A stretch of 37,443 bases of DNA from a bacterium. Lineage in GTDB: Bacteria; Patescibacteriota; Patescibacteriia; JACQRZ01. Within the stretch, counting starts at the first letter, position 1, and the number at the start of each line of letters is the position of its first letter. The stretch spans positions 1 through 37,443 of the forward strand of contig JAHFJA010000009.1 in assembly GCA_023246095.1 (NCBI GenBank), given 5' to 3'. The position numbers were made by a program, and so were the translations under genes. The notes beneath the pieces are model-generated. The model was not told the DNA's origin. It did not search any database and worked only from the letters and a program-made list of their open reading frames with translations. Below, in pieces: positions 1 to 37,443 of this stretch.

Positions 1-881
1 GGACTACCTGCAACGTCGGAAACTCCCATCGATCCTGAACCTTTTACGTGCACATTAAATGATGAAGCCGTTGCCGTACCACTATTGTCATTTATAACAT
101 GCTTAATCACATGAAGAGTGCCCGTAGCAGGCGTCCCGCATGTCAAAACAGATATAGTATCATCAACTCCCGTAGTCACGACTGCACCGGTCCCATTGGT
201 ACCATTTAAAGCTCGTCCTCCCCAATTTGTATGCGCACCAACAGTAATACTCATTACCACCGCAGTTAGCGGCTCAATTACGGTACCAGCAAAATTCGTG
301 ACCGCCCCAAGAGTGGTATTTCCTCCCGGCGTCCAAAATATATCGCATGCCGACACCCCATTGGTGCCCGTCACCACAGAGTTATCAGAGGTGGTCAACG
401 TACCTGTCGGTCGGAAGATATAAGTTCCCGCACCACTCAAAGTCACCGTACCTCCTCCTGCAATCGTCATAGATCCAGCAATACAATACACACCCGGAGT
501 GTAAACACCGACAGTGCCATGAGTAGAGTCAGTTGCCAAATCAACCGTTCCTGTAGGAAAAGTGGTAGTGCATGGCCAACCGTTAAGACTAGACAAAGCG
601 GTGTTTTGATCACTAACTGCTTGAACATATGTAGTATCGTTTACATGGGTGGCACCGCTTACAGAAGGCGCAGTTGATGGCCCCACCGTATACCCAAGGT
701 CACCAGTGACACTCGTAAACGTAGAATTGTTGGTATATGTATACCCAAGTATGCCAAAGTTAGCAGCAGCCCCTAAAGAAGGTGTTGTTGCTGCGGAGAC
801 AGTAATCGGCCCAAGTATGCCAAACAAAAATGGTAAGACCAGTACTGCTATCGAAACCTTATAAAGGATTTTCATGATCAT
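1..881 (-). CDS. DUF3494 (ice-binding-like) secreted protein, 3'-truncated by window edge
   Basis: Manual minus-strand translation missed by the ORF track because it is open at the edge: M(IM)KILYKVSIAVLVLPFLFGILGPITVSAATTPSLGAAANFGILGYTYTNNSTFTSVTGDLGYTVGPS...GVYTPGVYCIAGSMTIAGGGTVTLSGAGTYIFRPTGTLTT... Signal peptide plus the DUF3494 pattern (LG.A..F.iL......N...s.vtGdlG...G). Followed by GTLHVIKHVINDNSGTATASSFNVHVKG, which resembles a prealbumin-like/surface repeat. Confidence 0.85.
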   Translation of the reverse strand, partial: MIMKILYKVSIAVLVLPFLFGILGPITVSAATTPSLGAAANFGILGYTYTNNSTFTSVTGDLGYTVGPSTAPSVSGATHVNDTTYVQAVSDQNTALSSLNGWPCTTTFPTGTVDLATDSTHGTVGVYTPGVYCIAGSMTIAGGGTVTLSGAGTYIFRPTGTLTTSDNSVVTGTNGVSACDIFWTPGGNTTLGAVTNFAGTVIEPLTAVVMSITVGAHTNWGGRALNGTNGTGAVVTTGVDDTISVLTCGTPATGTLHVIKHVINDNSGTATASSFNVHVKGSGSMGVSDVAGS

Positions 882-952
882 TGATACAAATGATTTATCC
901 TAGTATTATAGCACGTTGATCAAACAAAAACTCATTCAATATAATATAAGCT

Positions 953-980
953 TTGATGAACTCATGTTTGGGCGTATACT
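953..980 (+). promoter_or_regulatory. Candidate sigma70 promoter for the YggT gene (TTGATG-16-TATACT)
   Basis: TTGATG at 953-958, 16-nt spacer, TATACT at 975-980, upstream of the ATG at 1014. Confidence 0.55.
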
Positions 981-1013
981 TACAATACATTAACAATTAA
1001 TAATTCCATACAT

Positions 1014-1370
1014 ATGGATTCATCTAATTCCCCGAGCACAAAGCCCCTTTATCGTGGTACTCAAATTGTGTGGTACATTCTCGGCCTTGTCGAGATACTA
1101 TTAGCATTCCGTTTCGTGTTGAAGTTACTCGCTGCAAACCCTTACGCTGGTTTTACCAGTTTTATCTATAGCGTAACATATATTTTCTCAGCCCCCTTCC
1201 TTACTGTCTTTCATATGACACAAGTCGCAGGTAGTATCTTTGAATGGACGACACTTCTAGCGATGTTCGTATACTTAATAGTAGCGTACGGCATCATTAA
1301 ATTGTTACTCATAAGCAAGACAGTATCGACCCCGGAAGCTGCCGCTAAATTAAAAAATCAAGAAAAATAA
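1014..1370 (+). CDS. YggT family membrane protein
   Basis: 118 aa; ILGLVEILLAFRFVLKLLAANPYAGFTSFIYSVTYIFSAPF resembles the YggT pattern. Confidence 0.75.
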   Translation: MDSSNSPSTKPLYRGTQIVWYILGLVEILLAFRFVLKLLAANPYAGFTSFIYSVTYIFSAPFLTVFHMTQVAGSIFEWTTLLAMFVYLIVAYGIIKLLLISKTVSTPEAAAKLKNQEK

Positions 1371-1455
1371 AAAATAGCTGGAAACGACTTTCTTGCATAT
1401 TGCTAATGTGGTAGGTAAACTGACAACAAACAATTAATTAATTAAGTATATACTT

Positions 1456-1659
1456 ATGTATAAACTTGCATGTAAAGACCTGGGAGCACCCGAGTGCGAC
1501 TACATTGCACAAGGAGAAACACAAGAAGAGACGTTAAACCAAATGAAAATGCATGCTATGCAAGCGCACCCTGAGAAAATGGAGGAAATGAAAGACATGC
1601 CCGAAGAAGACGTAAATAAAATGATGATTGGTAAAATGACTGAAGAATCCGCTGTCTAG
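1456..1659 (+). CDS. DUF1059 domain-containing small protein
   Basis: 67 aa MYKLACKDLGAPECDYIAQGETQEETLNQMKMHAMQAHPEKM, typical DUF1059 pattern (CkdlG..CdfvA...eeEv...m..Hak..H). Confidence 0.85.
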   Translation: MYKLACKDLGAPECDYIAQGETQEETLNQMKMHAMQAHPEKMEEMKDMPEEDVNKMMIGKMTEESAV

Positions 1660-1693
1660 CAAAACAACGAGGTGGGCCCCCTCGTGGGTATAT

Positions 1694-1727
1694 AAAAAAA
1701 CGTTTCAATTCAGAAACGTTTTTTTAT
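1694..1727. terminator. Hairpin terminator, usable on both strands
   Basis: aaaaaaacgtttc-aattca-gaaacgttttttt between convergent genes. Confidence 0.8.
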
Positions 1728-1803
1728 ATTATAAGCCAAAATATCTATTTAATATTAAATTGAGTCTATGCCCGTACCCAATTAATTCCGGTAAAGGATA
1801 TAC

Positions 1804-2073
1804 TTACTTCTTCGAAAAGAGTTCGGAAAATTTTAATCGAACAACGAGAAAAAGATAAATAATTTCGAGAATACCAATAGTGTTAAAAACAAGGAGCACC
1901 ATAAACCATCCTGGTTGCCCTCGCCTACCCGCATGCCATAGAGCAAGTCCTTTCCAAAACATACTCCACAACATAATCAGTAAAAAAAATGGCATAGCAA
2001 ATAATATCCATCCTGGTATCCCAACACCTGTACCCGCATATTGATTCAATGAATACATATATATGTAGCTCAT
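1804..2073 (-). CDS. DUF5652-like small membrane protein
   Basis: 89 aa, two TM segments; SMFWKGLALWHAGRRGQPGWFMVLLVFNTIGILEIIYLF. Confidence 0.7.
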   Translation of the reverse strand: MSYIYMYSLNQYAGTGVGIPGWILFAMPFFLLIMLWSMFWKGLALWHAGRRGQPGWFMVLLVFNTIGILEIIYLFLVVRLKFSELFSKK

Positions 2074-2089
2074 TATTTAGTTATAAATA

Positions 2090-2476
2090 TTATTGTCCAC
2101 TAAACGAACGATAGATGACATCTGAAATCAGAACCAGAGTGAACCAATAAAAACTATGGAGGAAATCTATATGACCAAACACATTCAAAAAACGACCACT
2201 ATAATCCCACAACCGTCGCTTGTACACCGTTATACAGAATACCCCCGAAATAAATTCAACCAAGATCGCCACAAGGGTTCCCAGAATAATTTGGGCATAC
2301 AATGATGGCACATGAGTGAAGATAAAGAATATCATCGTACCCGCAACCCCAAAACACGTCGCAAAAAAAGGGATATAGGTTCCCGGTGCATATCGGCCAA
2401 CCAACATTGATCGATACGTCGTATCAAACGCCCAACCTAAGATACCACTTAATAGAAACACTATTACGAAAACCAT
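2090..2476 (-). CDS. Putative CmpB-type (PF06541-like) integral membrane protein
   Basis: 128 aa; SGILGWAFDTTYRS...RRLWDYSGRFLNVFGHIDFLHSFYWF resembles the ABC-transporter type IV (CmpB) pattern. Confidence 0.6.
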   Translation of the reverse strand: MVFVIVFLLSGILGWAFDTTYRSMLVGRYAPGTYIPFFATCFGVAGTMIFFIFTHVPSLYAQIILGTLVAILVEFISGVFCITVYKRRLWDYSGRFLNVFGHIDFLHSFYWFTLVLISDVIYRSFSGQ

Positions 2477-2534
2477 AATGGAGTATACATGTACTTATGG
2501 TACTAAAATTTTTGTATAAATACCAGGGTTCCAT

Positions 2535-5500
2535 TTATACCTTCCCTGACCTGACCGTCGCTTTTCTGTCAATTTTTTGCCACCCCACATGAAATCCCTT
2601 GATAGATGTCACTAAGGATTTCCACGCTACATAATAAAACAACTGACGGAAAAAAATTCTCTGCCAAAGAATCCAAAATAACTCAATTTTTTTCTCATTT
2701 TTCTCTAACATAAATGCTATCAATGCCGATAACAAATCGGTCATCATAAAGATACTGTAGTAAAAAAGGATTTTTTCCCCATTCAACAACGCAATCTCTC
2801 TTGGGTGAAAATAATATGATATCAAAAGACCGATAATCACCCATAAAAATACTACGTCAATAATAGGCGCAATAACTGGAATAATAATTTGTTGAATGAA
2901 AACAGCTGGCATTACGATATAACCAAGAACTCCGTACTTTTTATTCATAAGTAGATCTTTATGCTTCCATGATGTTTGAAACGTTCCATAAATCCAACGA
3001 TATCGCTGTTTCAAAAAACCCTTAATAGTATCTGGTGCTTCTGTAAGACCAATCGCCTCATCTTCATACAGGATTTTGTGTCCCGCGCGCCTTACTCGTA
3101 GTGTCAAGTCTGCATCTTCTGCAAGTGTATCTGTCATAAAACCTCCCACTTCCATCATAAACGATCTTCTCCAAGCACCAACTGCACCAGGAACAACCAT
3201 TATGCTATTCCATTGAGCGAACGCTCTTCGATCAAGGTTCTGGCTTGTTATGTATTCAATGCTTTGTAAACGAGTGAGGATGTTGATCCGATTACCCACC
3301 TTTGCATTCCCTGCCACAGCGCCGACTTTTTGATCAGTAAAATGATTCACCAATTTTCTAATGGTTTCTTTCGTAAAGATTGTATCTGCATCCATTGCAA
3401 TAATTACGTCCGCATTGGTTTGTTTAACCCCCTCCATCAATGCACGCGATTTTCCTCCATTTTTTATTTTTAATAGCCTAATATTCCCCATTAGTCCAAA
3501 ATGTTTTTCAACTACTTCAACAGTATGATCAGTTGACCCATCATCCACAATTATTATTTCAAATGGCTTACCATAATCTGTGTGAAGCAATGAATCGATT
3601 GTTTTTACGATCACTTTCTCTTCATTAAATGCAGGAACAATAACAGCAACGCTACCTATAAAGGTTTGTTCTGGTTCCCTGTTTCTTTTTTTGTGGACTA
3701 TAGCAAAAATGATAATGAATATTAGTCTCACAACACCAAAAATTATCGTAAAGAAGAATAATACCCCTACAAGATATTCCAGTGTACGTATAGCAAAAAA
3801 TGAAATCCTGTCCGTCTGTATCAACCATTTTTCGTTAGGAGTAATAGAAGGCATTATTTCATCTCTCGACTTTTGGAGTAGTGTCCCCACCGTAACCAGT
3901 TCATATCCTTCCGATTTAAGTTTATCGATCAATAGAGGTAACGCAGCAAGAGTCTGTTGGCGATCACCTCCCCCATCATGCAACAAAACAACATTACCCT
4001 TACCTACGTGTACCTGTGACATTGCAGTGTCCACGATATTCTGTACTCCAGGATTTTCCCAATCTTTAGGATCAATCTGCATTCCAACAGTTACATACCC
4101 TAGATTATTTATCTCTTCAATGGGTTTTACCTCATCAGGTGTCTCCGGTTCAGAATCTTCAGCAAATGGCGGACGGAATAAATATGAGTTATGGCCTGTT
4201 ACACTTTCAATAATTCTACTTGTCGCCGCAACTTCCATATTTAACCATTTCATGGAAATGTCACTAATGTTCGGATGAGTGAACGTATGATTACCGATAT
4301 CATTCCCTTCCCTATATTCCCGAGCCACAAGAGCAGGATTTTTTTCAACTTCGCTGCCTATCACAAAAAATGTTGCTGGCACTTTTTTTTCTTTTAAAAT
4401 ATCAAGAATTTTTGCAGTTGTTTGAGGGTCAGGTCCGTCGTCAAACGTAAGAGCAATCTTTTTTGATGATGCCCCATATCGAGTAATAACATAAGGGGAT
4501 GGTAATGTTTCAAAATGCTCGTCAATAATAAAATTATTATTCTTGTCATATGTAATAGTTCTTTTTCCTTCTTGAGGATCGCTGGAAACCTTTATAATTT
4601 CACCCTGTCCTTCATAATCGAGATTATAATCGTAACGAATCGATCTCAAGGACGAAATAGTTGATTCGCTTGGAGTAATCGTTTTTGAAATTACGCCCCA
4701 CAATGAAGGATCTTCACTTCCCAATCGCCAGAGAGCGATACCTCTTGGCTGAGCGTCGGTAATCGCATTGAGTTGGTTGAAAAATGTAACTCCATCCAAC
4801 ATCCAAACTCGATGAGCAACCCCACTTTCATCTTCATAGTCAAAATATGGATTCAAAGAATTTGGATCTAAAATAATCTCGCTTTCTGATTCGCGAGCTG
4901 TCAGTATACCCTCTTCGAATGTTTTAACCTGAGCTTCACCTTTCGCTGGCCAATCGTAAGCATAGTTCCCCAAAGCGATAATTAGTTTCTCTTTAGGGAC
5001 ATCTTTCATTCTCTTAAGTAGCTGGGCCTCAAACCAATCAATTGATGCAATTGGCCCTATACTTCCCGTTGACCAATGTTCATCATACCCCATAACAATA
5101 ACACAATCGACTATCTTTGATATTGTCGAGTATTGAAACGAATCATCTGCAAAAGGTACATTAACCGTAGTCACAAGACCATCCTGATGTGCTTGATTTG
5201 TAAGGTCACCTAAAAATCCTACGTATTGCTTTTGTAAAGATTGTGGAATATTTTCAAAATCAATACTAATCCCCTGTAACTTATTTTCTTTGACATAATT
5301 AATAATCGTATCGATTGAGTTTTTCCTTTGATCATTTGATGAAAGAATAGTAACAAGGGCTTTTTGATCCCATGAAGTACCGTTATAATTATTTATTAAC
5401 GCATATATTTTTTGGTCTGGTTTCCGAGATCGAATATATTGCAAAACGTATTCTTGCCGATTTTTATTATCCTCTACAATAGAGCCATCATTTTTTAAAT

Positions 5501-5924
5501 GAAGCCACTCCGGTATAAGTACATCTATATCAGTGATATGCTGTTTCAGTGAACTAAAACTCGCGTCATCCCAGTTTACAAAAAACGCAACCCGCTCTTG
5601 CTGAGGATTTACTCGCGCCGCGATAGTTGTTTTTTGAGCCTCATTTTTTATTTGATGGAATAGTTTATTCCTTGCATCAAGGTATTTTTTCCCAAATTGC
5701 CCAGTATTTTCGACGACTGAGCGTGTCAGATGCTTTTTTTGAGGAAGTAGAGATGATGATTGTAAGTGCAATAAATCTAAAACGGGATTAATAAGGATAC
5801 TGGCGATAAGAATAGCTGCCATGAAGGTCGTAAAAACTACAACAACAATACTACCCCATCGTAACCGCTTCCAACGGATACCTCGAGGGTCATAAAAAAT
5901 AGGCTGGTCATTAGTATGCTGCAT
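2535..5924 (-). CDS. Trifunctional membrane protein: GH18-like domain, polysaccharide deacetylase (CE4), processive GT2 glycosyltransferase
   Basis: 1129 aa. GH18-like: LQGISIDFENIP, CVIVMGYDEHW. CE4: IALTFDDGPDPQTTAKIL, NHTFTHPN, RPPFAE, VVLLHDGGGDR. GT2: VPAFNEEKVI, IIIVDDGSTDHT, AMDADT, LAEDADLTLRVRRAG, QRYRWIYGT, followed by C-terminal TM segments. Confidence 0.9.
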   Translation of the reverse strand: MQHTNDQPIFYDPRGIRWKRLRWGSIVVVVFTTFMAAILIASILINPVLDLLHLQSSSLLPQKKHLTRSVVENTGQFGKKYLDARNKLFHQIKNEAQKTTIAARVNPQQERVAFFVNWDDASFSSLKQHITDIDVLIPEWLHLKNDGSIVEDNKNRQEYVLQYIRSRKPDQKIYALINNYNGTSWDQKALVTILSSNDQRKNSIDTIINYVKENKLQGISIDFENIPQSLQKQYVGFLGDLTNQAHQDGLVTTVNVPFADDSFQYSTISKIVDCVIVMGYDEHWSTGSIGPIASIDWFEAQLLKRMKDVPKEKLIIALGNYAYDWPAKGEAQVKTFEEGILTARESESEIILDPNSLNPYFDYEDESGVAHRVWMLDGVTFFNQLNAITDAQPRGIALWRLGSEDPSLWGVISKTITPSESTISSLRSIRYDYNLDYEGQGEIIKVSSDPQEGKRTITYDKNNNFIIDEHFETLPSPYVITRYGASSKKIALTFDDGPDPQTTAKILDILKEKKVPATFFVIGSEVEKNPALVAREYREGNDIGNHTFTHPNISDISMKWLNMEVAATSRIIESVTGHNSYLFRPPFAEDSEPETPDEVKPIEEINNLGYVTVGMQIDPKDWENPGVQNIVDTAMSQVHVGKGNVVLLHDGGGDRQQTLAALPLLIDKLKSEGYELVTVGTLLQKSRDEIMPSITPNEKWLIQTDRISFFAIRTLEYLVGVLFFFTIIFGVVRLIFIIIFAIVHKKRNREPEQTFIGSVAVIVPAFNEEKVIVKTIDSLLHTDYGKPFEIIIVDDGSTDHTVEVVEKHFGLMGNIRLLKIKNGGKSRALMEGVKQTNADVIIAMDADTIFTKETIRKLVNHFTDQKVGAVAGNAKVGNRINILTRLQSIEYITSQNLDRRAFAQWNSIMVVPGAVGAWRRSFMMEVGGFMTDTLAEDADLTLRVRRAGHKILYEDEAIGLTEAPDTIKGFLKQRYRWIYGTFQTSWKHKDLLMNKKYGVLGYIVMPAVFIQQIIIPVIAPIIDVVFLWVIIGLLISYYFHPREIALLNGEKILFYYSIFMMTDLLSALIAFMLEKNEKKIELFWILWQRIFFRQLFYYVAWKSLVTSIKGFHVGWQKIDRKATVRSGKV

Positions 5925-5948
5925 TTGATCAGACTACAAAATTCATCA

Positions 5949-6461
5949 CTAATTTACAAGGGTTACCATTTCCAAGCGGTTTTTCTTTTTATCCCGATGG
6001 TATACGTACTCATGCCATGCAAGTACAACAAATATAACATCAAATATGGTGATGGCCATCAAAAAAGAGGAATGAAACACGCTAATCCGATAGACTTGAT
6101 AACCCATTGATAGAACTACCGTTCCGATTATTACTAGATACGCCCAGTGTTTATCTCGATAAAGTTGAATGACTAAGAAAATATTTAAAAATCCATGAAC
6201 GAGTAAATAGAGTGCCACAAATATTTTCGTATCGCTTGAAAAATTTTGAAGAGTATTAGCGAGGAAATTGATAACCACATCATGCCGATCTTCAAGGAGT
6301 TCATTATGAGAAAGCAGAAAAAACCAACCACTCAGTGTCGCTTTACTTAGAAGTAAAATCAAAATACCGCTGATCGTTTCCCAAACACCGTTGAATCCCT
6401 TAATGAGCATTCCCCACCCAAACAATTCATGCCAATATTTTTGAGTAGATCCTTTTGCCAT
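5949..6461 (-). CDS. DUF2127-like membrane protein
   Basis: 170 aa; FGWGMLIKGFNGVWETISGILILLLS...VALYLLVHGFLNIFLVIQLYRDKHWAY...YRISVFHS. Confidence 0.7.
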   Translation of the reverse strand: MAKGSTQKYWHELFGWGMLIKGFNGVWETISGILILLLSKATLSGWFFLLSHNELLEDRHDVVINFLANTLQNFSSDTKIFVALYLLVHGFLNIFLVIQLYRDKHWAYLVIIGTVVLSMGYQVYRISVFHSSFLMAITIFDVIFVVLAWHEYVYHRDKKKNRLEMVTLVN

Positions 6462-6588
6462 ATATATTTTACAATGACTCCATTATACACTTACGAAGAA
6501 AAAACAACAGGTTTACTTTTCAATTCAGAGAAAAGAATTATTTTACTTATTTTACAATATTTTCGTAATGCGTTAAATTTTCTTATGA

Positions 6589-7536
6589 TTACAATAAGAC
6601 CCTTAACCTCCTGACTGAAAAAGCTAGCTCCTCCTCTTTCTTAGCACGGCGATAAGGGTGTGCTAACCTTCCAATATGTTTAAATAGTATACATTGACTT
6701 TCCAACTGCAGCTGAATATTAAAATCCTTAATTTCACCAACATTTAAATATCCACGAATGAACTCAACCTTATAGTCATCAGGTACACAAAGTAAAAAAT
6801 AACTGACGTCATAAAAAGGCGAATTTCCTTGAAAAAGCCCAAAATCAATAATGCCTGAAATCTGCTCACCTTCAATCATAACATGAGGGGGCATATAATC
6901 ACCATGGCACAATGTTGGTGATTCACAAAGATATTTATCTTTAAAAATATTTATTGATTCGATTGTGTCATCGAACTCACTCTTAGTTAATCCAGCATCG
7001 AGCATAAGATCAGTTTCATTCATTCGGTCGACAATAAACTGAGTCATATACTCCTCCCGTGTTTTATATTCCCAGCTTCCACCATTTAATCGCTTTCCGA
7101 AACCTTCGACCGATATCGAATGTATTGAGCGCAAGATCTTGCCCATTTTAAAAAGGAGATTACCACGCACTTCTGCTCCAATATTCTTGTGAATTTCTTC
7201 AAAAGGTAAACCCGGCATTTTAGACTGGATCATAACATCAGTTTCCTTGCCTTTTACCAAAACTGTTCCAACAAATAAAATCTGTGCCACAGGTGCACCT
7301 ACCTTTTTGACTTCATTAATCGCCCACGCTTCTTGTCTGAACTCAGTATCTCCTTTTTTACGAACTCTTAAAATTACATGTTCGCCTGGGGTTATCGTGA
7401 TATCATAGACTTCATTTTCAAAACCTTTATTTATACCAACAATTTCTAGTGACTGAAAACCAAGTCCATTCATAAGCTCTCTAACCTCACTAGGAGAAAG
7501 GAAATCATTTTTATCTATTTTGTTTATGTCACCCAT
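6589..7536 (-). CDS. Aminoglycoside phosphotransferase (APH)-family kinase-like protein
   Basis: 315 aa; LCHGDYMPPHVMIEGEQISGIIDFGLFQ catalytic/DFG-like segment, N-lobe ENEVYDITITPGEHVILRVRKK. Confidence 0.8.
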   Translation of the reverse strand: MGDINKIDKNDFLSPSEVRELMNGLGFQSLEIVGINKGFENEVYDITITPGEHVILRVRKKGDTEFRQEAWAINEVKKVGAPVAQILFVGTVLVKGKETDVMIQSKMPGLPFEEIHKNIGAEVRGNLLFKMGKILRSIHSISVEGFGKRLNGGSWEYKTREEYMTQFIVDRMNETDLMLDAGLTKSEFDDTIESINIFKDKYLCESPTLCHGDYMPPHVMIEGEQISGIIDFGLFQGNSPFYDVSYFLLCVPDDYKVEFIRGYLNVGEIKDFNIQLQLESQCILFKHIGRLAHPYRRAKKEEELAFSVRRLRVLL

Positions 7537-7623
7537 ATATAGAATCCTATACTCAAGTATAGGTTACACAGTTTGCGAAAATAATTCGAATTTTAAGCGA
7601 ACATATTTTTATAAGAATAACAT

Positions 7624-8037
7624 CTAGCTAAGATAGGTAACCAAAGAAATAACAAATATTGCAACATAAAAAATAAGTCCGTAGGCGCACGTTGAAAGTC
7701 CGAGTGTATATTTGTGTTGAATTCCCCGCACCATTTCTGATACTTCAGGGATAACAAATTGACCGGCAAAAAGGATACCCAAGAATGATATGACTATTAG
7801 AATTATTATCAAGCTAGCGAGTGAAACATATCCGAGACCACTCGCAATAACAGAGAGAAACATAATTAGAAACATCGCAAATCCGTATCCACAAGCGGGG
7901 TATCCAAGGAAATATGGACATGGTTCATTGAAAGCGCAAACCTTTGTGAAAAGTTTTTTACTGCTTAAATATCCAGAAAATAATACACCCCCAAGCGTAA
8001 TCACAAACATCATGCTGCTATATAATTGTTGATCCAT
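7624..8037 (-). CDS. Four-TM membrane protein of unknown function with a Cys cluster
   Basis: 137 aa; GYLSSKKLFTKVCAFNEPCPYFLGYPACGYGF between TM1 and TM2. Weak resemblance to VKOR-like proteins, not certain. Confidence 0.5.
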   Translation of the reverse strand: MDQQLYSSMMFVITLGGVLFSGYLSSKKLFTKVCAFNEPCPYFLGYPACGYGFAMFLIMFLSVIASGLGYVSLASLIIILIVISFLGILFAGQFVIPEVSEMVRGIQHKYTLGLSTCAYGLIFYVAIFVISLVTYLS

Positions 8038-8060
8038 GTGATGAAATTTAATATGACAAA

Positions 8061-11000
8061 CTATTGAAGCATTTTGAGGGTTATCGATTCACCTATTGAG
8101 TAATTATCGAAAAATGCATTATGGACGTCATCCACCATTGAATTCCAATTATTTCCGTATAAGGCCTTCGCAACATTTTCATCCTCTAGCGGACGCAATA
8201 TCCCGCCGCGAGACACTGCATATACAGTAGGACTAGTTTTAATTTTAACCATTTTAACTCCAGGACGATACGTGACATTATTTCCTATTTGTATTGATGA
8301 CATTTTTGTTTCAGAAATAGTATTCACTCCACTAAAATCCTTGTACCATGTTTTATACGTTTTTTCATTAGGAAAACCATATCGTTTACCATCCTTACCA
8401 CAATAATAGACTGCTGGGCTTACTGAGGTCTTTATGAGACTGCCCGCTGTACACAACGACTGACTATTCACCTGAATTGATTTGTCGGTATCGATATCAG
8501 GGATAGACGCAGTGGCTTCAGAAGGTGAATACACATTCATCGCAGGGGTACTAGAATCTGCCAAAAGGACAATAGTATTACTCACTGTTGCGGTTGGCTG
8601 GCCTCCAGAGGTAAAAAATTTGACGTACACTGTCTTCACGCCCTGCATAGCGGTCAAGGTCCAATTTTTGCTGGATACGTATGTTTCACGGGCTGCACCA
8701 TTCAAATCTGATTGATTAGAAATGGCCATAAAAGCAATATCGGAACCAACAGTGAATTTTAGAACAACATTTCGGTTTGATACAGAAGAAGCACCATCAT
8801 TGATTATTATCTTGTACCCGCCTGCAGGTGCAATCGGCTGTGTCAAAGCTCCCGGAGGAAGTCCTCCTCCACTACTACTCCCACTACTGGCGGCATTTGT
8901 TGTTTGAGAATACGATGCAAATGTTGTAAAATGTTTAGTCCAAATAACGAGATCAGCACCAACATCTATTTTACAGTCACCATCGACAGCCAAAGCGTTA
9001 CCTGTCGCTTGACTATCAGAAGTACAGACAGAAGTTATTTCAGTAAAACTGATACCTGTTCTAACATATCCCGCTTTCTTGCCTGCTTGTCCCGGAAGCA
9101 ATAATCTTACCGCTTTATCAAACGATAACTTTGCACCAGTGAAACCGACTTCAACCGCAGTACTCAAGGTCTTAGTTTCGCCGGATGTATCTGGTAATGT
9201 AACTGTGGTGATCGTCGGAGCGGCTATTATCCCATCCCATGATGGATCAGCACTTGTAACAGTCGTTGCTGCGGGAATAGCCACCGTGGCATTATTTGCA
9301 TTCGCTGACGTCACTGTAATTTGTGGCAAAACACCAGTCCCCGCCGTGATCAATCCACTCACATCGATTTTTGGACTCGTAGTTCCACTGCCGATTGCAA
9401 TATCAACAGCTTGATCGGGATCAGTAATAAGTGCGTTTGGAGTACTCGCATCCAAAGTAACATCACCTGAGGAATCTGGAGCTGCTTGTGTATTCGATAA
9501 AATAGTCACAGTAACGGTGTAATTCTGTGTAGTATTGTCAGTTGCAGTCACTGTATATGTACTCGACACAGTAAAATCATGAGCAACTCCCGACGCAGGG
9601 CTCACTGCCCCCCCGACAAACGTAATGGTGGGAACCAGTGCTGTTACATTGGTTCCAAATGGTACGACGAGCGAAACAGTATGATCAGTATGATTTATTG
9701 TTGTTACGCCAACTTCTCCGGGAATTGTGAAACTTGATATAGCTTTGCTTGAAGATAAAACAACATCAGGTCCGGAGGCGGTAACCCACCAAGGAGAGTA
9801 ATCAACATCGCCGGAAATTAAAGTACCGAAATCCGGGAATGAACTACCCCAATAGTTATGTTCGGCATTTAACAGAACAGGGGTTTCTGGCGTGCCGGCC
9901 AAATTTTCGACAGCGTAGTGAATACTTCCTGTGATGCTATTTTCATTGACAGAAATTTCAGAACCTAGCGGAGCATTTGAGCCGCCGTCATTACGTATGG
10001 CAATACCATTATAGCTCCCAGTTATTGTGTTGCCGGTGATTGTGATGTTAGTTTGGTCAGCATTATACAGCGTAATGCCACCATTTTCCGTAAGATCGTC
10101 GGTGTGTGCACCGAAACCACGAACATCTGTCATTTCTTCACCATTACCCGCATTTGTAATAGTATTGTTCTCAACAGTAATACCAGAACTGTAGGCTACT
10201 TGGATACCCGAACGAGGGACATCTGTGACATGATTCCCTGATATTGTAGTAGCCGCAGAATGTCCAATTTGAATACCTCCGTATGATGTATTGCTGATTT
10301 GATTGTTAGTAATGTTGCTATTTTGAATACTGTGGATCATCATTGCTGCCTGAAACGGATTAGTTGTCGGATCTATGTTTTCAAAAATGTTATCCGTTAT
10401 CAGCCAGTTATCTCGATATTCGCCTTCTTCTCCTTGTGTTGTAAAAATTGATCGACCCTCGCTCCCAGAGAAAATATTTGAACGAATCGTTACATTATGC
10501 GCATTCAGTTTATTGGAATAAATCACGCCAGGGACGGCCGACCAAGTCGTGCCTATTAATTTAAATCCCTCGACAGTCACATTTGATACTCTATCGGTAG
10601 TGAGATTAATCAAAGGAAGTGCACCGTCAAGGATCGCCTCTTCTCCCCGTGTCCCGCTTATGGGACTGATATCAGCATTTGGCCCCCTCAAACTTACCGG
10701 TTTAGTTACATTTATAGGACCAGAATAATTCCCCGCTAATACATCTATTATATTGCTCGTACTAGTGGCCGATGATTCATAATCCGCTGCATTAATAGCG
10801 CTCTGGATATCAGTGTAATCACATACCTCTGCACACACAGTGAATGTATATGTTAAATCGGACAATGTAGTTCTGCTTGCATCTGTATAAAATGGAACAA
10901 TATCAATACCAGCACTACTTACAAAAGATAATGATGAATAAATATCAGCCTTTATATCTGTACCCCACCAATTATTCTCCGCGTTCAGGGTACCAATTCC

Positions 11001-12584
11001 TTCTTTATAAATATTACGAGAACCGTTATCAGTAAAACTGTTGTTATGAATAGCCCAAGTAGTCACATCCACTGATGTCCCTTTAATAATATAAAGACCA
11101 TAAATTGAGTTAGACTCAATGGAATTATTCTGTGCCGTAAGGTTGGTGATTGTTCCCTTGGTTTTTATACCATACCGATTCCCAGAAATGATATTATCCG
11201 ACACAGTAAGATCAGATACACCAGTATTGACGTTTACACCCGCTTTTCCGCCACCTCCGCCACCTGTCGCACCAGTAATGGTCATTCCGGAAATTGTTAC
11301 GTTGTTTGCACTTACGTCAAATCCATGTGACGCAAATGGAGCCGTCACCATTACAGTTGAACTGTTCTCTCCCTGGATTGTGAGGGATTTATTTATGCCT
11401 ACATTACCCGTATACGATCCGGAGGCCACATGAACAGTTCCACCCACAGGCACCGCAGCAACGCCTTCTGCTATTGTGTTAAATGGATGAGCTTGCGTCC
11501 CATCTTCTGCGTCCAAATTATCATCATCTACATACACGTTAGTATCTAAATCAAATTGAGTGAAGTGCGCCGCACCAAAGGAAAGTTCACCGCCGTTTGG
11601 ACCGCCTGGCGTGTATGTAACATCTGCGATAATACCGGTGCCGTCAATAGTCTCACTGGCATCATTTTTTACAATAATATTTGGCTGATTGACAAACCCT
11701 AACGCGTCCAGTCCGTACATATAGATTTTAGCGCCCGTAGCATTCATAGCATCAGCTGTCGCTGAATCAAATTTTATATGACCCCCAGACATCTCCATTT
11801 TTTCACCAAGCTCCTGTAAGACAGCTACTGTATTCTGATCACTTAAATTTAAAGTTTCCTCAAAGACGATTTTTCCAACAGGAGTCTCTCCAATTATTTT
11901 TTCAAAATACAATGCTCCTGCACCTTCCGTTGCAGGAGTTGCCGATGGATTATCTTGCTCGCCAATATTGGAATATATACTAGCATCTGCCAATAATGAA
12001 TCCACGCTAGTTAACAACGGTGCCTTACCGGGCTGACCCGCATCATTGAACCACCCTTTTGACGGAGAACCCGTCGTTGAATAATTCAACGGGTTACCAT
12101 AGTCTGAAATGAAGCCAGAGTTATCTAATTCCGGAGCAGTTGAATGTGGGACAAATCCCCCTGGATCAACAGAGCCATAACTGACAGCGTGAATTGAACT
12201 TTCACTTCCATCTTTTAAGGTAACCATATCGCCCCCATCATTAGCATGGTTGGAAAGCGCATAAAAAACTAAAATTCCATTTGCAGGCAATGTCCCAGAA
12301 AGAGCGATTGAGTCACTTGTTACTGCTCTATCAATCGACCAGCCCGAAAGATCAATGTTATTTCCTGTCGTATTTAATAATTCATACCACTCTTGACCTT
12401 CAGAAGGATTAGTAAAAAATTCATTAATCAAAACATCTCCTACACCAGTACCAATTGCTTGCACCTTTACTATTTTTGGATACACAAAAAACAGTCCAAT
12501 TGATGCGACCACACAGAACGTGACCCCCACAAAGACTGAAAAAAGTTTTTTAGCTATCTTGTTGTCGACGTTAAAAGCATTCAT
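8061..12584 (-). CDS. Giant surface protein: signal/TM, lamin-tail domain, parallel beta-helix repeats, Ig-like region, C-terminal tandem module
   Basis: 1507 aa. LTD-like: GVGDVLINEFFTNPSEGQEWYELLNTTGNNIDLSGW. Beta-helix: repeated N..I..N..G...., e.g. VTISGMTITGATGG, LTVSDNIISGNRYGIKTKG, ITVENNTITNAGNG. Ig-like: KAISSFTIPGEVGVTTINHTDHTVSLVVPFGTNVTALVPTITF. C-terminus: AVYYCGKDGKRYGFPNEKTYKTWY...VYAVSRGGILRPLEDE. Confidence 0.9.
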   Translation of the reverse strand: MNAFNVDNKIAKKLFSVFVGVTFCVVASIGLFFVYPKIVKVQAIGTGVGDVLINEFFTNPSEGQEWYELLNTTGNNIDLSGWSIDRAVTSDSIALSGTLPANGILVFYALSNHANDGGDMVTLKDGSESSIHAVSYGSVDPGGFVPHSTAPELDNSGFISDYGNPLNYSTTGSPSKGWFNDAGQPGKAPLLTSVDSLLADASIYSNIGEQDNPSATPATEGAGALYFEKIIGETPVGKIVFEETLNLSDQNTVAVLQELGEKMEMSGGHIKFDSATADAMNATGAKIYMYGLDALGFVNQPNIIVKNDASETIDGTGIIADVTYTPGGPNGGELSFGAAHFTQFDLDTNVYVDDDNLDAEDGTQAHPFNTIAEGVAAVPVGGTVHVASGSYTGNVGINKSLTIQGENSSTVMVTAPFASHGFDVSANNVTISGMTITGATGGGGGGKAGVNVNTGVSDLTVSDNIISGNRYGIKTKGTITNLTAQNNSIESNSIYGLYIIKGTSVDVTTWAIHNNSFTDNGSRNIYKEGIGTLNAENNWWGTDIKADIYSSLSFVSSAGIDIVPFYTDASRTTLSDLTYTFTVCAEVCDYTDIQSAINAADYESSATSTSNIIDVLAGNYSGPINVTKPVSLRGPNADISPISGTRGEEAILDGALPLINLTTDRVSNVTVEGFKLIGTTWSAVPGVIYSNKLNAHNVTIRSNIFSGSEGRSIFTTQGEEGEYRDNWLITDNIFENIDPTTNPFQAAMMIHSIQNSNITNNQISNTSYGGIQIGHSAATTISGNHVTDVPRSGIQVAYSSGITVENNTITNAGNGEEMTDVRGFGAHTDDLTENGGITLYNADQTNITITGNTITGSYNGIAIRNDGGSNAPLGSEISVNENSITGSIHYAVENLAGTPETPVLLNAEHNYWGSSFPDFGTLISGDVDYSPWWVTASGPDVVLSSSKAISSFTIPGEVGVTTINHTDHTVSLVVPFGTNVTALVPTITFVGGAVSPASGVAHDFTVSSTYTVTATDNTTQNYTVTVTILSNTQAAPDSSGDVTLDASTPNALITDPDQAVDIAIGSGTTSPKIDVSGLITAGTGVLPQITVTSANANNATVAIPAATTVTSADPSWDGIIAAPTITTVTLPDTSGETKTLSTAVEVGFTGAKLSFDKAVRLLLPGQAGKKAGYVRTGISFTEITSVCTSDSQATGNALAVDGDCKIDVGADLVIWTKHFTTFASYSQTTNAASSGSSSGGGLPPGALTQPIAPAGGYKIIINDGASSVSNRNVVLKFTVGSDIAFMAISNQSDLNGAARETYVSSKNWTLTAMQGVKTVYVKFFTSGGQPTATVSNTIVLLADSSTPAMNVYSPSEATASIPDIDTDKSIQVNSQSLCTAGSLIKTSVSPAVYYCGKDGKRYGFPNEKTYKTWYKDFSGVNTISETKMSSIQIGNNVTYRPGVKMVKIKTSPTVYAVSRGGILRPLEDENVAKALYGNNWNSMVDDVHNAFFDNYSIGESITLKMLQ

Positions 12585-12590
12585 ATGAGA

Positions 12591-12615
12591 TATACTTTAA
12601 TATACTTAAAGTATA
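12591..12615. promoter_or_regulatory. Inverted repeat directly upstream of the giant surface-protein gene
   Basis: TATACTTTA-atatact-TAAAGTATA: 9-bp perfect arms, 7-nt spacer, ending 7 bp from the ATG at 12584. Confidence 0.55.
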
Positions 12616-12696
12616 TCATCTGGGGTGATATTTTTTTAGAGATACCGAAGCAATAAAACTGAATTATAGGTATAGTTATTGTCAGTGATTAAATAA

Positions 12697-12730
12697 AATT
12701 AACTTTCTTTTGAGTAAAAGAAAGTTAATT
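12697..12730. terminator. Strong A/T-rich hairpin (possible terminator)
   Basis: AATTAACTTTCTTTT-gagt-AAAAGAAAGTTAATT: 15-bp perfect stem, 4-nt loop, T-rich on the minus-strand exit side. Confidence 0.6.
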
Positions 12731-12897
12731 AATAATTCATTTTTATACATAAACAATATTAACATTCGAGACCACTTTAGAAATTGTTATACACAGTAAT
12801 CACAAAAAAAATTGCTTACCGTGCACTTACTTGTCTCTGTTATAAGATCTCCCAGGACACCTCTCTCTTAGATAATTTTTTACCAATTAAAATGATA

Positions 12898-13266
12898 CTA
12901 AGCTTTTTTAAACCTGGTTTTTTGCCAGCCAACAAATATAGGAAGTATAAATGTCAGTAGATAATAGATGTAGACATCTAATTTATAGTATCCATCAGCC
13001 GGTTTAAACACCTTAACAAGGAAAAAATAATCACAAACAATCGCTATCGCGGTCCATGCAAAAGAGAGAAGTACATAGTACTTGAACGACTCATTTTTTA
13101 TTTTTTTAAACAAAACAAACATTGTAATAACTATTCCAAGTGGCATAATGATCCAACCCAACAAAGAAGTAGGCACCACGGAAAACAGAATGATACCGAG
13201 AATATAACCGACTAGCCAAAGTATAAATCCCCATCCAAACGTATCACTAAGTAGTTTTCTTTTCAT
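12898..13266 (-). CDS. Four-TM hypothetical membrane protein
   Basis: 122 aa with several hydrophobic segments (WGFILWLVGYILGIILFSVV; LLGWIIMPLGIVITMFVLF); no recognised family. Confidence 0.6.
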   Translation of the reverse strand: MKRKLLSDTFGWGFILWLVGYILGIILFSVVPTSLLGWIIMPLGIVITMFVLFKKIKNESFKYYVLLSFAWTAIAIVCDYFFLVKVFKPADGYYKLDVYIYYLLTFILPIFVGWQKTRFKKA

Positions 13267-13335
13267 ATGTATAAATATTAATGTGTCTGATTAAATTATA
13301 TCAGACGTATTCATTCTACCAAGATGCCTATAAAA

Positions 13336-13367
13336 AGAGAGCTAGGATTGCTAGCTCTCAATTTTTC
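13336..13367 (-). terminator. Terminator downstream of the HEAR-repeat gene
   Basis: Minus strand GAGAGCTAG-caatc-CTAGCTCTC-TTTTTATA. Confidence 0.8.
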
Positions 13368-13404
13368 CTAACTATTATTTGTGAATTTTTTGGTACACGA
13401 TTAT

Positions 13405-15366
13405 TCAAATATTTTGACCGTCTTCTTGTTCAGTGTCGTCATCCAGATCTTCCTCACTATCCCACTCATCTTCGCCGCCATCATCTTCAAACTTTTCGCC
13501 AAACAAATCGAAATACACTTCCTCACCCCAAAGGACTTCGTTCAGTGGTTTGTTATACGCTGATAACGCCTTTTTGATGTACTTATAGCAGAACTCTCGA
13601 AGACCTGTTTTGGGTGGCTTTTCTGGTAACACTTTACACATTACTACAAACGCTTCACTTGATAGGTCACTTCTCTCGTATGTCCTACCTTTATACGCCG
13701 AGAAAAATACTTTATCAGCAATCTGCTCCAAATACGACTTATTACATTTATATAATATCCCTATCGTACGTGAATTTTTTATCATTTCTTTGCTTATCTT
13801 ACCAGACAAGGAGTATACGAGCCCCGCTTTGTTTACCGCCGATTCAATCGATCCAAAATATTTCTGCGCAGCTGCAGCGAAATTGCGATCGTTACTCACG
13901 CCCGTAACAATACCTTCGGGGAATTTTTCCTTCAAATAGTTCAGTACCTCCTCACCATCTTTCCAATCTGTTCTTTGGATAAATGGTTTTGGGTCTATGT
14001 CACATTGTTTAAGAAACTCTTCCCATGAATGGAAACGCCTTACTGCTGCTCGATAGTATTTTGAGTACCTTATATTACTAGCCAAACTGGCAGGAGATAA
14101 ATCGATACCTAATCCATGCCACCGTTTTACCATCGCTACAAGTTCTTCTTTTGCATACTTCTTTGTCTTCTGGCGTACCTCTGCTGGTTTAAGTCCTGCC
14201 TCCATCAAAGCCTCATCCCAGCCACCATCAAATTTCACATTTGCCTGGTGATACAATTTTGCCACTTCAGAATTTGCATTGTTTACAATCGCTGTACAGT
14301 GAACATCACATCCGTCCGCTTTCAATGTTTTAATCATCTCAATAATCTCTTTTTTATTCGGCATCTTTTGAGTTTTGCAAATATCTTTATAGCTAAGCCC
14401 TGCAGCCTCAACAGCTTTCTGCCAACTGCCTACATAACGTATTGCAGCATGAGATAGACTACTGCTAATACTACCCGCGTTCAACGATTCACCATTTTTG
14501 TGCATCTGAGCTATAGTAAGGATCACCTTATCTTTATCCCAACTGGCTGTCCGATGCCGGTAGAGATTATAATCTATGCCGGCAGTGTTTACTGCTTCCT
14601 CCCAACCACCAGAAAATCTGTGATTAGCAGCCCATACTACTCTTTTCTCTCTCTTTGTCTCATTGTGAAGTATATGAGATTCGTTAAGATTACAGCCCTT
14701 AATGTGAAGGTTAATAATAGCCAATACAATACTTTCTTCAGTCCACGAGTTCATCTTCTTTATAATTCCCGCCGTCTTAATTCCTGCATATTTTAAAGCC
14801 TCCTCATAGGAACTGAAATTGGAGCAAATCCCCTTCCAAAAACCCGAACTATTCTCACGAATATCTACCGCTTTAAGACTTTCATTATCTGCCAATCTCT
14901 TCAATAAGAGTTTCTTCACTTTTTCTTTGGTGTAATTATTTTGCCGAATAATGGCTTGCACTGGGAGACCTGCGGCTTCAAGCGCCTCTTCCCAAAATAA
15001 TCGTCCTTTAAAAAATTTCTGTGCTTTCCAATAATAGCTTTCACCTCTACCAGCTTTACTTTGAGCTGTTGAACTCAAATCGATACCAGCCCCATAAGCC
15101 GCCTTTAAAGAAATGAGAAAATCTGTTTTTGGTTGTTCAAGGCTCATTGCTTTAAAATCAGCCGAGGTTTTTCCCAACACCTTCATCAGTGCATCATCCC
15201 AGTCTTTGAAATAGCGCCTGCAATAGCGTATGGTAAATCGATATTTTGTATCCTCAATTTTGGACCCTCTCATGTCGAGACCCTCGCTATATGCATCTCT
15301 AATCCCTTGAACCAGCTCAGCTTTCTTACGCTCGTCCCTTTGTGTTCTTTTACTTTCTTTTATCAC
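13405..15366 (-). CDS. HEAR-like (homing-endonuclease-associated-repeat-like) protein with about 8 tandem ~60-aa repeats and a sigma-70 region-2-like C-terminus
   Basis: 653 aa, GTG start. Repeated pattern: helix, then G.dl....., then W.eAl..aGi....i (e.g. FSGGWEEAVNTAGIDYNLYRH, YVGSWQKAVEAAGLSYKDICKT, FDGGWDEALMEAGLKPAEVRQK). C-terminus: SYLEQIADKVFFSAYKGRTYERSDLSSEAFVVMCKVLPEKPPKTGLREFCYKYIKKALSAYNK. Confidence 0.75.
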   Translation of the reverse strand: MIKESKRTQRDERKKAELVQGIRDAYSEGLDMRGSKIEDTKYRFTIRYCRRYFKDWDDALMKVLGKTSADFKAMSLEQPKTDFLISLKAAYGAGIDLSSTAQSKAGRGESYYWKAQKFFKGRLFWEEALEAAGLPVQAIIRQNNYTKEKVKKLLLKRLADNESLKAVDIRENSSGFWKGICSNFSSYEEALKYAGIKTAGIIKKMNSWTEESIVLAIINLHIKGCNLNESHILHNETKREKRVVWAANHRFSGGWEEAVNTAGIDYNLYRHRTASWDKDKVILTIAQMHKNGESLNAGSISSSLSHAAIRYVGSWQKAVEAAGLSYKDICKTQKMPNKKEIIEMIKTLKADGCDVHCTAIVNNANSEVAKLYHQANVKFDGGWDEALMEAGLKPAEVRQKTKKYAKEELVAMVKRWHGLGIDLSPASLASNIRYSKYYRAAVRRFHSWEEFLKQCDIDPKPFIQRTDWKDGEEVLNYLKEKFPEGIVTGVSNDRNFAAAAQKYFGSIESAVNKAGLVYSLSGKISKEMIKNSRTIGILYKCNKSYLEQIADKVFFSAYKGRTYERSDLSSEAFVVMCKVLPEKPPKTGLREFCYKYIKKALSAYNKPLNEVLWGEEVYFDLFGEKFEDDGGEDEWDSEEDLDDDTEQEDGQNI

Positions 15367-15414
15367 TCTGTCATTTCCCTTTATAAAATTTCAAATAACA
15401 TTTCTTGCGATTGC

Positions 15415-15442
15415 ATTCTAACCCAATTTTGCAAAATGTCAA
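15415..15442 (-). promoter_or_regulatory. Candidate sigma70 promoter for the HEAR-repeat gene (TTGACA-16-TAGAAT)
   Basis: Minus strand TTGACA-TTTTGCAAAATTGGGT-TAGAAT; the spacer contains the palindrome TTTTGCAAAA. Confidence 0.65.
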
Positions 15443-15462
15443 GAGCATTATCGGGGCATATT

Positions 15463-15495
15463 AAAAAAACATATTGTACATTTACAATATGTTTT
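15463..15495 (-). terminator. Terminator downstream of the cytidine deaminase-like gene
   Basis: Minus strand AAAACATATTGTA-aatg-TACAATATGTTTTTTT. Confidence 0.8.
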
Positions 15496-15505
15496 CTGGC
15501 TATAT

Positions 15506-16213
15506 TTACTCCTTTTTCAGAGGCCAAGGATACAGCATCATTTCAGTAATATGTACCATGTCTACGACAGAAATCCGGTTATGATTCTCACGTAAGGATA
15601 CTATTAGTATATCCTCATTTGTTCGTAAGTGACTTTCCCAAAGCAGTTGCTTACAAAGACCACATGGGTAGATCGGATCTGTAGCATCATCATTGCTAAT
15701 GATAGCGATTATACGAATTCCGTATTCCCCATGAGAAGCGGCGTGGGAAAGGCATGCATGTTCGGCATGCAGTGTCAGTGAATGGGTATCTGAATGATAT
15801 GACCCTGCGGAATATATCTTTCCCTTTGTGGTCAACACTGCGGCCCCCACACGGTAATCATCAGGCTTGTTATGTACTGTTAATGCATGTCTCATCCCCT
15901 CCAAGGCAGCATGAGATAATTCAATACTTTTTGTTGCGTTAAATAAACGTAAAGAACTAAAAACTTTTGAATCCAAATCCTCAAGACGTAGATAAAGTGG
16001 AGCATCTCTCATTTCGTCATTCTCGAATGGCACAATATATCGACACTCTTCTGATTTTGGAAAGCGATAAAACGCAAACGGCTTACCTATTGTTACCTCT
16101 TCACCTGTCTTGAGGATTCTATCTTCAACCGGCCTCAATTCGAGTTCCCCAAAAGGTAACTTTTCGATTGAATACAATCGTGAATCACCAACCAACCTTG
16201 CTCTTGTCATCAA
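15506..16213 (-). CDS. Cytidine deaminase-like protein with ~90-aa N-terminal extension
   Basis: 235 aa; zinc motifs LTLHAEHACLSHA and YPCGLCKQLLWES; substrate region DDYRVGAAVLTTKGKIYSAGSY. Confidence 0.85.
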   Translation of the reverse strand: MMTRARLVGDSRLYSIEKLPFGELELRPVEDRILKTGEEVTIGKPFAFYRFPKSEECRYIVPFENDEMRDAPLYLRLEDLDSKVFSSLRLFNATKSIELSHAALEGMRHALTVHNKPDDYRVGAAVLTTKGKIYSAGSYHSDTHSLTLHAEHACLSHAASHGEYGIRIIAIISNDDATDPIYPCGLCKQLLWESHLRTNEDILIVSLRENHNRISVVDMVHITEMMLYPWPLKKE

Positions 16214-16258
16214 TAAAAACCTCCGTACTATACAAAAAATTATAAATGAATAGCTTTA

Positions 16259-16287
16259 TCTATACGGTAGTACGATAAAATAGTCAA
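16259..16287 (-). promoter_or_regulatory. Candidate sigma70 promoter for the cytidine deaminase-like gene (TTGACT-17-TATAGA)
   Basis: Minus strand TTGACT-ATTTTATCGTACTACCG-TATAGA. Confidence 0.65.
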
Positions 16288-16365
16288 GATAGCTTATTTA
16301 CTAACTACCAACGGCAACGCTGGCAAAAAAATCTTTGAGTTGTTGTGCAGATATGATCCGTTCTT

Positions 16366-16503
16366 CTAGATCAGAGATCCAGACAATACTAACTTATCGC
16401 AATAAAATATATCTGATTGCTTAATCATAGTGTCGCCGCTTTCAATCCCTTCAACAGCAAGACAAATTGGGCACTTATAGTTACGGGGTGCATGATTGTA
16501 CAT
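16366..16503 (-). pseudogene. Truncated HIT-family gene remnant
   Basis: 45-aa reading frame MYNHAPRNYKCPICLAVEGIESGDTMIKQSDIFYCDKLVLSGSLI*, matching the N-terminal pattern of HIT proteins (CP.C....G). The HxHxH motif region is absent. A further ORF-like stretch ISDLEERIISAQQLKDFFASVAVGS* follows in another frame. Confidence 0.6.
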
Positions 16504-16520
16504 AAAAATATGAAAAAATC

Positions 16521-17108
16521 TTATAATTCATTGACCACCTTAGCAAAACTATCAAAGTCTTTGTAAAGATGAGTCTCTAAACCAAACTCATGGGCGGTCT
16601 CAATATTTTCAGAGTCGTTATCACAAAATAAAACCTCTCCTTTTGGGACGCTAAGGTGTTTATAAAACGATTCAAAAAACTTTATACTATTTTTTGTATA
16701 TCCTATTTCTGCCGAAACAAAAATATCGTCGAACAAAGATCGAAAATCTCGCTGGTCTCTTAAAAACTCAACACGATATTTTTCTTGATTGGTCGTCAAG
16801 TAGCAAAGTACTCCTGTCTCCCGAAGACTACGAATATAACCGACCATTTGCATATCAACTTCGCTACAAATATTGAACCAATATGCTGTTAATTCTTCTA
16901 CTGTGCCCTTCCACCCCCATATCTCAATAACCTTAGAAAGCTCTTCTTTCAGATCAGCCTTTCCCACTTTGCATTGCTGGAATGGGCTTGCAAAAAATGC
17001 TTCCATGACAGCCCACGGAATATTATAATCTTTTTGAATCTCCTGACTAAAACGCTTTGGGACAAGCACCATCCCATCAGCGTCAAAACATATGGCTTTG
17101 TATTTCAT
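16521..17108 (-). CDS. HAD-superfamily hydrolase
   Basis: 195 aa; CFDADGM motif I, YLTTNQ motif II, GEVLFCDNDSENIETAHEFGLETHLY motif IV. Confidence 0.85.
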   Translation of the reverse strand: MKYKAICFDADGMVLVPKRFSQEIQKDYNIPWAVMEAFFASPFQQCKVGKADLKEELSKVIEIWGWKGTVEELTAYWFNICSEVDMQMVGYIRSLRETGVLCYLTTNQEKYRVEFLRDQRDFRSLFDDIFVSAEIGYTKNSIKFFESFYKHLSVPKGEVLFCDNDSENIETAHEFGLETHLYKDFDSFAKVVNEL

Positions 17109-17141
17109 ATTCTCATATTAGCAAATAACAACCCAAAATAA

Positions 17142-17168
17142 AGAGACAGTAATTGAAACTGTCTCCTT
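17142..17168 (-). terminator. Terminator downstream of the toroid-protein gene
   Basis: GGAGACAGTTtcaattACTGTCTCTTTATTTT on the minus strand. Confidence 0.7.
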
Positions 17169-17194
17169 TAAGAGAAAATTATTGCACGATCAAT

Positions 17195-18016
17195 TTAGCA
17201 AGCTAATTGATACAAAAGCGGGCTACCATACCAAATATTAAATCGTTTACCATGATGAAACATGAGACCGGGATCGTGTTTTGGTAAATTATCCTCAATA
17301 CCAAGTAATGCTTTCTCGAAAGGTGTAACGGAGATGTTTCCATTGATGATCGCAGATACGACATCCTCACCAAACGTCTCTATTGTACTACCCAAAGATG
17401 ACTGTAGTATCGGAAAATCTTTTAAGAGTTGCCTTCCAAAAAATACTGCTAACGGCGGCGTATAATACAACGTCATCCGAAAAAAATTTTCAAGGTTGAG
17501 GACGTCTATGATAAATTTTTCCAATCGAACTCTAACAACAGAATCGGTTTCGAGTAGACAATGCAATCTCAATACATTCAAAGCGGTTGTTGGATCCCAA
17601 TGATTATTTCTCCCATTACCTTTTGAATACGGATCCTTTATCCATACCCCTGTTCCTAAATCGGAGGTATTCTGAATCAACAACTTTCTCAACGGTTCCA
17701 GTTGGTTTACCGACAGACGCCCATTTCGAACTAATACATACACTGCCATCGCTGTATCCTCCCAGTCGGGCGGATAAAAAGCATTAAAGTGCCAAACAGG
17801 AAAACCTTCAATCTCGTGGATATATCTTTTACTCAAAATATATCCAAGCGCTCGATCAATCGATTGAGATAGAGATCTATCTCTCATTTGAGTTAGGTAA
17901 ACAACCATTATTGTTGTCGCCAAAGAATCGACGATCTTCGTCTTCTTTTCACCTATGTTCACCATTAGAGTAGGCCACTGGCCTGATGGAAGTTGATTTA
18001 ATAGTTCAAACTTCAT
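17195..18016 (-). CDS. Alpha/alpha-toroid (prenyltransferase/terpene-cyclase-like fold) protein, function unknown
   Basis: 273 aa; WHFNAFYPPDWEDTAMAVYVLVRNGRL, GVWIKDPYSKGNGRNNHWDPTTALNVLRLHCLLE resemble squalene-cyclase/prenyltransferase helical repeats. Confidence 0.5.
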   Translation of the reverse strand: MKFELLNQLPSGQWPTLMVNIGEKKTKIVDSLATTIMVVYLTQMRDRSLSQSIDRALGYILSKRYIHEIEGFPVWHFNAFYPPDWEDTAMAVYVLVRNGRLSVNQLEPLRKLLIQNTSDLGTGVWIKDPYSKGNGRNNHWDPTTALNVLRLHCLLETDSVVRVRLEKFIIDVLNLENFFRMTLYYTPPLAVFFGRQLLKDFPILQSSLGSTIETFGEDVVSAIINGNISVTPFEKALLGIEDNLPKHDPGLMFHHGKRFNIWYGSPLLYQLAC

Positions 18017-18263
18017 CTGTTCCCCCTTTCAAGGTACTACTATACGTTTCCGAGATTAGCAGGATTTGCACGAATGTCAATTCTTGCGTTTTGAATTACT
18101 TTCTGATCAATTCGGATCCAAAGTGCAACCTCCCTAAAAACCGAAAAACGCGATCATTATCAAAATTGCTTTTTTTGGAACGAGAGAAAAATCTCATCCC
18201 AGAAGCGCGAATGGTGGAAGCAGTTCCGGACATTTTTCTATTATTCTTCAGTAAACACAAAAT

Positions 18264-18308
18264 AAAAACCAGACTACTATTTTATTAATTAGTAATCTGG
18301 TTTTTTTA
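18264..18308 (-). terminator. Terminator downstream of the 520-aa gene
   Basis: Minus strand AAACCAGATTACT...AGTAGTCTGGTTTTTATTTT. Confidence 0.8.
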
Positions 18309-19871
18309 TTACAGCCGTTGAACAGTAGTCATTGTTTTGACTACTTGGAGTTTCTGGTGATCGTCGAAACTCTTCTCTATTTCTACGAAAGTGCGGAGAT
18401 GTTTTACCCCTCCCTCCAGTTCGAAATAGAGTTCAAGATCAGTGACCGACATACCGGTTGTTTCAGCAAGTGAATATAGTTCTTCACTCTCCATCCGTCT
18501 GCCATCTGCGAAGTATAATTCATAACCAAGATCTATGTTATGCTTTTTTGCAAGAAACAGCGCATGTTCTGAAGGCTTATGCCCCAAAGGTAGCGGACGT
18601 TTATAATATGGTATTGTAAAAGTATATGAACGTCTTTCTCCATCAAGGTACTTACCTTCTACTGGTTCACTATTATTAACGGAACTGCTTTTGTGAGCAG
18701 GTACGTACTTAATACTGATAAGTTCTTGTGTACTCTGGTTTTTGCTCGCAGTATTTATCGAATCTCTGGGACATTCATTACGCGGCAGTTTCTCGGGTAC
18801 CACGAATACATCACTGAGGTCTGCTTTAATAACTTCTTCGGATAAAGTATAAAGAGCAAGAGTTTGAAGTAAATTATGCCGTATTGTCTCATATGCCTGA
18901 CCACCCAGAAGCTTACGAAGAGCAAATGGAGTGTTATATACCGTCATAAGGTTCCCATCTGGATAACTAACAATCAAATCGACTCCCCCAGAGACAGTAG
19001 TAAACCACATTGATCCTGTCTGTTCATTCATACTTGTAATCCTCAAACCTTGAGAGCGACTGTATACGTCTTCTTCGGTCATGTCCTTCGGAAACAGTAA
19101 AACCCGTGCTAGAAAATATACACTCGTATTTTCCGATAATGGTATGCCTTCAAAGAAGGCACAAGGAGGAGCCTCGAATAGAGATTCAACCTTCGTACAC
19201 GCCATAGGAACCCCAGAGGTACTTTTTTGAACAATTAACCCGATCAACTTTTCATTCATCTGTATCAAGGTTTCTTCGTCCTTGCTAACCACTACTTCGT
19301 TGAAATAAATGTGGCTCTCAAGCAAATTGATATACTGCTTCAAAGCCTCCAATGCATCTTCATTATCATCCCCTGCTTCTTCTATTCTTTCCAAAAGCGC
19401 ATACGTCTCTTCTGATCGTGGCTCTGTGCCTGACATTTGAAAGAATTCTCTTTCAAACTTAGACAATGCAGCACTATACCTTTTTTTAATAAGCCGGATA
19501 AAGATTGCTGAGCGTGCATTATCAGCTACCTTATTCATCACAAAATTTACCCACCTTACACCACATTTTTCAAGTAATTCTGGAAAATACGGATCCTTAT
19601 GAATCCCAAAGAGATTCGCCTCATCAAGTGCGGCAAATATTCCTACTCTAGCTTTATCATACTTCCACACATAAGATTCTGCATTCAGGAAAATTTCTCT
19701 CTGCATGCGTTCTAACTTTTTCTCAAAGATATTGTATGTCTTAAGATACGTGTCCTTATGATAGAATACGTCATCGGCAAACTCACTTCCTAAGAACAAT
19801 AACTCCTCAATTGTATATAACGCATCTCTGTAAAACTTTTGTGCTCCTGCACTCCACTGCAATTTAAGCAT
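18309..19871 (-). CDS. Conserved-looking hypothetical protein, 520 aa, no recognised family
   Basis: Long ORF with strong promoter, SD (AGAGAGGTG) 5-10 nt from the ATG, and terminator. No motif recognised. Confidence 0.75.
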   Translation of the reverse strand: MLKLQWSAGAQKFYRDALYTIEELLFLGSEFADDVFYHKDTYLKTYNIFEKKLERMQREIFLNAESYVWKYDKARVGIFAALDEANLFGIHKDPYFPELLEKCGVRWVNFVMNKVADNARSAIFIRLIKKRYSAALSKFEREFFQMSGTEPRSEETYALLERIEEAGDDNEDALEALKQYINLLESHIYFNEVVVSKDEETLIQMNEKLIGLIVQKSTSGVPMACTKVESLFEAPPCAFFEGIPLSENTSVYFLARVLLFPKDMTEEDVYSRSQGLRITSMNEQTGSMWFTTVSGGVDLIVSYPDGNLMTVYNTPFALRKLLGGQAYETIRHNLLQTLALYTLSEEVIKADLSDVFVVPEKLPRNECPRDSINTASKNQSTQELISIKYVPAHKSSSVNNSEPVEGKYLDGERRSYTFTIPYYKRPLPLGHKPSEHALFLAKKHNIDLGYELYFADGRRMESEELYSLAETTGMSVTDLELYFELEGGVKHLRTFVEIEKSFDDHQKLQVVKTMTTVQRL

Positions 19872-20018
19872 TCTTTACACCTCTCTCTTATATAATATAT
19901 TTTCAATGATCTTTTACCTCTAACCTTTTCTCCTTTGCCAATTAGGCTCTAAATTCTGTAAAAATTATAAAATATTTTTTGTTAATAAAAGACTTGAAAT
20001 CAGACTTTTACATGCCAA

Positions 20019-20047
20019 AGTATAGCATAAAACTCTACTTTTGTCAA
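20019..20047 (-). promoter_or_regulatory. Strong sigma70 promoter for the 520-aa gene (TTGACA-17-TATACT, TGn -10 context)
   Basis: Minus strand TTGACA-AAAGTAGAGTTTTATGC-TATACT. Confidence 0.75.
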
Positions 20048-20196
20048 GTATATTTCAGACGTAAAAAGCCTATAATTATAGAATTTTTTACTAATCAACG
20101 TATTTACCTGTGAATATAAGAAAAACATAATAACAAGGTTCAGTTGTTTTTTGAGAAATATTGAAGTCTCATTTGCATTTTAGTTATAAATAAAAA

Positions 20197-20221
20197 AAAC
20201 ACGTTGTTCATCAGCGTGTTT
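20197..20221 (-). terminator. Terminator downstream of the HD-domain gene
   Basis: AAACACG...CGTGTTT stem followed by a T tract on the minus strand (TTTTTTTTA). Confidence 0.75.
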
Positions 20222-20236
20222 AGAGATAATTATTTA

Positions 20237-21625
20237 TTATTTCTTTTCGTCTATATATGACGCGAGTGCATTCAGTAGATTAGGAGAAATATCTGCATTT
20301 TCTAACCAGTACAATCGGACAGGGAGATCAAGCTTCATGTACGAGTCAATCTTACGCGCAGCTTTTGGAAATGACTCGCTAAACGATAGCACGCCACCGG
20401 GTCCCTTTACCAAATAGTGTACGCCTGATTTTGTCCTACAGGACACTTCTTCTAAAAGCGTAAACTTCAAATTTTGTTTATGAAGCTCCTCTTCCCTGCG
20501 GCGACCCTGGGTCATGTCAGGATAACATTCAACATGAGATGTATATCGCCCCAAGTGATGCGATCCGAAACGATGCCCATCAAGAAATTGAGACATGATC
20601 GATTCCAACTCCCAATCAGTCATGGATAACAACGTCTCGCGTGTAAGAATTCCTTTTTGATAAAGATGCTGCATAATAACTCGTCCGACAACAAACTCCG
20701 TGAATCGCGAAACGGCATCATAGTAAAGATTTCGAAACATCAAAGCTCTCAGTTTCAAAAAGTTTTCTAAATGTCGAGGATTGGTAAACACTATTCTTCC
20801 GTTCATTACATGAACTGTATCCCAGAGTCCACAAATTGTATGATGTTTACTTGTTAACTGAGAAAGCGGATAAAACATAGAATCTTTTTTCTGAGGAGCA
20901 CCAATGGGTATCCCGACTAGATTCATGTAGTCCCGGCAGGTATATGCTATCTTGTCTGCTATATCGAGAAAACCACTGAGATGGCTATTGCCTTGCACGG
21001 TATCAATCAATAGCGAAGGATCGATATGAAACTTTCTCCTCAATTCGCCCCATTCTCTATTTGCGAGTAACTCAGGAAAATGAAGATCCTCATCAAACGC
21101 TTCACGGTCAATCAATTTAGTAGTGTCTCCACCAGCCGGTGTAAGAGTGTCATGGAGTAGAGCTGCAGCCCGAGCCGTGTACAGATCACTTCCTGAAATT
21201 CCATTATTGTGAAGCATCAACACGAGAATAGTCTGAACATCCAACACGTGTACATATCTGCTTTGACTAAAATTTATTGGAATAGTTGTTATTTCACTTC
21301 CCCCCTGGAGTGGGGTGGGTCGTTGCAAAAAACCCAATTGACGAATGCTATGAAGTCGATCCAATGAAAATGTTTTTACAACCATTTCTGTAAAGCCACC
21401 TTCTTTAACAATATACCCGACACCTGTCATGGGCACCGATGGAATAATCGCAAATGGTTCAAAATCGCTCGATTGATATTCTTCTAGATGTGCCATATCC
21501 CTCTTTGCCGCATAGGGATGTTTACCGACATCTGGGAATTTTCCAATAGCAGGAAGAAATACCAGATCATCAATATGTAGCGATGACAAACGATGAAGAA
21601 ACGTATGCCGAGAAATTCGAGACAT
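20237..21625 (-). CDS. HD-superfamily phosphohydrolase
   Basis: AARAAALLHDTLTPAGGDTTKLID (HD motif) and later GFLDIADKIAYTCRDY. Start placed at the internal ATG at 21625 because AGGGGAGGG (SD) lies inside the longer ORF called by the track. Confidence 0.75.
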   Translation of the reverse strand: MSRISRHTFLHRLSSLHIDDLVFLPAIGKFPDVGKHPYAAKRDMAHLEEYQSSDFEPFAIIPSVPMTGVGYIVKEGGFTEMVVKTFSLDRLHSIRQLGFLQRPTPLQGGSEITTIPINFSQSRYVHVLDVQTILVLMLHNNGISGSDLYTARAAALLHDTLTPAGGDTTKLIDREAFDEDLHFPELLANREWGELRRKFHIDPSLLIDTVQGNSHLSGFLDIADKIAYTCRDYMNLVGIPIGAPQKKDSMFYPLSQLTSKHHTICGLWDTVHVMNGRIVFTNPRHLENFLKLRALMFRNLYYDAVSRFTEFVVGRVIMQHLYQKGILTRETLLSMTDWELESIMSQFLDGHRFGSHHLGRYTSHVECYPDMTQGRRREEELHKQNLKFTLLEEVSCRTKSGVHYLVKGPGGVLSFSESFPKAARKIDSYMKLDLPVRLYWLENADISPNLLNALASYIDEKK

Positions 21626-21730
21626 GGTGTACCCTCCCCTTAATTTGATTTTCAAAAATCATTACGTGGACTCGAGCATAGCATGAATGAACAAAAATAC
21701 AAGCTCAAGATGGGTTCATCATATTAAAAA

Positions 21731-21763
21731 ACTCTTTTACTGATATTATCTCAGCAAAAGAGT
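21731..21763 (-). terminator. Terminator downstream of the dUTPase gene
   Basis: ACTCTTTTGCTG...CAGTAAAAGAGT stem with T-rich tail on the minus strand. Confidence 0.75.
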
Positions 21764-21768
21764 CAAAA

Positions 21769-22356
21769 CTAAATTCCAGTAGACCCAAAACCACCAGCGC
21801 CACGCGCCGTGGTAGAAAGAAATTCTTTATCTACCAATTCAAATTCGGGAATGCCAGCTTTGTTAAAAATGATTTGGGCAATACGATCGCCATGACCAAA
21901 ATAAAATGGTTTTTCACCACAATGAAGGAGCGACACACCAGCTTCACCACGATAATCCGGATCAATAGTTCCCGGAGAGTTTGCAACAGTAATACCAAAC
22001 TTTGAGGCAAGACCACTACGAGGAGAGACCCAATAATACCATGGAAACTCCATAGCGATAAAAAAACCAATACCTACTAAGACACGTTTCCCTGGCTCAA
22101 GTCTATATACCAGTCGCCTTGGATGATCAACTGTAGCATCCTGCCATTCAACATATTGAGCGATTGAAAGATCTTCTGGGATGGACTGAAAGTCAAAAAG
22201 AGTCGCTCGCAAATCAGGCTGTTTTGCATCCATATTAAATGGACAGACTACCGCTCTTGCACTTACGTCATATCCAATAGCGCCTTCAGTCTGCCTTTTG
22301 GGACATCGCCCCCCATCTAAAATAGTCATCTTAAACCTTGGTCGTTCTGTGGCCAT
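21769..22356 (-). CDS. dut: dUTP diphosphatase (trimeric dUTPase family)
   Basis: 195 aa; PRSGLASKFGITVANSPGTIDPDYRGE, HGDRIAQIIF and the C-terminal ARGAGGFGSTG motif. Confidence 0.9.
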   Translation of the reverse strand: MATERPRFKMTILDGGRCPKRQTEGAIGYDVSARAVVCPFNMDAKQPDLRATLFDFQSIPEDLSIAQYVEWQDATVDHPRRLVYRLEPGKRVLVGIGFFIAMEFPWYYWVSPRSGLASKFGITVANSPGTIDPDYRGEAGVSLLHCGEKPFYFGHGDRIAQIIFNKAGIPEFELVDKEFLSTTARGAGGFGSTGI

Positions 22357-22396
22357 GTCAGATCTCCTTTCTCAAAGATCAAATATACTTTCCAAT

Positions 22397-22435
22397 ACCA
22401 TAGAGCCTCGAGTAAAAAAAGTCAATCTCTTATCG
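22397..22435 (-). promoter_or_regulatory. Candidate sigma70 promoter for dut (TTGACT-TATGGT)
   Basis: Minus strand TTGACTTTTTTTACTCGAGGCTCTATGGT. Confidence 0.5.
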
Positions 22436-22498
22436 TTAGATTCGTTCCCAAATGCAACACTCAAAAAATTCAAGCATTCTACTCCCCTAAACGAAAAA

Positions 22499-22516
22499 GC
22501 CCACGAAGGGGGCGAT
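22499..22516 (-). terminator. Hairpin with T tract between the SCEGH-motif gene and dut
   Basis: Minus strand GCCCCCTTCGTGGGCTTTTTCGTTT. Confidence 0.6.
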
Positions 22517-22680
22517 TTTGCTAACATTCCGTCTGACTCAGCATCATGGAGGATGTGAGAACTGATTTAGGCAAAATGAGATAGTTTACCCCACCCTGAA
22601 GTCCACTATCGTCACAAAATAAAATCCCTGATAATAATTCAAGGATTTTTCATTTTAGATAAAATCTAGTCAAAGTTTGT

Positions 22681-23328
22681 TCAGGTATGGAATCCTGTTT
22701 CTACATACTTTTTCTTTAAAAATTGACTGAAAGCAAGAATGACTTCGTGTCTTGCTTCTATCTGTTCGGTTGCTTTCCGAGCAAGCTCCCCATGATCTTC
22801 CGTACCTCCGATACACTCTGTTCCGTCTGTATCACTAACAGTAATCATATAATCTGAATATCTACTACTATGTTTTTTAACTCGGACTCTCGTTTCTGGA
22901 AGGGTACTATGTTCCTGATAAAATTCATTAATGAGTGATTGTAACCTTGCTAGGGTAGCTTGTTTTTTTCTATCTTGTTTTTTCTGTCCTTTCTTTGAGA
23001 CACAAAAGTGCGAACGAAGAACGAAACCAACATAGGGATTAGACCATCGCCCCATCCATGCCGAATTTTCCACTTCCTGAACATGCCACTTTTCAAACTT
23101 ATCCATGTACCCTGTAGCCGTGATTCTACTTACTCCTTTATCATGCCCCTCACACGAAAACCGAGTATCAAGACCTACAACATTAAGCCCGATCACTAAT
23201 TCTTTTATCTTCCAATCAAGGTCCTCGATTTCCTCGATGTCTTTTTTTACTTCTTCCCACAACTCTATTCGTTTAGGGTGGTCGGCATTACTCTCTGGTG
23301 TTTTTTTAAGGTTCTTTGTTTCAATCAT
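22681..23328 (-). CDS. Hypothetical protein with LNxxGLxTRFSCEGH motif
   Basis: 215 aa; VIGLNVVGLDTRFSCEGHDKG...NPYVGFVLRSH; SD AAAGGAG upstream. Confidence 0.65.
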   Translation of the reverse strand: MIETKNLKKTPESNADHPKRIELWEEVKKDIEEIEDLDWKIKELVIGLNVVGLDTRFSCEGHDKGVSRITATGYMDKFEKWHVQEVENSAWMGRWSNPYVGFVLRSHFCVSKKGQKKQDRKKQATLARLQSLINEFYQEHSTLPETRVRVKKHSSRYSDYMITVSDTDGTECIGGTEDHGELARKATEQIEARHEVILAFSQFLKKKYVETGFHT

Positions 23329-23361
23329 GTTTTGACTCCTTTTCTTTAAATCGATATATAC

Positions 23362-23390
23362 CTTATAGCATAAAATATGCTTTTTGTCAA
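23362..23390 (-). promoter_or_regulatory. Strong sigma70 promoter (TTGACA-17-TATAAG) for the SCEGH-motif gene
   Basis: Minus strand TTGACA-AAAAGCATATTTTATGC-TATAAG; the spacer carries the inverted repeat GCATA-ttt-TATGC. Confidence 0.75.
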
Positions 23391-23434
23391 TGGTTCATCT
23401 TGAAGGCCGAGTCCAAACGACAATGCACCTCAAA

Positions 23435-23468
23435 AAGAAAAACACCCTCATCTTTAAAGGTGCTTTTC
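23435..23468 (-). terminator. Terminator downstream of tRNA-Asn
   Basis: Minus strand GCACCTttaaagatgAGGGTGTTTTTCTTTTT. Confidence 0.65.
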
Positions 23469-23492
23469 TTTTCAAACTTAACCGGCCGTCTG

Positions 23493-23564
23493 CTCGGGAG
23501 CTGGGGCTCGAACCCAGGACCAATTGGTTAACAGCCAACTGCTCTACCACTGAGCTACTCCCGA
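23493..23564 (-). tRNA. tRNA-Asn (anticodon GTT), CCA not encoded
   Basis: TCGGGAG TA GCTCAGTGGTAGAGC AGTTGGCTGTTAACCAATTGGTCCTGGGTTCGAGCCCCAG CTCCCGA G; 7-bp acceptor, GTT anticodon, GGTTCGAGCCC T-arm. Confidence 0.95.
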
Positions 23565-23599
23565 GCGCACGACCCGTTATTGTTTTTACTGCAAAATCA

Positions 23600-23632
23600 A
23601 AAGAACGTACCACCTATGGTAGCACGTTCTTT
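23600..23632 (-). terminator. Terminator downstream of rpoD
   Basis: Minus strand AAAGAACGT-gctaccataggtggt-ACGTTCTTTT. Confidence 0.75.
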
Positions 23633-23662
23633 CATCTTTGCAATAGGACAACCGAAGCTCCT

Positions 23663-24916
23663 TTATACGTAATCCCTCAACTTATCAATTCCTACTAGTT
23701 TCTCAATCTTTTCGAGAGCCTTTGCTTCGATCTGGCGAATACGTTCACGAGTGACACCAAATTCCTCCCCCACTTCTTCAAGAGTATGTGAAACACCATC
23801 CAGAAGCCCAAAACGCATTTCGAGAATCTTTTGTTCACGAGGATGGAGAGTGCCGATAATGTCGTGCATGCGTTCTTTCAAAAGCTGTAATGCAGCCGCG
23901 CGATCAGGAGTGACTGTGCGTTGGTCTTCAATGAAGTCTTCGAGTGTACTGTTTTCATCTTCATCACCGATCGAAGTATCAATCGAAATCGTATCTTGGT
24001 TGATCTTGATAATATGACGAACCTTCTCAACACTCTCCCCCATTTCAGCGGCGACTTCTTCTGGTAACGGTTCACGTCCCAAATCTTGAATCAACTGTCG
24101 CTGGATTTGTTGAAATTTATTGATCGTCTCCACCATGTGTACCGGAATACGAATCGTACGCGACTGGTCAGCCAAAGCACGAGTAATCGCCTGACGAATC
24201 CACCACGTCGCATATGTCGAAAACTTATAACCTTTGCGATAATCGAATTTTTCAACCGCACGAAATAAACCAATATTTCCTTCTTGAATCAAATCGAGTA
24301 ATGAAAGACTTTTGTCAACGAATTTTTTTGCAATAGAAACCACCAAACGCAAGTTTGCTTCGATAAGTCGTTGCTCTGCTTCTTTGTCTCCTTTTTCTTT
24401 TCGCTTTGCAAGAGAAACTTCTTCCTCAGAATTAAGGAGTGGGACTTTGCCAATTTCTCGCAAATACATCTGAATAGAATCAGCAGAAATATCCGAAAGA
24501 TCAATGATCGTTCGTTTTTTTTCTTTGCCTCCTGTCGTCTTTTCGTTGTCTCCGCCCGCAATTGAAGAGGAGGTTCCACCCAATATTCCTCCTTTGCGTT
24601 CAAAAATCTGAATACTATTCGTATCAACATCATCAAGAAAATCCTCATACTCTTCAAGGAACTCTTCGACATCAGGGAAATACAAAACAATCTCATCTTC
24701 AGTGAGAAATCCGCGATATCGTCCTTTTTGTAATAAGCTATCAAGTCGCTCTCTGGTGGGAAACACTGCTTTGGGCACCTCCGGTCTTACCGCAGGTTTA
24801 GAAGGAACAGGTTTCTTCTTCGTATTGACGGTGGGTTTTGGGGCACTCGATCCCGCTTTTTTCGCGACCGGTTTCCCCTTATGGCCCGTTGTTTGCTTGG
24901 AAGGTTTTTTCGTCAT
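23663..24916 (-). CDS. rpoD: RNA polymerase primary sigma factor (sigma-70)
   Basis: 417 aa; [64 protein letters not shown] and region 4 [27 protein letters not shown]. Confidence 0.97.
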
Positions 24917-24974
24917 GAAAAATAATTGAACAATTCCTTCGCACAGCTAAGGATTAATTATTAATAATAGTATA

Positions 24975-26747
24975 TCACATTGTCTGGATCATTTGAAATT
25001 CCGCCATATATTGCTTGACAGCCTCATGATCCTGTTCCTTTTCCGCTTTCGACATAAGGTGCTGTAATTCACGGGTACGCCGTTCCTTATACCGAGAACG
25101 AATACGAGCACAAAGTTCTTCTACTGTAGTCCCTTCTGTCACTTCAAACGCTGCCGCAGCCTCTATTTTCTCTAAAAGTCCCGGTTGCGAAAGCACTACA
25201 GACAATGAAGACAGAGAAGGAATCGAAGTACTGTCACTATAGTCTTTACATAAAAGGTTGTAAAGGGTAGACAGGTCCTTGTTTTGGATCATTTCCGACC
25301 CCACCATATTGATTGCACTCTTTAAATCAGCTGGATACTGCAACAAAGAAACGATGAATGAAAACTCTATCGGGTCGATAGACGTATTCTGAGGAGCTTT
25401 TACAGAAGGAGTCGGTGCGGCTGCGGGACTGCGAAACGGCGTTTTAGAACGTTTTTTTGCGGTTTCAAGCTCTTCCCAAAGAATCGTTTCTGAAACACTC
25501 ATCTCTTTTGCTAAATATGTCACCCAATGATCTTGCATCACCCTATCAGGAATACGGCCGATGAATGAGAGGATTTTATGCACTGATTGAGTTTTTCTAT
25601 ATGAATCTTCAAGAACTTTATTGAGTATTTCGTGTTGAGTCAAAAAATGAATAAATGGCATAGCATGCTGAATTGAAGCTTTCCACGCCTCTGGATCCTT
25701 ACGGATACACTCATCGGGGTCCTTATATAACGGCTTTCCATTATCTCCTTGGGGAAGTTGAACAATTCGAGCATCAATTCCCTCCTGCAAAGCAACATCA
25801 ATTCCTCTTTCGGTAGCTTGTATACCTGCTGTATCCGCATCAAAGCAAAAAAGAAACTGCTGAGTAAATCTTTTGATCAGCTTAACTTGCTCACTTGTCA
25901 GCGCTGTACCACAACTGGCTACGACATTACGCACCCCTCCTTGGACTAACGCGATGACATCCATATACCCTTCGACTATAATGACTTGATTCGTTTCACG
26001 AATCGCATGACGTGCATGATCAAGATTAAATACGATTCTACTTTTATCATATAAAGATGTCTGTGGAGAGTTGAGATACTTTGGTGCATTTGGTTGATCC
26101 TGCAAAATACGCCCACCAAATCCTACGATGTGGCCATGTATATCACGAATAGGAATCATGATGCGTCCACGAAAACGGTCCATCGCCCTCCCCTGCTCTT
26201 TTACCATCGCAAGTCCCGCTTCAACTATTTCAGGAGTAGTATATTTTTTTGAAATTAAAAATTGATAAAGTCGATCAAAATCTTCCAATGCATATCCGAA
26301 AGAAAACTCATCTTGCAACATTTGGGAAATATCTCTGCCTTTTAAATACTCGCGAGCGGTCTGAGCTTGTGGTGCGCGAACAAGCGCTTGTGTGAAAAAT
26401 CCGGCTGCAAGTTCGACAAGATCGTAGAGACGTTCTTTCTTGTCGCGAGGCTCTCGCGATGCCATTCTTTCGAGAATAACACCGGCTCTTTGCGCTAATA
26501 TCTGTAGTGCTTCTTTAAACTCAACCCCTTCAATTTTTGTAAAAAATGTAAAAAGATCACCTCCTTCTCCACATCCAAAACAATGCCAGATTTGCTTTGG
26601 AGAACTCACCATGAATGACGCATTTTTTTCTTTATGAAAAGGACACGGTGCTTTGAAATTGCTCCCAGCCTGTTTGAGCACAACATATTCTTTGACTAGC
26701 TCAACAATATCGATCCTCTCTTTTATTTGTTGGATGGGATCGTTCAT
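24975..26747 (-). CDS. dnaG: DNA primase
   Basis: 590 aa; zinc finger CPFHKEKNASFMVSSPKQIWHCFGCGEGGD, TOPRIM VIIVEGYMDVIAL, FCFDADTAG. Confidence 0.97.
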   Translation of the reverse strand: MNDPIQQIKERIDIVELVKEYVVLKQAGSNFKAPCPFHKEKNASFMVSSPKQIWHCFGCGEGGDLFTFFTKIEGVEFKEALQILAQRAGVILERMASREPRDKKERLYDLVELAAGFFTQALVRAPQAQTAREYLKGRDISQMLQDEFSFGYALEDFDRLYQFLISKKYTTPEIVEAGLAMVKEQGRAMDRFRGRIMIPIRDIHGHIVGFGGRILQDQPNAPKYLNSPQTSLYDKSRIVFNLDHARHAIRETNQVIIVEGYMDVIALVQGGVRNVVASCGTALTSEQVKLIKRFTQQFLFCFDADTAGIQATERGIDVALQEGIDARIVQLPQGDNGKPLYKDPDECIRKDPEAWKASIQHAMPFIHFLTQHEILNKVLEDSYRKTQSVHKILSFIGRIPDRVMQDHWVTYLAKEMSVSETILWEELETAKKRSKTPFRSPAAAPTPSVKAPQNTSIDPIEFSFIVSLLQYPADLKSAINMVGSEMIQNKDLSTLYNLLCKDYSDSTSIPSLSSLSVVLSQPGLLEKIEAAAAFEVTEGTTVEELCARIRSRYKERRTRELQHLMSKAEKEQDHEAVKQYMAEFQMIQTM

Positions 26748-26756
26748 AGGAAATAT

Positions 26757-27098
26757 TTACAGACCAAATAACATTGCACGCAATCCCTCCTCGACTCGTT
26801 CCGTATCCCACGCGGGTTCCCAGACTACGTTCACCACAACTTCTTTCACATCATCCATAAGCATCATTACCTCTTTTACTTGATCGACTAACTCCGCTCC
26901 CGCTGGACATCCCATACTCGTAAATGTCATATCTACCGTAACAATTCCGTTTTCTATTTCAACATTATATATGAGCCCGAGATCGACAATACCAATTCCG
27001 ATTTCCGGATCTTCAATGGTATTGAGAAGATGCCACTCGTCGCCGGTGCGTTCTGAGGCAGGCACAACACGCTCTGCGACTGTTTTATGCTGATCCAT
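26757..27098 (-). CDS. MIP18/DUF59-family Fe-S assembly factor (SufT-like)
   Basis: 113 aa; LNTIEDPEIGIGIVDLGLIYNVEI...VDMTFTSMGCPAGAELVDQV; adjacent to suf genes. Confidence 0.88.
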   Translation of the reverse strand: MDQHKTVAERVVPASERTGDEWHLLNTIEDPEIGIGIVDLGLIYNVEIENGIVTVDMTFTSMGCPAGAELVDQVKEVMMLMDDVKEVVVNVVWEPAWDTERVEEGLRAMLFGL

Positions 27099-27112
27099 AA
27101 ATGTGTTCAGTA

Positions 27113-27481
27113 TTAAATATGTGGTTCAAATGCTCGAATGAGTGCCTCCTGTCCCAAAAGTGCACACTTTATGCGCGAAGGACTTAAATCTACCCCAAGC
27201 ATACCTTGAATATCTTCCTGTTTCATCAACTCAAGGTCTTTTTTCTCTTTTCCTTGTGCTATATCAGTAAGCATTGACATGGACGCGGTACTAATGGCGC
27301 ATCCTTTACTTTCAAATCGGACTTCCTGTATCCTACCACATTCATCAATTCTTGCATCGAGCGTGATAGCATCTCCACATATGGGATTGTAAACTGTCGC
27401 CGTATTAGTTGCACCAACAAGCCGTCCATGATTATGTGGATGCTTGTAGTGGTCTAGTATTATTTCTGAATAGATATCCAT
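27113..27481 (-). CDS. sufU: SufU-type Fe-S scaffold protein
   Basis: 122 aa; LDHYKHPHNHGRL...NPICGDAITLDARID...FESKGCAISTASMSMLTDIAQGK. Confidence 0.92.
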   Translation of the reverse strand: MDIYSEIILDHYKHPHNHGRLVGATNTATVYNPICGDAITLDARIDECGRIQEVRFESKGCAISTASMSMLTDIAQGKEKKDLELMKQEDIQGMLGVDLSPSRIKCALLGQEALIRAFEPHI

Positions 27482-27483
27482 AT

Positions 27484-28683
27484 TTATAAAAATTTCTTCT
27501 TTACTTCATCAAGAGCCGATACAAGAGCGTCAATGTCATCTTTTGTATTATATACTCCGATGCTCATACGAGCAGTAGCCGACACCCTCAGGTGTTGATG
27601 AAGCGGCTGTGCACAATGATGCCCCGCGCGAATCGCTATGTTCTTGTTGTTAACAATACTCGCAATATCATGCGGATGTACCCCTTCAATATTAAAAGCC
27701 AAAATCCCCGATCCGCCAGAGGGGTGAAATAAGGTAAGCCCTTCAATTCCTTGAAGCGCAGTATGCGCACAAGCAGTCAAACTGCGCTCATGTTCAATAA
27801 TGGAATCAATGCTGAAATCCTTTAAAAATTGTATTGACGCTCCCAAACCAATCACTTCCGCAATCGGAGGTGTCCCCCCTTCAAACCGTGTGGGCACGTC
27901 TTTATATGTGATTTCATCTTCACTTACTCTTACCACCATACCACCTCCATACAACAGTGGATTCATGTTCTCCAATAATTCACGTTTGCCATACAATGCA
28001 CCAACGCCCGTTGGTCCATACATCTTATGCCCAGAAAACGCAAAAAAATCCACATCCCATTTTTGTAAGTCGCATACTTGATGAGCTACTGCCTGAGCTC
28101 CATCAACCAAAACCTTTGCGCCATATTTATGAGCTTGTTCAACAATGAATGATATATCATTTACTGTACCCGTCACATTCGAAATTGCACCAACACACAC
28201 TAATTTCACCTTCTCTGAAAGCATCGCTTTATAGCTTTCCAGATCCAGATGCAGGTCATCCAATAGGGGGATGACTCGCAAAGTAGCTCCAGTATTCTTA
28301 CATACCTCATACCATGGAACAAAATTGGCATGGTGTTCAAGTGCGCTCACCAGTACTTCATCTCCGGGTTTTAGAAATTTTTCTGCGTATCCTCGGGCAA
28401 CAAGGTTTATAGACTCAGTCGTTCCCCGTGTAAAAATAATCTGCGATGAATCACTCACCCCAAGAAAATCGGCAACCAAAGTACGTACGTTTTCATACGC
28501 CGCACTCGCTTGTTCTGAGATGCCATAAATACCTCGATGAATGTTCGCGCGGTATGAAGTATAATAATCGTCCATTGCGGACGACACACAGTGCGGAGTT
28601 TGCGTCGTAGCAGCATTATCCAGATATACTAAATCGGGATGTCTTTCAAATAAAGGAAATTGTTTTTTAATATTGTTCATCAT
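27484..28683 (-). CDS. sufS: SufS-type cysteine desulfurase
   Basis: 399 aa; YLDNAATTQTPHCV, DFFAFSGHKMYGPTGVGALYG, RAGHHCAQPLHQHL. Confidence 0.95.
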   Translation of the reverse strand: MMNNIKKQFPLFERHPDLVYLDNAATTQTPHCVSSAMDDYYTSYRANIHRGIYGISEQASAAYENVRTLVADFLGVSDSSQIIFTRGTTESINLVARGYAEKFLKPGDEVLVSALEHHANFVPWYEVCKNTGATLRVIPLLDDLHLDLESYKAMLSEKVKLVCVGAISNVTGTVNDISFIVEQAHKYGAKVLVDGAQAVAHQVCDLQKWDVDFFAFSGHKMYGPTGVGALYGKRELLENMNPLLYGGGMVVRVSEDEITYKDVPTRFEGGTPPIAEVIGLGASIQFLKDFSIDSIIEHERSLTACAHTALQGIEGLTLFHPSGGSGILAFNIEGVHPHDIASIVNNKNIAIRAGHHCAQPLHQHLRVSATARMSIGVYNTKDDIDALVSALDEVKKKFL

Positions 28684-28684
28684 A

Positions 28685-29299
28685 TTATGCGTGCGCCATA
28701 AATGTGTTTACGGATTCGGTTATAGAGGTTATATCAGTATCTGCCGCGATCGTCTGTAAGTCTTTAGAAACAAATCCTTTAGCCATTTCGCTAATCATTG
28801 CTCCTTTGTCAATTCCACGGGCCTGTCCATACCACAACGCCTGATCATCAAAATACCCAATAGATACTTCATGTTTTGCTTGGACACCATCTGCTTTAAT
28901 TTCAAGGGAAGGAATTGTTCGTGTCTGCGCATCTGCCGATAAATGTATGGCGTGATGAGAAAAATGCATAGTACTTTCATCTGCACCTTCCATACATTGC
29001 AAAATACCGTTTATCATAACTCTTGCGCGATTGCGTGCGATACTACGAACCCTCACACTCGAGGATGTCTGAGGTGCGCGAGCAATAATATTAATATTCA
29101 AAGGGATAACAATCTCATCCGCAAGAATGATGATTACACAATCAAGTGTTGCGCGGACTCCATCGAGTGAATATGTTAAGTCTGTTTCTTCTATCCCTTG
29201 ATTCAGTAGGATCACGTGTTGTAACGACTCACCTTCACCAAGATTGACGAAAGGTGTCATGATACTGTTCCATTGAATATTTTGGGTAGCGTTATCCAT
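28685..29299 (-). CDS. sufD: Short SufD-like Fe-S assembly protein (204 aa)
   Basis: SufB/D beta-helix-like core ADEIVIPLNINIIARAPQTSSSVRVRSIARNRARVMINGI...; position between sufB and sufS. Confidence 0.8.
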   Translation of the reverse strand: MDNATQNIQWNSIMTPFVNLGEGESLQHVILLNQGIEETDLTYSLDGVRATLDCVIIILADEIVIPLNINIIARAPQTSSSVRVRSIARNRARVMINGILQCMEGADESTMHFSHHAIHLSADAQTRTIPSLEIKADGVQAKHEVSIGYFDDQALWYGQARGIDKGAMISEMAKGFVSKDLQTIAADTDITSITESVNTFMAHA

Positions 29300-29301
29300 A
29301 T

Positions 29302-30720
29302 CTAAGCAGTAAATCCTTCCATTTCTATTTCGATAAGACGATGCAGCTCAAGAGCGTATTCCATAGGAAGACGTTTTGCAATCGGATAGGCAAAACCATT
29401 AACGAGTAAGGAGGCCGCCTCATCGTTAGAGAGACCTCGACTCATCAGATAAAATAACTGGTCTTGCCGAATATTAGACACTGATGCTTCATGGGCAATA
29501 CTTGCGGTCTGTTCTTGGATATCCATCGTTGGATATGTATCAGATCGCGAAGAAGGATCGACAAGAAGAGCATCACACACTACACGGCTTTTTACATTCT
29601 TTGCACCTTTTACTACTTTTACTAAACCACGATAGGATGAGCGGCCACCTTGTTTGCTGATTGAACGCGCCATGATAGTTGAGCTGGTATTGGGCGCCAA
29701 GTGAATTGCTTTTGCTCCTGCATCTTGGTGTTGGCCTTTTCCGGCAAGAGCCAAGGAATACATTTCTCCTTTTGCGCCTGATTCTTTTAATACAACCGAC
29801 GGATATTTCATAGTCGCTTTTGAACCGAGATTACAATCAAGCCAACACATCTCACCATTGCCATATACAAGAGCACGCTTAGTAACAAGATTGTATACAT
29901 TGTTCGACCAATTCTGGATCGTCGTATACTGCACTTTTGCCCCTCGTTTTACAACAACTTCAACAACTGCGGAATGGAGGGAATCACTAGAATAAGTAGG
30001 TGCGGTGCATCCTTCGATATAATGAACACTACTCCCTTCATCAGCAATAATAAGAGTACGTTCAAACTGACCCATGCGCTCTGCGTTTATGCGAAAATAG
30101 GCTTGCAATGGCAGTGTCACCTGCACCCCCTTTGGTATATATATAAATGACCCTCCCGACCACACAGCAGAATTCAATGCGGAAAATTTATTATCCGCTG
30201 ATGGTATGACTGTACCAAAATATTCTTTAAACATCTGGGGGTATTTTTGCAATGCAATGTCAGTCGATTCAAAAATTACTCCCTGAGCTTTAAGATCTTC
30301 ATGCAAAGAATGGTATACGACCTCTGATTCAAATTGTGCGCCAGTACCCGCCAAAAACGATCGTTCGGCTTGAGGAATACCTAACTTTTCAAAGGTATCT
30401 TTGATTTCGACCGGCACATCCTCCCATTTTTGAGTTCCCCCCTCCTTTGGTTCAATATAGTAGTGAATACGATCAAAATCTATAGAAGAAAGATCAGCCC
30501 CCCATGCGGGCATTTGTTTTGAATAAAATATTTCAAGGGCCTTGAGTCTAAATTCAAGCATCCATTCAGGCTCTTTTTTTCGTCCTGAGATATCATGAAC
30601 AACTTTTGTAGACAGGCCTTCAGGCAACTCATATGCATTATCGGTCTGCGTACGAAACCCGTATTCGTATTCACTGCGAATCGAGCTAGCTTTTTGACGT
30701 GCCGTATCGAGTGGATTCAT
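29302..30720 (-). CDS. sufB: Fe-S cluster assembly protein SufB
   Basis: 472 aa; AVWSGGSFIYIPKGVQVTLPLQAYFRINAE, GCTAPTYSSDSLHSAVVEV, SNIRQDQLFYLMSRGLSNDEAASLLVNGF. Confidence 0.96.
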   Translation of the reverse strand: MNPLDTARQKASSIRSEYEYGFRTQTDNAYELPEGLSTKVVHDISGRKKEPEWMLEFRLKALEIFYSKQMPAWGADLSSIDFDRIHYYIEPKEGGTQKWEDVPVEIKDTFEKLGIPQAERSFLAGTGAQFESEVVYHSLHEDLKAQGVIFESTDIALQKYPQMFKEYFGTVIPSADNKFSALNSAVWSGGSFIYIPKGVQVTLPLQAYFRINAERMGQFERTLIIADEGSSVHYIEGCTAPTYSSDSLHSAVVEVVVKRGAKVQYTTIQNWSNNVYNLVTKRALVYGNGEMCWLDCNLGSKATMKYPSVVLKESGAKGEMYSLALAGKGQHQDAGAKAIHLAPNTSSTIMARSISKQGGRSSYRGLVKVVKGAKNVKSRVVCDALLVDPSSRSDTYPTMDIQEQTASIAHEASVSNIRQDQLFYLMSRGLSNDEAASLLVNGFAYPIAKRLPMEYALELHRLIEIEMEGFTA

Positions 30721-30722
30721 AA

Positions 30723-31484
30723 TTATAACGCCATTGATTCATAACCGCTCGCGAGAATTTCTTTCGCCAGTTCTTTATTCCCTGTTTTCACAATACATCC
30801 TTTACTCATTACATGTACTGCGGTAGGTTCGAGTTTATCAAGCAAAGCACCTTGGTGTGTAACTAAAAGGATACCACAATTGGATGTCGCGCGTAGCTCA
30901 TTAAGCACGTCAGCGATCACTGTAAGAGCATCGACATCAACACCGGAATCAATTTCATCCAAAAGTGCAAAATGTGGCTGCAAGATTATCATTTGCAAAA
31001 GCTCTGATCGCTTCTTTTCTCCACCAGAAAAACCCTCATTCACACTGCGTCCAATAAACGTATTTGCAAGGCCAACTCGCCGTGATGTCGTATTCATTGT
31101 CTTAACAAATTCTGCGGGGCTTATTGGCTTGGCATCGGAATCCCGAACCTGTAACTGAGCGTTTTTTGCCAAACGAACAAAATTTCCCAATGTTACTCCG
31201 GCAATGTCAGGAGGATACTGGAACGCAAGAAACAACCCCTTACGTGCTCGATCTTCTGTGGGTGACGTAGTAATATCATCATCTCCAAGCACAATAGAAC
31301 CATCCGTAACTACGGTAAGTGGATTTCCCATGATGGCATTCAGTAGAGTACTTTTTCCCGAACCATTTGGCCCCATGAGGACATGTAGCTCTCCGCGAGG
31401 AATGACGAGGTCAACGCCATTCACAATCGAAGTCTTATCTACTGACACCGAAAGGTTTTTAAGAACAAGGGTGTCCATACGCAA
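30723..31484 (-). CDS. sufC: Fe-S cluster assembly ATPase SufC
   Basis: 253 aa; Walker A MGPNGSGKSTLLNAIMG, signature FSGGEKKRSELLQM, LLDEIDSGVDVDAL. Confidence 0.96.
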   Translation of the reverse strand: MRMDTLVLKNLSVSVDKTSIVNGVDLVIPRGELHVLMGPNGSGKSTLLNAIMGNPLTVVTDGSIVLGDDDITTSPTEDRARKGLFLAFQYPPDIAGVTLGNFVRLAKNAQLQVRDSDAKPISPAEFVKTMNTTSRRVGLANTFIGRSVNEGFSGGEKKRSELLQMIILQPHFALLDEIDSGVDVDALTVIADVLNELRATSNCGILLVTHQGALLDKLEPTAVHVMSKGCIVKTGNKELAKEILASGYESMAL

Positions 31485-31487
31485 AAA

Positions 31488-31964
31488 TTATTTTGTCGTA
31501 ATAAAGTGATCAAGTGTTTTTTCTTCAAGAACTTGTTTGATTTCGTCATTGATACGGCGCATAGCGGTACGCATGTCGCACACACTCGAACGAGGACATT
31601 GGTGTTTGTCGTCGTCACGTGCGCAGTCAGTAATCGCTACCGGACCCTCGAGTGCCTCGATAATCGCTTTCACAGAGATATCTTTGGCGCTTCGGGTAAG
31701 ACGATAACCTCCTGACTTTCCACGAACTGATTCAAGGAGTCCTCCTTGTCGCAATTGACGTGCTACTTGTTGTAAAAACGCAAAAGATAAGTTGCTTCCA
31801 TCAGCAACGTCATGCAACGAAACCGGTTCTTCAGAACCGTGAGAAGCAATAGCTGCTAATAGAAACATACCGTAATCAACCTTTTGGGTTATATGGAGTG
31901 TACCGTGTCTTTTTTCAGAGGAAGAGATCTCCTCGCCTAATATTGTTTTATTCATAATAATCAC
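31488..31964 (-). CDS. Rrf2-family transcriptional regulator (probable Fe-S sensing SUF regulator)
   Basis: 158 aa; YGMFLLAAIASHG...LSFAFLQQVARQLRQGGLLESVRGKSGGYRLTR; cysteine cluster CARDDDKHQCPRSSVC. Confidence 0.9.
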   Translation of the reverse strand: MIIMNKTILGEEISSSEKRHGTLHITQKVDYGMFLLAAIASHGSEEPVSLHDVADGSNLSFAFLQQVARQLRQGGLLESVRGKSGGYRLTRSAKDISVKAIIEALEGPVAITDCARDDDKHQCPRSSVCDMRTAMRRINDEIKQVLEEKTLDHFITTK

Positions 31965-31972
31965 ACTAAAAG

Positions 31973-31989
31973 AGTATACATAAAATACT
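31973..31989. promoter_or_regulatory. Candidate operator at the SUF operon transcription start
   Basis: Inverted repeat AGTAT-acataaa-ATACT just downstream of the predicted -10 and upstream of the Rrf2 start. Confidence 0.4.
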
Positions 31990-31994
31990 GAAGG

Positions 31995-32023
31995 ACTATA
32001 TCATACTATGATTATCATGTCAA
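31995..32023 (-). promoter_or_regulatory. SUF operon promoter (TTGACA-17-TATAGT)
   Basis: Minus strand TTGACA-TGATAATCATAGTATGA-TATAGT. Confidence 0.75.
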
Positions 32024-32075
32024 GGGTCAAAAATCACCCCCTTGTCTCCATCAATACTCCCTATCAAACAGCATC

Positions 32076-33401
32076 TTAAACAAGAAGATGGGATTGGATA
32101 TGCTTTTTATACCAAAGAGCGCTTGCCTTCCAAATTCGTTTCCCCGTAACATAGTCGATGTACAATAAACCGAACCGCGCAGTATACCCATGTTGCCATT
32201 CAAAGTTATCCATCAATGACCACACATAGTACCCACGAACATCGCACCCCGTATCTTTCGCATGCATGACCATGCCGATATGATTTTCTAGATACTTAAT
32301 GCGTTCTTGGTCATTTATCATGTTGCCTGATATCACATCGTCGTATGCAGCGCCGTTTTCAGTAACGTATACTGGGATATTTCCATATTCATCTTTCATT
32401 CGAATCAACAAATCATACAGTCCTTGGGGGTATACTTCCCATCCCAGTGATGTAAATACTCCATCTTGTTTACGCACATGCTCCACCCCAAGGTCCGACC
32501 AAGAAGAAGATCTAACGCGGTTAGGCATATAATAATTGATTCCCAAAAAATCGATCGGCTCCGCAATCATTTCCAGATCTCCTTCTGTGATGTCGGGGGC
32601 AACACCTTGTTTTGTATATTCATTCAATAACCGTGAAGGATAGCCTTTGCCTATAAGCGGATCCAGAAACCAACGATTGAGAAATTCATCCTGTATTGTC
32701 ATAGCAGATTCATCAACGGAATTATTTGTTGCTGCATAGACCGGACTCAGATTCAGTGAGATACCTATATCACCTTTCAAATCCATATCTCGAAACAATC
32801 GAACTGCTCGCCCGTGTGAAACCAACAAGTTGTGAATCACTTGAACCGCTTCTTTTTTGTTGTTATGACCTGGTGCATGATCGCCATATAAGTGCCCCAA
32901 ATATCCATACACCCACGGCTCATTGTGTGTTATCCAAAGAGGTACTACATCGCCCAATTGCTTGAAGATAACTTCGGTATATTCCAAAAAATACTTAGCG
33001 CATTGTTTATTCGCCCATCCTCCTTCACCCTGCATCCATTGGGGTAAATCCCAGTGAAATAATGTTGCCATCGGTTTTATATCTGCCCGCAATAATTCTT
33101 CAACAAGCCGTCTATAAAAATCTAGTCCTTTCTGGTTTATTACGCCACACGAAGGAATAATGCGAGGCCATGAAATCGAAAACCGATATGATGTGATGCC
33201 AAGGTTTTTCATTTGCGCTACATCTTCTTTGAATCGATTATAATGATCACACGCAATGTCTCCACTTGAATCATCTTTGACGCTTCCTTGTATTCTTGAA
33301 AAAGTATCCCAAATCGAAGGTGATCGGCCATCGATATTATAAGCCCCTTCAATTTGATACGCTGACGTCGCTGCTCCCCATAAAAAGTTATTGCTATTCA
33401 T
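32076..33401 (-). CDS. GH1 family beta-glucosidase
   Basis: FLWGAATSAYQIEGA, WITHNEPW (acid/base NEP) and VYVTENGAAYDD (nucleophile ENG). Start moved to the ATG at 33401, just after the AlkD-like stop. Confidence 0.95.
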   Translation of the reverse strand: MNSNNFLWGAATSAYQIEGAYNIDGRSPSIWDTFSRIQGSVKDDSSGDIACDHYNRFKEDVAQMKNLGITSYRFSISWPRIIPSCGVINQKGLDFYRRLVEELLRADIKPMATLFHWDLPQWMQGEGGWANKQCAKYFLEYTEVIFKQLGDVVPLWITHNEPWVYGYLGHLYGDHAPGHNNKKEAVQVIHNLLVSHGRAVRLFRDMDLKGDIGISLNLSPVYAATNNSVDESAMTIQDEFLNRWFLDPLIGKGYPSRLLNEYTKQGVAPDITEGDLEMIAEPIDFLGINYYMPNRVRSSSWSDLGVEHVRKQDGVFTSLGWEVYPQGLYDLLIRMKDEYGNIPVYVTENGAAYDDVISGNMINDQERIKYLENHIGMVMHAKDTGCDVRGYYVWSLMDNFEWQHGYTARFGLLYIDYVTGKRIWKASALWYKKHIQSHLLV

Positions 33402-33402
33402 A

Positions 33403-34125
33403 TTAAATACGTTTTTTACCAAGATTCATGTAGTATTCCCTTTTCTCAGGAGAAAAATGCTCCAGCGAATACCGCAACATCGTACGTGGCATTGTCGCAG
33501 CATAGAGATTTAAAAACAACTCTTCTTTTTCCTTGCCACACCTCTTCCCTACTTCGCGAAGCATCCAACCAACCGCTTTCTGAATAAGATCATGGGTATC
33601 ATCTTTTAAAATCGTTGCGATCTCAAGAGCGAGAGTTGCATCACCTTGTTTTATATAATGGTATGTTGCCACTATTGCAATCCGTCTCCTCCACAAATCC
33701 TTTGATCGTGCAAATGTAAAAAGAATATCCGTCCCGTGATCTTTAGAGTATGCTCCTAAAATTTTATCAGCACTCGAATCAACGAGGTCCCAGTTGTTTA
33801 CCCACTTGATATGTTTAAGATAGAGAGAGGCTATGTGCTTTTTTATTTCATCATTTCCTTTTTGAAATCTGGTAACGAGAATTAAGAGCGACAAAAGTCG
33901 TTCCTCATGAATGGGCGATTGTAATAGATCAATTACGTCTTTTTCTGACAATGTACTGCATTTGAGCGCAACCTTACGCACTTGTGGTACGGTCACTCCG
34001 ATGAATTGATCACCGTATCCATACTCTCCTTGTTTTGTTTTAAAAAAACGAGGAAAAAATGAGGCCTTTTGAGTGTCGGCATATGACCACAATTCATGGC
34101 GAACTATTTTAAGAGAGTCGGACAT
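33403..34125 (-). CDS. DNA alkylation repair (AlkD-like) HEAT-repeat protein
   Basis: YGYGDQFIGVTVPQVRKVA, HEERLLSLLILV, NNWDLVDSSADKILG, KAVGWMLREVGKR. Start MSDSL at 34125 is preferred over 34218. Confidence 0.88.
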   Translation of the reverse strand: MSDSLKIVRHELWSYADTQKASFFPRFFKTKQGEYGYGDQFIGVTVPQVRKVALKCSTLSEKDVIDLLQSPIHEERLLSLLILVTRFQKGNDEIKKHIASLYLKHIKWVNNWDLVDSSADKILGAYSKDHGTDILFTFARSKDLWRRRIAIVATYHYIKQGDATLALEIATILKDDTHDLIQKAVGWMLREVGKRCGKEKEELFLNLYAATMPRTMLRYSLEHFSPEKREYYMNLGKKRI

Positions 34126-34284
34126 AGAGAGTAAGTGAGTTGCCCTAAGAATACCGTCTTGACGATCAACTGGCAATGCCGTACGATCATCTCGACGATT
34201 AGACCGATTATAGTACATTTACAACGAGATATAATGTGCTGAAAATGATTATGATAAAGCCTACATAAGGCATAGGAGGAAAGG

Positions 34285-35256
34285 ATGGAGTTAAATATTA
34301 CTGTTGCGATAAGCGACAACGGTGTTATTGGAAAAAACGGCAACGATCTATGGAACATGCCTGCTCATCTTGAACGCTCTGGGCAACTAACAAAAAAGGC
34401 GGATCGGATTGTGATAGGAAGAGCAACACACGACTTCAAAGTTGCTCGACTACGCAAGCAAATACCAAAAAGAGAAACGATTGTGATTACCGGCAATCGT
34501 AACTACATTGCAAGGACTGGATATAAAGTTGCGCATTCGTTTGAAGATGCAATCAATTCAATAAACAATTCGGAACAAGTCTTTGTTATTGGAGGCGCGG
34601 AGATGTACCGATTAGCAATGCCTTACGCAGACAGGATCTACGTTACTCGTCTCCATACAGAGATTGACAGCGATATTCTGTTTCCGGAAATTTCCAGCAG
34701 TGAATGGAAAATAGTATCGAAGGCAAGCAGTTACCGAAACAATTTAAATCCGTATGACTATTCATTTGAAGTGCATGAGAGAAGAGAACTGCGAAAAAAC
34801 ATAATGACCAACAAAGGCTCCACTAAGTTCACCAACCCCAATGCATCACACAATCCAAAACTAAGGTCATTATTGGAAGGCTATCAAAAAAATGGTATCT
34901 GCCCATTTTGCCCGGAACATTTATTGCCGGACCACACTAGGGAGATATTAAAAACTGGACATTATTGGCTCATCACTCACAATGCCTGGCCACTGCCGCA
35001 CACCAAACATCATTTCTTACTGATCTTACACAAACGCCATGTAGATGACATAGGTGATCTTACTCCTGAAGAATGGTCAGAATTGTTAGATCACTATCGA
35101 TATTTGAAAGCAAAATTTCAAATACAGGGTTGCGGATTTTTTATTCAATCTGGTGATATTACAAAAAATAAATCATCCATAGCTCATACTCATGTAGAAA
35201 TTGCAGAATCTGACAATTGCGATGAACATGAAGAAGTTCATGTAACCTTGGGTTAA
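34285..35256 (+). CDS. Fusion: DHFR-like domain (aa ~1-165) plus HIT-superfamily-like domain (aa ~174-323)
   Basis: SD AGGAGG before the ATG. DHFR-like: ITVAISDNGVIGKNGNDLWNMP...VFVIGGAEMYRLAMPYADRIYVTRL...FPEISSSEWKIVSK. HIT-like: GICPFCPEHLL...HYWLITHNAWPLPHTKHHFLLILHKRHVDDIGDL...SSIAHTHVEIAE. No in-frame stop between the domains; an internal ATG exists at 34804. Confidence 0.8.
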   Translation: MELNITVAISDNGVIGKNGNDLWNMPAHLERSGQLTKKADRIVIGRATHDFKVARLRKQIPKRETIVITGNRNYIARTGYKVAHSFEDAINSINNSEQVFVIGGAEMYRLAMPYADRIYVTRLHTEIDSDILFPEISSSEWKIVSKASSYRNNLNPYDYSFEVHERRELRKNIMTNKGSTKFTNPNASHNPKLRSLLEGYQKNGICPFCPEHLLPDHTREILKTGHYWLITHNAWPLPHTKHHFLLILHKRHVDDIGDLTPEEWSELLDHYRYLKAKFQIQGCGFFIQSGDITKNKSSIAHTHVEIAESDNCDEHEEVHVTLG

Positions 35257-35262
35257 TCCCGA

Positions 35263-35301
35263 CCCCTTGAAACGACAATGTTTCAAGGGGATTATTTTTT
35301 T
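35263..35301 (+). terminator. Strong rho-independent terminator after the DHFR::HIT gene
   Basis: CCCCTTGAAAC-gacaat-GTTTCAAGGGG-attattttttt. Confidence 0.9.
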
Positions 35302-35322
35302 AGACAAAAAAAGGATATATTC

Positions 35323-35351
35323 TTGACGGCACTGTAGCAATCCCGTACGAT
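35323..35351 (+). promoter_or_regulatory. Candidate sigma70 promoter for the DHFR-ThyA-HIT operon (TTGACG-17-TACGAT)
   Basis: TTGACG-GCACTGTAGCAATCCCG-TACGAT upstream of the ATG at 35413. Confidence 0.6.
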
Positions 35352-35412
35352 AGCAGCGGCCAAAGAGCCGATTATTGTCATTTGACAAGTTAATATCAAG
35401 AAAGGGGTAGAA

Positions 35413-35925
35413 ATGATAAAAGTGTCTGTCTGTATGGATCGTAATGGGGTAATCGGAAACAAGAGTACCATACCTTGGATGAAAGAATTGCCCAATGACA
35501 TGAAGAAATTTATTAGGCTCACGAAGGGAGCAATAATAATAGTTGGACGCAAGACTCTTGAAGAGTGTATTAAAGAACCACTTAAAGGAAGAACAAACAT
35601 AGTGGTGAGCAGAACACTCAATCTCTATATCAAAGATTGTGCGATCGCCCACTCTGTTGAAGCGGCAATTGCCTATGCGACCAGTATTAGTCTTACAAAA
35701 GACAACATCTGGATTATCGGTGGTTCAGAGATATATCGCCAGACATTGGATTTGGCTGACGAACTTTACTTAACCGTAATCGACCACGAATTTGAAGGAG
35801 ACAGTTATTTCCCAAGATGGTCAACAAGTGAATGGGAATTAACGTCGATTGAAGAATTTTCTGCCGATGAGAAAAACGTATATGCTCATCGGTTCGAAAT
35901 TTGGAGAAGAAAGAATAATAACTAA
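35413..35925 (+). CDS. Dihydrofolate reductase
   Basis: 170 aa; VSVCMDRNGVIGNKSTIPWMKELPNDMKKFIRLTKGAIIIVGRKTLEE...KGRTNIVVSR...IWIIGGSEIYRQTL; retains the Asp in PNDMKKF. Confidence 0.9.
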   Translation: MIKVSVCMDRNGVIGNKSTIPWMKELPNDMKKFIRLTKGAIIIVGRKTLEECIKEPLKGRTNIVVSRTLNLYIKDCAIAHSVEAAIAYATSISLTKDNIWIIGGSEIYRQTLDLADELYLTVIDHEFEGDSYFPRWSTSEWELTSIEEFSADEKNVYAHRFEIWRRKNNN

Positions 35926-35941
35926 AAAAGGAGAGTAAAAA

Positions 35942-36889
35942 ATGAATAATTTAATGGAAGTCGTTCAGCCTATCATTTATAGGCCAGACGAATTCAGAGA
36001 AAAAGAACTGCAATATCCACGCCTCATACGTGATATTTACTTCGAAGGTGAAAGAAGGTTCGCACAATGGCAAAAAACAGAATCCGGTGAACCAGAGGAA
36101 TTCAGATACCTTACAGGACAATTGATGGACTTTGATTTAAGTAATGGTGTACCTTTTACAACTCTGAGAGATTTAAAAGGTGCCGTTGAATCGGCGATCA
36201 ATGAACTTAGGGCATTTCTTGGGGGTGCAGTTACTATCGAAGAATATGAAAGTTACGGCGCAAATCCGAACTGGTGGAAAGCTTCGCTCACTGCTGAAAA
36301 ATGCGCAGTGTTTGGCCTAAAAGAGGGAGAATTCGGTAAAGGTGGTTATGGTTCTGCGCTCACACAGAGGATAAAAAATGGAAAAGTTTTTAATCAAGTT
36401 AAAGTTTTACTTCAACAGATGAAAGATTTTCCTAATGCCACAACACACCTTCTTGTTACGTGGTATCCAGAGTATGACCTTGGTACAAAAGAAGAACCAC
36501 GTGAAGTCGCGACAGCTCCATGTCATGGTACAACAGTTTATTTTGATATCAACATGGAAACAGGCACTTTAGCGGTAATTCACGTTCAGCGTGCAGCTGA
36601 TGGACCAGTAGGATTGGTGTTCAATATCCTCCAATATATAGTTTTGGGAATGATGATAGCGCATCTTCTAGGATTAACCTTTACAAGATACAAGCATTTC
36701 ATACTCAATGCACATATCTATGGAGTACAGTTCGAAGCAGTAAAAAAAATACTTGAACGCGCACCGCGTGTTCCGCCAGTATTGATATTAAAAAGAAGGG
36801 TTACGGATATTTCAGATTTTCGTGCTAACGATTTTGAACTACAGAAATATAATCCGTGGCCTGCACTTTTTATTAAAACACCATTTTAG
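35942..36889 (+). CDS. Divergent thymidylate synthase (ThyA family)
   Basis: 315 aa; FRYLTGQLMDFDLSNGVPFTTLRDLKGAVESAINELRAFLGG, catalytic APCHGTTVYFDI, QRAADGPVGLVFNILQYIVLGMMIAHLLG, HIYGVQFEAVKKILERAPRVPPVL. Confidence 0.87.
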   Translation: MNNLMEVVQPIIYRPDEFREKELQYPRLIRDIYFEGERRFAQWQKTESGEPEEFRYLTGQLMDFDLSNGVPFTTLRDLKGAVESAINELRAFLGGAVTIEEYESYGANPNWWKASLTAEKCAVFGLKEGEFGKGGYGSALTQRIKNGKVFNQVKVLLQQMKDFPNATTHLLVTWYPEYDLGTKEEPREVATAPCHGTTVYFDINMETGTLAVIHVQRAADGPVGLVFNILQYIVLGMMIAHLLGLTFTRYKHFILNAHIYGVQFEAVKKILERAPRVPPVLILKRRVTDISDFRANDFELQKYNPWPALFIKTPF

Positions 36890-36909
36890 TAGAGAAGGAG
36901 GAAGAGGAA

Positions 36910-37341
36910 ATGATAAACGCAGACACACGACTCGTATATCCAGAGAACGCTAAGAGTGAAGCATATCGCACTTATCTTGAGGAAATCGAAGCAGCGAAGG
37001 AATGTCCCTTTTGTGAAGCATACCTAATGAAATGGAAAAAAATCCCACCCATCAAGACAGGAAAATATTGGCTTGTTGTTCCTTTGGACTTTCCACATGA
37101 AAACGCTGATGTTCATTTTATGTTTATAGCGAAAAAGCACGTCACCGACATAGACGAGTTACCCACTAAAGCAGAAAATGAACTATTCAGATTGAGACGA
37201 TGGTTGAAAAAAAAGTACAAACTAAAATACGGCACGATCCTAATGCGTTCGGGTGGACCCGAAACAGGCCAAACCGTAACTCATCTTCATGCTCAATTGG
37301 TCAAAGCAAAAAAAGGTGTAATAGTTCTCACTAGAATATAA
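36910..37341 (+). CDS. HIT-superfamily-like protein with HxHxQ motif
   Basis: 143 aa; ECPFCEAYLMKW...GKYWLVVPLDFPHENADVHFMFIAKKHVTDIDELP...QTVTHLHAQLVKAKKG. Confidence 0.8.
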   Translation: MINADTRLVYPENAKSEAYRTYLEEIEAAKECPFCEAYLMKWKKIPPIKTGKYWLVVPLDFPHENADVHFMFIAKKHVTDIDELPTKAENELFRLRRWLKKKYKLKYGTILMRSGGPETGQTVTHLHAQLVKAKKGVIVLTRI

Positions 37342-37349
37342 ACTAAATT

Positions 37350-37443
37350 TCACTTTTGAAGCGGGACGTAGATAATCTCTACACCCGCTTCTTTTAATAT
37401 AGCTTCCGAATCCAATGCCGAGTATCCTTGGGTATAATAAACA
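37350..37443 (-). CDS. C-terminal end of a minus-strand protein, possibly dCMP deaminase-like, truncated by window edge
   Basis: Manual translation VYYTQGYSALDSEAILKEAGVEIIYVPLQK*; resembles the C-terminal Y....Y.D..A...L.EAGVEV..V of dCMP deaminases. Very short. Confidence 0.35.
   Translation of the reverse strand, partial: VYYTQGYSALDSEAILKEAGVEIIYVPLQK

What the first reader, a model, noticed from the sequence alone, without database searches (positions are those of the whole stretch)
34285..35256. DHFR-like::HIT-like fusion in which both catalytic motifs are altered
A DHFR-like domain is continuous with a HIT-like domain. In the DHFR part, the position matching the catalytic Asp27 of E. 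coli DHFR (W-N-L-P-A-D-L-A-W-F) reads W-N-M-P-A-H-L-E-R-S, so Asp becomes His (codon at 34366-34368) and the folate-contacting Phe is also replaced. In the HIT part, the HxHx(H/Q) motif reads H-T-H-V-E (Glu codon at 35197-35199). A normal-looking DHFR and a HIT protein with HxHxQ are encoded right after it. The fusion may be a repurposed nucleotide/pterin sensor or a RibD-C-like reductase coupled to a nucleotidyl-transfer-fold domain, rather than a plain DHFR.
Basis: partly seen in the sequence, partly recalled or inferred. Interest (0 to 1): 0.72.

Follow-up and report, generated by a model that had tools for sequence, protein, structure and literature searches.

The report
Altered DHFR–HIT fusion, thymidylate gene module
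A protein that joins a folate-reductase-like half to a nucleotide-hydrolase-like half has lost the reductase's catalytic acid, and it sits next to intact copies of both enzymes inside a conserved, apparently undescribed gene set that looks like an unusual way of making the DNA building block thymidylate.

Summary
ORF 34285-35256 is an intact DHFR::HIT fusion. At the Asp27 position it has His; among 113 aligned DHFR domains 111 have Asp, one Glu, and only this one His. Phe31 is Ser, also unique. In the HIT half only the third motif residue is changed (H-T-H-V-E); the catalytic middle His is kept. So the DHFR half is probably dead as a DHFR; the HIT half need not be.

Between the canonical DHFR and HIT genes lies a divergent thymidylate synthase. 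Contig C40 continues the window by an exact 120-base overlap and carries a dCMP-deaminase-like gene (CDA2) and a cytidylyltransferase-like gene (NTase). This NTase-CDA2-HIT-TS set occurs in 68 of 68 sufficiently long CDA2 loci, in Patescibacteria and some Actinobacteria, usually with DHFR. DHFR::HIT fusions probably arose several times in it; those found outside this genus keep the acid.

Best reading: the fusion is a derived sixth member of a complete five-gene module, probably a non-reducing partner of the active HIT and DHFR. The module may make dTMP on a nucleotidyl-linked carrier: cytidylylate, deaminate, methylate, release. That pathway is inferred, not shown.

The parts
34285..35256 (+). 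DHFR::HIT fusion ORF, 323 aa
   Evidence: ORF; Pfam; AlphaFold2 mean pLDDT 89.6, both halves well folded
34285..34791 (+). DHFR-like half, residues 1-169
   Evidence: DHFR_1 E 3.5e-37; Foldseek to DHFR structures, TM mostly 0.85-0.93 by target length, rmsd about 1.9
34366..34368 (+). CAT, His at the position of E. coli DHFR Asp27
34378..34380 (+). TCT, Ser at the position of E. coli DHFR Phe31
34795..34833 (+). flexible linker, residues 171-183
   Evidence: pLDDT under 50
34834..35253 (+). HIT-like half with CPFC (34900-34911) and H-T-H-V-E (35185-35199)
35413..35925 (+). separate canonical DHFR (DHFR2), Asp27 and Phe31 kept
   Evidence: DHFR_1 E 7.2e-48
35942..36889 (+). divergent ThyA-type thymidylate synthase, the only TS found in this genome
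   Evidence: PF00303 E 1.9e-41
36910..37341 (+). separate HIT protein (HIT2), CPFC and H-L-H-A-Q
   Evidence: PF01230 E 9.8e-5
37350..37443 (-). 3' end of CDA2 (dCMP-deaminase-like); the gene continues as L095:27-881 (-), followed by NTase at L095:871-1497 (-) outside the window
   Evidence: window 37324-37443 is identical to bases 1-120 of contig C40; ORFs; deaminase Zn motif kept

Best explanation
The ORF is a real bifunctional-type DHFR::HIT fusion that belongs to a conserved gene module: a cytidylyltransferase-like enzyme (NTase), a dCMP-deaminase-like enzyme (CDA2), a divergent thymidylate synthase (TS), DHFR and a HIT protein. In this genome the module is already complete with separate canonical DHFR2, TS, HIT2, CDA2 and NTase; the fusion is an extra, derived copy. 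Its DHFR half keeps the fold, the NADPH-binding residues and Arg57, but its folate pocket is changed at Asp27 and Phe31 (and Met20, Leu54), so it very probably no longer reduces dihydrofolate. Its HIT half keeps the CPFC metal-type motif and the nucleophilic His, so it may still bind or cleave nucleotidyl phosphoesters. Most likely it acts as a non-reducing partner of HIT2 and/or DHFR2 (HIT enzymes are dimers), helping the last step of the module. Likely chemistry of the module: NTase joins a cytidylate to a carrier phosphate, CDA2 deaminates it, TS methylates it using methylene-tetrahydrofolate, DHFR2 recycles the folate, HIT releases dTMP. Shown: gene content, conservation, residue changes, predicted folds. 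Inferred: loss of reduction, partner role, and every reaction of the carrier pathway.
For: Unique D27H and F31S with R57, T46, G95, G96, Y100 and T113 kept. Four other fusions (L147, L173, L180 = G054, L182) keep Asp27 and HxHx(H/Q), so the change is specific to this genus. Canonical DHFR2 and HIT2 group with other module genes and not with the fusion halves. The genus-mate G001 keeps an orthologous open frame in which the DHFR glycine motif has also gone, while a canonical DHFR and ThyA are elsewhere. 68 of 68 CDA2 loci of 10 kb or more hold NTase, CDA2, HIT and TS. In a class survey, all 15 genomes with the HIT (E below 1e-30) are among the 16 with full-length CDA2, of 381. Second, degenerate HIT copies beside an active HIT recur: L124 and L138 are tandem HIT-HIT chains whose second copy lost the catalytic His, and L133 has a separate one. 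NTase's best solved match (by an f22 homologue) is ethanolamine-phosphate cytidylyltransferase, E 1.3e-19. Module TS keep Cys146, Asn177 and Arg166, but none of 80 keeps all four dUMP-phosphate arginines, against 35 of 36 ordinary TS.
Against: No biochemistry. The partner role rests on analogy. G001 keeps the fusion although CDA2 was not found there and its TS is ordinary, so the fusion may have a role outside the module. This genome has a dUTPase, so free dUTP/dUMP chemistry also exists. Loss of Arg127 is not specific: 15 of 20 divergent TS without the module also lack it, and 3 of 20 lack Arg21 and Arg127 together. CDA2's N-terminal domain could not be shown to be nucleotidyltransferase-like (hhalign probability 4%; no such match among the 50 best folds).
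Confidence: 0.5

Rival explanations
1. Relic: the fusion was the old DHFR and HIT of the lineage, was made redundant when separate DHFR2 and HIT2 came in, and is now drifting towards loss with no important role.
For: Both active sites carry unique changes; redundancy in the same operon; very long branch of the G001 orthologue (3.9 changes per site) and lost glycine motif there.
Against: Frames of 323 and at least 294 codons without a stop survive in two species whose proteins are only 27% identical; the remaining conserved DHFR columns and the HIT CPFC and HxH residues are largely intact in the window copy; good ribosome-binding site.
Confidence: 0.25
2. Altered enzyme: the DHFR half still transfers hydride from NADPH, to another pterin or substrate, or with His as the acid.
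For: NADPH site residues kept; fold kept.
Against: A catalytic Asp or Glu is kept in 112 of 113 aligned DHFR domains; the folate-contacting Phe31 is also lost; G001 has lost the cofactor glycine motif too.
Confidence: 0.13
3. Sensor: the DHFR half binds folate or NADPH without turnover and regulates the HIT half or the operon.
For: Ligand residues for NADPH and the folate glutamate (Arg57) kept while the acid is lost.
Against: No regulatory or DNA-binding domain seen; no specific evidence; fusions elsewhere keep the catalytic Asp.
Confidence: 0.12

Closest known systems
Dihydrofolate reductase, DHFR_1 (PF00186), e.g. Bacillus DHFR 1ZDR/3JW3
   Same: Fold, about 33-36% identity, NADPH motifs, Arg57, Thr113
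   Different: Asp27 to His, Phe31 to Ser; fused to a HIT domain
HIT superfamily (PF01230; Fhit, Hint, aprataxin, GalT)
   Same: HIT sequence region, first two His residues of the triad
   Different: Third residue Glu; CPFC-containing subfamily below or near the Pfam cut-off; fused to DHFR
Bifunctional DHFR-TS of protozoa
   Same: DHFR covalently joined to another enzyme of the thymidylate cycle (own knowledge; PMC4866688 describes one)
   Different: Partner is HIT, not TS; here the DHFR half has lost the acid. DHFR/RibD_C-like::TS fusions do occur in relatives (L078, L081)
Ordinary thymidylate locus of the same class (dCMP deaminase, dUTPase, ThyA, DHFR, TMK)
   Same: Position in several genomes next to ribosomal protein L1 and GatB; DHFR and TS present
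   Different: No HIT and no NTase; short deaminase; TS with all four phosphate arginines

Membership tests
Dihydrofolate reductase | DHFR_1 profile and fold | tested here: met
   E 3.5e-37; TM mostly 0.85-0.93 to DHFR structures
Dihydrofolate reductase | Acidic residue at Asp27 position | tested here: not met
   His; 112 of 113 aligned domains have D or E
Dihydrofolate reductase | NADPH-binding residues (G43, R44, T46, G95, G96) | tested here: met
   all present
Dihydrofolate reductase | NADPH-dependent reduction of dihydrofolate | not testable with these tools
   needs enzyme assay
RibD_C reductase | PF01872 profile | tested here: not met
   no match at E 0.1
HIT superfamily | Homology to HIT proteins | tested here: met
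   below Pfam cut-off but E 3.3e-16 to a stand-alone HIT gene
HIT superfamily | H-x-H-x-H/Q with central nucleophile | tested here: inconclusive
   first two His kept, third is Glu
NTase-CDA2-HIT-TS module | Gene neighbourhood with all four genes | tested here: met
   HIT2 and TS in window, CDA2 and NTase on overlapping contig C40
ThyA thymidylate synthase (35942-36889) | Catalytic Cys146, Asn177, Asp169, His207, Tyr209 | tested here: met
   all present
ThyA thymidylate synthase (35942-36889) | Four dUMP-phosphate arginines (R21, R126, R127, R166) | tested here: not met
   only R166; role of R21 from PMC4661567, the others own knowledge

The most novel reading that the evidence does not exclude
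The module is a previously undescribed carrier-linked route to thymidylate: a cytidylyltransferase loads (d)CMP from (d)CTP onto a phosphorylated carrier, CDA2 deaminates the bound nucleotide, a TS with a remodelled phosphate site methylates it, and HIT releases dTMP. The DHFR::HIT fusion with lost acid is a non-catalytic partner that evolved inside it.
Probability: 0.3. Interest if true: 0.92.

Novelty: new variant of a known kind. Interest (0 to 1): 0.63.

Why it matters
Thymidylate synthesis is thought to have two main routes, ThyA with DHFR and ThyX. A tightly conserved gene set that adds a cytidylyltransferase and a HIT hydrolase to TS, in uncultured Patescibacteria and in cultivable Actinobacteria (Solirubrobacter soli, Actinomadura, Spirilliplanes), would be a third arrangement and can be tested in those strains. 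The fusion shows how a catalytic domain can be kept after its catalysis is lost, beside its active paralogues.

Tried and rejected
Chance or artefact: rejected, because the frame is open and an orthologue exists in a second species. RibD_C reductase: no profile match. A single ancient origin of DHFR::HIT fusions: the HIT and DHFR trees scatter the fusions, which fits several independent joinings of neighbouring genes (in family f22 separate DHFR and HIT genes overlap); deep forks are weakly supported. DHFR2 and HIT2 as recent duplicates of the fusion halves: not supported by the trees. CDA2 N-terminus as a nucleotidyltransferase relative: only an H-x-G-Y/H motif lines up, not significant. Phages or plasmids as source: full-length CDA2 was not found in annotated phages or plasmids; one viral contig, L224, carries NTase and CDA2. 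First genome-contig scan with the fusion itself found nothing. Literature searches for the module found nothing in the held library, which lacks most subscription papers.

Full report
Check of the observation. The ORF at 34285-35256 is intact and has a good ribosome-binding site. Its first half is DHFR by profile (3.5e-37) and by predicted fold (mean pLDDT 89.6; TM mostly 0.85-0.93 to solved DHFRs). The two halves are joined by a low-confidence linker at residues 171-183. Position 28 is His where E. coli has Asp27, and position 32 is Ser where it has Phe31. Across 113 aligned DHFR domains, mostly Patescibacteria, these are the only such changes; other hallmark residues (Arg57, Thr113, the NADPH glycines) are kept. 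In the HIT half, H-T-H-V-E differs from the family only at the third position. The nucleophile is intact, so this half cannot be called dead. Asp27's hydrogen bond to Thr113 and the natural use of Glu at this position are documented in PMC8399027; that the acid is needed for efficient reduction is own knowledge.

Surroundings. After the fusion come a canonical DHFR (35413-35925), a ThyA-type TS (35942-36889) and a HIT protein with H-L-H-A-Q (36910-37341). The window is a whole contig, and its last 120 bases equal the first 120 of contig C40 of the same genome. C40 carries, convergent to HIT2, a dCMP-deaminase-like protein of 284 aa (CDA2) and a cytidylyltransferase-like protein of 208 aa (NTase). 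The TS is the only PF00303 member found in the genome and no ThyX was found. SHMT and dUTPase are present.

A conserved module. A scan of 84,980 species genomes with CDA2 gave 80 loci. All 68 loci of 10 kb or more hold NTase, CDA2, HIT and TS, 61 of them also a DHFR-type gene, and HIT is convergent with CDA2 in 67 loci. The carriers are many Patescibacteria lineages and Actinobacteria (Solirubrobacter, Actinomadura, Actinocorallia, Spirilliplanes); in Actinomadura NTase and CDA2 are one protein. The loci were picked by CDA2 only, so the presence of the other genes was not selected for. Independently, in 381 genomes of the class, 16 had full-length CDA2 and 15 the HIT at E below 1e-30, all 15 within the 16. 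Ordinary thymidylate loci of the class have dCMP deaminase, dUTPase, ThyA, DHFR and TMK without HIT or NTase.

Origin of the fusion. In family f22 separate DHFR and HIT genes overlap. Fusions occur in Kazan (L147), Berkelbacteria (L182), G054/L180, L173 and this genus. In the HIT tree the window and G001 fusions are sisters (98/92) and the other fusions lie elsewhere, so fusion probably happened several times. All the fusions found outside this genus keep Asp27 and a normal triad. DHFR2 and HIT2 group with L135 and other module genes, not with the fusion halves. In G001 the fusion frame survives, though cut by the contig end, but the DHFR glycine motif and the third HIT residue are also lost; G001 has an ordinary DHFR and ThyA, and no deaminase was found. 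So loss of reductase catalysis is a trend of the genus, while a protein product seems to be retained.

How it may work. Second, degenerate HIT copies are a recurring feature: 17 loci have two or more HIT ORFs, L124 and L138 carry tandem HIT-HIT chains whose second copy lost the catalytic His, and L133 a separate degenerate copy. HIT enzymes act as dimers (own knowledge), so I propose that the fusion's HIT half is a partner of HIT2, with the DHFR half a non-reducing appendage or a tether to DHFR2. This is inference.

Chemistry of the module. An f22 NTase matches ethanolamine-phosphate cytidylyltransferase best (1.3e-19); CDA2's C-terminal half matches dCMP deaminases (1e-22). Module TS keep the catalytic residues and the Asn177 associated with dUMP, but none of 80 keeps all four phosphate arginines, against 35 of 36 ordinary TS of the class. 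Arg21 binds the dUMP phosphate (PMC4661567). A further control weakens this: among 20 divergent TS without the module, 15 lack Arg127 and 3 lack both Arg21 and Arg127; against that, 63 of 80 module TS lack both. A substrate whose phosphate is esterified to a carrier would explain NTase, the changed phosphate site and HIT together. The carrier is unknown and no step has been tested.

Verdict. The finding is correct in its sequence facts, too strong about the HIT half, and incomplete about context. The fusion alone is a moderately interesting probable pseudo-enzyme; the module around it is the larger lead. I found no description of it in the held library.

Noticed in passing
L037:2955-4403, L183, L184, L191, L192: Module variant whose TS is fused to an MtrA-like domain and a PterinBD-DUF4346 domain; G060 showed no DHFR, so a different pterin or cofactor recycling may be used.
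   Followed up: partly
L078:3633-5153, L081:5233-6672: DHFR/RibD_C-like reductase fused to module TS in family f57.
   Followed up: partly
L138:7932-8921, L124:7982-8662: Tandem HIT-HIT proteins with one intact triad and one that has lost the catalytic His.
   Followed up: partly
L236-L248: Divergent TS-like proteins of the same class with Asp at the Asn177 position, as in dCMP-specific enzymes.
   Followed up: no
L224:3471-4831: NTase and CDA2 side by side on a 158 kb contig classed as viral; the classification was not checked.
   Followed up: partly
window 37324-37443 and contig G000:C40: Exact 120-base overlap: the window contig can be extended by 3638 bases.
   Followed up: yes
window 2535-5924: 1129-aa ORF that by eye joins a glycoside-hydrolase-like part, a polysaccharide-deacetylase-like part and a glycosyltransferase-like part; no profile search was run.
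   Followed up: no
L036:2405-3424, L082:2095-3110: NTase and HIT genes paired without CDA2 or TS, including in the window's own family.
   Followed up: no
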